From Streptomyces venezuelae (GTDB lineage: Bacteria; Actinomycetota; Actinomycetes; Streptomycetales; Streptomycetaceae): a DNA stretch of 64,000 nucleotides. The notes beneath the pieces were generated by a model, which worked only from the letters and a program-made list of their open reading frames with translations, ran no database searches and was not told the origin of the DNA. Shown in pieces: positions 1-64,000 of the stretch (its first letter is position 1; every line of letters begins with the position of its first letter). Both the position numbers and the translations under genes were made by a program. The stretch lies in assembly GCF_008642315.1 (NCBI RefSeq), contig NZ_CP029192.1, forward strand, positions 1,860,001-1,924,000, written 5' to 3'.

Positions 1-528
1 GCCGATGATGGCGATGAACAGGCCGATGCCCATGGTGATGCCGTGCTTGAGGGCGAGCGGGATCGCGTTCATGATCATTTCGCGGAGCCCGGTGACCACC
101 AGAAGCATGATCACCACGCCGTACATCACGCACATGCCCATGGCCTGCGGCCAGGTCATCTCGGGCGCGACCTGCGAGGAGATCACACCGGACACGGAGA
201 GTCCGGCGGCGAGGGCCAGCGGCACCTTGCCGACGAAGCCCATGAGGAGCGTGGTGACCGCCGCGGCGAGCGCCGTCGCGGTGATCAGGGCCTTCTGGCC
301 CATGGTGTCCCCCGCCGCGTCCTTGCCGGACAGGATCAGGGGGTTGAGCAGGACGATGTACGCCATCGCCATGAAGGTGGTGATACCGCCGCGCACCTCG
401 CGCGCGACCGTGGATCCCCGCCGGGATATGTGAAAGTACCGATCGAGCCAAGACCTGCCGGCCGGGACGCGCGAGCCGGGGCCCGCGTCCTCTGCGGTGG
501 TCTTGGGCTCCACTGACGACTGGGTCAT
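1..528 (-). CDS. NCS2-family purine permease, N-terminal part (runs off the window)
   Basis: This is the first 176 residues of a membrane transporter; the rest lies beyond position 1. The ATG at 528 opens a frame that stays open to the edge. After a hydrophilic start the protein reads WLDRYFHISRRG, then GGITTFMAMAYIVLLNPLIL, the hallmark opening of the AzgA-like branch of the NCS2 family. That branch imports adenine, guanine or hypoxanthine with a cation. At least three hydrophobic segments are visible (about residues 50-65, 80-105 and 125-150). It faces the same way as the xanthine dehydrogenase operon just upstream but has its own 230-base leader region, with that operon's terminator hairpins in between. 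The neighbours support purine uptake feeding xanthine oxidation; the exact substrate cannot be read from this fragment. Confidence 0.9.
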   Translation of the reverse strand, partial: MTQSSVEPKTTAEDAGPGSRVPAGRSWLDRYFHISRRGSTVAREVRGGITTFMAMAYIVLLNPLILSGKDAAGDTMGQKALITATALAAAVTTLLMGFVGKVPLALAAGLSVSGVISSQVAPEMTWPQAMGMCVMYGVVIMLLVVTGLREMIMNAIPLALKHGITMGIGLFIAIIG

Positions 529-723
529 GGTGCCTACTCCCAAGGTTCACAGGGGCACCCGCGGAGTCGCGGGATTTGGGATGGTGCGTTGGCTGCACGA
601 CCCGGGGGACGGCCCGAGACGAACGACATCTCCCTCAAAGGGGAGGGGAGTTGAGCTCCGAGCGGCGCGGACGGCGGAAGTGTGACGTTCCTGGCAGTCG
701 CGCACCGCTCGGAGAACCTTGCT

Positions 724-760
724 GATCCCCGAGCGGGGGATCGTTTCCCTCGGTGAGGGA
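724..760 (-). terminator. Two tandem hairpins ending the xanthine dehydrogenase operon
   Basis: Directly after the dehydrogenase stop codon (minus strand) lie two perfect stem-loops. The first pairs 746-751 with 755-760 (TCCCTC/GAGGGA, 3-base loop). The second pairs 724-730 with 736-742 (GATCCCC/GGGGATC, 5-base loop). There is no T tract, as is usual for Streptomyces terminators. They separate the operon from the purine permease. The rest of 529-723 has no gene I can support and must hold the permease promoter; I see no convincing purine riboswitch in it. Confidence 0.65.
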
Positions 761-3145
761 TCAGGTGCCGGTGAGGTGTTCGGGACGCACCGGCGTCTTG
801 TTGAGTTCGAGACCCGTCGCGTTCCTGATGGCCGCGAGGACCGCGGGAGTGGACGACAGGGTCGGGGCCTCACCGATGCCGCGCACGCCGTACGGCGCGT
901 GCGGGTCGGCCAGTTCGAGGTAGTCGACCGGGATGGTCGGCGTGTCGAGGATGGTCGGGAGGAGGTAGTCCGTGAAGGAGGGGTTGCGCACCTTCGCGGT
1001 CTTCGGGTCGACGATGATCTCCTCCATCACCGCGACGCCGAGGCCCTGGGTGGTGCCGCCCTGGATCTGCCCGATGACGGAGAGCGGGTTGACCGCCTTG
1101 CCGACGTCCTGGGCGCAGGCCAGCTCGATCACCTTGACGAGGCCGAGCTCGGTGTCGACCTCGACCACCGCGCGGTGCGCGGCGAAGGCGTACTGGACGT
1201 GGCCGTTGCCCTGACCCGTCCGCAGGTCGAAGGCCTCGGTGGGGCGGTGCCTGAACTCCTCCTCCACCTCCACTGCCTCGTCCTCGAGGACCTCCACGAG
1301 GGTGGTGAGGACCTCGCCGCCGTCGGTGACGACCTTGCCGCCCTCCAGGAGGAGTTCGGCGTTGGCCCACGCCGGGTGGTACGAGCCGAACTTGCGCCGG
1401 CCGATCTCCAGGACCTTCTCGCGGACGATCTCGCAGGAGTTCTTGATGGCGCCGCCGGTCATGTACGTCTGGCGGCCCGCGGAGGTCGAACCGGCCGAGC
1501 CCACCTGCGTGTCGGCGGGGGCGATGGTGACCTGCTGGACGCCGAGCTCGGTCCGGGCGATCTGCGCGTGGATGGTCACGCCGCCCTGGCCGACCTCGGC
1601 CGCGGCGGTGTGGACGGTGGCCACGGCCTCGCCGTTGATGACCTCGACGCGGATCTTCGCCGTCGAGTAGTCGTCGAAGCCCTCGGAGAAGCCGACATTC
1701 TTGATGCCGACCGCGTAGCCGACGCCGCGGACGACGCCCTCGCCGTGCGTGGTGTTCGACAGACCGCCGGGCAGCGCGCGGACGTCGGCGCCCTCGCTGG
1801 ACTCCCACTGGCGCACGGGCGGCAACGGACGGGCCTTGACGCGGCGCAGCAGCTCGGCGACGGGGGCGGGCGAGTCGACCGGCTGGCCGGTCGGCATGAT
1901 CGTGCCCTGCTCCATCGCGTTCTTCTGCCGGAACGCGACCGGGTCCATGCCCAGCTTCGCGGCGACCTTGTCCATCTGGGCCTCGTAGGCGAAGCACGCC
2001 TGGACCGCGCCGAAGCCGCGCATGGCGCCGCAGGGCGGGTTGTTGGTGTAGAGCCCGATGGCCTCGATCTCCACGTCGTCGATGACGTACGGGCCGACCG
2101 AGAGGGACGAGGCGTTGCCGACGACCGACGGGGTCGACGACATGTAGGCGCCGCCGTCCAGGACGATCTTGCACTTCATGTGCGTGATCTTGCCGTCCTT
2201 GGTGGCGCCGTGCTCGTAGTAGAGCTTCGCCGGGTGGCGGTGCACGTGGCCGAAGAACGACTCGTACCGGTTGTAGACCATCTTGACGGGCTTGCCGGTG
2301 CGCAGCGCGAGGACCGAGGCGAGGATCTGCATCGAGATGTCCTCGCGGCCGCCGAACGCGCCGCCGATGCCCGCCATCGTCATGCGGACCTTCTCCTCGG
2401 GCAGGCCGAGGCAGGGCGCGATCTGCTTGAGGTCCGAGTGCAGCCACTGGGTGGCCACGTACAGGTCGACGCCGCCGTCCTCGGAGGGCACGGCGAGGCC
2501 GGACTCCGGGCCGAGGAACGCCTGGTCCTGCATGCCGAAGGTGTACTCGCCCTTGACGATGACGTCGGCCTTCTTGGCGGCCTCGTCGGCGTTGCCGCGG
2601 ATGATCGGCTGGCGGTGCACGATGTTCGGGTGCGGGACGTGACCGGCGTGGTGGTCGCCGCGGTCCTCGTGGACCAGGACGGCGTCGGGCGCGGTCGCGG
2701 ACGCCTCGTCCGTGATGACCGGCAGCTCCTTGTACTCCACCTTGATCTTGGCGGCGGCGCGGCGCGCGGTCTCCGGGTGGTCGGCGGCCACGAGGGCGAC
2801 CGGCTCACCGTGGTGACGGACCTTGCCGTACGCGAGGACGGGGGTGTCCTGGTACTCCATGCCGTAGTTCTTCGCCGCCGGCAGGTCGTCGGCCGTCAGG
2901 ACGGCGTAGACGCCGGACAGGGCGACGGCCTCGGAGATGTCGATCGACACGATCTCGGCGTGGGCGACGGTGGAGCGCAGGATCTGGCCCCAGAGCATCT
3001 CCTCGTGCCACATGTCCGAGGAGTACGCGAACTCGCCGGTGACCTTCAGGGTGCCGTCGGGGCGCAGCATCGACTCGCCGACGCCGCCCTTCGTCTGCGA
3101 GCCCTGGGTGACGTTGGCGGGGATGCCTGTGGTGGTGCCGGCCAT
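761..3145 (-). CDS. Xanthine dehydrogenase, molybdopterin-binding subunit
   Basis: Large catalytic subunit (794 residues) of a xanthine dehydrogenase, which oxidises hypoxanthine and xanthine to urate in the cytoplasm. The N-terminal aldehyde oxidase/xanthine dehydrogenase a/b hammerhead runs to about residue 140, with the typical PVALVAADHPETA segment. The molybdopterin-binding domain follows, with GIGGAFGGRED, GAMRGFGAVQ and EVGQGGVTIHAQI. The motif RGIGEAP near the C-terminus carries the glutamate expected to act as the catalytic base (Glu759 here). The start at 3145 lies two bases after the stop of the iron-sulfur subunit, with a purine-rich ribosome site inside that gene. It is the last gene of a three-gene operon (FAD, 2Fe-2S, Mo), equivalent to B. 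subtilis pucC/E/D. Purine permease and PucR neighbours support purine rather than aldehyde as substrate. Confidence 0.93.
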   Translation of the reverse strand: MAGTTTGIPANVTQGSQTKGGVGESMLRPDGTLKVTGEFAYSSDMWHEEMLWGQILRSTVAHAEIVSIDISEAVALSGVYAVLTADDLPAAKNYGMEYQDTPVLAYGKVRHHGEPVALVAADHPETARRAAAKIKVEYKELPVITDEASATAPDAVLVHEDRGDHHAGHVPHPNIVHRQPIIRGNADEAAKKADVIVKGEYTFGMQDQAFLGPESGLAVPSEDGGVDLYVATQWLHSDLKQIAPCLGLPEEKVRMTMAGIGGAFGGREDISMQILASVLALRTGKPVKMVYNRYESFFGHVHRHPAKLYYEHGATKDGKITHMKCKIVLDGGAYMSSTPSVVGNASSLSVGPYVIDDVEIEAIGLYTNNPPCGAMRGFGAVQACFAYEAQMDKVAAKLGMDPVAFRQKNAMEQGTIMPTGQPVDSPAPVAELLRRVKARPLPPVRQWESSEGADVRALPGGLSNTTHGEGVVRGVGYAVGIKNVGFSEGFDDYSTAKIRVEVINGEAVATVHTAAAEVGQGGVTIHAQIARTELGVQQVTIAPADTQVGSAGSTSAGRQTYMTGGAIKNSCEIVREKVLEIGRRKFGSYHPAWANAELLLEGGKVVTDGGEVLTTLVEVLEDEAVEVEEEFRHRPTEAFDLRTGQGNGHVQYAFAAHRAVVEVDTELGLVKVIELACAQDVGKAVNPLSVIGQIQGGTTQGLGVAVMEEIIVDPKTAKVRNPSFTDYLLPTILDTPTIPVDYLELADPHAPYGVRGIGEAPTLSSTPAVLAAIRNATGLELNKTPVRPEHLTGT

Positions 3146-3147
3146 GA

Positions 3148-3741
3148 TCAGACCACCTCTCCCTGGCGGGCCGCGGCGAGGCGGACCGCGTCGAGGATCT
3201 TCTCGTACCCGGTGCAGCGGCAGAGGTTGCCGGAGAGCGCCTCACGGATGTCCGCGTCCGACGGCGTGTCGTTGCGCTCCAGGAGCTCGTCGGCCGCGAC
3301 GAGCAGACCGGGGGTGCAGAAGCCGCACTGGACGGCGCCCGCGTCGATGAACGCCTGCTGGATCGGGGAGAGCTCGGTGCCCTCACCGGTCTGCGAGTCC
3401 TGCCCCTTGGCCTTCCACTGCTGGGCGTCCTGGAGGGACGTGCCGCAGGCACCGGAAGCACAGCCGCCGCCCGGGTGGGCGCTCTCGCGGTGCTTGGCGT
3501 AGTCGGCGAGGCCCTCGACGGTGGTGACCTCGCGGCCCTCCACCTGTCCGGCCGCGACCAGACACGAACAGACCGGCACCCCGTCGAGACGGACGGTGCA
3601 GGATCCGCACTCGCCCTGCTCGCAGGCGTTCTTGGAGCCCGGGAGCCCCATGCGCTCACGCAGCACGTACAGGAGGGACTCGCCCTCCCACACGTCGTCG
3701 GCTTCCTGCTGACGGCCGTTGACCGTGAAGTTCACTCGCAT
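3148..3741 (-). CDS. Xanthine dehydrogenase, 2Fe-2S subunit
   Basis: Electron-transfer subunit (197 residues) with two [2Fe-2S] clusters that pass electrons from the molybdenum site to FAD. The N-terminal plant-ferredoxin-like domain has Cys40, Cys45, Cys48 and Cys60 (C-x4-C-x2-C-x11-C). The C-terminal helical domain has the pairs CGFC and CRC (QCGFCTPGLL and NLCRCTGYEKI). Most relatives are about 160 residues. The extra length is an insertion after the first domain (about residues 78-117) that includes CASGACG, two cysteines that are not canonical ligands. Its ATG overlaps the stop of the FAD subunit by one base (TAATG), so the two are probably translationally coupled. Confidence 0.93.
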   Translation of the reverse strand: MRVNFTVNGRQQEADDVWEGESLLYVLRERMGLPGSKNACEQGECGSCTVRLDGVPVCSCLVAAGQVEGREVTTVEGLADYAKHRESAHPGGGCASGACGTSLQDAQQWKAKGQDSQTGEGTELSPIQQAFIDAGAVQCGFCTPGLLVAADELLERNDTPSDADIREALSGNLCRCTGYEKILDAVRLAAARQGEVV

Positions 3742-4631
3742 TATGCGACTCCCTCAGTGCTGCGGCCCTCGCCGCGGTACGACTCCCAGGTCCAGCCGAG
3801 CGTGCGGCGGGCCATGATCCCGACGGCGTGCCGGCGGTAGTTCGCCGTTCCGCGCACGTCGTCGATCGGGTTGGCGGCTCCGGAGGCGAGCTCCGCGAAC
3901 TGCTTCGCGATCGAGGGGGTGATGATCTTCTTGCTGTCCCAGAAGCCGCCCTCTTCGAGCGCCGCGTTCAGGAATTCCTCGGCCGCCTTCGCCCGGATGG
4001 GCGTGGGGGCGGCGGAACCGATGCCGGTCCGCACGGTCCGGGTCTCGGGGTGCAGCGCGATGCCGAAGGCGCACACGGCGATGACCATCGCGTTGCGGGT
4101 GCCGACCTTCGAGTACTGCTGCGGGCCGTCCGCCTTCTTGATGTGGACGGTCTTGATGAGCTCGTCCGGGGCGAGGGCGTTGCGCTTCACACCGGTGTAG
4201 AACTCGTCGATCGGGATGAGGCGCGAGCCCCGCACAGACTCCACCTCGACCTCGCAGTCGGCGGCCAGCAGGGCCGGGTGGGCGTCGCCGGCCGGGGAGG
4301 CCGTGCCCAGGTTGCCGCCGACGCCGCCGCGGTTGCGGATCTGCGGGGAGGCGACCGTGTGCGAGGCGAGCGCGAGACCGGGCAGCTCCGTGCGGAGCTC
4401 CTCCATGATCTGGGTGTACGGGACGGAGGCGCCGAGCCGGACGGTCTCCTCCCCCACCTCCCACTCGCGCAGGTCGCCGACGCGGTTGAGGTCAAGCAGG
4501 TACTCGGGACGGCGGTGGTCGAAGTTGATCTCGACCATCACGTCGGTGCCACCCGCAATCGGCACAGCCGTGGGGTGCTCGGCCTTGGCGGCGAGCGCCT
4601 CCTCCCAGCTGGCGGGGCGAAGGAAGTCCAT
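3741..4631 (-). CDS. Xanthine dehydrogenase, FAD-binding subunit
   Basis: FAD-binding subunit (296 residues) that hands electrons to NAD+ in the three-subunit xanthine dehydrogenase. The start at 4631 gives MDFLRPASWEEA, the usual opening of this family, with a purine-rich AAGAAGAGAG just upstream; an in-frame start 18 codons earlier adds residues unlike the family. FAD contacts are seen in VPIAGGTDVMVEI (pyrophosphate loop) and RNRGGVGGNLGTASPAGD. The CO dehydrogenase flavoprotein C-terminal domain fills the last third. It is the first gene of the operon, so the promoter must lie in the gap to the divergent pucR gene. Confidence 0.93.
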   Translation of the reverse strand: MDFLRPASWEEALAAKAEHPTAVPIAGGTDVMVEINFDHRRPEYLLDLNRVGDLREWEVGEETVRLGASVPYTQIMEELRTELPGLALASHTVASPQIRNRGGVGGNLGTASPAGDAHPALLAADCEVEVESVRGSRLIPIDEFYTGVKRNALAPDELIKTVHIKKADGPQQYSKVGTRNAMVIAVCAFGIALHPETRTVRTGIGSAAPTPIRAKAAEEFLNAALEEGGFWDSKKIITPSIAKQFAELASGAANPIDDVRGTANYRRHAVGIMARRTLGWTWESYRGEGRSTEGVA

Positions 4632-4972
4632 GAGGCTCTCTTCTTCTTCGTATCGAGGGTCTTTCGCTTCGAGGGACGGGAGCATTCCGTTCCGGCCACT
4701 CGGGCCGTTGGTCCCTCGACTGCTCGTTCATGTGCTGTTAACGCGGAGTGGGCCAAGTACACCGCTCGACCGTTCGATGGGGTCAGTCACCGAAACCATG
4801 AAGGAGTTGGCTGGCCAAGCCGTGCGTCTTGTAGATTCGTATGAAGAACGGGCCCCAGCAACCTCGCGGGTTCCCCCCGGAAACCCCGGACTCACGGTGG
4901 CGCGGGGCCCCTGCGCTACAGAGCGCACATGTTTGTACACACCATTCGAGACAGATCGGCGGCGACGACACC
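4632..4972. promoter_or_regulatory. Divergent control region between xanthine dehydrogenase operon and pucR
   Basis: This 341-base gap carries the promoters of both the dehydrogenase operon (leftward) and pucR (rightward). Two compact inverted repeats stand out: TTGGC-TG-GCCAA at 4807-4818 and TGCGCT-ACAG-AGCGCA at 4912-4927, the latter 45 bases before the pucR start. Both have the size of a dimer-binding operator. PucR-type proteins usually control the adjacent purine genes, so these are candidate PucR sites by position only. Open frames here look like shadows with no family resemblance. Confidence 0.5.
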
Positions 4973-6649
4973 ATGCGGCTGCGCGCACTCCTTGACACCG
5001 ACGCGCTGGGCCTGCGGCTGCTCGGCGGCGAGGACGAGCTGGACCGCACCGTGCGCGGTGTGATGACCACGGACCTGCGGGACCCCAGCCGCTATCTGGC
5101 CGGCGGCGAGCTGGTCCTCACCGGCCTCGCCTGGCGTCGCGACGCCTCCGACACCGAACCGTTCGTACGGGTCCTCGCCAACGCCGGCGTCGCCGCGCTG
5201 GCGGCCGGCGAGGCCGAGCTGGGCGACATCCCCGACGACATCGTGCAGGCCTGCGCCCGGCACCGGCTGCCGCTCTTCGCGGTCAACGAGACCGTGGCCT
5301 TCGCGACGATCACCGAGCACGTCGTGCGCCAGGTCTCCGGCGAGCGCGCCGGGGACCTGGCCGCCGTCGTCGACCGGCACCGCCGGCTGATGACGTCGGG
5401 CCCGGCGGGCGGCGGCCCCGATGTCGTCCTCGACCTGCTCGGCACCGACCTGGACCTGCGGGCCTGGGTCCTGTCGCCCGCGGGGCGCGTGATCGCCGGA
5501 TCGGGCGCGGCCGGAAACGTCCTGCCCGCGCCGTTGTCCGCGCGGCTCGCCGGGGAGCACCTCGCGGCCGTCAGGACGGGGCGGCGCGGGCCGCACCGCG
5601 TGACGATCGACTCGGCCACGTACTCGCTGTTCCCCATTCGGACCAGTGGGCGCGGAGCGGCCGCCGCCTCGCGCGACGTGCGCGAGTCCGTGCTCTCCGA
5701 CTGGGTGCTCGCGGTGGAGGCCGACGCGGGCGACTGGCCCGAGGAGCGGCTCGACCTGCTCCAGGGCGTCACCCAGCTGATCGCGGTGGAGCGCGACCGG
5801 CGCGACGCGGCCCGCACGGTGCGCCGCAGGCTGGCCCAGGAGGTCCTCGAACTGGTGCAGACGGGCGCCGCCCCCGCGGAGATCGCGGCCCGGCTGCGCG
5901 TCGCCGCGCCCGTGCTGCTGCCGGGTCTCGGCACGGCTCCGCACTGGCAGGTCGTCGTGGCCCGCGTCGAGTGGGAGGGCGGGGAGATCGACGGCGGCCC
6001 CGTCACCCAGTCGCTCCTGGAGGAGATCCTCGTCGACCCGTCGGCGTCGGGCCCCGAGCCGTCCGACCGGATCGCCGTCGCGCACACCGGCGACGAGGCG
6101 ATCGCCCTCGTACCGCTGCCGGCGGTCCCGGGCGAGCACGAGGGGCCGGAGACGGGCCTGCTGGCGGACTCGCTCCTCGCCTCCGTCCACGACCCGCTGT
6201 CGGCGGGCCTGGACGGCGACGGCCGCCTCACGCTCGGCGTCAGCGCGTCCGTGCACTCGGCGGAGGGGCTGCGCGGCGCCCTGGAGGAGGCGCGGCACGC
6301 CCGCCGGGTCGCCGCGGCGCGTCCGGGCCGGGTCTGCGCGGCCGGCCACCAGGAGCTCGCCTCGCACGTCCTGCTGCTGCCGTTCGTGCCGGACGACGTG
6401 CGCCGGGCGTTCACGGCACGGCTCCTGGACCCGCTGCGCGAGTACGACCAGCGCCACCGCGCGGAGCTCATCCCGACGCTGGAGGCGTTCCTCGACAGCG
6501 ACGGCTCGTGGACGCGCTGCGCGGCGCGGCTGCACCTCCACGTCAACACGCTGCGCTACCGGGTGGGACGTATCGAGCAGTTGACGGGTCGTGACCTGTC
6601 GCGTCTGGAGGACAAGCTCGATTTCTTCCTCGCGCTGCGCATGAGCTGA
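4973..6649 (+). CDS. pucR: PucR-family transcriptional regulator
   Basis: Cytoplasmic regulator (558 residues) of the PucR/CdaR type. The N-terminal purine catabolism regulatory domain (about residues 5-120) contains the signature RYLAGGELVLTGLAWR. A GGDEF-like middle follows, and a PucR-type helix-turn-helix closes the protein, with DGSWTRCAARLHLHVNTLRY and RVGRIEQLTGRDLS. The frame is open 44 codons further upstream, but the ATG at 4973 begins with MRLRALLDTDALGLRLL, the normal family start; its ribosome site is weak. It is divergent from the xanthine dehydrogenase operon, the classic arrangement for a regulator responding to purine or allantoin metabolites. Activator or repressor mode is not visible. 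Confidence 0.88.
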   Translation: MRLRALLDTDALGLRLLGGEDELDRTVRGVMTTDLRDPSRYLAGGELVLTGLAWRRDASDTEPFVRVLANAGVAALAAGEAELGDIPDDIVQACARHRLPLFAVNETVAFATITEHVVRQVSGERAGDLAAVVDRHRRLMTSGPAGGGPDVVLDLLGTDLDLRAWVLSPAGRVIAGSGAAGNVLPAPLSARLAGEHLAAVRTGRRGPHRVTIDSATYSLFPIRTSGRGAAAASRDVRESVLSDWVLAVEADAGDWPEERLDLLQGVTQLIAVERDRRDAARTVRRRLAQEVLELVQTGAAPAEIAARLRVAAPVLLPGLGTAPHWQVVVARVEWEGGEIDGGPVTQSLLEEILVDPSASGPEPSDRIAVAHTGDEAIALVPLPAVPGEHEGPETGLLADSLLASVHDPLSAGLDGDGRLTLGVSASVHSAEGLRGALEEARHARRVAAARPGRVCAAGHQELASHVLLLPFVPDDVRRAFTARLLDPLREYDQRHRAELIPTLEAFLDSDGSWTRCAARLHLHVNTLRYRVGRIEQLTGRDLSRLEDKLDFFLALRMS

Positions 6650-6820
6650 GGTCATCCGGGTCGGGCCCGGTCCGCGCCCCGTCGGCGCCGGCCGGGCCCG
6701 GCTCGTTTCCTTGCCCGCCCTTTGTGAATTCTTTCACCCAGCCTCTTGGCCCGGTGCCGCGATCCATGCTGAGATTCGCCCACGACTCAACAGCTCAATG
6801 GTGTGCTCGGGGAGGGCAAC

Positions 6821-7597
6821 GTGGCGCATACCGCCATGTCTGGTACCGGAACGACTGCAGAGCACGATCCACTCCAGACCGCGGTATGGCGGCTGCGCTC
6901 ACGCGGCTGCTGGACCGACGCTGCGGCGCTGCTCACCTCACGGACGGGGGCCGGGGCGGCACTCCAGAGGACGGCACTCCTGGTCGAGCGGTGCCTGTTC
7001 ACCGGGGAAGGCTGGGGCGAGGCGGAGGACGGTCTGCGGACCGCGGAGGCGCTCGCCGAGGACGACGACGACCGGGGCGCGGCGGCCTGCGAACGGGGTC
7101 AACTGGCGTACGCCTCCACCGTCTTGAACGTACGTGACCGGGCCGACGAAGCGCGTACGGCGCTCGGCAGGGCCGCCGCGCTCCTCGCCCCGAACGCACC
7201 GGGGCGCCCGCTGCTCGACTTCCGCCGCGGACTGATCGCGGAGCACATCGCGGACTCCCCGCAGTCGGCGAAGGCGGCGTACCGACGGGCCCATGCGGGC
7301 GCCACCGCCCACTCCGACCCCCTGCTCCTCTCCTTCACCTGGCGCCACCTGGCCGGACTCGCCCTGCGCGACGGGGAGTTGGCGGAGGCGCGGCACGGTT
7401 TCGCGGAGTCCCTGCGCATCCGCGAGGAGCTCGGCTACCTGGTCGGCACGGCCCCCGCGCTCGCCGCCCTCGCCGACGCGGAACCGGAACCGGAGGCCAC
7501 CCGCCTCCGCGCCGAGGCCACCCGCCTCTTCCGCCTCCTGGGCGGCGTCCCCTCCTGGCTGGCCCACCACCTCCAGCCACCGGCCGCCGCGGTGTGA
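6821..7597 (+). CDS. TPR-like helical repeat protein, function unknown
   Basis: A 258-residue alpha-helical protein rich in alanine, arginine and leucine. Helix pairs resemble degenerate tetratricopeptide repeats, for example ELAEARHGFAESLRIREELG near the C-terminus. The start chosen is the GTG at 6821 because GGGGAGGG lies four to five bases upstream; an ATG at 6836 is possible. There is no signal peptide or membrane segment, so it is probably cytosolic and may be a protein-interaction scaffold. It sits alone between pucR and a convergent GntR regulator, and the context gives no pathway. I cannot assign a function. Confidence 0.72.
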   Translation: MAHTAMSGTGTTAEHDPLQTAVWRLRSRGCWTDAAALLTSRTGAGAALQRTALLVERCLFTGEGWGEAEDGLRTAEALAEDDDDRGAAACERGQLAYASTVLNVRDRADEARTALGRAAALLAPNAPGRPLLDFRRGLIAEHIADSPQSAKAAYRRAHAGATAHSDPLLLSFTWRHLAGLALRDGELAEARHGFAESLRIREELGYLVGTAPALAALADAEPEPEATRLRAEATRLFRLLGGVPSWLAHHLQPPAAAV

Positions 7598-7609
7598 CCC
7601 GGGAGCTCC

Positions 7610-8371
7610 TCAGCCCGTCGCGCCCGTGAAGTGTTCGCGGACCAGGGACGAGACCACCGGCAGGTCCTGGGTGGTCAGGGCGTCCAGCAGGGCCATGTGT
7701 TCGGCCGCGTCGGCCAGGAGGTCGGCGCGGCGGGCCGCCACGGGGCCGCTCGACAGGGGCCACTGCGAGCGGCGGTGCAGGTCTTCCGCGACCTGGACGA
7801 GCTGCTGGTTGCCGGAGAGGGAGAGGACCGCGCCGTGGAAGGCGCGGTCGGACTCGGCGTAGCGGGCCAGGTCGCCGCCCGCCGCCGCCGTCGCGGTCGC
7901 CTCGGCCAGCGGCCGCAGCTCGGCCCAGCGCTCCGCGGGCACCGTGCGGGCCAGGCGCAGCATCACGGGGACCTCGATCAGCGCCCGCACCTCGGCGAGC
8001 TCCGCCAGTTCCCGCGCGCCGCGCTCGACGACGCGGAAGCCGCGGTTGGGGACGACCTCGACGGCGCCCTCGGTGGCCAGCTGCTGCATCGCCTCGCGGA
8101 CGGGCGTCGCGGAGACGCCGAAGCGTTCGGCGAGGGCCGGCGCCGAGTACACCTCGCCGGGCGCGAGCTCGCCGCCGACGAGCGCGGCCCGCAGCGCGGC
8201 GAGGATCTGTCCGCGCACGGAGCTGCGCCGGACCGCCTGACGCGTCCCTGCCTGTTCGGGCACCCGGACGCGCGGCGTCCCGGCGAAAGGACCCCCCTCG
8301 CGTGCCCCGGTCTGCTCCACTGCGTGACCCGCCCTGCCTCTGATCGCTGTGAAAGGTACGAGAGGCACCAT
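7610..8371 (-). CDS. GntR-family transcriptional regulator, FCD type
   Basis: A 253-residue DNA-binding regulator. The winged helix-turn-helix (about residues 50-120) contains YSAPALAERFGVSATPVREA and LATEGAVEVVPNRGF, diagnostic of GntR proteins. The all-helical ligand-binding FCD domain follows (about 125-245). The first 45 residues are poorly ordered, and a GTG at 8320 could be the true start; neither start has a strong ribosome site. It is divergent from the FhuF-like reductase gene, and the iron box lies between them. FCD regulators usually sense small carboxylates, but nothing here identifies the ligand. Confidence 0.85.
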   Translation of the reverse strand: MVPLVPFTAIRGRAGHAVEQTGAREGGPFAGTPRVRVPEQAGTRQAVRRSSVRGQILAALRAALVGGELAPGEVYSAPALAERFGVSATPVREAMQQLATEGAVEVVPNRGFRVVERGARELAELAEVRALIEVPVMLRLARTVPAERWAELRPLAEATATAAAGGDLARYAESDRAFHGAVLSLSGNQQLVQVAEDLHRRSQWPLSSGPVAARRADLLADAAEHMALLDALTTQDLPVVSSLVREHFTGATG

Positions 8372-8411
8372 AGGCGGACACCACTGGAGTTGAAACCTCG
8401 ATCACGTCGGG

Positions 8412-8430
8412 TAAGGTAAGGCTAACCTGC
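8412..8430. promoter_or_regulatory. DmdR1/IdeR-type iron box
   Basis: TAAGGTAAGGCTAACCTGC matches the actinobacterial iron-box consensus TTAGGTTAGGCTAACCTAA at 15 of 19 positions, with the core GGCTAACCT intact. It lies about 30 bases before the FhuF-like gene, where a repressor would block transcription. In Streptomyces such sites are bound by DmdR1 with ferrous iron. This predicts that the reductase gene, and possibly the divergent GntR gene, is derepressed in iron starvation. Confidence 0.85.
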
Positions 8431-8458
8431 TATCGATCGCGATTCGGTGGTCCCGCGC

Positions 8459-9331
8459 ATGTCCGTACCCACGTTGGCCGCACCCGTCCAGGGCGCCCCC
8501 AGTGCCGTAGCGGACTCCTACGCCCGCCTGGGCGAGGTCTACTCCGGACTGCGCATCACCGAACTCGGTCACGAGGAACAGGCCCCACAGGGCGGCGGCT
8601 GGGTCACCGCCGCCCGGCTCGCGGAGGGCGGGGCCGACCTCGACGCATTCCTGGCGTGGGACAACGCACAGGTCCTCAAGGACTACGGCACCCAGGCCCG
8701 CCCGGACGTGATCGCGAGCTTCGGCCTGCACCGCTACGCCTGGCCGGCCACCCTGCTCATCACGGTCCCCTGGTTCCTGCAGCGCCGCGTCCCCCGCTTC
8801 CCGGTCGCCGACGTCTCCTTCCAGCGCACGCTGGGCCGTCTGGCCGTACGCGCGGACGGATTCGCCTGTCTGCCGGACGACCCGGCCGCGGCGCGGCCCG
8901 ACGCCCGCGTCGTACCGGACGAGGAGGCCCTGCGCGCGGAGGTGCGGGCCTCGGTCGCCGACCATCTGGGACCGCTCCTGGACGGCTTCGGCCCACGGAT
9001 GCGGCGCCGCTCGCGCGCCCTGTGGAGCGTCGCCACGGACGAGATCGTCGAGGGTCTCTGGTACGTGGCGCACCTCCTCGGCGAGGAGCAGCGGGCGATG
9101 ACGGAGCTGGAGCGGCTGCTGCCCGGCGCCACCAAGCCGTACGTCGGCACGGCGGGGTTCCGTGAGCTGACGGGCCCCAACGGCGAGACGCTGCCGACCC
9201 GCGACCGGGCGAGCTGCTGCATGTTCTACACGCTGCGCCCCGACGACACCTGCGTCACCTGCCCGCGCACCTGCGACGCGGAGCGCATCGCGCGGCTGAG
9301 CGCGGACGCCGAGGCGACCGCTTCGGCCTGA
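8459..9331 (+). CDS. FhuF-like 2Fe-2S ferric-siderophore reductase
   Basis: A 290-residue cytosolic protein with the C-terminal cysteine pattern of the FhuF family: CCMFYTLRPDDTCVTCPRTC, in which Cys-Cys, Cys and Cys bind an unusual [2Fe-2S] cluster. FhuF-type proteins reduce iron(III) in imported siderophores so that iron is released. The iron box just upstream fits this role strongly. ATG 8459 was chosen over an in-frame GTG at 8447; both lack a good ribosome site, so a leaderless or weakly translated message is possible. No siderophore transport genes are nearby, so it probably serves uptake systems encoded elsewhere. Naming it a reductase is a family inference. Confidence 0.82.
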   Translation: MSVPTLAAPVQGAPSAVADSYARLGEVYSGLRITELGHEEQAPQGGGWVTAARLAEGGADLDAFLAWDNAQVLKDYGTQARPDVIASFGLHRYAWPATLLITVPWFLQRRVPRFPVADVSFQRTLGRLAVRADGFACLPDDPAAARPDARVVPDEEALRAEVRASVADHLGPLLDGFGPRMRRRSRALWSVATDEIVEGLWYVAHLLGEEQRAMTELERLLPGATKPYVGTAGFRELTGPNGETLPTRDRASCCMFYTLRPDDTCVTCPRTCDAERIARLSADAEATASA

Positions 9332-9374
9332 ACCACTGTTCCGACCTGAACCACCGTCTCAGCCCGAACCACCG
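9321..9374. repeat. Three imperfect 18-bp tandem repeats
   Basis: Units 9321-9338, 9339-9356 and 9357-9374 share the core TGAACCAC or CGAACCAC preceded by a TTC-like triplet. The first unit covers the last codons and stop of the FhuF-like gene, so the array probably grew by slippage from its 3' end. The rest of 9375-9555 has no gene I can support and must hold the promoter of the next gene. Confidence 0.7.
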
Positions 9375-9555
9375 CTTCGAGCGCGTTTAATCGAACTCAA
9401 CTTCCGGCACTCAGCCGCGAGTTCGAGCAAAAGTACGCCGTGTGTGCTCCCTTGCACCCCCATGGCGTCCTCTTGCGCCGAAACCCCGTGGGGTCCCTCC
9501 GGGTTGGGTCAATATGGCGCCCGATACGCCCTACCGCAATGCAAGGGACCCCCAG

Positions 9556-10632
9556 ATGAGACTGACCGACATATCGCTGGACTGGCTGCTCCCGGGTGGC
9601 GTCCTGCTCCTGGGCCTGCTGGTGGCGGTTGCGGTGCTCACGCGCGGCAAGCGAGGCCACGCCAAAGCAGCCAAGGGAAGCGCGAGCGACGAGTCGTGGG
9701 AGCGCAGCGAGGAACGCCGCAGACGCAAGGAAGCCGTCTACGGAACCGCGTCCTACGTGCTCCTGTTCTGCTGCGCGGCCGTCGCCGCGGCGCTCTCCTT
9801 CCACGGCCTGGTCGGCTTCGGCCGGCAGAACCTCAGCCTCTCCGGCGGCTGGGAGTATCTGGTCCCGTTCGGCCTCGACGGCGCGGCGATGTTCTGCTCC
9901 GTCCTCGCCGTGCGCGAGGCGAGCCACGGCGACGCGGCCCTCGGCTCACGTCTGCTCGTGTGGACGTTCGCGGGCGCCGCCGCCTGGTTCAACTGGGTGC
10001 ACGCGCCGCGGGGGCTGGGCCACGCCGGCGCCCCGCAGTTCTTCGCGGGCATGTCGCTCTCGGCGGCGGTCCTCTTCGACCGCGCGCTGAAGCAGACCCG
10101 CAGGGCCGCGCTGCGCGAGCAGGGTCTGGTGCCGCGACCGCTGCCGCAGATCCGCATCGTGCGGTGGCTGCGGGCTCCGCGTGAGACCTTCGGGGCGTGG
10201 TCGCTGATGCTCCTCGAAGGCGTACGCACCCTGGACGAGGCCGTCGAGGAGGTCCGGGAGGACCGCCGCGAGAAGGAACAGACGCGGCTGCGCAGGCGCG
10301 ATCAGGAGAAGCTGGAGCGCGCGCAGCTCAAGGCCCTCAGCCGGGGCCACCGGAACTGGCAGGGCCGTGGCGGCGGCCGCCAGGTGGACGTGCAGGCCGT
10401 CGCACCGGCCGCCGGGTCCGCGCAGGTCGGCGCGGACCCTGCCATAGCGGCGCAGGAACAGCTGCCGGTACGCTCCCGTCCCTCCCTCCAGGCCGTCAGG
10501 AACGGCCCTGACGGTGCCGCCCCCGTGGCCCCCGTCACCGTCGACCTCACGGCCGAGGACGACACGCAGGCCCTGCCCCGGCTCGACTCGCTGGAGCGGA
10601 AACTGAAAGACCTGGAGCAGCAGTTCGGCTGA
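9556..10632 (+). CDS. DUF2637 (SpdB-like) membrane protein
   Basis: A 358-residue membrane protein. One hydrophobic segment lies near residues 8-28 (LLPGGVLLLGLLVAVAVL). A DUF2637 core with four further segments follows (about residues 60-180), including YVLLFCCAAVAAALSFHGL, LVPFGLDGAAMFCSVLAV and WTFAGAAAWFNWVHAP. The C-terminal part is charged, ending in a short coiled-coil-like SLERKLKDLEQQFG. The ATG at 9556 has GGGA eight bases upstream. Related Spd proteins on Streptomyces plasmids help plasmids spread through mycelium, but chromosomal copies are common and unstudied. There are no plasmid replication, transfer or integrase genes here, so an integrated plasmid is not supported. Confidence 0.85.
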   Translation: MRLTDISLDWLLPGGVLLLGLLVAVAVLTRGKRGHAKAAKGSASDESWERSEERRRRKEAVYGTASYVLLFCCAAVAAALSFHGLVGFGRQNLSLSGGWEYLVPFGLDGAAMFCSVLAVREASHGDAALGSRLLVWTFAGAAAWFNWVHAPRGLGHAGAPQFFAGMSLSAAVLFDRALKQTRRAALREQGLVPRPLPQIRIVRWLRAPRETFGAWSLMLLEGVRTLDEAVEEVREDRREKEQTRLRRRDQEKLERAQLKALSRGHRNWQGRGGGRQVDVQAVAPAAGSAQVGADPAIAAQEQLPVRSRPSLQAVRNGPDGAAPVAPVTVDLTAEDDTQALPRLDSLERKLKDLEQQFG

Positions 10633-10642
10633 CCGGGCCCGT

Positions 10643-10677
10643 ACGGCGGCGGCAGGCTCAGGCCGCGCCGCCGCCGT
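10643..10677. terminator. Bidirectional hairpin between convergent genes
   Basis: A perfect 11-bp stem (ACGGCGGCGGC at 10643-10653 with its complement at 10667-10677) and a 13-base loop. It sits where the DUF2637 gene and the leftward ATP-binding protein gene converge and includes the last codons of the latter. It can terminate both transcripts. Confidence 0.6.
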
Positions 10678-11143
10678 CGAGCTCGAACCAGACCGCCTTC
10701 CCCACGCCGTGCGCCCGGACTCCCCAGGCGTCGGCGAGGGACTGCACCAGGATCAGGCCCCTGCCGCTCGTACCGTCGTCGGCGTTCGGTACCTGCGGCT
10801 CGGGCCGGTGGCCCACGAAGTCCCGCACCTCCACACGCAGGCCGTGCGGGCCGACGGTCGCCGTGACGACCGCCTCGTGATCGGTGTGCACCAGTGCGTT
10901 CGTGACCAGTTCACTGGTGAGGAGTTCGGCGATCTCGCTCTTTCCCGGTTTTCCCCAGTGCCGCAGAAGCTCCCTGAGGGCTTTCCTGACCTCGGACACC
11001 GCGCGCAGATCCGCTCTCCCCAGCCGCCGCGTGAGTTGACCCTCGTCGGGTCCGCCCCGCGTGTCACCGGTCCTCTCGTCCCGTGTTTCCGGTGAAGAGG
11101 CCCCGAGATTGCCGGGACCGCCCCCTCGTGAGTGCCTCGTCAT
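10658..11143 (-). CDS. HATPase-domain anti-sigma-factor-like protein
   Basis: A 161-residue protein with a GHKL ATPase fold of the RsbW/SpoIIAB type. The N-box reads LLTSELVTNALVHT, followed by VEVRDFVGHRPE and the glycine-rich GTSGRGLILVQSLADAWGV. Dozens of such small proteins occur in Streptomyces; they bind sigma or anti-sigma-antagonist partners and some act as serine kinases. No partner is encoded next door. The ATG at 11143 was chosen because GGGGG lies just upstream; the frame is open further back with non-conserved residues. The arginine-rich N-terminus looks disordered. Confidence 0.85.
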   Translation of the reverse strand: MTRHSRGGGPGNLGASSPETRDERTGDTRGGPDEGQLTRRLGRADLRAVSEVRKALRELLRHWGKPGKSEIAELLTSELVTNALVHTDHEAVVTATVGPHGLRVEVRDFVGHRPEPQVPNADDGTSGRGLILVQSLADAWGVRAHGVGKAVWFELDGGGAA

Positions 11144-11319
11144 GACCCCCGCCCACAATGCGATGTCTATGCCTCCCTTTCGAACAGCCTCACGGGATGC
11201 ATGCCCCGGGCCGGTCACGGCACGCTTGTCGAATCCTCAATCAACGGCGGGGGGTGCATCCTCGAGTTGGGGGGAAGTGAAGCGGTGGACCCCACCGTCG
11301 AGCGTCCCGAGGAGCACGA

Positions 11320-14300
11320 GTGCACGACGACAGACTGCTGGTGGAAGGACGCCTGGAGCGGGCGCTGCGCCAGTTCATCCGGCCCGCCCAGTACACCCGG
11401 CGCACGCCGCTGACCCTCTCGGTGTGGCACGCGCCGGGCGAGCCGGTGCCCGTGGGGACCGCGCTCGAAGCGGAGTACGAGCCCTTCGAGACCGGCACCG
11501 CGTGGGGAAATCCCTGGTCGACCAGTTGGTTCCGCATTCAGGGGCAGGTGCCCGACGAGTGGCGCGGGCGCCGTGTCGAAGTCGTGATCGACCCCGGGTT
11601 CACGGGCGACGGGCCCGGCTTCCAGGCGGAGGGACTCGTCTACGACGCGGCCGGCGTCCCCCTCAAAGGCGTTCACCCGCGCAATCGGCATATTCCGGTG
11701 GCCTCTCCTGCTCAGGGCGGCGAACCGGTGCACCTACTTCTCGAAGCGGCGGCCAATCCGGCCGTTCTGCACGACTTCGTGCCGACACCCCTGGGCGACG
11801 TCCTGACCGCAGGCAATACCCCGATCTACCGATTCGCGTCTGCCGACCTCGCCGTACTCAACGAGGACGTATGGCAGCTGATCCTCGACATCGAGGTCCT
11901 TTCCGAGCTCATGCCGGAACTGGACGCCGACCGTCCGCGTCGGCACGAGATCCTGCGCGCCCTGGAGGACATGCTCGACGCGCTCGATCTGCACGACGTG
12001 CCGGGCACGGCCGCCGCCGCGCGGGCGGAACTCGCCGACGTCCTGGCGCGGCCCGCGCACGCCAGCGCCCACCGCGTATCGGCAGCCGGACACGCGCACA
12101 TCGACTCGGCGTGGCTGTGGCCCCTGCGCGAGACGGTGCGCAAGGCCTCGCGGACCTTCGCCAATGTGACGGCGCTGGCCGAGGAGTATCCGGAGCTGGT
12201 CTTCGCCTGCTCGCAGGCCCAGCAGTACGCATGGGTCAAGGAGCACCAGCCGCACATCTGGGAGCGCATCAAGAAGGCGGTCGCGGACGGCACCTGGGCG
12301 CCGGTGGGCTCGATGTGGGTCGAGTCGGACGCCAACATGCCGGGCGGCGAGGCTCTCGCCCGGCAGATCACACACGGCATGCGGTTCTTCCGCGAGGAGC
12401 TCGGCGTCGAGACGGAGGAGATCTGGCTGCCGGACTCCTTCGGCTACACCGCGGCCTTCCCGCAGCTGGCGAAGCTCGCGGGCGTCCGCTGGTTCCTCAC
12501 GCAGAAGCTGAGCTGGAACCAGTCCAACAAGATGCCGCACCACACCTTCTGGTGGGAGGGCATCGACGGGACCCGGGTCTTCACCCACTTCCCGCCCGTG
12601 GACACCTACAACTCGCAGTTCCACGGCGCCGAACTCGCCCACGCCGAGCGGAACTTCGCCGACAAGGGACGTGCCACCCGCTCACTGGTGCCCTTCGGCT
12701 GGGGCGACGGCGGGGGCGGACCCACCCGCGAGATGATGGAGCGGGCGCGCCGTCTGCGCTCCCTGGAGGGCTCACCGCGCGTCGAGATCGAGAAGCCGTC
12801 GGCGTTCTTCGCGGCGGCCGAGGAGGAGTACGGCGCGCAGGCCCCCGTCTGGTCCGGCGAGCTCTACCTGGAGCTGCACCGCGCCACGTACACCACCCAG
12901 GCCGCCACCAAGCGCGGCAACCGGCGCAGCGAACACGCCCTGCGCGAGGCCGAGTTGTGGTGCACGGCGGCCGCGGTGCGCGATCCCGCGTACGTCTATC
13001 CGTACGACACCCTCGACCGGCTGTGGAAGACGGTGCTGCTGCACCAGTTCCACGACATCCTGCCCGGCTCGTCGATCGCCTGGGTGCACCGGGAGGCACG
13101 CGACACCTACGAACGGGTCCTGGCCGAGCTCGACGAGATCACGGCGTCGGCCGTGCGGTCCCTGGGCGCGGGCGGACCCGCGGTGCTCAACGCCTCGCCG
13201 TATCCGCGCAGCGAGGTCGTCGACCCGGGTGACGGCATGCTGGTGCGGGTCGACGTGCCCGCCCTCGGCACGCAGAGCATCGACGCGGCACGGGACGCCG
13301 GGGCGGGCGCGGTCGCGCACACCACCGGCGACACGATCCTGCTCACCAACGAGCACCTGAGCGTCACCGTCGACGCGGCCGGGCTGCTCGCCTCCGTCAA
13401 GGACCTGGACGCGGGCCGCGAGGTGCTCGCCGCCCCCGGCAACCTCCTCCAGCTGCACCCCGACCACCCCACGCACTACGACGCGTGGGACCTCGACAAG
13501 CACTACCGGCGCCGGCACACCGACCTCACGGACGCCGACTCCGTCGAGCTCGTCGAGGACGGGCCGCTGCGGGTCGCGGTGCGGGTCGTGCGGACCTTCG
13601 GCGCGTCGCGGATCACGCAGGAGATCCGGCTCGCGGCGGGCAGCAGGCGTCTGGACGTCGTCACGGACGTCGACTGGCGGGAGTCTGAGAAGGTCCTCAA
13701 GGCGGCGTTCCCCCTCGACGTGCACGCCGAACGGTCCGCCGCCGAGATCCAGTTCGGCCATGTGCACCGGCCGACGCACGCCAACACGGGCTGGGACGCG
13801 GCGCGCTACGAGATCTGCGCCCACCGCTGGCTGCGGGTGGCGGAGGAGGGGTACGGCGTCGCGGTGCTCAACGACGCGACGTACGGCCACGACGTGACGC
13901 GCACCGAGCACGGCGACACGCTCGGCACCACGGTCCGCCTCACGCTGCTGCGGGCCCCGCACAGCCCGGACCCGGAGACCGACCAGGGCAGGCACCGCTT
14001 CACGTACGCGCTGCTGCCCGGGGCCGGGACCGGCGACGCGGTGGCCGAGGGCCTCGCGCTCAACCTGCCGCTGCGCGTCACGGACTCCCCCGTCCTGCCG
14101 TCCCTGGTGGACGTCGACCATCCGGGGGTCACGGTCGAGTCGGTGAAGCTCGCCGACGACCGCGGCGGCGACGTGATCGTACGGCTCTACGAGTCGCGCG
14201 GCGGGCGGGCGGCGACCACGCTCCGCACGTCCTTCCCGGTCGCGCGGGCGGAGGTGACGGACCTGCTGGAACGTCCGCTGCACGAGGCGGGGACCGGCGA

Positions 14301-14364
14301 GGCCGGGCTCGCGCTCGCGCTGCGGCCGTTCCAGATCGTCACGCTGCGGCTGCGCCCGGCCTGA
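11320..14364 (+). CDS. Alpha-mannosidase, glycoside hydrolase family 38
   Basis: A 1014-residue retaining alpha-mannosidase that removes alpha-linked mannose from glycans; it has no signal peptide, so it acts on imported or intracellular oligosaccharides. The zinc-binding GHAHIDSAW motif supplies His260 and Asp262. WLPDSFGYTAAFPQ contains the expected nucleophile Asp372. A mid-domain follows and the C-terminal beta-sandwich fills the second half. The GTG start at 11320 is preceded by GGAG six bases upstream. The gene stands alone: no transporter or other glycosidase is adjacent. It is of full length for the bacterial family. Confidence 0.93.
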   Translation: MHDDRLLVEGRLERALRQFIRPAQYTRRTPLTLSVWHAPGEPVPVGTALEAEYEPFETGTAWGNPWSTSWFRIQGQVPDEWRGRRVEVVIDPGFTGDGPGFQAEGLVYDAAGVPLKGVHPRNRHIPVASPAQGGEPVHLLLEAAANPAVLHDFVPTPLGDVLTAGNTPIYRFASADLAVLNEDVWQLILDIEVLSELMPELDADRPRRHEILRALEDMLDALDLHDVPGTAAAARAELADVLARPAHASAHRVSAAGHAHIDSAWLWPLRETVRKASRTFANVTALAEEYPELVFACSQAQQYAWVKEHQPHIWERIKKAVADGTWAPVGSMWVESDANMPGGEALARQITHGMRFFREELGVETEEIWLPDSFGYTAAFPQLAKLAGVRWFLTQKLSWNQSNKMPHHTFWWEGIDGTRVFTHFPPVDTYNSQFHGAELAHAERNFADKGRATRSLVPFGWGDGGGGPTREMMERARRLRSLEGSPRVEIEKPSAFFAAAEEEYGAQAPVWSGELYLELHRATYTTQAATKRGNRRSEHALREAELWCTAAAVRDPAYVYPYDTLDRLWKTVLLHQFHDILPGSSIAWVHREARDTYERVLAELDEITASAVRSLGAGGPAVLNASPYPRSEVVDPGDGMLVRVDVPALGTQSIDAARDAGAGAVAHTTGDTILLTNEHLSVTVDAAGLLASVKDLDAGREVLAAPGNLLQLHPDHPTHYDAWDLDKHYRRRHTDLTDADSVELVEDGPLRVAVRVVRTFGASRITQEIRLAAGSRRLDVVTDVDWRESEKVLKAAFPLDVHAERSAAEIQFGHVHRPTHANTGWDAARYEICAHRWLRVAEEGYGVAVLNDATYGHDVTRTEHGDTLGTTVRLTLLRAPHSPDPETDQGRHRFTYALLPGAGTGDAVAEGLALNLPLRVTDSPVLPSLVDVDHPGVTVESVKLADDRGGDVIVRLYESRGGRAATTLRTSFPVARAEVTDLLERPLHEAGTGEAGLALALRPFQIVTLRLRPA

Positions 14365-14403
14365 CGCGTTCCGGTGCCGGGGCCGGGGGAGCTGGGCAGG
14401 CCC

Positions 14404-16146
14404 CTACGGCCTCGGCACGTTCCGCAGGTTGGAGCGGGCCATCTGGAGCATCCGGCCCACCCCGCCGTCCAGGACGATCTTGCTGGCGGAAAGGGCGAAG
14501 CCGGTCACCATGTCCGAGCTGATCTTGGGCGGGATCGAGAGGGCGTTGGGGTCGGTCACGATGTCGACGAGGGCTGGGCCCTTGTGCGCGAAGGCGTCCT
14601 TGAGGGCGCTCGCGAGCTGCTTGGGCTTCTCCACCCGTACGCCGTAGGCACCCGCGGCGCGGGCGACGGCGGCGAAGTCCGGGTTGTGGTTCGCCGTGCC
14701 GTAGTTGGGCAGCCCCGCCACCAGCATCTCCAGCTCCACCATGCCCAGCGAGGAGTTGTTGAACAGCACGACCTTCACCGGCAGGTCGTGCTGGACGAGG
14801 GTGAGGAAATCACCCATCAGCATGGAGAAACCGCCGTCGCCCGACATCGACACGACCTGCCGCTTCCGGTCGACGAACTGGGCGCCGATCGCCTGCGGCA
14901 GGGCGTTCGCCATCGAGCCGTGGCTGAAGGAGCCGATGATGCGGCGCTTGCCGTTCGGGGTGAGATAGCGGGCCGCCCACACGTTGCACATGCCGGTGTC
15001 GACGGTGAACACCGCGTCGTCGGCGGCGAGGTCGTCGAGGACCGAGGCGACGTACTCGGGGTGGATCGGGACGTGCTTCTCGACCTTGCGCGTGTACGCC
15101 TTCACCACGCCTTCCAACGCGTCGGCGTGCTTCTTCAGCATCTTGTCGAGGAACTTGCGGTTCGACTTCGGCGAGACGCGCGGGGTCAGACAGCGCAGCG
15201 TCTCGCGCACGTCGCCCCAGACGGCGAGGTCCAGCTTCGAGCGGCGGCCGAGGCGCTCGGGCCGGACGTCGACCTGGACGATCTTCACGTCGTCCGGCAG
15301 GAAGGCGTTGTACGGGAAGTCGGTCCCGAGCAGGATCAGCAGATCGCATTCATGTGTGGCTTCATAGGCGGCGCCGTAGCCCAGCAGGCCGCTCATGCCC
15401 ACGTCGTAAGGGTTGTCGTACTGGATCCACTCCTTGCCGCGCAGGGCGTGGCCCACCGGCGACTTCACCTTCTCGGCGAACTCCATCACCTCGGCGTGCG
15501 CGCCCGCCGTGCCGCTGCCGCAGAACAGGGTGACCCGGTCGGCCTCGTCGATCATCGCGGCGAGCTGCTCGATCTCCGCGTCGCCGGGCCGCACGGAGGG
15601 ACGCGACGTGACCAGCGCGGTCTCGCCGCCCTGCTCCGGCGCGGGCTCGCCCGCGACATCACCGGGCAGCGACACCACACTCACACCGCTCTGCCCGACG
15701 GCGTTCTGGATGGCGGTCTGCAGCAGCCGCGGCATCTGCTTCGGCGTCGAGATCAGCTCGCTGTAGTGACTGCACTCGCGGAACAGCTGGTCCGGGTGGG
15801 TCTCCTGGAAGTACCCGAGCCCGATCTCGCTCGAAGGGATCTGTGCGGCGAGCGCGAGAACGGGGGCCATGGAGCGGTGCGCGTCGTACAGACCGTTGAT
15901 CAGGTGGAGGTTGCCGGGGCCGCAGGAGCCCGCGCAGGCGGCGAGGTTCCCGGTGATCTGGGCCTCGGCACCGGCCGCGAAGGCGGCGGTCTCCTCGTGC
16001 CGCACCTGGACCCAATCGATGTCCTTGGTGCGTCGGATGGCGTCCACGACCGGGTTGAGGCTGTCGCCGACGACTCCGTACAGGCGCTTGACGCCCGCGC
16101 GCACGAGGATGTCGACGAACTGCTCGGCGACGTTCTGCTTGGCCAT
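14404..16146 (-). CDS. poxB: Pyruvate oxidase/dehydrogenase, thiamine diphosphate dependent
   Basis: A 580-residue TPP enzyme that oxidatively decarboxylates pyruvate to acetate and CO2, passing electrons to FAD and then to the quinone pool, as E. coli PoxB does. It opens with VAEQFVDILVRAGVKRLYGV and VRHEETAAFAAGAEAQITG (the latter with the catalytic glutamate for TPP activation) and has GSCGPGNLHLINGLYDA. The TPP/metal motif is GDGGFSMLMGDFLTLV. The ATG at 16146 has GGAAGGTG eight bases upstream; the frame is open much further back but with composition unlike a protein start. The related family of acetolactate synthases is less likely given the PoxB-like ends. Inverted repeats lie in its upstream region. 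Confidence 0.88.
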   Translation of the reverse strand: MAKQNVAEQFVDILVRAGVKRLYGVVGDSLNPVVDAIRRTKDIDWVQVRHEETAAFAAGAEAQITGNLAACAGSCGPGNLHLINGLYDAHRSMAPVLALAAQIPSSEIGLGYFQETHPDQLFRECSHYSELISTPKQMPRLLQTAIQNAVGQSGVSVVSLPGDVAGEPAPEQGGETALVTSRPSVRPGDAEIEQLAAMIDEADRVTLFCGSGTAGAHAEVMEFAEKVKSPVGHALRGKEWIQYDNPYDVGMSGLLGYGAAYEATHECDLLILLGTDFPYNAFLPDDVKIVQVDVRPERLGRRSKLDLAVWGDVRETLRCLTPRVSPKSNRKFLDKMLKKHADALEGVVKAYTRKVEKHVPIHPEYVASVLDDLAADDAVFTVDTGMCNVWAARYLTPNGKRRIIGSFSHGSMANALPQAIGAQFVDRKRQVVSMSGDGGFSMLMGDFLTLVQHDLPVKVVLFNNSSLGMVELEMLVAGLPNYGTANHNPDFAAVARAAGAYGVRVEKPKQLASALKDAFAHKGPALVDIVTDPNALSIPPKISSDMVTGFALSASKIVLDGGVGRMLQMARSNLRNVPRP

Positions 16147-16168
16147 GCTGTACGCACCTTCCGACGCT

Positions 16169-16241
16169 GGTGAACCGTGATTCACCCCGTGTGACCCGTG
16201 GACCAGGACTTCACTCGCACTTCGTCCCTGTCTCTGGTCCA
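16169..16241. promoter_or_regulatory. Two inverted repeats upstream of poxB
   Basis: GGTGAA-N6-TTCACC (16169-16174 with 16181-16186) and TGGACCAG-N27-CTGGTCCA (16199-16206 with 16234-16241) occupy the short gap before poxB. Both are perfect. The first has the spacing of a repressor operator; the second could be a terminator stem for nothing upstream, so an operator is also more likely. No dedicated regulator is adjacent. Confidence 0.4.
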
Positions 16242-16261
16242 TGAATTCACAGGTGCGGCGG

Positions 16262-18136
16262 TCATGCCTCCCAGACCGCGGCGGCGGTGCGGTCGTCGGC
16301 GTATCCCTTGACCCTGACCTGGATGTCGGCCAGGAACGCGGCGAGGCCCGGCGGGCCGCCCTTCTCCCATCTGCGGGTGAGGTGTTCGGCGAGCTCGGGC
16401 TCGCCGCGCAGCGGCTCGGCGAGGCCCTCGCTGCACAGGACGAGCGTGTCACCCGGGCGGGCGACGGAGGCGCGGAAACGGAAGGGGTCGCGGGGCGGCT
16501 CGGGGGCGGGTTCGTACGGGCTCGGGGGTGTGGTGATCCCCAGCTCCATGGTGAGCCGATCGCTCTCCTCCGTCTGCCGGGGCGGGGGCGGCGAGCCGAA
16601 GCCGACGACGGCCTCACCGGTCGCGTCGGCGACGCGCGGCTCGATGTCCTGCCACTCGCCGTCGCGCAGCCGGAAGAGGCCGCCCGCGCCGACGCCGAAG
16701 AACACGCGCGTGCGGCACGCCGGGTCGGCGGGCAGCAGCAGACACCTCAGGGACGCGGCGTACTCGTCCGGCTCAAGGCCCAGGTCGACGGCGTGCGCGC
16801 GGAGCTTGCCGAGGCTGCGGTCGGTGAGGCGGTGCAGGCCCGACTTCAGGTCGCCGCGCCGGGCGGCCCTGATGTCCTCGGCGAGCCGGGCGTGACTGCG
16901 ACCGACGGCCCGTCCGATCCAGTCGCACGCCTCGGCGGCGGCGCGGTGCGCGCCGGGGGTGGCGCGAGCACCGGTCGCCATGGCGACAAGAACCAAAGCA
17001 TCCTCCCCGCTCCCGAACCGAGCGGTGAGCAGCGCGTCGCGCCGGGGCTCGCCCCGGTACCGGGCGGAGTCCCCGCGCACGGAGGCGGCCCGCAGCGTAC
17101 CGGCCCCGTACCGGGCCCCGTCCAACACGGTGTCGGCGACGAGGTCCCCGAGGTCGTCGGGATCGGCGGCGGGCAACACGGTCGGCTCGGCCTCATAGGT
17201 GGGCGGCCCGTCCCCCACGTAGGGGGCACCGTCATCGGCCGGTCGCGGAGACGCACCGTGGGAGCCGGGCGGAAGCGCCCCGACCCGGTCCCCTTCCGTG
17301 GCCGCGTCGGAACAGTCACCCCCGGCCTGCCCACCCGGAAAGGTCACGGGCCCACCGGGACGGGTGGGAGGCGCCCACGGAGCGGGGGCGGTGAAGGTGG
17401 GAGGGGTACGCGGGGCGGGGGGCCGGGCGGGACGGGCGGGACGTTCGGGAATGGCGGGGGGCTCGGGGGGTTCCGGCCGGTCGGCCGGGGTGCGGGAGGC
17501 CCCCGGAGGGTGGGGCGGACCGGCCGCGCCGGGCGGTGCGTCGTCGCCACGGGGGCGCGGGGCGGCGGAGGGGGCAGGAGGTGCCGGCGGGCCCGACGGT
17601 GCGCGGGGCGGCCCGACCGTATCGGGCCGGGGGGACGCGGAGGGGCCTGAAGGGCCCGGCTGCTCGGGGGCGGGGCCGGGCGGGCTTGCCGCGTCGGCTG
17701 ACGCGTTGCCGCCGTGGGAGGGCCTCGGAGCTTCCGGCCGACCTGCCGGGGTGCGGGCGGCCGGTGGGGCCGGAGGTGGGGCGGGCGGGTCGGGTGATGT
17801 GCCGCCGCCGGGGCCAGGGGAGGCGGAGGGCTCCGCAGGCCACGGTTGAGCGGGGGCGGGAGGCTGGGGTGGGGTCTCCGGGGTGTTGGCTGCGGCGCCG
17901 GGGGCGTCCGCGTCGCGTCCGGACCCGGGGCGGACGTCGACGGGGGCCGGAGAGGCATCCCCAGTGGGCGGGCGCTGCGCCGGGAAGGCGTCCTGGAGCG
18001 CGTTGGACGCCGAGGCGTATCTGTCGTCCAGGGTGTCCGGCGCCAAAGACGGGCCCGTGTCCGGCGCGGCGTCGTCGTACAGCTGTCCCCACCAGTCGTC
18101 GTCGCGACCGCCGGGCCTGTCCCCCTGCTGGCTCAT
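16262..18136 (-). CDS. PP2C-type protein phosphatase with long proline-rich N-terminus
   Basis: A 624-residue protein. The first ~310 residues are low-complexity, rich in proline, alanine, serine and arginine, and surely disordered. The C-terminal half is a PP2C_2-like phosphatase domain with ARFGSGEDALVLVAMATGAR early in the domain and RPGDTLVLCSEGLAEPLRG near its end, where PP2C enzymes keep metal-binding aspartates. Several canonical aspartate motifs (DGMGG type) are not obvious, so activity needs proof. The ATG at 18136 begins MSQQGDRPGG; the frame continues 20 codons upstream. In Streptomyces such proteins usually oppose Ser/Thr kinases, but none is next door. Confidence 0.72.
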   Translation of the reverse strand: MSQQGDRPGGRDDDWWGQLYDDAAPDTGPSLAPDTLDDRYASASNALQDAFPAQRPPTGDASPAPVDVRPGSGRDADAPGAAANTPETPPQPPAPAQPWPAEPSASPGPGGGTSPDPPAPPPAPPAARTPAGRPEAPRPSHGGNASADAASPPGPAPEQPGPSGPSASPRPDTVGPPRAPSGPPAPPAPSAAPRPRGDDAPPGAAGPPHPPGASRTPADRPEPPEPPAIPERPARPARPPAPRTPPTFTAPAPWAPPTRPGGPVTFPGGQAGGDCSDAATEGDRVGALPPGSHGASPRPADDGAPYVGDGPPTYEAEPTVLPAADPDDLGDLVADTVLDGARYGAGTLRAASVRGDSARYRGEPRRDALLTARFGSGEDALVLVAMATGARATPGAHRAAAEACDWIGRAVGRSHARLAEDIRAARRGDLKSGLHRLTDRSLGKLRAHAVDLGLEPDEYAASLRCLLLPADPACRTRVFFGVGAGGLFRLRDGEWQDIEPRVADATGEAVVGFGSPPPPRQTEESDRLTMELGITTPPSPYEPAPEPPRDPFRFRASVARPGDTLVLCSEGLAEPLRGEPELAEHLTRRWEKGGPPGLAAFLADIQVRVKGYADDRTAAAVWEA

Positions 18137-18222
18137 GCCCCTAATTTTCCACCGCGACGGCCGCACGAAAACGGTGCATCCGGAAATTCCGGCCATCTCG
18201 GCGACGAAGGCGACGACAAGGG

Positions 18223-18264
18223 CCGCCGGGCGGGCCCACCCCCCACAGGAGGACCGCCCGGCGG
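18223..18264 (-). terminator. Hairpin terminator after the large S8 protease gene
   Basis: A perfect 11-bp GC stem (CCGCCGGGCGG at 18223-18233 with its complement at 18254-18264) and a 20-base loop lie 12 bases after the protease stop on the minus strand, before the phosphatase gene. There is no T tract. Confidence 0.7.
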
Positions 18265-18275
18265 GACCAGGGTGG

Positions 18276-21200
18276 CTAGCGCACGTCGTAGGCGCGGGCC
18301 ACGGTTTGTGTGACGGAGTTGCCGTGGGCGTCCGTCAGTCGGGTTCTCAGCCAGACCGGCTTGCCGGAAGCGTCCGCGTGGTTCACGGTCGCGCTCCACT
18401 TTCCGCCGTGCTCGGCGGTGGTCGCCGCCGTCCACGTCCGGCCCTCGTCGTACGAGTACGACAGCTTCGCTTCGGTGAGCGCGCCGGGCTCGTAGCCCGC
18501 GTGCCCCGTCACACCGAGTTCAATCCGCTGTCCGTCCTTCGCGGGCAGGGTTTTCAAGCCGTCCTCGGCGAGCGCGTACCGCGGGAAGAGCATCGGGATG
18601 CCCTGCGACGCCGCGTCCTCGTCGAGGTGCGAGCGGAACGACCACGTCGTCTCCGTCGACGTCGACCGGTTCCACACGCGCGAGCCGAGCTTCATGGTGG
18701 TGAGGGTCATGTCGTACGCGGAGTCCTCGGCCGGGACCGTGAACACCCCTGAGGGCCACCCGGACTCCCCCACGAGCTCGCCGTCCCGTTCGAGCCGGAC
18801 GGAGCCGATGTCGCCGAAGCTGCCCTGGATTCCGCCGTGTTCGGCGTCGGCCCAGAAGCCGGGGGCCACCCCGATCAGGTTGCCCTGGCGCTCACCGGCG
18901 AGCGCGGGCCTGCCCGCGGCGTCGCGGGGCGCGCCGGGCGTGAGGACACCCTCGTACCAGGTCTCCTTGCGCCGCTCCCCCTTCTTGTACGTGCGCACGG
19001 GGTCGATCATGAACTCGCCGTACGGGAAGCTGCTGGACACCTGGTGGCCCCAGCCGGTCGTGCCCGCCGAGTAGTACTCGGTGCGCTTGCCGGGCGCGGG
19101 GACCGACGCGAGGTTGCCGAAGTAGATCTCCAGGCCGGTGGGGCGCACCGCGGAGGGCAGGTCCACGTAGTCCGTGGCCTGGCCCATGGCACGGTACGTC
19201 GCCTCGTTCGCGGCGAGGTCCTTGTCCCGCACGCGGTAGGTGCGGTCGTCGCGGATCTGCCCGGTCTCGGGGAACGCGAGGTTGTAGACGTAGGGGCTGC
19301 TCGCCGTGGCCCGCCACTTCAACTCGGCCTTGCCGGAGTCCAGTCGGGACAGGACGTACGCCGCCTCGTCCGGCTGGATGCCGAGGACCGGCAGCGGGGA
19401 CCCGGTGAACCCGGCGGACGGGTACCAGCGGCCGGGTGCCGCGCGGTGGGCCAGGACGGCGAGCGCGCCGGCCGCCTTCGCGTCGCGGGCCACGGCAGCC
19501 ACGTCACCGCTGTCGGGCGCCGCGACGAGCGCGATCCTGCCCTTGACGCCCGCCGCTTCGAGCTCCTGCGCCGTGCCCGACTTCGCGTCGACGACGGCGG
19601 CCCTGCCCGTCCCGTCGAGGTTCGCGGAGCCGAGGGAGGCGGTCAGCGGGTGCAGCTTCTTGCCGCCGACGAGGGAGAGTTCGGAGATCTGAGGTGCCGC
19701 GGCGCGCCAGTAGCTCCCGGACTCGAAGGTGCCGTCTGCCGGCTTGCCCTCGACGGACTGGTAGTAGGAGCGGACGGTGCGCGGTCCCGCGACGGTGCCC
19801 GCGTGCAGCCAGTTGTCCTTGCCCCAGGTGCGGGCGAACGCGAGGGTGGCGCCGCGCGCTTCGGAAGCCTTGTCCGTCTTGACGGTGAGGCGGTGTGCCT
19901 TGCGGGCGTCGAGGGTGACCGTGGTGTCCTTCTTCACCTCGATCTGCGGGCGGGCGAGATGGGTGAGGGAGTCCGTGAGCTTCTGGTTGCCGCCCTCGGC
20001 GTCCGGCGTGTCGACGAACCCGGTCAGGAAGTAGGCACCGGGGCGGACTTGGTACGTCTGGTCGTTCGCGCCCTCGTTGAAGCGCCGCTCGCCGGTGGCG
20101 GTGTCGGTGCCGATGAGATCGACGGATGACGTGCCGTCAGCGGGCTTGCCGTTGCGGTCGATCAGCTTCACGCGGAGGCTGACGGTCTCCGGCTGGACGT
20201 ACAGGGAGAAGGGCGTCGAGACGCGGGTGCCGTCCTCCGCGGTGGCGAGGACGCGTCCCGTGACGTCGCCGTACTGGGCGCGCTTCAGGTCCGCGTCGGG
20301 GGTGACCTTCAGCGGCACCCGCACGGTGGCCCCGGCGGGGACGGTCACGGAGCGCTTGCCGAGCCGGGCGACGTCGGAGCGGACGGGAGAGCCGTCGTTG
20401 CCGGTGAGACGGTCCACCGACAGCTTCAACTCGACTTTCTTCCCCGTGGTGTTGGTGTAGGGAACGTCGACCGTGGTGCGGTCGGAGGAGTCCTGCGGCC
20501 AGCCGAAGCTGCCTCCCCGCACGGCGGGCGAACCGAGCACCTTCTGGTCGATGGCGGCCTTGGCGTCGAGGCGCCCGCCGCCGGTCTCGCGCGCGTCCCC
20601 GGGCACCCGGCTGTCGGCGGACGAGACGAGCGCCGCCTTGATCCGCTGGGCGCTCCAGTCGGGGTGGCGCTGCTTGACCAGCGCGGCAGCACCCGCGACG
20701 TGCGGGGTCGCCATCGACGTACCGCTCATGGACTGGTACGCGTGCACGCCCCTGCCGCCCGCGGCCGCGGCGGAGATGCCGACGCCGGGCGCGGCGATCT
20801 CCGGCTTGAGGGTGTGCGAGCCGTACGCGGGGCCGCGGCTGGAGAAGGACGCGGTGCTGTCGTCCCGGTCGACCGCGCCGACGGTCAGGACGCCGGGCGC
20901 GCAGCCGGGCGAGGAGACGGAGTTGAGGGACGGCCCCGTGTTGCCCGCGGCGATGACGAAGAGCGTGTTCTTCGCGGACCGCGCGAGCTCCTCCGTCGCC
21001 GTGCTCATCGGGTCGGTGCAGTCGGTCTGCGCCGGGTTGCCGAGGCTCATCGAGACGACGTCGGCCTTCTGGTCGACGGCCCACTGCATGCCCTCGATGA
21101 TCCACGAAGTGGCGCCGGACCCGCTGTCGTTGAGGACCTTGCCGTGCAGCAGCTCGGTGCCGGGCGCGACGCCCTTCTTCTTGCCGCCGCTCGCCGCGCC

Positions 21201-22037
21201 GGAGCCGCCGACGGTGGAGGTGGTGTGGGTGCCGTGGCCCTGCCGGTCCTCGTTGTCCGGGGAGTCGGTGAAGTTCTTCGCCGCGCCGATGCGGCCCTTG
21301 AGGTCGGGGTGCTCGGCGTCGGCGCCGGTGTCGAGGACGGCGACCTTGGTGCCCTTGCCGTCGTATCCGGCGGCCCAGGCCTCGGGGGCGTGCACCTGCT
21401 TGGTCGACCGGTCGAGGGTGGCCTCGACCTTGGCGTCGAGCCACAGCTTCTTCAGATCACCCGCGGCACGGGACCTGGGGTCGGTGATCTCCGCCCAGAA
21501 AGCACCGGCCTTCTTCTTGTCGGCCTTCAGGGCGACGCCGTCGACGGGTTCGAGGACGGGGCCGCGCTCGGCGCCGCGCGGAGTGGCGGGCACCGCGCGG
21601 GCGACGTCGACGGACTTGTCGTACACGGCGATGAGCGGCAACTTCTCGGCGTGCGCGTCGTCGTAGCCCTGGCGGACGAGCCCCGTGACGTTGAAGAGCT
21701 CCTCGTCGACGAGGCCCTCGGCGATGGCGTGGACGGCGCCCTCGGGGTAGACGTACAGGTCTTTGCCCGACTGCCGCGTCTGGACCAGCGGCGTCGTGCC
21801 GTCCTCGGCGGGCAGCGCGGACGCCCCCGCCCCGTTCTTGCCGTGGGATCTGACCAGGATCCGGTCGCCGGTGACGAGGGTGACGACGGAGCCGCCCTCG
21901 CGCTGGGGGGCGCTGCCCACCAGTGGCCTCTTGTCCGCCGTGTCCGCACGTGGCTCGGCCACGGACGGAACGGCCGCGGTGACGGCGAGGGCGACGGCGG
22001 ACGCCGCTCCCAAGGCCGTACGCGATATCGGGCGCAT
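18276..22037 (-). CDS. Large secreted S8 family serine protease
   Basis: A 1253-residue exported subtilisin-like protease. The signal peptide MRPISRTALGAASAVALAV ends near AEP. A ~180-residue propeptide-like region follows. The catalytic domain has Asp236 (VAVLDTGAD), His268 (GHGTHT), the oxyanion Asn366 (AAGN) and Ser441 (SGTSMATPHVAGAAAL). The last ~750 residues form beta-rich domains, including a PA-like segment with GRIALVAAPDSGDVAAV, and probably aid substrate binding. There is no LPXTG or lipobox, so it is released. GGGGAGAG sits just before the ATG; the frame extends 17 codons upstream without a signal. The gene is divergent from a regulator, and an inverted repeat lies between them. 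Confidence 0.93.
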   Translation of the reverse strand: MRPISRTALGAASAVALAVTAAVPSVAEPRADTADKRPLVGSAPQREGGSVVTLVTGDRILVRSHGKNGAGASALPAEDGTTPLVQTRQSGKDLYVYPEGAVHAIAEGLVDEELFNVTGLVRQGYDDAHAEKLPLIAVYDKSVDVARAVPATPRGAERGPVLEPVDGVALKADKKKAGAFWAEITDPRSRAAGDLKKLWLDAKVEATLDRSTKQVHAPEAWAAGYDGKGTKVAVLDTGADAEHPDLKGRIGAAKNFTDSPDNEDRQGHGTHTTSTVGGSGAASGGKKKGVAPGTELLHGKVLNDSGSGATSWIIEGMQWAVDQKADVVSMSLGNPAQTDCTDPMSTATEELARSAKNTLFVIAAGNTGPSLNSVSSPGCAPGVLTVGAVDRDDSTASFSSRGPAYGSHTLKPEIAAPGVGISAAAAGGRGVHAYQSMSGTSMATPHVAGAAALVKQRHPDWSAQRIKAALVSSADSRVPGDARETGGGRLDAKAAIDQKVLGSPAVRGGSFGWPQDSSDRTTVDVPYTNTTGKKVELKLSVDRLTGNDGSPVRSDVARLGKRSVTVPAGATVRVPLKVTPDADLKRAQYGDVTGRVLATAEDGTRVSTPFSLYVQPETVSLRVKLIDRNGKPADGTSSVDLIGTDTATGERRFNEGANDQTYQVRPGAYFLTGFVDTPDAEGGNQKLTDSLTHLARPQIEVKKDTTVTLDARKAHRLTVKTDKASEARGATLAFARTWGKDNWLHAGTVAGPRTVRSYYQSVEGKPADGTFESGSYWRAAAPQISELSLVGGKKLHPLTASLGSANLDGTGRAAVVDAKSGTAQELEAAGVKGRIALVAAPDSGDVAAVARDAKAAGALAVLAHRAAPGRWYPSAGFTGSPLPVLGIQPDEAAYVLSRLDSGKAELKWRATASSPYVYNLAFPETGQIRDDRTYRVRDKDLAANEATYRAMGQATDYVDLPSAVRPTGLEIYFGNLASVPAPGKRTEYYSAGTTGWGHQVSSSFPYGEFMIDPVRTYKKGERRKETWYEGVLTPGAPRDAAGRPALAGERQGNLIGVAPGFWADAEHGGIQGSFGDIGSVRLERDGELVGESGWPSGVFTVPAEDSAYDMTLTTMKLGSRVWNRSTSTETTWSFRSHLDEDAASQGIPMLFPRYALAEDGLKTLPAKDGQRIELGVTGHAGYEPGALTEAKLSYSYDEGRTWTAATTAEHGGKWSATVNHADASGKPVWLRTRLTDAHGNSVTQTVARAYDVR

Positions 22038-22069
22038 CGCTCTCCCCAGGGTTGGTGGACATGCGGGAG

Positions 22070-22108
22070 CACGGCCAAAGCGGCCCAAAGGCCCCGAACA
22101 TGGCCGTG
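22070..22108. promoter_or_regulatory. Inverted repeat in the S8 protease/regulator divergent region
   Basis: CACGGCCA at 22070-22077 and TGGCCGTG at 22101-22108 are perfect 8-bp arms 23 bases apart, only 33 bases upstream of the protease start. The adjacent divergent regulator is the obvious candidate to bind it, which would tie protease expression to that protein. Binding is inferred from position only. Elsewhere in the 232-base gap I see no gene. Confidence 0.4.
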
Positions 22109-22269
22109 GTTGGTGCTCGGTCGGTGCTGCGGTGGCGTCACCTTGTCATCGGGACGGGCGGTACGGGGATGATGTCCTCGGGCGGGTTTACGCCGTGGCT
22201 GTTTCCCGCCACGACGCCGCCGGAACGGAGCGGGGCTCGGAACGGAGCCCGAGGGAGGGGCGTCGCCGC

Positions 22270-23289
22270 ATGCTGGCTGCGATAGGTCTGGACGAGACGC
22301 ACGAGTCGGCGTACCGGGCGCTGGTGTCGGTGGGCGCCGCCGACGTGCCCGATCTCGCGCGCAGGCTCACCCTCGGCGAACCGGAGACCGAGCGGACGCT
22401 GCGCCGCCTGGAGCGGCACGGGCTCGCCGCGCAGGCGTCCGGCAGGGCCGGCCGCTGGGTGGCGGCGCCGCCCGGCGTGGCGCTCGGCGCGCTCCTCACC
22501 CAGCAGCGGCACGAACTGGAGAAGGCGGAGCTGGCGGCGACGCTGCTCGCCGAGGAGTACCGCGCGCAGGCCACCGAGCCGACCGTCCACGACCTGGTCG
22601 AGGTGGTCACCGGCGCGGCCGCCGTCTCCCAGCGCTTCCTCCAGCTCCAGCTGGGCGCGACCGACGAGGTGTGCGCCCTCGTGACCGGCAGCCCCGTCGC
22701 CATCACCGGCACGGAGAACAGCGCCGAGGAGCAGGCGACGGGGCGCGGCGTGCGCTACCGCGTCGTCGTCGAGCGCACCGTCCTCGACCTCCCGACGGGC
22801 CTCACCGAACTGTCGGCGGCGATCGGCCGCGACGAGCAGGTGCGGGTCGTGGACCGCGTCCCCACCAAACTGGTGATCGCCGACGGCTCGCTCGCGATGG
22901 TGCCGCTGACCTCGCGGACGGCGGAGCCCGCCGCGCTCGTCGTACACGCCAGTGGTCTCCTGGAGTCGCTGTCGGGCCTCTTCGAGGCGGTGTGGCGGGA
23001 GGCGCTGCCGCTGCGCATCGGCGAGGACGGCGGCACGCTCACCGAGGACGCGCCGGAGGGCCCCGACGGCACGGACCTGGAGATCCTCTCCCTCCTCCTC
23101 GCCGGCCTGACGGACGCGAGCGTCGCCAAACAGCTCGACCTCGGCCTCCGGACCGTGCAGCGCCGGGTGAAGCGTCTGATGGAGCTGGCGGGCGTGACGA
23201 CGCGGCTCCAGCTGGGCTGGCACGCGTACGAACGCGACTGGGTGGCACGCCGCCCGCCCCGCGGGCCCGCAGCACCAGGACTAACCTGA
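22270..23289 (+). CDS. TrmB/LuxR-like transcriptional regulator
   Basis: A 339-residue regulator with helix-turn-helix motifs at both ends. The N-terminus (MLAAIGLDETHESAYRALVS to about residue 80) resembles TrmB-type winged helices. The C-terminus has a LuxR-like unit: LLLAGLTDASVAKQLDLGLR followed by TVQRRVKRLMELAGVTTR. The middle part (about 90-250) is probably a phospholipase D-like or sensor domain. GGAGGGG lies about nine bases before the ATG. Streptomyces genomes have many such proteins next to secreted hydrolase genes; here it is divergent from the S8 protease and probably controls it. The trigger is unknown. Confidence 0.83.
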   Translation: MLAAIGLDETHESAYRALVSVGAADVPDLARRLTLGEPETERTLRRLERHGLAAQASGRAGRWVAAPPGVALGALLTQQRHELEKAELAATLLAEEYRAQATEPTVHDLVEVVTGAAAVSQRFLQLQLGATDEVCALVTGSPVAITGTENSAEEQATGRGVRYRVVVERTVLDLPTGLTELSAAIGRDEQVRVVDRVPTKLVIADGSLAMVPLTSRTAEPAALVVHASGLLESLSGLFEAVWREALPLRIGEDGGTLTEDAPEGPDGTDLEILSLLLAGLTDASVAKQLDLGLRTVQRRVKRLMELAGVTTRLQLGWHAYERDWVARRPPRGPAAPGLT

Positions 23290-23325
23290 CCTGCGGTTTC
23301 ACCGGATCTGCGGCACTCTGGGCAG

Positions 23326-23808
23326 ATGGGAGCGTGGGAACTCCTGCTGGTCGGCGTGGTCATGCTGCTCGGCCTGTGCGGAGTCTTGGTGCCCGGCGTG
23401 CCGGGGGCGTGGCTGGTGTGGGCCGCGGTCCTCTGGTGGACCCTGCAGGACCCGAACGGCCTCGCGTGGGGCATCCTCGTCGGCGCGACGCTCGTGCTCC
23501 TCGCGGCGCAGGCGGTGCGCTGGCAGCTGCCGCCCCGACGCCTGCGCGAGAGCGGCGCGACGCGCCGGATGGCGGTCTTCGCCGGGGCGGGCGCGCTGCT
23601 CGGCTTCTGCGTCCTGCCGGTGATCGGCGCGATCCCCGGTTTCGTCGCCGGAATCTACGCCGGAGAACGCCTGCGGCTGGGCGGCCATGGCGAGGCGCTG
23701 GCGGCAACCCGCACGGCCATGCGCATGGGCGGAAGCAGCGTACTGACGGAACTCTTCGCGTGCCTGCTCGTGCTGGGGGCGTGGTTGGGGGCGTTGATCT
23801 GGGGGTGA
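23326..23808 (+). CDS. DUF456 membrane protein
   Basis: A 160-residue integral membrane protein matching the DUF456 family. Hydrophobic segments lie at about residues 5-25 (WELLLVGVVMLLGLCGVLVP), 28-62, 80-110 and 130-158. The glycine-rich GAIPGFVAGIYAGERLRLG turn between helices is typical. It starts 36 bases after the regulator gene and could be cotranscribed. Function of the family is unknown. Confidence 0.88.
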   Translation: MGAWELLLVGVVMLLGLCGVLVPGVPGAWLVWAAVLWWTLQDPNGLAWGILVGATLVLLAAQAVRWQLPPRRLRESGATRRMAVFAGAGALLGFCVLPVIGAIPGFVAGIYAGERLRLGGHGEALAATRTAMRMGGSSVLTELFACLLVLGAWLGALIWG

Positions 23809-23816
23809 GGGGGCGG

Positions 23817-24089
23817 TCAGCGGGGGCGGTGGTGGGGGTTGGGGTTGGGGTGGCGGTCGTCCTCGTCGAGGTCGATGTCGATCTGGTCGCGGATGAGTTT
23901 GTGCGTGTTGCCTTCGGGGGTCTGCGGGGAGGGGGCGTTCTGGAGGACGGCGGCGGGTGGCCGGTGGTGGCCGGGGGCGCGGGCGGGGAAGGCGGCTCCG
24001 GTCGTGCCGGCCAGGACGGCCGCGGCGGCCGAGGCGATGACGGCTCGCCGGATGAGGCGGATGAGACGGGCGGGGCTTCGGTGGGACAT
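23817..24089 (-). CDS. Small secreted protein, function unknown
   Basis: A 90-residue protein with a classic export signal: a basic start, then RRAVIASAAAAVLAGTTGAA and a likely cut after ARA. The mature part is only ~60 residues, has a short acidic stretch (DQIDIDLDEDD) and a histidine/proline/asparagine tail that could bind metal. The ATG at 24089 has GAGGTG six to seven bases upstream; a GTG three codons earlier is also possible. The tail codons create a G-rich tract on the plus strand. No family is recognised. Confidence 0.6.
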   Translation of the reverse strand: MSHRSPARLIRLIRRAVIASAAAAVLAGTTGAAFPARAPGHHRPPAAVLQNAPSPQTPEGNTHKLIRDQIDIDLDEDDRHPNPNPHHRPR

Positions 24090-24161
24090 GGGCGGCACCT
24101 CTACCGGTCGGGAGCGGTCGGGATGATGCTGCAGTCTGCCTCCCCCGAATGAGAGGCCCTC

Positions 24162-25601
24162 TTATGCCCTTACGCCCTTACGCCCCTGCTCGGCATCGGC
24201 CAGGGCGAGGTGGCGCAGCGCGTAGGACCGCCAGGGGCGCCACGCGTCGAGGATCGGCTCCGGACCGTCGGGCAGCGCCACGTCCGGGTCGCCGAGGCCC
24301 CGCATCCGGATGACCGCGGCCGTCCGCGCGTCGAGCCCGGGCAGCGCCCGCAGCGCCGCCTCCGCGTCGTCGCGGTCCGCGCCCGCGTCCAGGCGCAGGG
24401 AGCCGTCGGCGAGCGCGGTGGCCAGCGCGCCGAGCGTGCCCGGTACGGCGGTCAGCGCGGCCGGAGCGGGAAAGAGGTGGGTGAGCCCGCCGCACGCGGC
24501 GTCGAGCACGGTCCCGTACTCCCGTACGAGACTCCCCGCCCCCTCCCGCCCCACCAGCGCACGCACCGCGAACTCGTCGGGGTCGGCGGTGCCCGGCGAC
24601 CGCAGCCCGGGCCGCGCGGCGACGAGCGGGGCGAGCCGGGGGTCGGCGCCGAGCCGCTCGTCCACGGCGTACGGGTCGGCGTCCAGGTCGAAGAGGCGGC
24701 GCAGTCGCTGTACGGCGGTGGTGAGGTCGCGCAGGTCCGTGAGGTGCAGCCGGGCGTCGAGCCAGCCGCCCCGGTGCACGGCTTCACCGGCCGAGTGCGC
24801 GCCGGTGCCGGTGCCGCCCGTGCCGTCGTGGTGCGTCTCCTCGACGGCGACGATGCCGGTGCCGTGGGGCAGCCGGAGCGTACGCCGGTAGGTGCGGTCG
24901 CCCCGTTCGCCGGTGACCTCCTCGATGCCGGTGACGGTCTCCGCGGCGAGCAGGTCGAAGACGGCGTCGGCGCGGTAGGGGCCGCGGTGGGCGAGGCGGA
25001 GCGGGATGCCGGCGGCGGGGGTGGCCCGGGCGGCGCCGCGGCGGGGGGCGGCGGCGCGCAGGGCGGTCGGCGTCAGCGCGTACACCGTCCTGATCGTGTC
25101 GTTGAACTGCCGCACGCTGGCGAATCCGGCGGCGAAGGCGATCTCGGTGACGGGCAGGTCGGTGGTCTGCAGCAGTACGCGGGCGGTGTGCGCGCGTTGC
25201 GCCCGCGCGAGGGCGACGGGGCCCGCGCCCAGCTCGGCGGTGAGCTGCCGCTGCACCTGCCGGGCGCTGTACCCCAGCCGCACGGCGAGCCCCGGTACGC
25301 CTTCCCGGTCGACGACCCCGTCACCGATCATGCGCATGGCCCGGCCTACGACGTCGGCGCGGACGTTCCAGTCGGCGGACCCGGGCACGGCGTCGGGCCT
25401 GCACCGCCGGCAGGCCCGGAAGCCGGAGGTCTGGGCGGCGGCCGCGGTGGTGTAGAAGCGGACGTTCTGACGCTTCGGGGTGACGGCGGGGCAGCTGGGC
25501 CGGCAGTAGATGCCGGTGGTCCGAACGGCGAAGAAGAACGCACCATCAAACCGAGCGTCCCGGCTGCGCACGGCCTCGTACCTGGTCTCTTCATCGATCA
25601 C
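24162..25601 (-). CDS. AdaA-AlkA fusion: methyl-phosphotriester sensor and 3-methyladenine glycosylase
   Basis: A 479-residue DNA alkylation repair protein joining three parts. The N-terminal Ada domain (about 1-75) has GIYCRPSCPA and ACRRC, the four cysteines that bind zinc and accept methyl groups from phosphotriesters. An AraC-type helix-turn-helix (about 80-180) includes LGYSARQVQRQL and EIAFAAGFASVRQFNDTIR. The AlkA glycosylase domain (about 200-479) ends with the helix-hairpin-helix region ALPGLDARTAAVIRMRGLGD and DAWRPWRSYALRHLA. The GTG at 25601 gives the usual family start, although GGAGG is only one base away from it. It probably both senses and repairs alkylated bases, and may activate its own gene. 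Confidence 0.9.
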   Translation of the reverse strand: MIDEETRYEAVRSRDARFDGAFFFAVRTTGIYCRPSCPAVTPKRQNVRFYTTAAAAQTSGFRACRRCRPDAVPGSADWNVRADVVGRAMRMIGDGVVDREGVPGLAVRLGYSARQVQRQLTAELGAGPVALARAQRAHTARVLLQTTDLPVTEIAFAAGFASVRQFNDTIRTVYALTPTALRAAAPRRGAARATPAAGIPLRLAHRGPYRADAVFDLLAAETVTGIEEVTGERGDRTYRRTLRLPHGTGIVAVEETHHDGTGGTGTGAHSAGEAVHRGGWLDARLHLTDLRDLTTAVQRLRRLFDLDADPYAVDERLGADPRLAPLVAARPGLRSPGTADPDEFAVRALVGREGAGSLVREYGTVLDAACGGLTHLFPAPAALTAVPGTLGALATALADGSLRLDAGADRDDAEAALRALPGLDARTAAVIRMRGLGDPDVALPDGPEPILDAWRPWRSYALRHLALADAEQGRKGVRA

Positions 25602-25697
25602 GCCTCCATTGTGGGGCGGAGGGACGGGTGGCGGCTGGCGGAATTCGGACGTGAAGGTGAGGGGGGCCAGAGCCTCATCCCCAGCCCAGCGAGACCC

Positions 25698-25795
25698 GGG
25701 GGCCAGGGGCGCAGGCCCAGGAGGCGGGGGCCAGGGGCGCAGGCCCAGGGGCGCGGGGAACTGCGCGACCAGCCCCCACACACCCGCAGCCGAAT
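25698..25795. repeat. Duplicated 24-bp unit inside a Streptomyces dispersed intergenic repeat
   Basis: A 24-bp GC-rich unit occurs twice without change at 25698-25721 and 25726-25749. It runs into GGGGCGCGGGGAACTGCGCG and GACCAGCCCCC, a sequence I recognise as a short element scattered between genes in many Streptomyces genomes. It lies between the start of the AdaA-AlkA gene and the end of rsgA. No coding frame is credible here. Its role is unknown; hairpin formation suggests transcript ends or a mobile remnant. Confidence 0.6.
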
Positions 25796-25811
25796 CCACA
25801 ACCGGACCGCA

Positions 25812-25834
25812 CCCCCACCCCCACCCCCACCCCC
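25812..25834 (-). terminator. Four-run G-quadruplex motif right after rsgA
   Basis: The plus strand has four CCCCC runs separated by single A bases, so the rsgA message would carry G5-U-G5-U-G5-U-G5 starting six bases after the stop codon. Single-base loops make this an extremely stable quadruplex sequence in RNA or DNA. It could stop transcription or protect the mRNA end. The role is inferred; the motif itself is plain. Confidence 0.5.
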
Positions 25835-25839
25835 AAAGC

Positions 25840-26967
25840 TCAGCGCAAGCGCCCCCGCTTCGCGTCCAGCGCCGCCCGCCCCTCCGCTCCCCGCAGCCGC
25901 CACTGCCGACGCATCTCCGCGCGGGCCCGAGCGTCCGTCTTGGCGACGATGCGCTGGTTCTCGCGGATCAGCTTGCGGTAGCTGTCGAGACGGCGTTCGG
26001 GAAGGGCGCCGGTCTCGACCGCGTCGAGCACGGCACACCCCGGCTCCGCACCGTGGGCACAGTCGTGGAACCGGCACCGCGCCGCCAGCTCCTCGATCTC
26101 GGAGAACACCTGCCCGACGCCGCTCTCGGCGTCCCACAGGCCCACTCCGCGCAGCCCGGGCGTATCGATGAGGACCCCGCCCCCGGGCAACGGGATGAGG
26201 TTGCGCGTGGTCGTCGTGTGCCGGCCCTTGCCGTCGACGTCACGGATGGCCTGGACCTCCATGACGTCGGCCCCGGCAAGAGCGTTGGCGAGCGTCGACT
26301 TGCCCGCGCCGGACTGACCGAGGAGCACCGACGTACCGCCGGAGACGACCGCGGCGAGGACGTCGACGCCGTCCCCGGACGTGGCGCTGACGGGCAGCAC
26401 CTGCACGCCGGGCGCGGCGGTCTCCACGTCCTCGACGAGATGGCCGAGCGTCACGGCGTCCGGCACGAGGTCCGCCTTGGTGAGGACGACCACCGGCTGT
26501 CCGCCGGACTCCCAGCCGAGCGCGAGGAACCGCTCGATCCGCGCGAGGTCGAGCTCCGCGGCGAGCGACACCGCGATGATCGAGTGGTCGACGTTGGCCG
26601 CGAGGACCTGCCCCTCGGACCGCTTGGACGAGGTGGAGCGCACGAAGGAGGTGCGCCGCGGCAGATACGTCTGTACGTAGCGGGGATCGGCGCCGTCCGC
26701 GTCCACGGCGACCCAGTCGCCGGTGCACACGACCTTCAGCGGGTCGCGCGGAGTGACGAACTCGGTGTCGGCGCGCACGGTGCCGTCGGCGGTGATGACG
26801 TCGCACTGCCCGCGGTCCACCCGGGCGACGCGCCCGGGTACGAGCCCTTGCGCCGCGTAGGGCGCGAACTCGGCCTCCCAGTCGGCGTCCCAGCCGTACG
26901 GCGTCAGCGGATGCGGCGCGGCGGAGGAACCCGAGAGAGAAGAGGTGAAAAGAGAAGAGGAAGACAA
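25840..26967 (-). CDS. rsgA: Ribosome small-subunit-dependent GTPase A
   Basis: A 375-residue circularly permuted GTPase that helps mature the 30S ribosomal subunit. An OB-fold comes first (about residues 30-110). The GTPase motifs are in permuted order: TKAD (G4), SATSGDGV (G5), GQSGAGKSTLANAL (G1), TTTTRNL (G2) and DTPGLRG (G3). A C-terminal zinc module has CRFHDCAHGAEPGC. The TTG at 26967 is the best start, with AAGGG about seven bases before it. Upstream on the same strand is a 23-codon ORF with an ideal ribosome site, and the region around the rsgA ribosome site can fold (GGGGTCACCCC, then AAGGGTTCCCC), so translation may be controlled. Confidence 0.92.
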   Translation of the reverse strand: MSSSSLFTSSLSGSSAAPHPLTPYGWDADWEAEFAPYAAQGLVPGRVARVDRGQCDVITADGTVRADTEFVTPRDPLKVVCTGDWVAVDADGADPRYVQTYLPRRTSFVRSTSSKRSEGQVLAANVDHSIIAVSLAAELDLARIERFLALGWESGGQPVVVLTKADLVPDAVTLGHLVEDVETAAPGVQVLPVSATSGDGVDVLAAVVSGGTSVLLGQSGAGKSTLANALAGADVMEVQAIRDVDGKGRHTTTTRNLIPLPGGGVLIDTPGLRGVGLWDAESGVGQVFSEIEELAARCRFHDCAHGAEPGCAVLDAVETGALPERRLDSYRKLIRENQRIVAKTDARARAEMRRQWRLRGAEGRAALDAKRGRLR

Positions 26968-27036
26968 GGGGAACCCTTCACAGGGGTGACCCCGGCATCC
27001 GCGCACACGGTCGGCGCGGCACAACGAGAGATCGGA

Positions 27037-27108
27037 TCAGCCGGTGGCCACGGAGGTGGACTTGATGAACTTCCGGATGCGGGCAGCGCCCATCGCAACG
27101 ACAGCCAT
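27037..27108 (-). CDS. 23-residue basic ORF upstream of rsgA
   Basis: ATG at 27108 opens 23 codons ending at TGA 27037-27039. GGAGGTG (27116-27122) lies seven bases before the ATG, one of the best ribosome sites in the window. The peptide starts MAVVAMGAA and continues RIRKFIKSTSVATG; it is basic and amphipathic in its middle. It ends about 69 bases before the rsgA start, in the position of a leader peptide or a small protein of its own. It has no cysteine run or other amino acid cluster that would signal attenuation. I do not recognise the family. Confidence 0.5.
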   Translation of the reverse strand: MAVVAMGAARIRKFIKSTSVATG

Positions 27109-27247
27109 CGGTCAACACCTCCAGTTGTGATCCTGATCCTGCACGTGATCCTGCTCAGCCGAACCCGGCGACCGAACGACCGCCTGGGAACACCGCCGAG
27201 CCTAGCGACACCCCCGCCAGGACCACCACCCATTATTTTCTTCGCCG

Positions 27248-28585
27248 CTACGAGGGCTCCCCCGGCCGCCGCGCCACGAACACGAACTCCCGTCCCGGCC
27301 GGTCCGGGGCGTCGCGGACCTCGTCCACCACGTATCCCTGTGCCACCAGGTCCGCCTCGATCTCCGCGCGCTCCCGGAACCGAAGCGTCGAGTCCGATGT
27401 CAGCACTTGGCCGTCAGCCTCGAAGACGTAGGTCCAGCGGAACGACACCAACGGCCCGTCCACCGCCGTCACATCGACCCATGTTTCGACGGTGCTTCCG
27501 GTCGCGCCCCTTCCCGGGAGCCGGGTCACCCGGCGTGAAGCCTCGGGGTTCCAGTTCTCCCAGGCGCGACGGGCGGGGACCCGGGTCTCGAAGACCAGGT
27601 GGCCGCCCGGCCGCAGGGCCCCGCGGGCGGTCCGCAGGGTGTTCCGCCACGCGTCCGGGTCGGTGATCTGCTGGGCGACGTTCGCCGTCATGGTGACCAG
27701 GTCGGCCCGGAGCGGCGGGACCGACGACGCGTCGCCGTGGATCCAGCGCACCCGTTCGGCGCCCGGCTTGGCGCGAGCGACGTCCAGCGACGCGGCCGCC
27801 GGGTCGACGCCCACGACGTCGATGCCGCGTCCGGCGAGCTTCAGCGCGAGGACGCCGGTGCCGCAGCCGATGTCGAGGACCCGGCGCGCGCCGAACTCCT
27901 CCGCCATGGCGGCGTACGCGTCGAGGTCGGAGCGGTCGGGGTCGAGGACGTCGTAGAGCGCGGCGAGGCGCGGGTGCGTGTACTCCGCGTCGGTCGTGTC
28001 CGTGTCCGCACCGGGAGAGGGGGACGTGTGCCGCTCCTCGCGCGCCGCGCGCCACTCCTGCGCCAGCACCGACCAGACCTCCGTGTCCTGCCGTACGCCC
28101 CGATAGGGGTCGTCCTCGCGCAGGCAGCCCTCGCGGCTCATGCCGAGACGTTTCGCGACGTTGATGCTCGGCGTGTTCTCGGGGGCGACCCGCCACTCCA
28201 CGCGGCGCATGCCGCGCACCTCGATCGCCCAGTCGACGACGACACGTACGGCACGTGTCACCAGGCCCCGCCCGGCGGCGTCCGGTTCCAGCCAGCAGCC
28301 TGCCTCGCACGTGCCCGCCGCCGCGTCGAAGGCCCTGAGGAGGACGCCGCCGACGAGTCGTCCTTCGAGCCGGATGCCGTAGAGGCGGCCGGTGTCGGCG
28401 GCGGCCTTGTCCGCGAACACCTGGAGCCAGGCGCGTGCGGAGTCCAGGTCGGCGGTGATGTCGGGGAGTCCGACGTAGCGGCCGATGTAGTCACGGCCCC
28501 GGTCCATGTGCGCGAGGAACTCCTCGGCGTGCCACGGTTCCAGCGGGCGCAGTTCCGCCCCGTCTCCCAGGGGTGTCGCGAACAT
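27248..28585 (-). CDS. GNAT acetyltransferase-methyltransferase fusion protein
   Basis: A 445-residue two-domain enzyme. Residues ~1-180 form a RimJ/RimL-type N-acetyltransferase with GCWLEPDAAGRGLVTRAVRV and PENTPSINVAKRLGMSREG, the acetyl-CoA loop and the final helix. After a 30-residue linker, residues ~205-445 form a class I SAM-dependent methyltransferase with VLDIGCGTGVLALKLAGRG (motif I), VDPAAASLDVARAK and RPGGHLVFETR. The ATG at 28585 is preceded by GGAGG with six-base spacing; an in-frame ATG two codons earlier has none. The fusion suggests successive acetylation and methylation of one target. The target is unknown, and domain order alone does not identify it. Confidence 0.85.
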   Translation of the reverse strand: MFATPLGDGAELRPLEPWHAEEFLAHMDRGRDYIGRYVGLPDITADLDSARAWLQVFADKAAADTGRLYGIRLEGRLVGGVLLRAFDAAAGTCEAGCWLEPDAAGRGLVTRAVRVVVDWAIEVRGMRRVEWRVAPENTPSINVAKRLGMSREGCLREDDPYRGVRQDTEVWSVLAQEWRAAREERHTSPSPGADTDTTDAEYTHPRLAALYDVLDPDRSDLDAYAAMAEEFGARRVLDIGCGTGVLALKLAGRGIDVVGVDPAAASLDVARAKPGAERVRWIHGDASSVPPLRADLVTMTANVAQQITDPDAWRNTLRTARGALRPGGHLVFETRVPARRAWENWNPEASRRVTRLPGRGATGSTVETWVDVTAVDGPLVSFRWTYVFEADGQVLTSDSTLRFRERAEIEADLVAQGYVVDEVRDAPDRPGREFVFVARRPGEPS

Positions 28586-28923
28586 CTTCATCCTCCACAG
28601 TGGCCGCGCGGTCGGTCCGGATCTTCGCACGGTCACACGCGTACTCGGCCGGAATTCTTCCTTCAGCGGCGGTCGGCGGCACCTGACAGGCGATCTACGG
28701 TTCGCCGCGTCGCACCTCGCAGCCGCGCGGCCCTCGCCGACCTCAGCGAAGTCTCCGCCGCGCCGCCATGACCCCATGGACGCAGGCCGGTTGAGCGGAG
28801 GGTGCGGTTCCGGACAACTCCCGCGCCTTGGCGATCTGGCCGGTCTTGTCGTGGACGAATTAGTTGCCTCAGCCATCCAATGGGGAGTGGATCAGGGACG
28901 AACTGCGCTTGCGAGGTACTTCC
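28586..28923. promoter_or_regulatory. Divergent upstream region of the fusion gene and the P450 gene
   Basis: This 338-base gap separates two divergent starts and should hold both promoters. The frames that remain open here, such as the 97-codon extension of the fusion gene, are rich in arginine, proline and serine and look like non-coding GC-rich sequence. I see no strong palindrome or terminator. The stretch just before the P450 start (about 28850-28890) is relatively AT-rich and is the best place for that promoter. Confidence 0.35.
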
Positions 28924-30186
28924 ATGACGGAGACAACCAACCCCATCCAATCGACCGATTCCATCGAATCCGACGAAGCCATGGGCTCGACCGGCTCCAT
29001 CGGCTTTCCTCAGGACCGCACGTGCCCGTACCACCCGCCCACCGCCTACGCACCCTTGCTCGACGACGCGCCGTTCTCGCGCGTCCGGCTGTTCGACGGC
29101 CGGTCCGTGTGGCTGGTCACCGGGCGTGCGGCGGCGCGTGAGCTGCTCATCGACCCGCGCCTCTCCGCCGACCGCGAGAACGAGGCGTTCCCCGTTCCGA
29201 CCGAACGGTTCGCCCGGCTCCGGGACCGCCGCGTCGCCCTGCTCGGGGTCGACGATCCGAAGCACAACGTACAGCGCCGCATGCTGATCCCCAGCTTCTC
29301 CGTCAAGCGCATCGCGGCCATGCGCCCGCAGATCCAGGCGACGGTCGACCTGCTCCTGGACGCGATGGTCGAACAGGGGCCGTCCGCCGAGCTGGTGAGC
29401 GCCTTCGCGCTGCCCGTCCCGTCGATGGTGATCTGCGGGATGCTGGGGGTGCCCTACGGCGACCACGAGTTCTTCGAGGAGCAGTCGAGGCGGCTGCTGC
29501 GCGGCCCCACCCCCGAGGACACGCAGGCGGCGCGCGACGCAATGGACGCCTATTTCTACGAGTTGATCGACAAGAAGCGCGAGGAACCGGGGGACGGTCT
29601 GCTCGACGAGCTGATCGCGGGGCAGCTCGCGTCGGGAGAGGTGGACCCGGAGGAGCTCGTCAGGCTGGCCGCCATCCTGCTGGTCGCCGGGCACGAGACC
29701 ACCGCGAACATGATCTCGCTCGGTACGTTCACGCTGCTTCAGCACCCCGGCCGGCTGGCCGAGCTGCGGGCGGGGCTGCGCGCGGACCCGCCGCTGCTGC
29801 CGGCCGCGGTCGAGGAGCTGCTGCGGTTCCTCTCCATCGCGGACGGGCTGCTGCGGGTGGCGAAGGAGGACATCGAGACCTCGGCCGGCACGATCCGCGC
29901 CGACGACGGCGTCGTCTTCGCCACGTCCCTCATCAACCGCGACGACACGGTCTTCGAAGGGCCCGAGGACCTGGACTGGCACCGCCCGGACCGTCACCAT
30001 CTGGCGTTCGGGTTCGGCATCCACCAGTGCCTGGGCCAGAACCTCGCCCGCGCCGAGCTCGAGATCGCGCTCGGGACCCTCTTCGAGCGCTTCCCGGGGC
30101 TGCGGCTCGCGGCGCCGCCGCAGGACATCCCGTTCAAGCCGGGCGACACGATCCAGGGGATGCTCGAACTCCCCGTCACCTGGTGA
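28924..30186 (+). CDS. Cytochrome P450, CYP105-like
   Basis: A 420-residue soluble bacterial P450 monooxygenase that inserts oxygen into a small organic substrate. The I-helix motif is AGHETTANM (residues 255-263), ExxR is EELLR (297-301), and the haem loop FGFGIHQCLGQNLAR carries Cys369. The start MTETTNPIQS at 28924 has GAGGTA six bases upstream. The ferredoxin gene follows 13 bases later and must be its electron donor. Sequence style and pairing resemble CYP105 enzymes, which attack many drugs and natural products. No biosynthetic gene cluster surrounds it, so the substrate is unknown. Confidence 0.92.
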   Translation: MTETTNPIQSTDSIESDEAMGSTGSIGFPQDRTCPYHPPTAYAPLLDDAPFSRVRLFDGRSVWLVTGRAAARELLIDPRLSADRENEAFPVPTERFARLRDRRVALLGVDDPKHNVQRRMLIPSFSVKRIAAMRPQIQATVDLLLDAMVEQGPSAELVSAFALPVPSMVICGMLGVPYGDHEFFEEQSRRLLRGPTPEDTQAARDAMDAYFYELIDKKREEPGDGLLDELIAGQLASGEVDPEELVRLAAILLVAGHETTANMISLGTFTLLQHPGRLAELRAGLRADPPLLPAAVEELLRFLSIADGLLRVAKEDIETSAGTIRADDGVVFATSLINRDDTVFEGPEDLDWHRPDRHHLAFGFGIHQCLGQNLARAELEIALGTLFERFPGLRLAAPPQDIPFKPGDTIQGMLELPVTW

Positions 30187-30199
30187 GCGAGGAGTCCGC

Positions 30200-30403
30200 G
30201 TGGAAGACATGGCCATTCACATCGAGAAGGACAGGTGCGTGGGCGCGGGCATGTGCGCGCTCACCGCGCCGGGCGTCTTCACCCAGGACGACGACGGCCT
30301 CAGCGAGGTGCTGCCCGGCCGTCAGGACGGCGGTGGCGATCCCCTGGTGCGGGAGGCCGCTCGGGCGTGCCCGGTGCAGGCCATCACAGTCGAGGCGAGC
30401 TGA
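30200..30403 (+). CDS. 3Fe-4S ferredoxin partner of the P450
   Basis: A 67-residue ferredoxin of the type paired with Streptomyces P450s (FdxA/SuaB-like). The cluster ligands are in CVGAGMC (C-x5-C) and the later ACPVQAI; the missing fourth cysteine (alanine or glycine at that point) indicates a [3Fe-4S] cluster. GGAG lies six bases before the GTG at 30200; the ATG at 30209 is a second choice. It lies 13 bases after the P450 gene and is surely cotranscribed. It shuttles electrons from a ferredoxin reductase encoded elsewhere. Confidence 0.93.
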   Translation: MEDMAIHIEKDRCVGAGMCALTAPGVFTQDDDGLSEVLPGRQDGGGDPLVREAARACPVQAITVEAS

Positions 30404-30436
30404 TGGGGTTTCAGGCACGCCCGGACGTAAGGGGGT

Positions 30437-32983
30437 TCACTCGCTCAGCGTTACGGTGAAGCTTCTGCCGTACGCGTGATGGGTGTCGACCTCGATGCGC
30501 GTGCCGCCGGGTGCCCGGTCCACCCGGACCTGCGGGTCCCCGGCGGTCCTGCGCAAGGGGCGGCCGCGGAGCAGGACCGTCACGGTGTCCCGGTCCATCG
30601 TCGGGTCGGACACCGCGACGCGGACGGCGCCGCCGCGACGGCCCCCGCGCTGGACCAGGACCGAGGCGGGGCCGTGCAGGAGCAGGTCCCCTGCCCTGTG
30701 CCGACCTCGCGTGAAGGCGTTGGCGGCCGTCAGGCCGAGGCCCGTGTGCGTGACGGCTTGCAGGCGGCCGGAGTTGGCGAGGATGCCGATCGGCCCGCGG
30801 CGGTGGGCGTGCAGCTCGGCCTCTCCGGCGTTCGGCACCAGCGCGTAGGCGAGGCGGGCGGGCCGGGCGCCCGCCGCCCCGTCGACGGTCACGCCGAGGA
30901 CCGAGCGGGTCACCTGGGTGTCGGGGTTGGCGGTGCGGACGACGCGACGGCTGCGGGTGACCTGGTCCAGGGTGACCCGCACCTTCGGTGTGTCGAGGAA
31001 GACGTATCCGACGGCGGTGCCCTCCGTGGTGTTGGCGTAGCGCAGCCAGTGCAGGTCGGCGGTGCCGGGGCCGGTCCAGGGGCGGCCGTCGCGGAGCGCG
31101 CCGGTGAGGGAGATCCGGGCGTCGGCGGCGGCGGTGCGGGCGTCGACGGTCGTGGTGACGGCACGCCCGGCCGCGCCGCCGACGTCGGCGGCGAGCACCA
31201 CGATCTCGTCGTCGAACATGAACCACGACTTGGTCGCCGTCGCGGCGCGGTACACCACGAAGTCGTCGGGCAGCAGCGCCCGGTCGTGGTACGCGACATC
31301 GCCCGACTGCACCATTCCCGCCGCGCCGTACTCCCCCAGGACGGCGCCGCCCGAGTACCGGTTGGTGCCGCGCGGGAAGTAGACGTACTTGTTCTGCGAC
31401 TCGGACGACGACGTGAAGGCCAGGGGGTGGCCGGGGTTGTCGTAGTACGGCTTGCCGTACAACTCCGGTACGGTGCGCCGCTGTTCGACCGGGGCGGTGA
31501 CGCCGGCCAGGCCGTACGGCGAGACCGTCGTGTAGTAGTCGACCCCGTACGCCCGGCTCTGGTCCTGTCCCGAGAGGTAGAGGTAGTGGGCGCCGTCGCC
31601 CTGGAACCACGGCATGAGGTTCTCGCCGCTCATGTACTCGTACTTGCTGATGCGGTCGGAGCTCCGGGCGAGCGCGAAGGCGTATCCCGGCCGTCGGTGC
31701 ACGGTCCTGTCCATGGCGTTGAACGCGACGCTCCGCGCGGCGGGGTTGAGGTCGGCGGGCGGCACGGCGGGGTCGTCGAGGATGTCGGCGTACCGCACGA
31801 CGCTGACCGGCGACACGAAGCGGGCCGGGTCGAGGGGCGCGCGCGAGGTGGCCCTGACATGTTTGACGTAGCTCTTCAGGGCGGTGGCCGTGGCGCCTGC
31901 GGCGAGCGAGGAGAGGTCGACGACGGCCTCGACGACCACCGCGACGTCGGTGTATCCGGAGTCGGGGCGCGACACGGCGCGGCCCTTGACGATCTCCATC
32001 ATCCAGCCCTCGAACATCAGCGGGGCGAAACCATTCCTCACCCAGCCGTACACGGTCGGCACGAGCTCCTCTCCGTGCGCGAAGCCGGTGCCGTCGAGGA
32101 TCTTGAGGGTCTGCACGACACGGGTGAGCAGGCCCTTGCCGTACGAGCCGGTGTACGCGACCGACGAGTGCTGGATGAACGAGCCGTCCGCGTAGTGCCC
32201 GTCGGTGACCTGGTGGTTGAGGTGGTACGGGTCGATGGTGGCGAAGACCGTGAGCTGGTCCGTGAGCGCCTTGCGAATCCTGGCCTCGCCCCGCTCGCCG
32301 AGGAGGGCGCCCTGCAGGATCCGGTTGGTGGTGATGTCGGCGAGGTTGGCGCCGGTGTGGAAGCGGGAGTCGAGGTCGACGTCGCCGCCTGTGCCGTTGC
32401 GCAGGTAGGCGTCCATGGAGGCGACGTAGGCCGGCAGCAGGTCGGGGTGGTGGGCGGAGACGGCGTCGGCGAGCAGGACGAGGGTCTTGCTGATGTGCTG
32501 GGAGATGCCGATCTCCCAGTGGAACCAGTTGCCGTAGTACCCCTTGGACTGGTCGCCGTAATAGCGCTCGTGCAGCCGGGCGAGGCCGTCGAGCACCCGG
32601 TTCTGCACGGTCGTGCTGCCGTACAGGTCGGCGGGGAGGCCCGGGGTGCGGGTGGCGAGGGCGATCTCGTACAGCCTGCGGTAGGCGGTGTTGAGGTTGG
32701 CCTCGTCGGTGCCGAGCACCAGACCGGCGAAGAGCTCGCCCTCCCGCGCGTCGTCCATCGCCTTCAGGCCGGCCCGCGCGGTCCGCTCCACTGAGTCGAG
32801 CTTCGCGGCGGTCTCCGGACGCGCGTTTGACTCGGCGGTCCCGGCGAAGACCGCGACGGTGTTGGCGATGAGCCGGGCCCGGCCCTCGGCGCCCGCGGCG
32901 GCGGACACCGGTCCCACGGGGACCACCGCCATCAGGCCGGCGGCCGACAGGGCGGACAACAGGCGTCTGCGGGTGATCTCCAT
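30437..32983 (-). CDS. Secreted polysaccharide lyase family 8 (hyaluronate/chondroitin/xanthan lyase type)
   Basis: An 848-residue exported lyase that cuts acidic polysaccharides by beta-elimination. The start MEITRRRLLSALSAAGLMAV is a twin-arginine signal, so it is exported folded by Tat. The alpha/alpha toroid comes first (to about 380) with GNWFHWEIGISQ and DGSFIQHSSVAYTGSYG, which holds the expected catalytic His272 and Tyr281 (spacing equals that of pneumococcal hyaluronate lyase His399/Tyr408). Beta-sandwich domains follow. GGAGG lies five bases before the ATG at 32983. Substrate cannot be told apart among hyaluronan, chondroitin and xanthan from sequence alone. It is a single gene with no transporter nearby. 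Confidence 0.92.
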   Translation of the reverse strand: MEITRRRLLSALSAAGLMAVVPVGPVSAAAGAEGRARLIANTVAVFAGTAESNARPETAAKLDSVERTARAGLKAMDDAREGELFAGLVLGTDEANLNTAYRRLYEIALATRTPGLPADLYGSTTVQNRVLDGLARLHERYYGDQSKGYYGNWFHWEIGISQHISKTLVLLADAVSAHHPDLLPAYVASMDAYLRNGTGGDVDLDSRFHTGANLADITTNRILQGALLGERGEARIRKALTDQLTVFATIDPYHLNHQVTDGHYADGSFIQHSSVAYTGSYGKGLLTRVVQTLKILDGTGFAHGEELVPTVYGWVRNGFAPLMFEGWMMEIVKGRAVSRPDSGYTDVAVVVEAVVDLSSLAAGATATALKSYVKHVRATSRAPLDPARFVSPVSVVRYADILDDPAVPPADLNPAARSVAFNAMDRTVHRRPGYAFALARSSDRISKYEYMSGENLMPWFQGDGAHYLYLSGQDQSRAYGVDYYTTVSPYGLAGVTAPVEQRRTVPELYGKPYYDNPGHPLAFTSSSESQNKYVYFPRGTNRYSGGAVLGEYGAAGMVQSGDVAYHDRALLPDDFVVYRAATATKSWFMFDDEIVVLAADVGGAAGRAVTTTVDARTAAADARISLTGALRDGRPWTGPGTADLHWLRYANTTEGTAVGYVFLDTPKVRVTLDQVTRSRRVVRTANPDTQVTRSVLGVTVDGAAGARPARLAYALVPNAGEAELHAHRRGPIGILANSGRLQAVTHTGLGLTAANAFTRGRHRAGDLLLHGPASVLVQRGGRRGGAVRVAVSDPTMDRDTVTVLLRGRPLRRTAGDPQVRVDRAPGGTRIEVDTHHAYGRSFTVTLSE

Positions 32984-33189
32984 GGCGGCCTCCAACGGTG
33001 ACGTGCGGGGCGTTCCGGGAGCGCGGGGTGTCGGGGAGCGTTCAGGGTGCAGGCAGGGAGCGTTCGGGGGCGTGCGGAGTCAAGCAGACGGCCCGACCGG
33101 CGACAAGGGTCCCCGCCCCCGGCGCGTCCCGCCCGGTTGATAGCGTCCCTTCCGATCATGGGGCCGGTACCGGGGGGAAGGGGAGCGCC

Positions 33190-34458
33190 ATGCCCGAGAA
33201 GGGCACGCCGCGCACGCGACGGCGCACCTGGCTGGTGGCCGCTCTGGCCGTGACCCTGCTGGCCGCGTCGTCGGTGACCTGGTTCGCCGTGTCGCGGGCC
33301 GAGGAGCGCGAGGACCGGCTCGACGCCAACCGCGAGCTGGTGACGCACGGCTGCGCGGGCCTGCTCCGCGAGGAGATGTACGCCTCCGTGCCGGATGACG
33401 CGCGGGGCGTCCTCGACGCGTACGGGACGCTGCTGCGGCCCGGGCAGGAGAGCCGCGCGTTGCTCGACTGCACGCTGGCCTGGGGTGACGGCGGTGGGCG
33501 CGCGGAGGCGGACGTACGGGCACGGGTGCGGGCCGAGGCGGTCCCCGACCGCACGTCCCCCGGCTCCGTGACGGGCGATTTCGGACTTCCCCTTCCTGCG
33601 GGCGCGACGGGCAGCGTGGGCACCGCGGACCGCTGGGACGGTGGCGCGGTGGCCACGGCTGCCCTGCTCGTCGACTGTCCGGCGGGGCTGCACGGGCGGG
33701 GCCGCACGACGCGGGACCTGCTCGTGTCGGTGGATCTGCCGTCCGACACGGAGGGGGCGGACGTGCACGGCATCCCGAAGGCCGAGCGGCTGGCTGTCGC
33801 CCGTACGGCCGCGAAGGTCACCAACTGGGTGTCGCGCAAGGAGGGTTGCGGCAGCGAGCCGTTGCCCACGGAGCCCGGCGCCGCCGCCCCGGCGAAGACG
33901 CCCGAGCTCTGCGCCTGGCTCAACCCCAAGGGGCTGGGGTCGACCCCGGGCGACTGGTCCTACGACGGGAACGACAACACGTACAACCGCCGGGCAGGCG
34001 CGTGCGGCGGGCGGTGGGACGACACGGCGGGGTCCCCCGGCCACCTCACGGTCCGGGCGGCGGGCGCGGAGAGCTGGTCGGGTGTGCTCGCGGCCGGCGC
34101 GTACGAGGAGTACGCCGACAAGGCGCTGGTGCCCGACCCGGCGGTCCCGGCCCCGCACGACAGGCCCCTCACCGTCGAGCGCTCGGGCAACGACCTGCAA
34201 CTCGCCCTGTGGGCCCGGTCCGAGTGCGTGGCGGGTCCGACGTACCACCGTGTCTCGGTGACCCCCGAGTTCGACTTCGACTACGGCCACGAGGACGGGA
34301 AGGTCGTCCTCGAACCGAAGGACCAGCGGCGCCTCTCGCGGCAGGTGCGCACGGTCCTCGACCGCTACCTGTCGGCCCCCGACGGCTGGCCGAAGCGTTC
34401 GCACTGCCGCGGGACGAAGATCGTGGGAGAGGTGGCGGAGTGGCGCGGGCGCGACTGA
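33190..34458 (+). CDS. Single-pass membrane protein, function unknown (first of a paralogous pair)
   Basis: A 422-residue protein. After a short basic start (PRTRRRTW) there is one hydrophobic segment, LVAALAVTLLAASSVTWFAV (about residues 13-32), and the remainder is probably outside the cell. The exterior part has eight or more cysteines likely paired as disulfides, and two similar halves, each with a G-L-L-x5-E/Y type start and a 'T-N/A-A-K' helix near its end. GGGGAG lies five bases before the ATG. It overlaps the next gene, which has the same architecture, by 19 bases; the pair must come from duplication. No known family is recognised. Confidence 0.75.
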   Translation: MPEKGTPRTRRRTWLVAALAVTLLAASSVTWFAVSRAEEREDRLDANRELVTHGCAGLLREEMYASVPDDARGVLDAYGTLLRPGQESRALLDCTLAWGDGGGRAEADVRARVRAEAVPDRTSPGSVTGDFGLPLPAGATGSVGTADRWDGGAVATAALLVDCPAGLHGRGRTTRDLLVSVDLPSDTEGADVHGIPKAERLAVARTAAKVTNWVSRKEGCGSEPLPTEPGAAAPAKTPELCAWLNPKGLGSTPGDWSYDGNDNTYNRRAGACGGRWDDTAGSPGHLTVRAAGAESWSGVLAAGAYEEYADKALVPDPAVPAPHDRPLTVERSGNDLQLALWARSECVAGPTYHRVSVTPEFDFDYGHEDGKVVLEPKDQRRLSRQVRTVLDRYLSAPDGWPKRSHCRGTKIVGEVAEWRGRD

Positions 34459-35723
34459 CCTGGCGGACGAGGGCGGGGCGCGCCGTCCTGTCGTCGTGCG
34501 GGGCGCTCGTCGCCCTGGCCCTGATCGCGGGCGGCTCCTACTGGTGGGGCGGCCCGCGCGACCACCGCGCGGCACAGCGGGTGCTCGACGAGGCGTGCGA
34601 GGGCGTGCTGCCCTCCCGCGAGATGCGGGACGTGCTCGGGGACGGGCCGTTCGAGGAGAAACCCGGCCGGGTGGACGTGCGGTCGGCCGAGGAGGACGAC
34701 GCCCGCGACGAGAGGCGTACGGTCACCTGCACCGTCACCGGCGACGGTGTGCCCGTCGCGGGCGGCAACACCGACGAGGCGCAGGTCCAGGTCACCGTGC
34801 AGAGCGTGCCGCAGCGGCGCGGTGACGACTTCGGCGTGGACCGCGCGTCCGCGCGCGACCGCGGCACGGACCCGCTCTACCCGCGGCCCTCGACCGAGCT
34901 CCCGCCCGTGGGCCTCGGCGGCGGCTGGCGCGGCCTGTTCACGACCGCTGAGTCCATCGGCGGCACGGCCCGGTCCGACAATGGCGGCGCGACCGTGGTG
35001 ACGCTCCTGGACTGCGCCCGGGACCGCGACGGTCTCCTCGTCACCGTCGACGCGAAGGACGAGGACGTCACGCTGGACGACCCGCGCCGCCGCGCCGCCT
35101 TCGCGCGGATCGCCACGGGGACGGCCGCGAAGGCGTCCGGGAAGTGGGGCTGCGACGCGGAGTTGGGCGAGCCGCCGCACAGGGTCGCGCTCCCGGTCGA
35201 CGCCGACGAGAGCGTGCCGCTCGCCGACGCGTCCGGGACGTGCCGGGGTGTCCCCGGCCGGGGCGGGCGCGTCTCCCGGTCCTGGGAGAGCGCGAGCGGC
35301 GGCAGCCCCGTCGAGGTGTGTGTCGTGGCCGGCGAGCGGCCCGAACTGCCGGGCCCCGGCTCGTCGGACGAGACGCCCCGCTACCACCTCACCGCGTTCT
35401 ACGGCCCGTACGCGGACTCCGAACGCCTCGACCACGAGCGACGGTACGGCGAGTACTCCGAGAAGCCGGGGCCCGGCAACGCCCCGGCCGGACGTCTCGC
35501 GGGCGGCGGGCGCTGGGCGAGCGCGGTCTGCCGGGACGGGAGCGGCCCCGCGCTGTTCACGGTCCGGGACGAAGGGGCGTGGCGCGCGGACAGGTCGAGC
35601 ACGTACGACCGCCACCGCACGAAGCCGTCCGCGGGCGACCTCGCGTACGAGCGCGCGGCGCTGGAGCAGTTCGCGCGCCGCTCGGCACGGGCTCACGGCT
35701 GCGAGCCGCCGAAGCTCTCCTGA
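34440..35723 (+). CDS. Single-pass membrane protein, function unknown (second of a paralogous pair)
   Basis: A 427-residue protein built like its upstream neighbour: a basic start, one membrane segment (VLSSCGALVALALIAGGSYW, about residues 15-35), then an extracellular region with many cysteines. Shared features include a C-x2-LLPSREM/C-AGLLREEM start of the outer domain, an 'LLDC' beta strand and a final AHGCEPPK/RSHCRGTK segment. The GTG at 34440 lies inside the previous gene, with GAGAGG about seven bases upstream, so translation is coupled. The two proteins may form a heteromeric complex at the cell surface. The function is unknown. Confidence 0.75.
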   Translation: MARARLTWRTRAGRAVLSSCGALVALALIAGGSYWWGGPRDHRAAQRVLDEACEGVLPSREMRDVLGDGPFEEKPGRVDVRSAEEDDARDERRTVTCTVTGDGVPVAGGNTDEAQVQVTVQSVPQRRGDDFGVDRASARDRGTDPLYPRPSTELPPVGLGGGWRGLFTTAESIGGTARSDNGGATVVTLLDCARDRDGLLVTVDAKDEDVTLDDPRRRAAFARIATGTAAKASGKWGCDAELGEPPHRVALPVDADESVPLADASGTCRGVPGRGGRVSRSWESASGGSPVEVCVVAGERPELPGPGSSDETPRYHLTAFYGPYADSERLDHERRYGEYSEKPGPGNAPAGRLAGGGRWASAVCRDGSGPALFTVRDEGAWRADRSSTYDRHRTKPSAGDLAYERAALEQFARRSARAHGCEPPKLS

Positions 35724-35753
35724 GTCACATCCCGGGGGGACAGGGCAGGCCGA

Positions 35754-36482
35754 TCAGCCCTGCCGGGTCCCGCCGCGCTCCGCGATGTGCCGCGGCGGCG
35801 TGATGCCCGTGGGCAGCAGCGGGTCCGGCACCGGCGTTCCCCACGTCGTCGTCAGCGGGAGGTTGCCCGCCCAGATGCCGAGTTCCGCGTCCGGGCCCGC
35901 GCCGTCGTCCGGCGGGCCGTCCGCGACCTTGACCGAGGCCTCCGCGAGCGAGAGGGCGAGGAGGGTGGTCGCGGCGAGTTCCTTGCGGCTGGGGCGGCGG
36001 GCGTAGTCCCACTGGCCGGGAGTGGCGTGCTCGGTGAGCAGGCGCAGGCCGCGCAGCTTCTCCTCCGGGTCGGTCACCACGCGCGGGACGCCGTGGATCA
36101 TCGCGCTGCGGTAGCTGACCCCGTGCTCGAACACGGAGCGGGCGAGGACCAGGCCGTCGATGTGGGTGACGGTGACGCAGACCGGGGCTCCGGGGTCGGC
36201 GGCGAGGCTGCGGCTGGCGACGGAGCCGTGCAGGTAGAGGTGGGCGGCGTCGCGGCCGTAGACGGTGGGGACGACCATCGGATGGCCGTCGACGACGACT
36301 CCCAAGTGACAGACGAAGCCCGCGTCGAGGACCGCCTCCAGGTCGGCGCGGTCCAGGCTGCCCTGCTCGCGCAGGCGGCGGTGGCGGGTGCGGTCGGTGA
36401 CGGGCAGGGTCGCGGGGAGTGCGGCGGGCGGGGCCGGTGGGGTGGGCGGGGCGGCGCCGTGCCGTTCAGGATGACTGTTCAC
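35754..36482 (-). CDS. Pyridoxamine 5'-phosphate oxidase-like FMN-binding protein
   Basis: A 242-residue member of the split-barrel flavin-binding fold (NimA/PNPOx-like). Residues ~30-180 show the usual pattern: RLREQGSLDRADLEAVLDAG, HLGVVVDGHPMVVPTVYG, LYLHGSVASR and SYRSAMIHGVPRVV. It probably binds FMN and may reduce a small substrate or act as a stress protein; related NimA proteins reduce nitroimidazoles. The GTG at 36482 has no clear ribosome site. It is divergent from the beta-galactosidase gene, which does not suggest a shared pathway. Confidence 0.85.
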   Translation of the reverse strand: MNSHPERHGAAPPTPPAPPAALPATLPVTDRTRHRRLREQGSLDRADLEAVLDAGFVCHLGVVVDGHPMVVPTVYGRDAAHLYLHGSVASRSLAADPGAPVCVTVTHIDGLVLARSVFEHGVSYRSAMIHGVPRVVTDPEEKLRGLRLLTEHATPGQWDYARRPSRKELAATTLLALSLAEASVKVADGPPDDGAGPDAELGIWAGNLPLTTTWGTPVPDPLLPTGITPPRHIAERGGTRQG

Positions 36483-36565
36483 GCCGCGAGAAGTTACCGA
36501 TATCGCGCCCGGATGACCATGGTGTGACGAAATCCGTCGCCTGCGTCATTACTCGCGACGATATA

Positions 36566-36578
36566 CGCAATACTTGCG
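36566..36578. promoter_or_regulatory. Inverted repeat CGCAA-TAC-TTGCG upstream of the beta-galactosidase gene
   Basis: A perfect 5-bp inverted repeat with a 3-base centre lies 80 bases before the beta-galactosidase start in the AT-richer part of the divergent region (36483-36658). It is a plausible operator for a sugar regulator encoded elsewhere. The rest of this gap has no gene I can support. Confidence 0.35.
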
Positions 36579-36613
36579 CCACTCGTCCAAGCGCACCCCG
36601 AAGAATCCAATGA

Positions 36614-39529
<2,916 letters not shown>

Positions 39530-39537
39530 GGGGGCCC

Positions 39538-39557
39538 GGCCCTACCCCGTAGGGGCC
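39538..39557. terminator. Hairpin between convergent beta-galactosidase and dienelactone hydrolase genes
   Basis: GGCCCTAC (39538-39545) pairs with GTAGGGGCC (39549-39557) with one bulged base and a 3-base loop. It sits at the junction of two convergent genes and overlaps the hydrolase stop codon, so it can end both transcripts. Confidence 0.55.
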
Positions 39558-40372
39558 AGCCGCTCGCGCAGGAACGCCACGACCCGCTCGCGCGCCGCGT
39601 ACGCGGGGTGCCCCGGCACCTCGCGCACCTCCTCCGTCAGGACGGAGTGCGCCGACTTCGCGAACCCCGCCTCGTTGCCCGGCGACGAGTCGAGCTCGAT
39701 GACCTCGAACGCGTCGCCGAAGTGGCGGCGCAGCGTGGCGAAGCGGTCGCGCGGGACCAGCTTGTCCTCGCTGAAGCGCAGGCCGAGCGCGCACAGGCCC
39801 TCGTTTCTGGTGCGGGCGACGACCGTGTCGAACTCGGCGCGGGACAGGCCGGGGTCGACCCGGCGCGCGGCGCTCACCGGGAGCGGCAGCGAGGGCTGGC
39901 TGAGCACGGGGGCGAGGACGGCCGGGTCCGTGGCGGCGGCCAGCGCGAAACCGCCCGTGAAGCACATGCCGATGACGCCGACGCCCGGGCCCGGCGTGCG
40001 GGACGCCAGGTCACGGGCGAGAGCGCGCAGGTAGTCGGCGAAGGGGCGCCGGGCGTTGGTGGCGAAGGCGCGGAACTCGGAGGCGACGCAGACGCGGCCG
40101 AAGACGCCCATGGCATACGGTACGGAGACCGGGCGGCCCGGGTCGCCGAAGGGGGACGGGATCGCGACGGTGAACCCCTGCTTCACCAAGTGCTCGCCCA
40201 GGCCGAGGACTCCGGGGTGCACACCCGGGACCTCGGGAACCAGGACGACGCCCGGACCTGTCCCTTTCTCATGGACATCATGAGTGAGACCGGCTCCCGT
40301 GAAAGGGGCCGCGCTCCAACCGGTGAGGTCCGCCGTGGGTGCCTCGCGCTCCTGCGGTTCCGAACCGGGCAC
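39542..40372 (-). CDS. Dienelactone hydrolase family protein
   Basis: A 276-residue alpha/beta hydrolase. The nucleophile elbow GVIGMCFTGG uses cysteine (Cys137) instead of serine, as in dienelactone hydrolases. The oxyanion region is VVLVPEVPGVHPG, and the acid and histidine lie in the last third (FEVIELDSSPG, KSAHSVL). It cleaves a lactone or ester; the true substrate is unknown. The GTG at 40372 has GGGAG eight bases upstream and is preferred over a TTG eight codons earlier. It is divergent from a frameshifted gene, with only 48 bases between the two starts. Confidence 0.85.
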   Translation of the reverse strand: MPGSEPQEREAPTADLTGWSAAPFTGAGLTHDVHEKGTGPGVVLVPEVPGVHPGVLGLGEHLVKQGFTVAIPSPFGDPGRPVSVPYAMGVFGRVCVASEFRAFATNARRPFADYLRALARDLASRTPGPGVGVIGMCFTGGFALAAATDPAVLAPVLSQPSLPLPVSAARRVDPGLSRAEFDTVVARTRNEGLCALGLRFSEDKLVPRDRFATLRRHFGDAFEVIELDSSPGNEAGFAKSAHSVLTEEVREVPGHPAYAARERVVAFLRERLAPTG

Positions 40373-40420
40373 GGTGCCCACTCCCTTTCGTCTCAAGTGT
40401 CATATGGGTAGGTGGAGTTC

Positions 40421-41439
40421 ATGCCTACAGCACGCATACGCACAAGCACAGACCCCGCCGGGCACCCCGTGCCGCCCGAGCCGCCCTCCGACCCGCCGTC
40501 GGGCCGGGTCGTGACGTGGCTGGGGAGATTCGGTCCCGTCGCCGTCGGCTACGCCGTGTTCCAGGCCCTGGTGGGCCTGCTCCCTGGCGCGCTGTTCGGG
40601 GACACGGCCCGCTGCTCGCTCGCGGTGGTCAGCGGCCTCGGGACGGGGATCTCCGCGTGGCTCGCCGCGGCGCTGCTGCGGGCCAGGGGGGCGGCGGACG
40701 ACGGGGCCGCCGACGGCCCGGACGGGCTGCCTTCGCCGCGCCGCCCGCGCTCGGGGACGGCGTCGGGCACGGCGGGAACGGACGGGCCCGGGCCGCTGCC
40801 AGGGCTCTCCGCGGCCACGTACGCGACGCTCGTCGAGCGTCTGACGGTCTCTCCGGCGACCCGGCGGGGTGCGCGCTCCTGTCGTACCGTCACGTCCTCG
40901 GTTTCGACAAGCTGCTCCTGATCGACGGCGGTCCGCGGCACATGCTGCGCGCGCACGTGTGGCATCCGGGCCACGGCACCTCCGAGGACATCCACAACCA
41001 CCGTTCCCCGCTCGCCTCGTACGTGGTGCGTGGCGCGCTCGGCATGGAACTGTACGAGCCCATGGACCCCGGCGCGGGCGAGGGCGTCGCCGCGGCCTGG
41101 TACCGGGAGTCGCTGACGGGCGACGAGGGCGACTGGCTCCTGGAGCCCTCGGGCGACGCGCGGCTGCGGCTCGTGCAGAGCGCGCGATACACGGCGGGGA
41201 GCGGCTACGCGCTGCCGCCGCACGTGCTGCACCGCGCGTGGTGCGAAGCGGAGTGGCCGACGGTCACGCTGTTCCTGGAGACGGGGGCGGGGCGGCGGCG
41301 GTACACGGACGTGTTCCTGGGGGCGGCCACGGGCGACCCGGCGGGGCGCGCGGTGGCGAAGAAGCGTCTCGACGTGGACGACTATCTGGCGGAGCTCGCG
41401 GCGCTGGCCGACCTGCTCGCGGAGGACCCGGCGGACTGA
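40421..41439 (+). pseudogene. Frameshifted gene: membrane-anchored cupin/cysteine-dioxygenase-like protein
   Basis: The first frame (from ATG 40421, with AGGTGGAG upstream) encodes a membrane part (FGPVAVGYAVFQALVGLLPG and GLGTGISAWLAAALL), then a linker and PGLSAATYATLVERLTVS, and stops at 40921. The -1 frame continues with GDPAGCALLSYRHVLGFDKL and a cupin-like domain (HVWHPGHGTSEDIHNHRSPL, YALPPHVLHRAW) to 41439. The second frame has no usable start before its conserved part. Adding one C in the run at 40852-40854 gives one continuous 339-residue protein. So this copy is broken by a single-base deletion, or the assembly has an error. No slippery heptamer supports programmed shifting. The histidine-rich motif suggests metal binding. 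Confidence 0.75.
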
Positions 41440-41449
41440 CGGGGACGGC

Positions 41450-41860
41450 TCAGCCGAAGGCCTGGCGGACGATCTCGCGGTTGTAGTCGTCGATCCGGAC
41501 GGTGCCGAGGTCGGCGGGGGCGAGCCAGCGGTGGTCCTGGTCGGGCAGCGGCAGGGTCACGTCGAAGGTGAGGGGCCGGACGAGGAAGTTGTCCTGCCAG
41601 TTCTTGACCTCGTGCCCGCGGTACGTACTGACGAAGGAGGACTCGCCGACCTTGCGGAGGACCCGGCCGAGCAGTCCCGTCTCTTCCTTGAGCTCTCTCA
41701 GGACGCCGTCCCGCGGACTCTCGCCGGGCTCCAGCTTCCCGCACGGCACACCCCACACACCGGGCAGGAACCGCTCGGTCTCGCTGCGTCGCACGAGCAG
41801 CACACGGCGGCGGAACACCACGACAGCCGCGGCGAGCCGGTTGTCACCGGGATAGTCCAT
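41450..41860 (-). CDS. Nudix hydrolase
   Basis: A 136-residue Nudix enzyme that hydrolyses a nucleoside diphosphate linked to another group. The Nudix box is complete: GKLEPGESPRDGVLRELKEE followed by TG (G-x5-E-x7-R-E-U-x-E-E-x-G-U). The ATG at 41860 has GGAGG only two bases upstream, and a TTG three codons earlier is another possibility. Substrate cannot be read from sequence; a role in cleaning oxidised nucleotides is common for the family. It lies 11 bases from the end of the convergent frameshifted gene. Confidence 0.9.
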   Translation of the reverse strand: MDYPGDNRLAAAVVVFRRRVLLVRRSETERFLPGVWGVPCGKLEPGESPRDGVLRELKEETGLLGRVLRKVGESSFVSTYRGHEVKNWQDNFLVRPLTFDVTLPLPDQDHRWLAPADLGTVRIDDYNREIVRQAFG

Positions 41861-41897
41861 GTCCTCCAACGTAGCGGGGAATCGGGGCCCGTGACAG

Positions 41898-42095
41898 TCA
41901 CGGCAGCGGCTCGTCGGCCACCGGTTCGCGTTCTCCCTGGTCGAGGCGGAACGGAGGGTAGACGTCCGTCAGCAGAGTGCCGTAGGCCACCACCCGCGCC
42001 GCCCAGCGGTGCAGTCCCACGTTGAGGTCGTACATACCCCTCGGGTACTGGCCGCGGAAGAGCAGCACCACGCCCGCGTAGCAGGCCCGCGGCAA
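41898..42095 (-). pseudogene. C-terminal remnant of a DUF4389 membrane protein
   Basis: A 65-codon frame reads VVLLFRGQYPRGMYDLNVGL, then HRWAARVVAYGTLLTDVYPP and FRLDQGE. That is the typical C-terminal part of DUF4389 proteins, which are normally about 200 residues with several membrane helices. The frame is closed by TGA 30 bases upstream of its only weak start (TTG 42095), and a different gene starts at 42158 on the other strand, so the N-terminal part is gone. I interpret it as a decayed gene; a small independent protein is less likely. Confidence 0.5.
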
Positions 42096-42157
42096 GGAGA
42101 GGCGCCCTGTCCGTTTCCTTCAAGACCGTTGAGCGGACCGCTGCCTACGCTGCGGGC

Positions 42158-42613
42158 ATGAACAGCACACCGAAGTCACCCACTCCGAAGTCACCCACTC
42201 CGAAGTCATCCCGGCCGCGCTTCGACCTGATCGGTCTCGTCGTCTCGGACCTGGCCGCCTCGCTGGCTTTCTACCGCCGCCTCGGCCTGGAGTTCCCCGA
42301 GGGGGCCGAGAGCCTGCCGCACGTGGAGGCCACGCTCCCCGGCGGGCTGCGCGTCGCCTTCGACACGGAGGCGACCGTGCGGTCCTTCCACCCGGCCTGG
42401 GAGGCCCCCGCGGGCGGCGGGCGGATCGGGCTCGCCTTCCACTGCGGGACGCCGGCCGGGGTCGACGCGGCGTACGAGGACATGACGGGCGCCGGGCACG
42501 GGAGCGAGCTCAAGCCGTTCGACGCGCCCTGGGGCCAGCGGTACGCCGTCGTGCTCGACCCGGACGGCAACGGCGTCGACCTGTTCGCGCCGCTGGGGTC
42601 AGCCGCCGAGTAG
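42158..42613 (+). CDS. VOC/glyoxalase-fold protein
   Basis: A 151-residue member of the vicinal oxygen chelate superfamily. Two beta-alpha-beta-beta-beta modules are visible: [20 protein letters not shown] to about residue 75, and [20 protein letters not shown] to [14 protein letters not shown]. Most such proteins bind a metal and act on small substrates or bind antibiotics such as bleomycin. Residues 4-16 are a proline-rich tail (TPKSP repeated) made by a 15-bp DNA repeat. Its stop overlaps the convergent AraC gene by 15 bases. The substrate is unknown. Confidence 0.87.
42170..42210 (+). repeat. 15-bp tandem repeat in the VOC gene start
   Basis: The unit CCGAAGTCACCCACT occurs at 42170-42184 and 42185-42199 exactly, and in part at 42200-42210. 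It encodes a repeated PKSPT. The length is a multiple of three, so gain or loss of units keeps the frame. This makes the N-terminal tail a likely site of strain-to-strain variation. Confidence 0.85.
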
Positions 42614-43321
42614 CGTGCCGAGCGGCACCCCGGTCAACTCCTTCACGTCGCGGGCGAGATGGGCCTGGTCGGCATACCCGGCGGCCGCCGCCGTGTCCGC
42701 GTACGCCAGGCCGTCGCGGGCCAGCGCCAGCGCCCGTTGCAGGCGCAGCACGCGGGCCAGCGTCTTGGGCCCGTAGCCGAAGGCGGCCAGTGAACGGCGG
42801 TGCAGCTGCCGGGCGTTGATGCCCGCGTCCGCTGCGGTGCGCGCGACGGAGCGGCCCGCCTCCAGGGAGGCGACGACGTGGGCGAGGAGCCGGTCGGGGG
42901 GGTCGGCATCGGCGGCACGCTCCATCGCGACCGCCTCCAGGGCGGCCATCGGATCGTCCGCGTCGTCCACCCGCTCGGTGAGCCGTCGCGCCTCGGCGGC
43001 GCCCCACAGGTCCGACAGCTCCTCGCGCCGGTCCCGCAGTTCGTGGGCGGGCACACCGAGGAAGGCGGGCGCGGTGCCGGGACGGAACCGGATGCCGACG
43101 AACCGACTTCCGGGTTCCATGTCCCGCGGGACGTACGCACGGGTGTCGGGCCCGGCGACGAACAGCCGGCCCTCGGTCCACAGCAGGTCCATGCAGCCGT
43201 CGGGCAGCACGGGCCGGGTGTCGCCGGGGGCGCCCGTGGCCACGCGGGTCCAGACGACCGCGCCGGTCAGCCGGGACGGCCCCTCGTGGTAGTCGCGGGA
43301 CACGACGCTCTCTGTGGCCAC
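42599..43321 (-). CDS. AraC-family transcriptional regulator (DUF6597-like N-terminus)
   Basis: A 240-residue regulator with an N-terminal domain (about 1-130, including [20 protein letters not shown], typical of DUF6597/YeaM-like regulators) and a C-terminal AraC helix-turn-helix pair: [20 protein letters not shown] and [23 protein letters not shown] 43321 has GGAGGG but only one base before it; a GTG eight codons on is an alternative. It lies 11 bases after the second AraC gene, so the two are probably cotranscribed. The target is unknown. Confidence 0.88.
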
Positions 43322-43331
43322 GCCCTCCAGA

Positions 43332-44270
43332 TTACGCCGCGCTCCCCCGGTGCTCCTGCGGGCTCACCCCGTACACCCGCTTGAACGCGCCGGACAGCGC
43401 GAACGCGCTGCCGTAGCCGATACGGCGGGCTATCGAGCCGATCGTCAGGTCGGTGTCGCGCAGCAGGTCCGCGGCGAGCGCCAGGCGCCAGTGCGTCAGG
43501 TACGTCATCGGGGGCTCCCCCACGAGCTCCGCGAACCGGCGGGCCAGCGCGGCCCGCGAGACGCCCGTCTTCGCCGCGAGGTCCGCAATCGTCCAGGGGT
43601 GGGCCGGATCGTCCTGGAGCAGGCGCAGGGCGCGGCCGACGACCGGGTCGCCCATCGCCCGGTACCAGGCGGGCGCCGCCGCCTCGGGGCGGGAGAACCA
43701 GGCACGCAGGGCGGCGATCAGGAGCAGGTCGAGGAGCCGGTCGAGGACGACGGCCTGGCCCGGCTCGTCCTTGCCGATCTCGTCGGCGACGAGCGGGGTG
43801 AGCGGGCACTCCCACACCTCGCCGGGCAGGACGAGCAGCGGCGGCAGCGCGTCGAGGAGCCGGCCGGTGATCTCGCCCCGCATCTGGTACGTGCCGATCA
43901 GCATCTCCACGGAGCTGTCGCGGCGCTCGCCCCAGGCGCGCGGGCCGAGGTCGCGGTAGCGGGCCTCTGGGGCACCGTCGAGCGGTGCGCAGCGCTGGCC
44001 CGGCAGGATCTCGGCGAAGGGGGCGGTGGCGGGTTCACCGGCACACGTGTAGTGGTCGGGGCCGCGGGCGATCGCGAGGTCGCCGGGGCGGATGCGCTGG
44101 GCGGGCGAGCCGTCCGCGGGGGTGATCCAGGCGTCGCCGCGCACCATGACCATGACGGACAGCGGCGCCTCGTCCGCGATGCGGACGGACCAGGGCGGGT
44201 CGAAGAGCGCGCGGATCATGAAGGCCCCTCGGGCGCGCGGGCCTTCAAGGAGTCCGGCGAGTACGTCCAT
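43332..44270 (-). CDS. AraC-family transcriptional regulator (cupin type)
   Basis: A 312-residue regulator. The N-terminal cupin domain (about residues 15-175) has [16 protein letters not shown] and [15 protein letters not shown]. The C-terminal AraC domain has [20 protein letters not shown] and [20 protein letters not shown], then [12 protein letters not shown]. It is divergent from the NmrA-like oxidoreductase gene, a very common pairing in actinobacteria in which the cupin AraC protein controls the oxidoreductase. That pairing is the main clue to its job. The ATG at 44270 gives a full-length family member. Confidence 0.92.
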
Positions 44271-44351
44271 GCCGGAAGCGTAGACGTACGCGTATGGCCG
44301 TGAGCTCCTCGGCGATGGTTCCCCCGCGGGCCCGGCGGTTGACTGATCCGC

Positions 44352-45224
44352 ATGACGACGAAGACGAGTGTGACGGTGCTGGTGACGGGGGCGACCGGGC
44401 GTGTGGGGCGCCGGGTCGTGGAGTCGGCCGAGGCGGCCGGGCTCACGGTGCGGGCCGCCTCGCGGTCCGGCGCGGTGCGGTTCGACTGGACGGACCGGTC
44501 GACGTGGGCGGACGCCCTGCGGGGCGCGGACGCCGCGCACCTCGCGTACCTGCCGGACGTGGGCGCGCCCGGCGCGGCGGGGACGGTCGGCGCGTTCGCC
44601 CGCGAGGCGGTGGCGGCGGGCGTACGGCGGCTGACGCTGCTGTCGGCGCGGGGCGAGGAGCAGGCGCACGCGACCGAGCAGGCGGTACGGGACTCGGGGG
44701 CCGAGTGGACCGTCGTGCGGGCCAGTTGGTTCGCGCAGAACCTCAGCGAGGGGCCGCTGCTCGACGGGATGCGGGGCGGGGAGCTGGTGTTCCCGGCCGG
44801 TGAGGTGCTCGAACCGTTCATCGACGCCCGCGACATCGGGGACGTGGTCGTGGCCGCGCTGACCGGCGGCGACCGGTTCACGGGCCGCACCCTCGACCTC
44901 ACCGGGCCCCGGCTCCTGTCGTTCCGGCAGGCGGTGGCGGAGATCGCGGCGGCGGCCGGGCGCGAGATGATGTACGTGCCGGTGTCCGCCCGCGCGTACG
45001 GGACGGCGCTCGCCGGGTTCGGGGTGCCCGCCGAGGAAGTGGAGTTCCTGGTCGAGCTGTTCGAGACGAACCTGGACGGGCGTAACGCGAAGCTCTCCGA
45101 GGGGGTGCGGGAGGTACTGGGCCGGGACCCGAGGGATTTCGCGGACTTCGCCCGTGAATGCGCGCAGGCGGGGGTGTGGAGCAGTCTCAGCCCCTCCGGC
45201 GTTTTCAGCCCCTCCGGCGTTTGA
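44352..45224 (+). CDS. NmrA-like NAD(P)H-binding oxidoreductase
   Basis: A 290-residue atypical short-chain dehydrogenase. The cofactor loop VLVTGATGRVGRRVVESAEA is at the N-terminus. A substrate region has WFAQNLSEGPLLDGMRGGEL and FIDARDIGDVV, typical of NmrA/ergot alkaloid-type proteins. It may reduce a small ketone or sense the redox cofactor. The last 13 residues (SLSPSGVFSPSGV) are not family sequence: they arise because the frame runs into a duplicated dispersed repeat. It is divergent from the cupin AraC regulator, which probably controls it. Confidence 0.88.
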   Translation: MTTKTSVTVLVTGATGRVGRRVVESAEAAGLTVRAASRSGAVRFDWTDRSTWADALRGADAAHLAYLPDVGAPGAAGTVGAFAREAVAAGVRRLTLLSARGEEQAHATEQAVRDSGAEWTVVRASWFAQNLSEGPLLDGMRGGELVFPAGEVLEPFIDARDIGDVVVAALTGGDRFTGRTLDLTGPRLLSFRQAVAEIAAAAGREMMYVPVSARAYGTALAGFGVPAEEVEFLVELFETNLDGRNAKLSEGVREVLGRDPRDFADFARECAQAGVWSSLSPSGVFSPSGV

Positions 45225-45250
45225 GGAGCGGGGTCCGGGGCGGAGCCCTG
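45187..45250. repeat. Duplicated dispersed Streptomyces repeat at a gene end
   Basis: TCAGCCCCTCCGGCGTTT occurs twice back to back (45187-45204 and 45205-45222) and is followed by GAGGAGCGGGGTCCGGGGCG and GAGCCC, which folds into a small hairpin. This 'CCCCTCCGGCGTTTGAGG' element is scattered at gene ends in many Streptomyces genomes. Here it supplies the stop codon of the oxidoreductase and probably acts as its terminator. Confidence 0.7.
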
Positions 45251-45268
45251 AACGCCGCACTCCGGTCC

Positions 45269-46441
45269 TCACTCGGGAGGGGTGTCACCCGTCCCGTTCC
45301 CGTTGCGTTTCGCGTGCTTCGGCTGCTTCGCGGGCGTCCGCAGCCGCGACGACACGTCGTCCGGCGGCAGGAAGCGCGACCAGCGCTCGGGGAACTCCGA
45401 CGGCATCTCCGGGTCGTCGGGGTCGTCCGGGTCCGTCATCGCCTCCCGCGCCGCCGCCGCGCGGGCCACCACCTCGGCGGCCTGCGCCTCCCTCATGCGG
45501 TCGTTGGCGGCGCGCGCGGCGGCCGTGGCGACGGACGGCCAGACCCGGTCGATGGCCGCGTTGACCGCGGCCCCGACCAGGACCGCGAACGCCGAGACGC
45601 CGATCCACAACAGCACGGCGACGGGCGCCGCCAGTGAGCCGTAGATGGTGGGGCCCTCCACCGTGCTGGTGAGGTAGATGCGGAGCAGGAAGCTGCCGAG
45701 CACCCACATGGCGAGGGCGATCAGCGCGCCCGGCATGTCCTCCACCCATGGCGAACGCACCGGCACTGACACGTGATACAGCGTCGTCAGGAAGACCACG
45801 GAGAGGATGACGACGACCGGCCAGTAGAGGATCTGGACGACCGTCGTCGAGCCCGGCAACAGTTTCACCACCGCGTCGGGCCCCGCCACCATCAGCGGCA
45901 GCGCCACCGACCCGATGAGCAGCGCCACGATGAAGAGGCCGAAGGCGAGCATCCGGGTCTTGACGATGCCGCGCGCGCCGTCGAGGCCGTACATCACCGT
46001 GATGGTGTCGATGAAGACGTTCACGGCGCGCGATCCTGACCACAGGGCGAACAGGAAGCCGATGGAGATGACGTCGGGGCGGCTGACCCGCATCACGTCG
46101 TCCAGTATCGGTTCGGCGATCTGGTGGACGCCCCGGTCGGAGAGGACCGTGCGGGACGCCTCCAGGATGTTGTTCTGCACGCTGGCGATCGTGTCCGCGC
46201 CGGTCCACCGGTCCACGTACGCGAGCAGGCCGATGAGGCTCAGCAGCAGCGGCGGGACGGAGAGCAGCGTGAAGAAGGCCGCCTCGGCCGCGAGCCCCAG
46301 GATGCGGTACTCGATGCACGAGTTGACGGTGTCCTTGAGCAGCAGCCAGGCGGTCCTGCGCATGGAGACGTTCCGGTAGAGAGCGCGGGCCCGGTTCCAG
46401 CGGCCCGACGGCCGCCCGGGTGTTTCTTTTGCCTGGTGCAC
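45269..46441 (-). CDS. YihY/BrkB-family membrane protein
   Basis: A 390-residue membrane protein of the BrkB/YihY family. Six hydrophobic segments are visible, including ILGLAAEAAFFTLLSVPPLL, VISIGFLFALWSGSRAVNVF, LAFGLFIVALLIGSVALPLM and YGSLAAPVAVLLWIGVSAFA. The family is sometimes annotated as ribonuclease BN, which is wrong; some members aid serum resistance or envelope stress. The last ~70 residues are charged and cytosolic (DPDDPDDPE). The GTG at 46441 abuts AAGGAG with no spacing; an ATG at 46363 is possible. Its start lies 17 bases from the divergent acyl-CoA dehydrogenase start. Confidence 0.87.
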   Translation of the reverse strand: MHQAKETPGRPSGRWNRARALYRNVSMRRTAWLLLKDTVNSCIEYRILGLAAEAAFFTLLSVPPLLLSLIGLLAYVDRWTGADTIASVQNNILEASRTVLSDRGVHQIAEPILDDVMRVSRPDVISIGFLFALWSGSRAVNVFIDTITVMYGLDGARGIVKTRMLAFGLFIVALLIGSVALPLMVAGPDAVVKLLPGSTTVVQILYWPVVVILSVVFLTTLYHVSVPVRSPWVEDMPGALIALAMWVLGSFLLRIYLTSTVEGPTIYGSLAAPVAVLLWIGVSAFAVLVGAAVNAAIDRVWPSVATAAARAANDRMREAQAAEVVARAAAAREAMTDPDDPDDPEMPSEFPERWSRFLPPDDVSSRLRTPAKQPKHAKRNGNGTGDTPPE

Positions 46442-46458
46442 CTCCTTACCGTAGCGGC

Positions 46459-48093
46459 ATGGCAGCCAGCACCCACACAGTGACCAACCAGGCTCCGCCC
46501 CTGGTGGGATATGACGTATTCACGTCCGACCGGGCCCTAGTGGAAGGGGTCGAGCGGCACCTCGATCCCGCGCTCCTCGATTCCGCCCGCGACGAGCTCT
46601 CGTTGCTCGGCCGGGCCGCGGGTTCCGCCCAGGCACAGAAGTGGGGAGATCAGGCAAACGCGAATCCTCCGGTTCTGCACACACATGACCGGTACGGCCA
46701 TCGGGTGGACGAGGTCGAGTTCCACCCGGCGTGGCACCGGCTGCTCGGCAAGGCGGTCTCCGCGGGCCTGACGGCCGCCTGGACGCGGCCCGGCGGCCAT
46801 CTGCGCCGGGCGGCCGGGTTCCTGGTGTGGACGCAGGTCGAGGGCGGTCACGGCTGCCCGGTCTCGATGACACACGCAGCGGTGCCCGCGCTCCGCGCCG
46901 ACCCGGCGCTCGCCGCCGAGTGGGAGCCGCGCCTCACCTCGACCGTGTACGACGAGGGGCTGCGCCCGGCGTCCCGGAAGGCGGGCGCCGTCTTCGGGAT
47001 GGGCATGACGGAGAAGCAGGGCGGCAGCGACGTACGGGCCAACACGACGCGCGCGCAGGCCCTCGCCGAGGACGGGACGTATGCGCTGACGGGGCACAAG
47101 TGGTTCTGCTCCGCGCCCATGTCGGACGGGTTCCTGGTCCTCGCGCAGGCCGAGCAGGGGCTGACGTGCTTCCTCGTGCCGCGTGTGCTCGATGACGGCT
47201 CACGGAACGCCTTCGCCATCCAGCGGCTCAAGGACAAGCTGGGCAACAGGTCCAACGCGTCGAGCGAGGTCGAGTTCGACGGGACGTGGGCGCGGCGGGT
47301 CGGAGACGAGGGGCGCGGGGTGCGCACCATCATCGAGATGGTGGCCGCGACCCGTCTCGACTGCGTGATCGGCTCCGCGGCGCTCATGCGGCAGGCCGTC
47401 GCGCAGGCGGTGCACCACGCCACGTACCGGGAGGCGTTCGGCGGCAGGCTCGTCGACAAGCCGCTCATGCGCAACGTACTGGCCGATCTGGCGCTGGAGT
47501 CGGAGGCGGCCACGACGCTGGCGCTGCGGCTCGCCGCGGCCTACGACGACGGGGGCGAGCAGGAGCAGGCGTTCCTGCGGCTCGCGGTGCCCGCGGCGAA
47601 GTACTGGGTGACCAAGCGGTGCACGCCGCTGGCCGGCGAGGCGCTCGAATGCCTGGGCGGCAACGGCTACGTGGAGGACTCGGGCATGCCGCGGCTGCTG
47701 CGCGAGGCGCCGCTCAACTCCATCTGGGAGGGGTCGGGGAACGTCCAGGCGCTGGACGTGCTGCGGGCGCTGCAGCGCGAGCCGCAGGCCCTCAACGCGT
47801 TCCTCCAGGAGGTCGGGACGGCACGCGGCGCCGACCACCGCCTGGACGCCGCGATCAAGGATCTGCTGACCGAACTGGCGGACCTGGACGGCATCGAGGG
47901 GCGCGGGCGGCGGCTCGTGGAGCGGATGGCGCTGGTGCTCCAGGGATCGCTGCTGGTGCGGTACGCGCCGCCGGAGGTCGCCGACGCGTTCTGCGCCTCG
48001 CGGCTCGGCGGGGACTGGGGCGCGGCGTTCGGCACGCTGCCGCACAGCCTCGACCTCGCGGCAGTGGTGCGGCGGGCCGCTCCCGGCGTCTAG
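46459..48093 (+). CDS. AidB-like acyl-CoA dehydrogenase
   Basis: A 544-residue flavoenzyme of the acyl-CoA dehydrogenase superfamily, closest in layout to AidB. Conserved parts are GMGMTEKQGGSDVRANTT, GHKWFCSAPMSDGFLVLAQA, KLGNRSNASSEVEFD and ECLGGNGYVEDSGMP, then LLREAPLNSIWEGSGN. E. coli AidB binds DNA and protects against alkylation; the AidB-type extra C-terminal domain is present. It could instead oxidise an acyl-CoA. The ATG at 46459 has no good ribosome site and is 17 bases from the divergent BrkB start, so leaderless transcription in at least one direction is likely. Confidence 0.88.
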   Translation: MAASTHTVTNQAPPLVGYDVFTSDRALVEGVERHLDPALLDSARDELSLLGRAAGSAQAQKWGDQANANPPVLHTHDRYGHRVDEVEFHPAWHRLLGKAVSAGLTAAWTRPGGHLRRAAGFLVWTQVEGGHGCPVSMTHAAVPALRADPALAAEWEPRLTSTVYDEGLRPASRKAGAVFGMGMTEKQGGSDVRANTTRAQALAEDGTYALTGHKWFCSAPMSDGFLVLAQAEQGLTCFLVPRVLDDGSRNAFAIQRLKDKLGNRSNASSEVEFDGTWARRVGDEGRGVRTIIEMVAATRLDCVIGSAALMRQAVAQAVHHATYREAFGGRLVDKPLMRNVLADLALESEAATTLALRLAAAYDDGGEQEQAFLRLAVPAAKYWVTKRCTPLAGEALECLGGNGYVEDSGMPRLLREAPLNSIWEGSGNVQALDVLRALQREPQALNAFLQEVGTARGADHRLDAAIKDLLTELADLDGIEGRGRRLVERMALVLQGSLLVRYAPPEVADAFCASRLGGDWGAAFGTLPHSLDLAAVVRRAAPGV

Positions 48094-48239
48094 GGCCTGG
48101 GTCGGAAGTCCCGGCCGGTACGGAGGTGGTGCTGCGCCGACACGGCACCACCCCCGTCACTCAGGCCCCGTGAGGAGCGTGCACACCGCACGGGCGGCGT
48201 TGCTGTCCAGATTCGGGCCCCGTCCGGCCCTTGGCCAGG

Positions 48240-48257
48240 GTTGCAGGAGGTTGCAAC
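48240..48257. promoter_or_regulatory. Inverted repeat upstream of the GAF regulator gene
   Basis: GTTGCA (48240-48245), a 6-base spacer and TGCAAC (48252-48257) form a perfect repeat, 110 bases before the GAF gene. It is a candidate operator, perhaps for autoregulation. The rest of the 274-base gap 48094-48367 has no gene I can support. Confidence 0.4.
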
Positions 48258-48367
48258 TCGCCGCGCGGTCCACCCGGTTCATCGACGATGCGGCACCCGG
48301 GGAGGCGGCGCAGGGGGCACGATGAAGGGATGCTCCCGCACACACTGGTCTGGCCGGAAAGGACCCG

Positions 48368-49672
48368 GTGGCCATGAACACCCCGGCGACGATCGACCTC
48401 GCGCGCCTGTCCGCCATGGACCTCGCGCACGCCGCACACGTCCTGAAGGGGGTGCGCGACGCCACGCTGTCCGGGCAGCCGCCCAGACTGCTGCCGCGTC
48501 CGGTGATCGGCGACTCGTGGAGACGGATGATCCTCGGCGGGGTCGATCCGGACCGTGACTTCAGGTCCCGGCTGCTGAGCGACGAGGAGCTGGAGGAGCG
48601 CCGCCGCACCTCGCCGCTCCGGGAGATCCTGCCCGTCCTGCGCGACGGTCTCGTCTCCGTGGCGGACGCGGCGCAGCACATCATGGCCGTCAGCGACGCG
48701 GACGGACGTGTGCTGTGGCGCGAGGGCAGCGCCGCCGTGCTCCGCAAGGCGGACTCGCTCGGGTTCGAGCCGGGCGCGGACTGGGGCGAGAACGTCGTGG
48801 GCACGAACGGCATAGGGACGTCACTGGTGGTGCGGCGCCCGGTGCAGGTGTTCTCCGCCGAGCACTTCGTGCGGACCCACCACCCGTGGACGTGCACGGG
48901 CGCCCCGCTGACCGATCCGCGGGACGGCAGGCTCCTCGGCGTGGTCGACATCAGCGGACCGCTGCAGACCATCCACCCGGCGACGCTCGCGCTGGTCGAC
49001 GCGGTCGCCAAGCTCGGGGAGGCGCGGCTGCGGGAGCGGCACGTGGCGGCGCTGGACCGGCTGCGCGCGGTGGCGGCGCCGGTCCTCGCGCGGCTCGACG
49101 GTCGGGCGCTCGCGGTGGACGTGCACGGCTGGACGGCCGCGGTGACGGGCATGCCCCCTGCGGACCGTCTCACGCTCCCCAAGTCCTTCGGTGCGGGCCG
49201 CGCCTGGCTGCCGTCGCTGGGCCCCTGCCTGGTGGAGCCGCTGCCCGGCGGGTGGCTGCTGCGCCCCGAGGACCCGGGTGACGTGCCGCGGCCGGTCGCC
49301 GCGACCCGTCTCGTCCTGGACGTGAGCAGTCCGCGCCGGTGGACGCTCTCGGTGCTCGGCGGCGCCCACGACTGGACGCACGAGCTGAGCCCGCGCCACG
49401 CCGAGCTCCTCTATCTCCTCTGTACGTACCGCACGGGACGCACCGCCTCGGGGCTCGCCGAGGACATGTTCGGCGATCCCGCGCGCACGGTGACGGTGCG
49501 CGCCGAGCTCTCCCGCGTGCGGCGCTATCTGGGCGGGCTGCTCGCCCACCGGCCGTACCGCTTGCACGAGGACGTGGACGTCGACGTGGTCATGCCGGAG
49601 CGCCCCGCGGACCTCCTGCCCCACTCGATGGCCCCCGCGGTGCGCGCCGCGCGGCAGCGCATGATTCTCTGA
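48368..49672 (+). CDS. GAF-domain transcriptional regulator (AcoR-like without AAA domain)
   Basis: A 434-residue cytosolic sensor-regulator. The N-terminal part starts like sigma-54 activators of the AcoR type (RPVIGDSWRRMILGGVDPDR), followed by a GAF domain (about 95-230) with DWGENVVGTNGIGTSLVVRR and HHPWTCTGAPLTDPRDGRL. The AAA+ ATPase domain of AcoR is missing. The C-terminal ~100 residues form a winged-helix-like region (LSPRHAELLYLLCTYRTGRT, VTVRAELSRVRRYLGGLL). Such proteins in Streptomyces commonly control aldehyde or alcohol metabolism. The GTG at 48368 has AGGA upstream; an ATG two codons on is an alternative. A GNAT gene follows five bases later. Confidence 0.85.
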   Translation: MAMNTPATIDLARLSAMDLAHAAHVLKGVRDATLSGQPPRLLPRPVIGDSWRRMILGGVDPDRDFRSRLLSDEELEERRRTSPLREILPVLRDGLVSVADAAQHIMAVSDADGRVLWREGSAAVLRKADSLGFEPGADWGENVVGTNGIGTSLVVRRPVQVFSAEHFVRTHHPWTCTGAPLTDPRDGRLLGVVDISGPLQTIHPATLALVDAVAKLGEARLRERHVAALDRLRAVAAPVLARLDGRALAVDVHGWTAAVTGMPPADRLTLPKSFGAGRAWLPSLGPCLVEPLPGGWLLRPEDPGDVPRPVAATRLVLDVSSPRRWTLSVLGGAHDWTHELSPRHAELLYLLCTYRTGRTASGLAEDMFGDPARTVTVRAELSRVRRYLGGLLAHRPYRLHEDVDVDVVMPERPADLLPHSMAPAVRAARQRMIL

Positions 49673-49677
49673 GCGCC

Positions 49678-50268
49678 ATGAGCATCACAGTCACCACCTG
49701 GTCCCTCGAACAGACGTCTCCGGCCGACCTGCGACCGGCCGCCGCGCCCGACGGGGAGGACGTCCGGATCGCGCGCGCCGAGGTTCCCTCGCCCGAGTTC
49801 AGCCGGTTCCTGTACGCGTCCGTCGGCGGGGACATCCGCTGGTCCGACCGGCTCTCCCTCACGTACGCGGAGTGGCAGAAGCTGCTGGAGCGGCCGGGTG
49901 TGGAGACGTGGGTCGCGTACGAGAAGGGGACGCCGGCCGGGTACGTGGAGCTGGCGGCTCGCGGCGAGAACGGGGACGCGGCGGAGGGCGTCGTCGAGAT
50001 CGTCTACTTCGGGCTGATCCCCGCCTTCCGGGGGCGCCGCATCGGCGGCCACCTGCTGTCGTACGCCGTCGCGCGCGCCTGGGACCTGGCCGAGCGGTGG
50101 CCGGGGCTCGCGCCGACCGAGCGGGTCTGGCTGCACACCTGCTCCAAGGACGGCGAGCACGCGATGGACAACTACCGGCGGCGCGGGTTCCGGCTCTTCG
50201 ACACCAAGGTCGAGGAGGAGGCGGACGTGCCGACGCCGGGGCCGTGGCCGGGGGCCGACCGCGACTGA
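49678..50268 (+). CDS. GNAT-family N-acetyltransferase
   Basis: A 196-residue acetyltransferase. The acetyl-CoA loop lies in IVYFGLIPAFRGRRIGGHLL (R-G-R-R-I-G), and the C-terminal DNYRRRGFRLFDTKVE is the usual final beta strand. It starts at ATG 49678 only five bases after the GAF regulator stop, so the two are cotranscribed. Substrate is unknown; acetylation of a protein or small amine is possible. The frame is open far upstream only because it overlaps the regulator in another frame. Confidence 0.88.
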   Translation: MSITVTTWSLEQTSPADLRPAAAPDGEDVRIARAEVPSPEFSRFLYASVGGDIRWSDRLSLTYAEWQKLLERPGVETWVAYEKGTPAGYVELAARGENGDAAEGVVEIVYFGLIPAFRGRRIGGHLLSYAVARAWDLAERWPGLAPTERVWLHTCSKDGEHAMDNYRRRGFRLFDTKVEEEADVPTPGPWPGADRD

Positions 50269-50294
50269 ACGCCGCACGGGCCGCTGTGACCGAC

Positions 50295-50328
50295 GACACC
50301 CTTGTCCACGATACGGGACAAGGGTGTC
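50295..50328. promoter_or_regulatory. Perfect 13-bp inverted repeat in front of the sulfur operon
   Basis: GACACCCTTGTCC (50295-50307), an 8-base centre, and GGACAAGGGTGTC (50316-50328) match perfectly. ACATTTT follows, so it may end the GAF/GNAT transcript. However, a GATAAT -10-like box starts at 50338, just before the cysteine leader, which puts the repeat over the -35 region, where a repressor would sit. Both uses are possible. No regulator gene is adjacent. Confidence 0.55.
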
Positions 50329-50381
50329 CACATTTTGGATAATGCTGGACTGGGCCGAAAGTCCCGTGACACGCTTCCGGC

Positions 50382-50465
50382 ATGGATCGCACTGGAAACG
50401 CCTTGGTGAGTCGACGTCACGTCGACCTCGGCCGCATGTCCAGCGCCATGTGTCCGGCTTGCTGA
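50382..50465 (+). CDS. Cysteine-ended leader peptide of the sulfate assimilation operon
   Basis: ATG 50382 opens 27 codons ending in HVDLGRMSSAMCPAC and TGA (50463-50465). The pattern (an arginine-rich middle, RRHVDLxRMSSAMCPAC and a stop directly after cysteine codons) is that of short ORFs that precede sulfite reductase genes in many actinobacteria and are annotated as putative leader peptides. Stalling at the TGT and TGC codons when Cys-tRNA is scarce would open the downstream RNA; cysteine-rich leaders in mycobacteria act this way. The gap to sir (147 bases) has arms such as GCATG/CATGC and CCGCGC/GCGCGG for alternative folding. No strong ribosome site precedes the ATG. The mechanism is inferred, the ORF is seen. 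Confidence 0.8.
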   Translation: MDRTGNALVSRRHVDLGRMSSAMCPAC

Positions 50466-50612
50466 TCGACTCAGCACAGCCGCTCCCCATCCACTGATCC
50501 CCCTCCCTGCGCAGCGCCGCGCGCACGTCCCCGCATGCGTCCACCATGCGCGGTCACGTGCCGATTTCGCAGGTCAGAGCCGCTTTCCCGCTGCCCCGAA
50601 GGACGTACCGCC

Positions 50613-52310
50613 ATGGCCGCCACGCCAGAGAAGCCTGCCCCAGCAACGCCCCGCCGCAAGGTGAGCCGTCACCGCGGCGAGGGTCAGTGGGCCGTCGGTC
50701 ACTTCACGCCGCTCAACGGGAACGAGCAGTTCAAGAAGGACGACGACGGTCTCAATGTGCGGACACGTATTGAGACGATCTACTCGAAGCGTGGATTCGA
50801 CTCCATCGACCCGAACGACCTCCGCGGCCGTATGCGCTGGTGGGGGCTGTACACCCAGCGCAAGCCCGGGATCGACGGCGGCAAGACCGCGGTCCTCGCC
50901 CCGGAGGAGCTGGACGACGAGTACTTCATGCTCCGCGTCCGCGTCGACGGCGGCCGGCTGACCACCGAGCAGCTGCGCGTGATCGGCGAGGTGTCGCAGG
51001 AGTTCGCGCGCGGCACCGCCGACCTCACCGACCGCCAGAACATCCAGTACCACTGGATCCGCATCGAGGACGTCCCCGAGATCTGGCGCCGCCTCGAAGC
51101 CGTCGGCCTCTCGACCACCGAGGCGTGCGGCGACACGCCCCGCGTCATCCTCGGCTCCCCCGTGGCAGGCGTCGCCGAGAACGAGATCATCGACGGCTCC
51201 CCCGCCATCGACGAGATCCAGCGCCGCTTCATCGGCAACCCCGAGTTCTCCAACCTGCCGCGCAAGTTCAAGACGGCGATCTCCGGGTCGCCGCAGCTCG
51301 ACGTCGCCCACGAGATCAACGACGTCGCCTTCGTCGGCGTGCACCACCCCGAGCACGGCCCCGGCTTCGACCTCTGGGTCGGCGGCGGCCTCTCCACCAA
51401 CCCCAAGCTCGGCGTGCGCCTGGGCACCTGGGTGCCGCTCGACGACGTGCCGGACGTGTTCGGCGGCGTCATCGGCATCTTCCGCGACTACGGCTACCGG
51501 CGGCTGCGCAACCGCGCCCGCCTGAAGTTCCTCGTCGCCGACTGGGGCCCGGAGAAGTTCCGGCAGGTCCTGGAGGACGAGTACCTGCACCGGAAGCTGG
51601 CCGACGGGCCCGCCCCCGAGCAGCCCGCGGGCACCTGGCGCGACCACCTCGGCGTCCACCGCCAGCGGGACGGCCGCTTCTACGTCGGCTTCGCCCCGCG
51701 CGTCGGCCGCGTCGACGGCACCACGCTCACGAAGATCGCCGAGGTCGCCGACGCGCACGGCTCGGGCCGCCTTCGCACCACCACCGAGCAGAAGATGATC
51801 GTGCTCGACGTCGAGCAGGACCAGGTCGACTCGCTCGTCTCCGCACTCGAAGCACTCGACCTGCGGGTCAACGCCTCGCCGTTCCGGCGCGGCACCATGG
51901 CCTGCACCGGCATCGAGTTCTGCAAGCTCGCCATCGTCGAGACCAAGGCGCGCGGTGCCTCGCTCATCGACGAACTGGAGCGCCGCATCCCGGAGTTCGA
52001 CGAGCCGATCACCATCAACATCAACGGCTGCCCGAACGCCTGCGCCCGCATCCAGGTCGCCGACATCGGCCTCAAGGGCCAGCTCATACTCGACGACGAG
52101 GGCAACCAGGTCGAGGGCTACCAGGTGCACCTGGGCGGCGCCCTCGGACTCGACGCAGGATTCGGCCGCAAGGTCCGCGGCCTGAAGGTCACCGCGACCG
52201 AGCTCCCCGACTACGTCGAGCGGGTCCTCAAGCGTTTCCAGGAGCAGCGCGAGGACGGCGAGCGCTTCGCCACGTGGACCGCCCGCGCACCCGAGGAGGC
52301 CCTCAAGTGA
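50613..52310 (+). CDS. sir: Ferredoxin-dependent sulfite reductase
   Basis: A 565-residue siroheme/[4Fe-4S] enzyme that reduces sulfite to sulfide with six electrons from ferredoxin. The two NIR/SIR repeats and linker domains are complete. The cluster/siroheme ligands are Cys431 and Cys437 (ACTGIEFC) and Cys473 and Cys477 (NGCPNAC). Tyr80 (GLYTQRKPG) and Cys172 (TEACGDTPR) are 92 residues apart, as in M. tuberculosis NirA, where Tyr69 and Cys161 form a covalent cross-link next to siroheme. This supports sulfite over nitrite as substrate. The ATG at 50613 has GAAGGA nine bases upstream. It leads the cys operon and overlaps the next gene by 4 bases. Confidence 0.95.
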   Translation: MAATPEKPAPATPRRKVSRHRGEGQWAVGHFTPLNGNEQFKKDDDGLNVRTRIETIYSKRGFDSIDPNDLRGRMRWWGLYTQRKPGIDGGKTAVLAPEELDDEYFMLRVRVDGGRLTTEQLRVIGEVSQEFARGTADLTDRQNIQYHWIRIEDVPEIWRRLEAVGLSTTEACGDTPRVILGSPVAGVAENEIIDGSPAIDEIQRRFIGNPEFSNLPRKFKTAISGSPQLDVAHEINDVAFVGVHHPEHGPGFDLWVGGGLSTNPKLGVRLGTWVPLDDVPDVFGGVIGIFRDYGYRRLRNRARLKFLVADWGPEKFRQVLEDEYLHRKLADGPAPEQPAGTWRDHLGVHRQRDGRFYVGFAPRVGRVDGTTLTKIAEVADAHGSGRLRTTTEQKMIVLDVEQDQVDSLVSALEALDLRVNASPFRRGTMACTGIEFCKLAIVETKARGASLIDELERRIPEFDEPITININGCPNACARIQVADIGLKGQLILDDEGNQVEGYQVHLGGALGLDAGFGRKVRGLKVTATELPDYVERVLKRFQEQREDGERFATWTARAPEEALK

Positions 52311-52486
52311 GCGAGCGTGCCGCCCCGTTCCACTGCCCCTACTGCGGCGACGAGGACCTGCGCCCCCACGAGGCCGGACACGGCGCGTGGGAATGCGGAG
52401 CCTGCAACCGGGCCTTTCAGCTGAAGTTCCTCGGGCTGCTCGCCCGGGGCGTTCAGCACACCAGCAGTGGAGAGAACCAGATATGA
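52307..52486 (+). CDS. 59-residue zinc-ribbon protein between sir and cysH
   Basis: A small protein with two CxxC pairs: CPYCGDEDLRPHE and CGACNRAFQLKFLG. Four cysteines in this spacing make a rubredoxin-like knuckle that would bind zinc or iron. The GTG start overlaps the sir stop (GTGA) and its own stop overlaps the cysH start (ATGA), so all three are translationally coupled. It corresponds in position to the small hypothetical gene between sir and cysH in S. coelicolor. It may help deliver electrons or sulfur, or load a cluster; none of this is shown. It is missed by length filters. Confidence 0.85.
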   Translation: MSERAAPFHCPYCGDEDLRPHEAGHGAWECGACNRAFQLKFLGLLARGVQHTSSGENQI

Positions 52487-53196
52487 CGACTGCTCAGGAC
52501 CAGAAAGCGCGCACGGACGACGAGTTGAAGGCCCTCGCCGAGCAGGCCGGACGCGACCTGGAGGACGCCTCCGCCCTGGAGATCCTCCAGTGGGCCGCCG
52601 ACACCTTCGGGGCACGCTTCTGCGTGACCTCCTCGATGGAGGACGCGGTCGTCGCCCACCTCGCCTCGCGCGCCAGGCCCGGCGTCGACGTCGTGTTCCT
52701 GGACACCGGCTACCACTTCCCGGAGACCATCGGCACCCGTGACGCCGTCGAGGCCGTCATGGACGTCAACGTCATCACCTTGACGCCCCGTCAGTCCGTG
52801 GCCGAACAGGACTCGGTGTACGGCGCGAAGCTCCACGACCGCAACCCGGACCTGTGCTGCAAGCTGCGGAAGGTCCAGCCCCTGGAGGAGGGTCTCGCGG
52901 GGTACGTCGCGTGGGCCACCGGGCTGCGCCGCGACGACTCGCCGAGCCGCGCGAACACCCCGGTCGTCGGCTGGGACGAGAAGCGCGGCAAGGTCAAGAT
53001 CTCGCCGATCGCCCGCTGGACCCAGGACGACGTCGACGCGTACGTCACCGAGCACGGTGTCCTCACCAACCCGCTCCTGATGGACGGCTACGGCTCGGTG
53101 GGCTGCGCCCCCTGCACCCGCCGCCTCCTGGAGGGCGAGGACGCCCGCGCGGGCCGCTGGGCCGGCAACGCCAAGACCGAGTGCGGGATCCACTGA
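52483..53196 (+). CDS. cysH: Adenylylsulfate/phosphoadenylylsulfate reductase, 4Fe-4S type
   Basis: A 237-residue thioredoxin-dependent reductase that converts activated sulfate to sulfite. The [4Fe-4S] ligands CC (125-126) and CxxC (208 and 211, GCAPC) are present, and the catalytic Cys234 is in the C-terminal ECGIH. CC...CxxC is typical of assimilatory reductases that prefer APS, as in M. tuberculosis. The P-loop-like phosphate site is replaced by SSMEDAVV. The ATG overlaps the zinc-ribbon stop, and the stop overlaps the cysC start by one base. Because cysC follows, either APS or PAPS could be used; the sequence favours APS. Confidence 0.93.
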   Translation: MTTAQDQKARTDDELKALAEQAGRDLEDASALEILQWAADTFGARFCVTSSMEDAVVAHLASRARPGVDVVFLDTGYHFPETIGTRDAVEAVMDVNVITLTPRQSVAEQDSVYGAKLHDRNPDLCCKLRKVQPLEEGLAGYVAWATGLRRDDSPSRANTPVVGWDEKRGKVKISPIARWTQDDVDAYVTEHGVLTNPLLMDGYGSVGCAPCTRRLLEGEDARAGRWAGNAKTECGIH

Positions 53197-53756
53197 TGAC
53201 ACAGACCCGGGAGAACCACGTGACGACCGGAGCCACCGTCTGGCTCACCGGCCTGCCCAGCGCCGGAAAGACCACCATCGCGTACGAACTGGCGGGTCGG
53301 CTGCGCGCCGAGGGCCGCCGCGTGGAGGTCCTCGACGGCGACGAGATCCGCGAGTTCCTCTCGGCGGGCCTCGGCTTCAGCCGCGAGGACCGGCACACGA
53401 ACGTGCAGCGCATCGGCTTCGTCGCCGAACTCCTGGCGCGCAACGGCGTGCTGGCCCTGGTGCCGGTGATCGCGCCGTTCGCCGACAGCCGCGAGGCGGT
53501 GCGCAAGCGCCACCAGGCCGGGGGCACCGCGTACCTGGAGGTGCACGTCGCGACGCCGGTCGAGGTCTGCTCCGTACGCGATGTGAAGGGCCTGTACGCG
53601 AAGCAGGCCGCGGGCGAGATCTCCGGCCTCACCGGGGTCGACGACCCCTACGAGGCGCCCCAGACGCCCGATCTGCGCATCGAGTCGCAGGACCAGACCG
53701 TGCAGGAGTCAGCGGCGGCGGTTCACGCGCTGCTCAGCGAAAGGGGTCTCGCATGA
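53196..53756 (+). CDS. cysC: Adenylylsulfate kinase
   Basis: A 186-residue APS kinase that phosphorylates APS to PAPS with ATP. The P-loop is GLPSAGKTT, then EVLDGDEIREFLSAGLGFSR and VQRIGFVAELLARNGV, the APS-binding loop and RKRHQAGG-like lid, and VRDVKGLYAKQ. The ATG at 53196 overlaps the cysH stop (TGATG). A GTG at 53220 has a better ribosome site (GGGAG) and would give a shorter, more usual N-terminus; either is possible. It ends in a 4-base overlap with cysD. With a 4Fe-4S CysH nearby, PAPS may serve sulfotransferases rather than reduction. Confidence 0.93.
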   Translation: MTQTRENHVTTGATVWLTGLPSAGKTTIAYELAGRLRAEGRRVEVLDGDEIREFLSAGLGFSREDRHTNVQRIGFVAELLARNGVLALVPVIAPFADSREAVRKRHQAGGTAYLEVHVATPVEVCSVRDVKGLYAKQAAGEISGLTGVDDPYEAPQTPDLRIESQDQTVQESAAAVHALLSERGLA

Positions 53757-54691
53757 CGACCGTCGCCACAGTGACCGACGAGGGCACCGACAGCCCGTAC
53801 GCGCTCAGCCACCTGGACGCCCTGGAGTCCGAGGCGGTGCACATCTTCCGCGAGGTGGCGGGCGAGTTCGAGAACCCGGTGATCCTGTTCTCCGGCGGCA
53901 AGGACTCGATCCTGATGCTGCACCTGGCGCTGAAGGCGTTCGCCCCCGCGGCGATCCCCTTCTCGCTGCTGCACGTGGACACGGGGCACAACTTCCCCGA
54001 GGTGCTCGAATACCGCGACCGCGTCGTGGCCGAGCACGGGCTGCGGCTGCATGTCGCGTCCGTGCAGGACTACATCGACCGCGGTGTCCTGAAGGAGCGC
54101 CCGGACGGCACCCGCAACCCGCTCCAGACGCTGCCGCTCACGGAGAAGATCCAGAGCGAACGCTTCGACGCGGTCTTCGGCGGCGGCCGCCGCGACGAGG
54201 AGAAGGCCCGCGCCAAGGAGCGCGTGTTCTCGCTGCGCGACGAGTTCTCGCAGTGGGACCCGCGCCGCCAGCGCCCCGAACTGTGGCAGCTCTACAACGG
54301 CCGCCACGCGCCGGGCGAGCACGTCCGCGTCTTCCCGCTCTCCAACTGGACCGAGCTGGACGTCTGGCAGTACATCGCCCGCGAGGACATCGAACTCCCC
54401 GGAATCTACTTCGCCCACGAGCGTGACGTCTTCCAGCGCTCCGGGATGTGGCTGACCGCGGGCGAGTGGGGCGGCCCCAAGGAGAGCGAGACCGTCGAGA
54501 AGCGGCTCGTGCGCTACCGCACGGTCGGCGACATGTCCTGCACCGGCGCCGTCGACTCCGACGCCACCACGCTGGACGCCGTCATCACCGAGATCGCCGC
54601 GTCCCGCCTCACCGAGCGCGGCGCGACCCGCGCCGACGACAAGATGTCCGAGGCCGCGATGGAAGACCGCAAGCGCGAGGGGTACTTCTAA
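53753..54691 (+). CDS. cysD: Sulfate adenylyltransferase subunit 2
   Basis: A 312-residue ATP pyrophosphatase that joins ATP and sulfate to make APS. The PP-loop is FSGGKDS (about residues 46-52), with LLHVDTGHNFPEVLEYRD and the later FGGGRRDEEKARAKERVFSL. The C-terminal MEDRKREGYF is standard. It starts in a 4-base overlap with cysC and ends two bases before cysN, and works with the CysN GTPase as a heterodimer. Confidence 0.96.
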   Translation: MTTVATVTDEGTDSPYALSHLDALESEAVHIFREVAGEFENPVILFSGGKDSILMLHLALKAFAPAAIPFSLLHVDTGHNFPEVLEYRDRVVAEHGLRLHVASVQDYIDRGVLKERPDGTRNPLQTLPLTEKIQSERFDAVFGGGRRDEEKARAKERVFSLRDEFSQWDPRRQRPELWQLYNGRHAPGEHVRVFPLSNWTELDVWQYIAREDIELPGIYFAHERDVFQRSGMWLTAGEWGGPKESETVEKRLVRYRTVGDMSCTGAVDSDATTLDAVITEIAASRLTERGATRADDKMSEAAMEDRKREGYF

Positions 54692-54693
54692 CC

Positions 54694-56061
54694 ATGAGCA
54701 ACAGCACCACCGAGCCGGTCAAGCCGCTCTCCACCGAGCAGTTGTCGGCCACCACCCTGCTGCGGTTCGCCACCGCCGGTTCCGTCGACGACGGCAAGTC
54801 CACCCTGGTGGGCCGCCTCCTCCACGACTCCAAGTCGGTCCTCACCGACCAGCTGGAGGCCGTCGAGCGCGCCTCCGCGAGCCGCGGCGCCGACGCCCCC
54901 GACCTGGCACTGCTCACCGACGGCCTGCGCGCCGAGCGCGAGCAGGGCATCACCATCGACGTCGCCTACCGCTACTTCGCCACGGCCCGGCGCCGGTTCA
55001 TCCTCGCCGACACCCCGGGCCACGTGCAGTACACCCGCAACATGGTCACCGGCGCCTCCACGGCCGACCTCGCCGTGGTCCTCGTCGACGCCCGCAACGG
55101 CGTCATCGAGCAGACCCGCAGGCACGCCGCGGTGGCCGCGCTGCTCCGCGTCCCGCACGTCGTCCTCGCCGTCAACAAGATGGACCTCGTCGCGTACGAC
55201 GAGACGGTCTTCGCGAAGATCGCCGAGGAGTTCACCGCGTACGCAGGCGAACTGGGCGTACCGGAGATCACCGCGATCCCGATCTCGGCGCTGGCCGGTG
55301 ACAACGTCGTGGAGCCGTCCTCCAACATGGACTGGTACGGCGGCCCGACCGTCCTGGAGCACCTGGAGACGGTCCCGGTCAGCCACGACCTCGCCACCTG
55401 CCACGCGCGCCTGCCCGTGCAGTACGTGATCCGCCCGCAGACCGCCGAGCACCCCGACTACCGCGGCTACGCGGGCCAGATCGCGGCCGGTGCCTTCCGG
55501 GTCGGCGAACCCGTGACGGTGCTGCCCTCGGGCCGCACCTCGAAGGTCGCCGGGATCGACCTGCTGGGGCAGCCGGTGGACGTGGCGTGGACGCCGCAGT
55601 CCGTCACGCTGCTCCTGGAGGACGACATCGACGTCTCCCGCGGCGACCTGATCGTGCCGAGCGGCGACGCCCCCGCGACCACGCAGGACGTCGAGGCGAC
55701 GGTCTGCCACGTCGCGGACACCGAGCTCTCCGTCGGCCAGCGGGTGCTGCTCAAGCACACCACCCGCACGGTCAAGGCGATCGTCAAGGAGATCCCGTCG
55801 CGGCTGACCCTCGACGACCTCTCCCAGCACCCGGAGCCCGGCCGGCTCGTCGCCAACGACATCGGCCGGGTCAGGATCCGCACGGCCGAGCCGCTCGCGC
55901 TCGACTCATACGCGGACTCGCGCCGCACCGGGTCCTTCCTGCTGATCGACCCGTCGGACGGCACGACGCTCGCGGCCGGAATGGCGGGCGACGCGTTCGC
56001 CACGCCCGCCGACCAGGCCGCGGCGGGCGCCGCCACCGAGGACGAGGGCTGGGACTTCTGA
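54694..56061 (+). CDS. cysN: Sulfate adenylyltransferase subunit 1 (GTPase)
   Basis: A 455-residue translation-factor-like GTPase whose GTP hydrolysis drives APS synthesis by CysD. Motifs are GSVDDGKSTL (G1), GITIDVAYRYF (G2), DTPGHVQ (G3), NKMD (G4) and SAL (G5), with two beta-barrel domains behind. There is no fused APS kinase domain, in line with a separate cysC. It starts two bases after cysD. The operon then reaches a 34-codon ORF and a strong hairpin before the transporter genes. Confidence 0.96.
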   Translation: MSNSTTEPVKPLSTEQLSATTLLRFATAGSVDDGKSTLVGRLLHDSKSVLTDQLEAVERASASRGADAPDLALLTDGLRAEREQGITIDVAYRYFATARRRFILADTPGHVQYTRNMVTGASTADLAVVLVDARNGVIEQTRRHAAVAALLRVPHVVLAVNKMDLVAYDETVFAKIAEEFTAYAGELGVPEITAIPISALAGDNVVEPSSNMDWYGGPTVLEHLETVPVSHDLATCHARLPVQYVIRPQTAEHPDYRGYAGQIAAGAFRVGEPVTVLPSGRTSKVAGIDLLGQPVDVAWTPQSVTLLLEDDIDVSRGDLIVPSGDAPATTQDVEATVCHVADTELSVGQRVLLKHTTRTVKAIVKEIPSRLTLDDLSQHPEPGRLVANDIGRVRIRTAEPLALDSYADSRRTGSFLLIDPSDGTTLAAGMAGDAFATPADQAAAGAATEDEGWDF

Positions 56062-56062
56062 C

Positions 56063-56167
56063 ATGACCTACGTAGACGTCTACGCGACGTTCGCCAAGGA
56101 GGGCGGCCGCATCGGCAGCGGCGCCCTCGGCAGCGGGCAGGGCGGAGTCGCGCGATGTGCGGAGTAA
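56063..56167 (+). CDS. 34-codon ORF after cysN
   Basis: A tiny frame from ATG 56063 (one base after the cysN stop) to TAA 56165-56167, beginning MTYVDVYATFAKEGG and ending with a glycine-rich stretch. Its first codons form the 14-bp perfect palindrome CGTAGACGTCTACG (56071-56084). Coupled translation from cysN is easy at this spacing. It has no family I recognise and may be chance; a leader peptide for the hairpin that follows is another idea. Confidence 0.3.
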   Translation: MTYVDVYATFAKEGGRIGSGALGSGQGGVARCAE

Positions 56168-56179
56168 CGCCTCCGGCGG

Positions 56180-56214
56180 GAACGGGGCGCGCACAGCACG
56201 TGTGCGCCCCCGTT
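56180..56214 (+). terminator. Strong hairpin between cysN and the transporter genes
   Basis: A 15-bp stem (GAACGGGGCGCGCAC at 56180-56194 with 56200-56214, one G-U pair) closes a 5-base loop, AGCAC. TCCTCG follows, with no T tract. It would end most cys transcription or be an attenuator or RNA-processing site that sets transporter levels. It lies 127 bases before the transporter gene start. Confidence 0.7.
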
Positions 56215-56340
56215 CTCCTCGTATCCGCAGCGATCGCAGTACCCGCGCTCCGTGCGCGGTCATCCCGAAGACGAAGACCTACCGATCTCCCGGCCACGAC
56301 CTGACGGCGTGCGCCCGGGCCGACGAGGGGACCACCTCCC

Positions 56341-57444
56341 GTGCCTGCTCCACGTACCCGACTCGCCGCCATCGCGGCGCTGCCCCTCCTCGCCCTGGCG
56401 CTCGGCGCCTGCGGCTACGGCTCCGACGCCTCCGACGAGGACGGCAAGTCGAAGGTCGCCGAGGGTGCGAAGAAGATCGAAGACCTGGACAGCGTGAAGA
56501 TCGGGTACTTCCCGAACCTCACCCACGCCACCGCCCTGGTCGGCAACCAGGAGGGCCTGTTCCAGAAGGAGCTAGGCGGCACCGAGGCCAAGTACGCGCA
56601 GTTCAACGCGGGCCCCTCGGAGATCGAGGCACTGAACGCGGGATCGATCGACATCGGCTGGATCGGCCCCTCGCCCGCCATCAACGGCTACACGAAGTCG
56701 CAGGGCAAGAACCTGCGCATCATCGGCGGCTCGGCGTCCGGCGGCGTGAAGCTCGTCGTGAACCCGAAGAAGATCAAGTCCCTGGACGACGTCAAGGGCA
56801 AGAAGATCGCCACCCCGCAGCTCGGCAACACCCAGGACGTGGCGTTCCTCAACTGGATCGCCGAGCGGGGCTGGAAGGTCGACGCGCAGAGCGGCAAGGG
56901 CGACGTGTCGGTGGTCCGCAGCGACAACAAGGTCACCCCTGACGCCTACAAGTCCGGTTCCCTGGACGGCGCCTGGGTGCCGGAGCCGACCGCGTCGAAG
57001 CTGGTCGCCGAGGGCGGCAAGGTACTGCTCGACGAGTCCGACCTGTGGCCGGACAAGAAGTTCGTGATCACCAACATCATCGTGCGGCAGGAGTTCCTCA
57101 AGGAGCACCCGAAGGTCGTCGAGGCCGTGCTGCGCGGCGCCGTGAAGACCAACGCGTGGATCGCGAAGAACCCGGAGAAGGCCAAGGCCGCCGCGAACGC
57201 GCGGCTGAAGGCGGACGCCGGGAAGCCGCTGCCCGCCGAGGTGCTCGACCCGGCGTGGAAGTCGATCCAGACGACGAACGACCCGCTGGCCGCGACGCTC
57301 GACGCCGAGGCCGACCACGCGGTCAAGGCCGGTCTCCTGGAGAAGCCCGACCTCAAGGGCATCTACGACCTCGGCCCGCTGAACAAGGTCCTCAAGGCCG
57401 AGGGCGAGTCCCCGGTCGACGACGCCGGACTCGGCGTCAAGTAA
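56341..57444 (+). CDS. Sulfonate/sulfate ABC transporter, substrate-binding lipoprotein
   Basis: A 367-residue lipoprotein of the SsuA/NitT-TauT family. The lipobox is ALALGAC, so it is anchored on the outer face of the membrane. Conserved parts include VKIGYFPNLTHATALVG, EIEALNAGSIDIGWIGPSPA and KIATPQLGNTQDVAFLNWIA. Substrates of this family are alkanesulfonates, taurine, sulfate or nitrate. Its place after cysDN and before a siroheme chelatase points to a sulfur source. The GTG at 56341 follows GAGGGG by ten bases. Monooxygenase genes (ssuD/tauD), which would mark a sulfonate system, are absent here, so sulfate itself is possible. Confidence 0.9.
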   Translation: MPAPRTRLAAIAALPLLALALGACGYGSDASDEDGKSKVAEGAKKIEDLDSVKIGYFPNLTHATALVGNQEGLFQKELGGTEAKYAQFNAGPSEIEALNAGSIDIGWIGPSPAINGYTKSQGKNLRIIGGSASGGVKLVVNPKKIKSLDDVKGKKIATPQLGNTQDVAFLNWIAERGWKVDAQSGKGDVSVVRSDNKVTPDAYKSGSLDGAWVPEPTASKLVAEGGKVLLDESDLWPDKKFVITNIIVRQEFLKEHPKVVEAVLRGAVKTNAWIAKNPEKAKAAANARLKADAGKPLPAEVLDPAWKSIQTTNDPLAATLDAEADHAVKAGLLEKPDLKGIYDLGPLNKVLKAEGESPVDDAGLGVK

Positions 57445-57484
57445 CCCGGCAGCCGACGTTCCCAGTTCCCAGGAGGTGACGACC

Positions 57485-58273
57485 ATGGCCACGACTCTCG
57501 CCAAGGCCGCGGAGGACACCCGCACCACGGCCGAGCACGCCGCACGGATCGAGCACGTCTCGAAGTCGTTCGGCGGCCCCGCCGGACCCCAGCTCGTCCT
57601 GGACGACATCACCCTCGATGTCGCGCCCGGCGAGTTCGTCACCCTCCTGGGAGCCTCGGGCTGCGGCAAGTCGACGCTGCTCAACCTGGTGGCCGGGCTC
57701 GACGAGCCGTCCGCGGGCACCATCACCACGGACGGCCGTCCGGCCCTGATGTTCCAGGAGCACGCGCTGTTCCCGTGGCTGACCGCGGGCAAGAACATCG
57801 AACTCGCCCTGAAGCTGCGCGGCGTGCCGAAGGCGGACCGGCGTCCGAAGGCCGAGGAGCTCCTCGGACTCGTCCGGCTGCAGGGCGCGTACGGCAAGCG
57901 GGTGCACGAGCTGTCCGGCGGCATGCGCCAGCGCGTCGCCCTGGCCCGCGCACTCGCCCAGGACAGCAAGCTCCTGCTGATGGACGAGCCGTTCGCGGCG
58001 CTCGACGCCATCACCCGTGACGTCCTGCACGACGAGCTGACCCGCATCTGGCGCGAGACGAACGTCTCCGTCCTGTTCGTCACGCACAACGTGCGCGAGG
58101 CCGTGCGCCTCGCCCAGCGCGTCGTGCTCCTCTCGTCGCGCCCCGGCCGGGTGGCGCACGAGTGGCGGGTCGACATCCCGCACCCGCGCCGCATCGAGGA
58201 CACCGCCGTGGCGGAACTGTCCGTCGAGATCACCGAACAACTGCGTGGGGAGATCCGCCGCCATGGCCACTGA
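57485..58273 (+). CDS. Sulfonate/sulfate ABC transporter, ATP-binding protein
   Basis: A 262-residue ATPase. The Walker A is GASGCGKST, the signature LSGGMRQR, and the Walker B LLLMDEPFAALD, then the H-loop VTHNVREA. AGGAGGT at 57471-57477 lies seven bases before ATG 57485; a GTG at 57476 is closer to that site and less likely. The stop overlaps the permease start by 11 bases. It energises import by the permease and lipoprotein next to it. Confidence 0.94.
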   Translation: MATTLAKAAEDTRTTAEHAARIEHVSKSFGGPAGPQLVLDDITLDVAPGEFVTLLGASGCGKSTLLNLVAGLDEPSAGTITTDGRPALMFQEHALFPWLTAGKNIELALKLRGVPKADRRPKAEELLGLVRLQGAYGKRVHELSGGMRQRVALARALAQDSKLLLMDEPFAALDAITRDVLHDELTRIWRETNVSVLFVTHNVREAVRLAQRVVLLSSRPGRVAHEWRVDIPHPRRIEDTAVAELSVEITEQLRGEIRRHGH

Positions 58274-59171
58274 CACTTCGACCGGCCCGGTCAAGGAGTC
58301 CGGCGACAGCCAGGACCTCGCCGGTCTGGAGGCGGGCCTCGACGCGCTGGACACACACGCGGGCCCCACCCGCACGCCCGTGCGCCAGGTCCTGGTGCAG
58401 AAGGTGGTGCCGCCGTTCACCGCGGTGGTGCTGATACTGCTCGTGTGGCAGGCGCTCGTCTCCTTCGACATCGTCGACGACCCCACCAAGCTGCCCCCGC
58501 CGTCCGCGGTGTGGGACGAGGTGCGCGAGGCGTGGCTGCAGGGCACCCTGCTCGACTACATCTGGACGTCCGTCTCGCGCGGCCTGCTCGGCTTCCTGTT
58601 CGCCCTGGTCATCGGCACGCCGCTCGGCCTGATCGTGGCCCGGGTGCGGTTCGTGCGGGCGGCCATCGGGCCGATCCTCTCCGGTCTGCAGTCCCTGCCC
58701 TCGGTCGCGTGGGTGCCGCCGGCCGTGATCTGGCTGGGCCTGGACAACTCGATGATGTACGCGGTGATCCTGCTCGGTGCCGTGCCGTCCATCGCCAACG
58801 GCCTGGTGTCGGGCGTCGACCAGGTGCCGCCGCTGTTCCTGCGCGCGGGCCGCACGCTCGGCGCGACAGGCCTGCGGCACACCTGGCACATCGTGCTCCC
58901 CGCGGCGCTGCCCGGCTATCTCGCGGGCCTCAAGCAGGGCTGGGCGTTCTCCTGGCGCTCGCTGATGGCCGCCGAGATCATCGCGTCCTCGCCCGACCTG
59001 GGCGTCGGCCTCGGCGTCCTCCTGGAGAACGGCCGCAACGCCAGCTCCATGTCCATGGTCTTCCTCGCCATCTTCCTCATCCTCATCGTCGGCATCGCCA
59101 TCGACCTGCTGATCTTCAGCCCGCTGGAGCGGCGCGTCCTGCGCAGCCGCGGCCTCGCCGGGAGGAGCTGA
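58263..59171 (+). CDS. Sulfonate/sulfate ABC transporter, permease
   Basis: A 302-residue inner-membrane permease of the SsuC/TauC type. Six hydrophobic segments are visible from about residue 45, with FLFALVIGTPLGLIVARVRF, and the EAA loop that contacts the ATPase reads LFLRAGRTLGATGLRHTWHI. GGGGAG lies eight bases before ATG 58263. The sirohydrochlorin chelatase gene starts six bases after the stop, so it is cotranscribed. Confidence 0.93.
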   Translation: MATDTSTGPVKESGDSQDLAGLEAGLDALDTHAGPTRTPVRQVLVQKVVPPFTAVVLILLVWQALVSFDIVDDPTKLPPPSAVWDEVREAWLQGTLLDYIWTSVSRGLLGFLFALVIGTPLGLIVARVRFVRAAIGPILSGLQSLPSVAWVPPAVIWLGLDNSMMYAVILLGAVPSIANGLVSGVDQVPPLFLRAGRTLGATGLRHTWHIVLPAALPGYLAGLKQGWAFSWRSLMAAEIIASSPDLGVGLGVLLENGRNASSMSMVFLAIFLILIVGIAIDLLIFSPLERRVLRSRGLAGRS

Positions 59172-59177
59172 ACCACC

Positions 59178-59942
59178 GTGCACCGTCCCGTCCTTCTCGT
59201 CGTCGCCCATGGCAGCCGTGACCCGCGGCACGCCGCGACCGTGCGCGCGCTGGTGCGCCGGGTGCGGTCGCTGCGTCCCGGTCTGCGGGTGGAGACGGGC
59301 TTCCTCGACTTCGACACCCCGACCGTCTCCGGCGTCCTGGAGCGGCTCGCGGCGGAGGGCGTGCGCGACGTGGTGGCCCAGCCGCTGCTTCTGACCCGCG
59401 CGTTCCACGCGAAGACGGACATCCCCGCGGTGCTGCGGGAGGCGCCCGCCGCGCTGCGCATCCGGCAGGCGGCGGTGCTCGGTCCTTCGCCGCTGCTCGT
59501 CTCCGCGCTGGAGCGGCGGCTGTACGAGGCGGGGCTCGACCCCGCCGAGAAGTCCTCGACCGGGGTCGTGCTGGCCTCGGCGGGGTCGTCGGACCCGGAG
59601 GCGATCGCAGTGATCGCTGACATCGCGCGGGAGTGGCGGCGTACCGGTTGGTGCGCCGTGCGGCCTGCGTTCGCCTCCGCTTCGCTGCCGCGCACGGAGG
59701 ACGCCGTGCGCGCGCTGCGGGACGTGGACGGGGTGCGGCGGGTGGCCGTCGCGCCCTATGTCCTGGCCCCCGGCTTCCTGCCGGACCGGATCGCGCGGGG
59801 CGCCGCCGGCGCCGACGTGCTCGCGGACGTCCTCGGTCCGGCTCCGGAAGTGGCGCGTCTGCTGGTACGGCGCTATGACGAGGCGTATGCGCCCGACACG
59901 TGCCCTGTTGCTCCCCTGGCGCGGACTCCCGCACTGGCCTAG
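59178..59942 (+). CDS. Sirohydrochlorin chelatase (CbiX/SirB-like)
   Basis: A 254-residue two-domain chelatase that inserts Fe2+ into sirohydrochlorin to give siroheme, the cofactor of sulfite reductase, or Co2+ in B12 synthesis. Metal-binding features are HGSRDPR near the N-terminus and TRAFHAKTDIP in the first domain; the second domain has APYVLAPGFLPDRI. The GTG at 59178 lies six bases after the permease stop. As the last gene of the sulfur operon, it makes an iron role more likely than a cobalt one, but this needs enzymology. Confidence 0.85.
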   Translation: MHRPVLLVVAHGSRDPRHAATVRALVRRVRSLRPGLRVETGFLDFDTPTVSGVLERLAAEGVRDVVAQPLLLTRAFHAKTDIPAVLREAPAALRIRQAAVLGPSPLLVSALERRLYEAGLDPAEKSSTGVVLASAGSSDPEAIAVIADIAREWRRTGWCAVRPAFASASLPRTEDAVRALRDVDGVRRVAVAPYVLAPGFLPDRIARGAAGADVLADVLGPAPEVARLLVRRYDEAYAPDTCPVAPLARTPALA

Positions 59943-59953
59943 CTTGTGGGTTC

Positions 59954-60811
59954 ATGACCCCGAGCCGATCCCGCATGTTGTGGCTGCGCACCGAACCCCT
60001 GCACGCGGTGGTCTATTTCGAGGAACGCTGCCGCGGCCTCGGCAGGGCCGTGGGTCTCAAGGGCTTCTGGATGGGGTACTTCGCGGGCCGTACGGCGCCG
60101 ATGGGGCGGGTCGGGCCCGGGGTGGCCACTGCGGCGCTCGGTGTCTTCGCCCCGAACATGGTGGCGCGGTCCCTGCCGTCGGCGTGGGAGTACGCGTCGC
60201 CGGACCGCGTCGTCGAGGAGCGCGCCCGCGTCACGGCCGCGGCGCTGCGCCAACTCGTCCCCACCGTCGAGGCGTTGGCGGCCAAGGTGAACGAGCCGTT
60301 GATGACGATGGTGGAGGACGCGCCCTCACTCGCCCGCCCGCTGTTCGCCGCCAACCGCGATCTGGCACACCGCTCGGACCCGGTCGAGCGCCTCTGGCAA
60401 CTGGCCACGTGTGTACGCGAGTTCAGGGGCGACGCCCACATCGCGGTCCTCGCCGACCACGGTCTCGACGCCCGCGAGAGTCTCGTCCTCGCGGCGGCGA
60501 CGGACCGGGTGGAGACGGCGGGCATCCGCCAGGACCGCGGCTGGACGGAGGAGGAGTGGGCGGTCTCCGTGGACCGGATGCACGTACTGGGGCTGCTGGA
60601 CACGAGCGGCCGCGTCACCGAACACGGCGTGACGAAGCGCGAGTTGATCGAGGAGGACACCGACCGGCTCGCGGCCCGACTGCTCCGCCCACTGGGCCGG
60701 GGCGAGGCGGACGCACTCCTGGCCGCACTGGCCCCGGCGTCCCGCCGCATCCTGGACTCGGACGTCCTGCCGTTCCCGAACCCGATCGGACTGCCGAGGG
60801 CGGCGGGCTGA
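59954..60811 (+). CDS. SCO6745/SalK-like protein, function unknown
   Basis: A 285-residue protein of an actinobacterial family that starts with LRTEPLHAVVYFEERC and has GRTAPMGRVGPGVATAALG, FAPNMVARSLPSAW and RVVEERARVTAAALR. Residues are mostly helical, and no catalytic motif is clear. Members are found near antibiotic clusters (SalK) and elsewhere. The ATG at 59954 was kept; an ATG at 59975 fits the family start better. It follows the chelatase by 11 bases but probably is not part of sulfur metabolism. Confidence 0.82.
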   Translation: MTPSRSRMLWLRTEPLHAVVYFEERCRGLGRAVGLKGFWMGYFAGRTAPMGRVGPGVATAALGVFAPNMVARSLPSAWEYASPDRVVEERARVTAAALRQLVPTVEALAAKVNEPLMTMVEDAPSLARPLFAANRDLAHRSDPVERLWQLATCVREFRGDAHIAVLADHGLDARESLVLAAATDRVETAGIRQDRGWTEEEWAVSVDRMHVLGLLDTSGRVTEHGVTKRELIEEDTDRLAARLLRPLGRGEADALLAALAPASRRILDSDVLPFPNPIGLPRAAG

Positions 60812-60863
60812 GCGGGCCCGAACTCGCTTGCCCCGCCGTACCGGCGCCCTTAGCGTCACGCGG

Positions 60864-61391
60864 GTGACCCCCGAACTGCGCTCCGAGCGCCTCTCGCTCT
60901 CCCCCTATGTCGACACCGACGAGGCGGACTTCGTCACGCTCTTCCAGGACGAGGCCGTGGGCCGCTGGTTCGGGGACGGCGTGCAGAGCGAGGCGGAGGA
61001 CCGCGCGCTGTTCGGCCGGATCTTCACGCTCGTCTACGCCGAGGAGCGGTATCCCGTCTGGGCGGTCCGGCACGAGGGGCGGTACGTCGGCCACGCCGAG
61101 GTCAAGCCCTCGCCGGAGACCTGGCTCGACGGCACCGAGATCGTCTACGGCCTGGCCAGGGACGCCTGGGGCCAGGGACTCGGCACGGAGCTCGCGGAGC
61201 TCCTCACGGCGTACGGGCACGAGACGCTGGGCCTGACCGAGGTCCACGCCACGGTCGACGCGGCCAACGCCCCCTCCCTCTCCGTCCTCGCCCGCCTCGG
61301 CTACGTACGGGCCCGCGAGATCCCCGAGGAGAACGGCCAGGTCACCCTGCACCTCATCTCCCACCGCTCCGCACCGACGGTCACCGGCTGA
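60864..61391 (+). CDS. GNAT-family N-acetyltransferase (RimJ-like)
   Basis: A 175-residue acetyltransferase with RLSLSPYVDTDEADFVTLFQ, the acetyl-CoA loop in YGLARDAWGQGLGTELAELL and NAPSLSVLARLGYVRAREIP. The GTG at 60864 is the family start. It may acetylate an N-terminal residue or a small amine. It ends in an 11-base overlap with the convergent DUF4440-like gene. Confidence 0.9.
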   Translation: MTPELRSERLSLSPYVDTDEADFVTLFQDEAVGRWFGDGVQSEAEDRALFGRIFTLVYAEERYPVWAVRHEGRYVGHAEVKPSPETWLDGTEIVYGLARDAWGQGLGTELAELLTAYGHETLGLTEVHATVDAANAPSLSVLARLGYVRAREIPEENGQVTLHLISHRSAPTVTG

Positions 61392-61776
61392 GGCCCGCGG
61401 TCCCGTCGAACGGGGTGGCCTGGTGGAACCAGAGCTGCCAGCCGCCCTCCGTGCGCCGCCACAGTGAGCTGCGGTGGGCCCGGCGGCCGCCGTCGGACGT
61501 GTCGAAGGTCAGGTGCACCAGGTCGTCGGCGAGCTGGACGCCCCGCATGCGGGAGGTGGTGATCGGAGTGGTGCCGGGGTCCTTGGACGCCATGAGGACC
61601 CGCACGATCGAGGCGCGGTCCCAGCAGGCGCCCGAGGCGCCGAACTCCCTGAACTCCGGGTGCAGGAGCGCCCCGAAGAGCTCGGGCGAGACGCGCACGT
61701 CGGGGTCGAGGAGCCGCAGTTCACTCTCGATTGCGGCGTCGACGGCGGGGGTACGGCCGGATCCGGGATCAGGCAC
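61381..61776 (-). CDS. DUF4440/NTF2-like protein
   Basis: A 131-residue protein of the cone-shaped NTF2 fold. ESELRLLDPDVRVSPELFGA at the start, then LHPEFREFGASGACWDRASI and SLWRRTEGGWQLWFHQATPF, are typical of DUF4440 ketosteroid isomerase-like proteins. Some members bind small ligands or hydrolyse them. Its start overlaps the DUF1697 gene stop by 8 bases, so the two are translationally coupled. The function is unknown. Confidence 0.85.
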   Translation of the reverse strand: MPDPGSGRTPAVDAAIESELRLLDPDVRVSPELFGALLHPEFREFGASGACWDRASIVRVLMASKDPGTTPITTSRMRGVQLADDLVHLTFDTSDGGRRAHRSSLWRRTEGGWQLWFHQATPFDGTAGLSR

Positions 61777-62320
61777 GGGTCATCTCCTCCAGGCGCGTGA
61801 CCGTGTTCCAGTTGCGGGAGGTGGCGACGAGGCCCTTGGCCAGGCGGGGCCGCGACAGCACCTCCGCGAGCTTGGAGCGGCCGAGGCCGTCGGGGGCGTA
61901 CAGATACAGGGCGCGGTCGCCGAGCCTGAACTCCTCGGGCAGGAAGGAGGGTTGCTCGACGGAGGCGAAACGCTCCGCGTCGACGGGGCCGGAGAAATAG
62001 GTGACGTGCAGCTGCTTCGGTTCGAGGTCGGCCGCCGGGAACGGGCAGGCGTCGACGATCGCCTTCAGATAGGCGTGGTCGCGGACGAGGACGTCGACGG
62101 CGAAGCCGAAGTGCTCCTCGATGGCGGCGCGCAGGACGGCGGCCCATGACTCCTCGTCGCCGCCTTCCGCCGTGAAGACCGCGTTGCCGCTCTGCAGATA
62201 CGTCCGTACGCCGCCGTGCCCGAGCCCTTCGAGGAGGGTGCGCAGCTCGGCCATCGGCACCTTCTTGTGGCCGCTCACATTGATGCCGCGCAGCAGCGCC
62301 GCGTATGTCTTGATCGCCAT
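61769..62320 (-). CDS. DUF1697 protein
   Basis: A 183-residue cytosolic protein with the standard DUF1697 opening YAALLRGINVSGHKKVPMAE and LQSGNAVFTAE, and the C-terminal ATSRNWNTVTRLEEM. Families of this kind are widespread and of unknown function. It starts at ATG 62320 and is the first gene of a two-gene unit with the DUF4440-like gene. Confidence 0.93.
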   Translation of the reverse strand: MAIKTYAALLRGINVSGHKKVPMAELRTLLEGLGHGGVRTYLQSGNAVFTAEGGDEESWAAVLRAAIEEHFGFAVDVLVRDHAYLKAIVDACPFPAADLEPKQLHVTYFSGPVDAERFASVEQPSFLPEEFRLGDRALYLYAPDGLGRSKLAEVLSRPRLAKGLVATSRNWNTVTRLEEMTRA

Positions 62321-62366
62321 ACGCCCACGATATGCCGGACGCGCCAGGATGGACGTGCAGGACGAA

Positions 62367-62405
62367 GCGGCCGCCGTGCCCCGTGGGGGTGGGCACGACG
62401 GCCGC
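62367..62405 (-). terminator. Hairpin terminator after the proteinase K-like gene
   Basis: A 15-bp stem with one mismatch (62367-62381 with 62391-62405) and a 9-base loop lies 21 bases after the protease stop on the minus strand. It is the usual Streptomyces terminator without a T tract. Confidence 0.7.
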
Positions 62406-62425
62406 GGCTCAGTGGGGCGGCGAGA

Positions 62426-63634
62426 TTACTCGACGACCTTCAGGAGCTTGTTGGGCGTGCCCTCGCTCGGGTTGGAGATCTTGTCCGGGGTCGCGCCATC
62501 GGTCAGGGCCTTGGCGACGTCCGCGGGCTTGGCGTCCGGGTGGGCGGCGACGTAGACGGCGGCGGCGCCGACGACGTGCGGGGTGGCCATCGACGTACCG
62601 GAGATCGTGTTGGTGGCGTCGTCACCGGTGTTCCAGGCGGACGTGATGTCCGAGCCCGGGGCGTAGATGTCCACGACGGAGCCGTAGTTGGAGAAGTCCG
62701 ACTGCTCGTCGTCCTTGGTGGAGGAGGCGACCGTGATGGCGTCCTTCACGCGGGCCGGGGAGCCCTGGGAGGCGTCGGTCGACTCGTTGCCCGCGGCCAC
62801 CGCGAAGGTGACGCCGGAGTCGATCGACTTCTGGACGGCCGCGTCGAGCGCTTCGTCCGCGCCGCCGCCGAGGCTCATGTTGGCGACCGAGGGACCCTTG
62901 TGGTTCTTGGTGACCCAGTCGATGCCCGCGACGACCTGCTCGGTGGTGCCCGAACCCTGGTCGTCCAGGACACGGACGGCGACGATCTTCGCCTTCTTGG
63001 CGACGCCGTGGGCGTCACCCGCGATGGTGCCGGCGACGTGCGTGCCGTGGCCGTTGCCGTCGTCGGCGTTGTCGTCGTTGTCGACGGCGTCGAAGCCGGA
63101 GGTGGCGCGGCCGCCGAAGTCCTTGTGGCTGACGCGGACGCCGGTGTCGATGACGTACGCGGTCGCGCCCTCACCGGCGGCGTCGGGGTACGTGTACTTC
63201 TTGTCCGCGGCGGTGTCCGCCTGGTCGATGCGGTCCAGGCCCCACGACGGCGGGTTGTCCTGGGTGGCGTCGATGCTGAACTTCTTCGACTGGACGACCT
63301 TGCCGACGGTCGGGTCGGCGGCGAGGCGCTTGGCCTCGGTCTCGGTCAGGCCCTTGGCGGAGAACCCGTTGATCGCCGAGGAGTAGTTGCGCTTCAGCTC
63401 GCCGCCGTACTCCTTGGCGAGGTCGGACTTGGCGCCCTTGTCGGCCTTCTCGTCGAGCATCACGATGTAGCTGCCGGCGACGGCGCCCTTGGCGTCGAGG
63501 CCGTACACCTTGCCCTCGGCGGGGGTGGCCGCACCGGCGAAGGAGGTCGCGAAGACGGTGACACCGACCGCGGTGGCGGCGGTGGCTATCGCGGCGGTGA
63601 GCTTCATCGTGCGGGCACGCTTGTGAGTTGCCAT
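62426..63634 (-). CDS. Secreted proteinase K-like S8 serine protease
   Basis: A 402-residue exported protease. The signal peptide has a basic start (HKRARTMK) and the core AAIATAATAVGVTVFATSFA ending near GAA. An inhibitor I9 propeptide follows (about 50-120, YIVMLDEKADKGAKS, SAINGFSAKGLTETEA). The mature domain has Asp163 (YVIDTGVRVSHKDF), His196 (GHGTHVAG), Asn283 and Ser348 (SGTSMATPHVVGAAAVYVA). It belongs to the proteinase K/aqualysin group, which degrades extracellular protein. GGAGA lies about ten bases before the ATG. Its upstream region (63635-63900) is long and AT-rich for this genome. Confidence 0.95.
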   Translation of the reverse strand: MATHKRARTMKLTAAIATAATAVGVTVFATSFAGAATPAEGKVYGLDAKGAVAGSYIVMLDEKADKGAKSDLAKEYGGELKRNYSSAINGFSAKGLTETEAKRLAADPTVGKVVQSKKFSIDATQDNPPSWGLDRIDQADTAADKKYTYPDAAGEGATAYVIDTGVRVSHKDFGGRATSGFDAVDNDDNADDGNGHGTHVAGTIAGDAHGVAKKAKIVAVRVLDDQGSGTTEQVVAGIDWVTKNHKGPSVANMSLGGGADEALDAAVQKSIDSGVTFAVAAGNESTDASQGSPARVKDAITVASSTKDDEQSDFSNYGSVVDIYAPGSDITSAWNTGDDATNTISGTSMATPHVVGAAAVYVAAHPDAKPADVAKALTDGATPDKISNPSEGTPNKLLKVVE

Positions 63635-63931
63635 GAAGAGGGATCTCCTCAGTGCTGTGTGGGGGGATGTGGGGGGATTTATTCAGCTGTCGCCCAAGGC
63701 GCCGCCGTGACAACAAGTTCGTTGCGACAGCCCTTGCGGCCCGGAAGATCTCCGGGTGTTGGGACGAAACACTGTCCGATTGACGCGCGCAGATCAATAC
63801 CTTCATACAGCTGTGACTTGTTCAACAAGGTTCCGTAATAACAAACCGACTCGCTAGCGACGGAACGGACATCCCGGGCCACATTGCCCCCAACTCGCGG
63901 TAACACAAGGCGCTTTGCGCCACATGCGCAA
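63635..63931 (-). promoter_or_regulatory. Upstream region of the proteinase K-like gene
   Basis: No gene is credible in this stretch. It is notably AT-rich and must carry the protease promoter. CTTGTTCAACAAG (63817-63829) is a 13-base inverted repeat with a single central base and could be an operator. GGCGC-TTT-GCGCC (63909-63921) is a small perfect hairpin. Protein binding is not shown. Confidence 0.45.
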
Positions 63932-63966
63932 CGCCGGGCCGGCTGGAGAGTCCAGCCCGCCCGGCG
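63932..63966 (-). terminator. Strong hairpin at the right edge
   Basis: CGCCGGGC-C-GGCTGGA pairs with its complement through one mismatch around a 3-base loop, GAG (15 bp in total). It looks like the terminator of a leftward gene beyond the window: a TGA in that orientation lies at 63990-63992, but only a few of its codons are visible, so I do not call the gene. Confidence 0.6.
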
Positions 63967-64000
63967 TCGGAATCGCGTGCGTACGCGGGTCAGGCCGCGG

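Follow-up and report, generated by a model that had tools for sequence, protein, structure and literature searches.

We favour, with moderate confidence, the reading that the short ORF upstream of the sulfite reductase gene sir in the window (the whole 64,000-nucleotide stretch of Streptomyces venezuelae DNA analysed here) is a regulatory leader of the sir-cys operon, in which a shortage of cysteine would be sensed at a UGU codon and would raise sir expression.

A conserved leader ORF precedes sir

The sequence-only reading had described a 27-codon ORF shortly before sulfite reductase, and its coordinates, stop codon and peptide were confirmed (Table 1), as was the gap of 147 nt between the ORF and the sir ATG (50613) in the window. 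The peptide scores 31.9 bits against the NCBIfam model NF042934 (“putative leader peptide”), passing its cut-off of 27, and reaches a weak 25 bits against NF042936 (Ms4527A Cys-rich leader), below the cut-off of 45. By the NF042934 match, and by a mycobacterial uORF at the equivalent place, the window ORF is a member of an already known class, the cysteine-linked leader peptides; for the Streptomyces sir leader itself we found no published account in the literature searched.

Table 1. Positions, in the window, of the leader, the sir operon and the signals around them
Feature	Positions	Strand	Remarks
Predicted promoter, TGGACT (50346-50351), 18-nt spacer, CACGCT (50370-50375)	50346..50375	+	
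Leader ORF, 27 codons	50382..50465	+	ATG at 50382, TGA at 50463-50465; peptide MDRTGNALVSRRHVDLGRMSSAMCPAC
Conserved peptide motif RRHVDLGR, codons 11-18	50412..50435	+	From alignments of leaders
GCCAU-G-UGUCC segment	50445..50455	+	Could pair with the sir start AUGGC (50613-50617) and the SD GGACG (50601-50605)
Codon 24, TGT, conserved Cys	50451..50453	+	11 residues past the motif His; next base C
Codon 27, TGC, second Cys	50460..50462	+	Not conserved (8/66)
C-rich, G-poor stretch, leader stop to sir SD	50466..50598	+	Candidate Rho loading region
sir Shine-Dalgarno (SD), AAGGAC	50599..50604	+	
sir (NIR_SIR domains)	50613..52310	+	First gene of the cys operon
Downstream ORFs: PAPS reductase, APS kinase, cysD-like, cysN-like, NMT1-type binding protein, ABC ATPase	52387..58273	+	Starts unrefined

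When the 344 nt upstream were shuffled by mononucleotide 20,000 times, the pattern R.[HA][VI]D[LF].R..[SGAT]..C never appeared in a plus frame. All 150 Streptomyces genomes sampled gave a leader-peptide match at E<=1, with a top hit at or below 1.2e-5 in 149 of them and of 0.0019 in the remaining one, and the motif lay upstream of a sir-like start at 66 of the 70 Streptomyces places fetched; the set of 66 Streptomyces sir leaders used below omits L080, L086, L092 and L095, which the regular expression did not match. The sir leader is a conserved ORF, linked to sulfur genes and probably translated.

Sulfite reductase is called from the NIR_SIR domains of sir and from its cysHCDN-like neighbours, and against NCBIfam the sir protein stayed below the own cut-off of every model. 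Among the downstream ORFs, the cysD-like one has a PAPS_reductase domain and the cysN-like one a GTP_EFTU domain, and the gene order of the operon is the same as that described for SCO6100-SCO6094. The leader is located upstream of a cysteine-metabolism operon, as are attenuators of the type described by Canestrari et al.

A single UGU codon is kept at a fixed distance from the motif

Across the leaders the constant element is R-x-[HA]-V-D-L-x-R, followed by a Cys codon at +11 from the His/Ala. In the 66 aligned Streptomyces sir leaders this Cys (Cys24 in the window) is invariant and always encoded by TGT, whereas the terminal Cys is kept in just 8. Two Cys codons near the end of the ORF had been put forward as the sensing site; both are present in the window, but they are not a conserved pair, and tandem Cys codons as the sensor were rejected since only one Cys is conserved.

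Outside the Streptomyces sir set the +11 codon is UGU in 167 of 178 leaders, pooled from three sets (these leaders are related, so that none of the leader counts amounts to independent trials and a Fisher p computed from them is no real probability, and the leaders L210/L247 and L194/L269 are each present in two of the pooled sets). The sets are the paralogous leaders (TGT 75 of 84, TGC 4, stop 3, Gly 2), the non-Streptomyces class leaders among the matches listed (TGT 58 of 59, TGC 1), and the non-Streptomyces class sir leaders (TGT 34 of 35), the last 34 being assigned to 15 families by the labels of the tool; in L255, the exception, an insertion of one residue shifts the TGT to +12. Ordinary genes use UGU for 15-20% of their Cys codons (22 of 144 in the window genes, 18 of 92 in the genes downstream of class leaders), and the remaining Cys codons of the leaders outside the Streptomyces sir set are UGC in 185 cases and UGU in 58. 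The base 3' of the +11 UGU is C in 124, T in 34, A in 8 and G in 1 of the 167 leaders; in the window genes, 71 of 144 Cys codons are followed by G. We found neither the UGU rule nor the motif in print in the literature searched, a body of work that lacked most subscription papers.

The 88 paralogous leaders omit L006, which showed no leader, and L054-L059, which are weak (18.5-23.8 bits). Four were left out of the codon count, namely L039 (the place of L003), L042 and L046 (sir leaders) and L150 (unparsed), and five were skipped in the count of the Arg at -2.

The motif was also seen without Cys at +11: L131, L132 and L133 have a stop at that position, L128 and L136 a Gly. The gene that follows has a GST_C_2 domain for L128 and L132, gives no Pfam hit for L131 and L133, and is sir-like for L136. 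In L051, L053 and L154, TVDL replaces HVDL and there are several Cys, with TGC at +11 and TGT at +9.

Selection seems to act on both the peptide and the RNA. All 83 leaders have the Arg at -2, encoded variously by CGC, CGG, CGT, CGA and AGG, and this constancy under five synonymous codons argues for selection on the peptide. Synonymous codons are also conserved inside close leader classes, which points to some RNA-level constraint besides the peptide; the Streptomyces sir leaders retain rare codons (among them AGT in 65 of 66, TTG in 60 and GGA in 63), and in the consensus fold these fall in a hairpin inside the ORF. Since the regular expressions imposed H/A, D, L/F and R+5 in the 83-leader set, and H/A, V/I and D in the class sir set, values of 100% at those sites carry no evidential weight; no such constraint applied to the Arg at -2 (83-leader set), to the Cys and its codon, or to the base that follows.

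Leaders of this class are found across actinobacteria and before several sulfur genes

Matches to NF042934 were found in 24 of 296 genomes sampled from the phylum, in 197 of 296 class genomes (72 of 105 genera) and in none of 14 control genomes; sir itself is present in 95 of 118 class genomes. From 84 non-Streptomyces sir matches 40 loci were fetched, chosen by sir alone, and the leader lies upstream of 35 of them, the pattern being absent at the other five (L248, L254, L258, L260 and L262).

In the genome of the window, other leaders precede genes for a flavin reductase, a sulfatase, a rhodanese, an ABC permease, an SDF symporter and a cysteine dioxygenase, a further one precedes a ThiS protein with a PALP enzyme (cysM-like), and a weaker case is found upstream of an SBP_bac_3 binding protein. 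The leader before the cysteine dioxygenase (L062, G000:C1:2434089) is of an HMDL type common to eight Streptomyces leaders, among which the downstream gene was identified for L062 alone. Since the dioxygenase consumes cysteine, a leader before it does not fit a simple rule in which genes are on when cysteine is low, and among our own observations we regard this as the strongest challenge to the model proposed here.

The leader transcript is predicted to be leaderless

The promoter predicted upstream of the ORF (Table 1) would start transcription at the A of the leader ATG, and the leader transcript is accordingly predicted to be leaderless. At the predicted -10 place, 6-7 nt upstream of the ATG, 63 of the 66 Streptomyces sir leaders have the hexamer [TC]AnnnT (CACGCT in 58), together with a TGGAC/TTGAC-type -35, a count made without a shuffle control. 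Of 85 paralogous leaders, 40 have TAnnnT at 5-8 nt from an in-frame start, on its upstream side, versus 4.5 expected from shuffles; of 65 class leaders 37 have it there, versus 3.8 expected, these 65 being the top of the matches listed (25 supplied by the tool and 40 picked by hand). Leaderless genes of S. lividans show an equivalent -10 placement in the available text of PMC8079986. The promoter scan also returned GGGACA-17-GATAAT at 50315-50343, which was not our first choice because its GATAAT is not conserved when the upstream regions are aligned.

The interval that separates the GNAT gene from the leader has an inverted repeat at 50299-50330 of the window, ACACCCTTGTCC...GGGACAAGGGTGT, perhaps the end of the upstream transcript.

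Possible routes from the leader to sir

Ribosome-mediated attenuation, as the sequence-only reading had proposed it, is retained in part: the conserved sulfur-linked leader and the precedent in M. smegmatis argue for it, while the pair of Cys codons as the sensor and a clear RNA switch, on which it had also drawn, were not borne out. With a ribosome footprint blocked at the Cys codon, the predicted mean SD accessibility over the 66 leaders rose from 0.387 to 0.403 (+0.016), the shift exceeding 0.1 upward in 6 leaders and downward in 1. For the window leader the predicted values were 0.39 when free, 0.57 with the ribosome at the Cys codon and 0.31 with it at the stop, and its fold was not unusual compared with shuffles (z -0.18). 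Folding of single sequences thus makes a weak case for a fixed RNA switch. No terminator-like site was found in 50230-50700, and attenuation of transcription of the trp type, by an intrinsic terminator between leader and sir, was rejected. Nor did any Rfam regulatory RNA match at E<=1 in 49500-51500, and a known Rfam element was rejected likewise.

A structural signal did emerge in the consensus. RNAalifold of 33 Streptomyces sir leaders paired GCCAU with the sir start and UGUCC with the SD, at an energy of -43.3 versus -21.0 +/- 3.7 for column shuffles; all five start pairs can form in 57 of the 66 leaders and all five SD pairs in 55, and among the 11 short of the full SD pairing two are a parsing artefact of GGAGG. 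Such pairing could by itself be the whole mechanism, with translation attenuated by the Cys segment acting as an anti-Shine-Dalgarno, UGU kept for its pairing with the SD and the nascent chain idle. Duplexes of matched Cys regions and SDs are indeed stronger than mismatched ones (-18.04 versus -16.50 in 90 leaders, 0 of 5000 permutations), but this result was inflated by class replicates: once each of the 36 classes (179 leaders in all) was represented by a single leader, the matched advantage was not significant (p 0.10, 0.086 and 0.086; 0.15 for a control segment over the motif). Moreover, the helix hardly varies on either strand, which leaves almost no covariation, and outside Streptomyces GGAC SDs stand alongside UGUCGC, UGUUGC or UGUAUC (by eye only). 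Pairing also leaves unexplained the rarity of G after UGU across leaders with differing SDs, and as the sole mechanism we consider it unlikely. A switch of this kind in the Streptomyces sir leaders is nonetheless possible, as modelled. In L102 a compensating change was noticed, again by eye only, with UGUCU and AGAC.

Termination by Rho is the other route that we considered. A stalled ribosome would cover the beginning of the C-rich stretch, and on its leaving Rho would end transcription before sir. The composition agrees, C exceeding G in the 60 nt past the stop in 66 of 66 sir leaders, 84 of 86 paralogous leaders and 61 of 65 class leaders (among the matches listed), compared with 16 of 38 upstream and 26 of 38 downstream regions of window genes, although C-richness by itself is a weak sign of Rho loading and these controls come from one window. 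The lack of an intrinsic terminator in the 50230-50700 interval is also as Rho would have it, and in the available part of Seliverstov 2005 Rho is proposed for the Mycobacterium cys leaders; the M. smegmatis attenuator, by contrast, is described as translational in the portion of that account available. We hold Rho-dependent attenuation to be somewhat improbable.

The region might instead be mainly a DNA regulatory site, for SenR or NdgR, with the conservation of the ORF secondary. The accessible part of PMC4991794 reports a predicted SenR site, CCGGGCCGCT, 152 nt before SCO6102, whose replacement abolished binding in EMSA, and an NdgR ChIP signal upstream of SCO6102 appears in partly available published work. 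However, the motif and its UGU recur before unrelated genes and at 35 of the 40 non-Streptomyces sir loci, the SenR word matches the final leader codons CCG GGC CGC T of some relatives, and the window leader, which ends in CCG GCT TGC (50454-50462), does not have the word at all. A mainly DNA-level role is very improbable in our view. The word CCGGGCCGCT coincides with the last leader codons of 16 relatives (L271-L286) and ends exactly 152 nt before the ATG in 3 of the 16; as judged from these relatives, the mutation used in the EMSA may also have altered the leader ORF.

A proposed decoding model for the sir leader

In the reading that we prefer, a regulatory leader sensing cysteine at UGU, RNA polymerase would start at the leader ATG and a ribosome would load on the predicted leaderless mRNA. 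It would make R-R-H-V-D-L-G-R-M-S-S-A-M and then meet UGU at codon 24, which would be slow as a minority Cys codon, read by G-U wobble and followed by a pyrimidine. When Cys-tRNA drops, the ribosome would wait there, and the motif, by then some 10 residues beyond the P site and near the tunnel constriction, may strengthen the wait. By analogy with M. smegmatis, the waiting ribosome would raise expression of sir: it would either prevent the Cys-codon segment from pairing with the SD and start codon of sir, or deny Rho access to the C-rich stretch.

Decoding slows at wobble codons and where a pyrimidine follows the codon, and residues about 10 from the P site sit near the tunnel constriction. 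A tRNA survey of the genome (58 of 66 hits, the other 8 all being 82-88 nt long) returned two tRNA-Cys genes, both with anticodon GCA; since the Cys tRNAs found have this anticodon only, UGU would be read by G-U wobble. From the bias in codon and next base we infer selection on decoding, perhaps helped by the nascent chain. One codon of this sort, set at a constant spacing from a conserved peptide motif, is the form that a stall-prone reading head would be expected to take.

Extended to actinobacterial cysteine leaders in general, this becomes a tentative proposal, which may well prove wrong, of a codon-specific sensor assisted by the nascent chain: the motif would set the ribosome, and a single wobble-read UGU with its pyrimidine, 11 residues on, would do the reading. 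A bolder extension would tie UGU decoding to a sulfur-dependent modification of tRNA-Cys beside the anticodon, so that the codon would report sulfur status as well as charging; ms2i6A37 is a modification of tRNAs that read UNN codons.

DNA-binding regulators have been credited with the control of Streptomyces sulfur assimilation by cysteine, and the leader ORF would add a layer at the level of the ribosome, one that several sulfur operons in this genome would have in common. The UGU rule makes the vague idea of a “Cys-rich uORF” a one-base question, UGU versus UGC in the same protein, and would separate charging, decoding and nascent-chain models.

Comparison with known leader systems

The available text of PMC8079986 describes S. 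lividans leader peptides that are leaderless amino-acid leaders, as the sir leader is predicted to be; among the eight listed there none is assigned to cysteine, and for some (trpL1, ilvL and leuL2, for example) a terminator is described. In the same text metL (MSTTSDRTPATEATTTPGARCMCRRMCAF), which precedes metNIQ, is assigned to methionine but carries three Cys close to the end of the peptide, and may instead be a leader for cysteine. Seliverstov 2005, in the part available, describes Cys leaders that also have Cys codons near the stop, lack a terminator and possibly involve Rho, but the set comprises Mycobacterium, P. acnes and B. longum, and in that part Streptomyces is not named for cysteine. 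As far as the accessible descriptions go, uORFC-8-2, before cysS in Rhodobacterales, shares the presence of Cys codons in a uORF, yet these are tandem, with UGC dominant, and an intrinsic terminator is present. In the portion of PMC3862929 available, the serine-codon sensor of B. subtilis sinR resembles the sir leader in that synonymous codon choice carries the signal, and differs in that it concerns serine and lies within a regulator gene, without a leader.

NF042934, whose cut-off the window leader exceeds, names the family alone, with neither mechanism nor codons. The closest precedent by position is mycobacterial: Shell 2015 describes a leaderless Cys-rich uORF before nirA/Msmeg_4527, and such a uORF is reported (Canestrari 2020) to be a cysteine-responsive attenuator in M. 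smegmatis. The place before nirA/Msmeg_4527 is alike and the peptide related (the sub-threshold NF042936 match), but the mycobacterial polycysteine leaders have a run of Cys codons, whereas the window leader has two separated Cys, one of them conserved in the 66 leaders.
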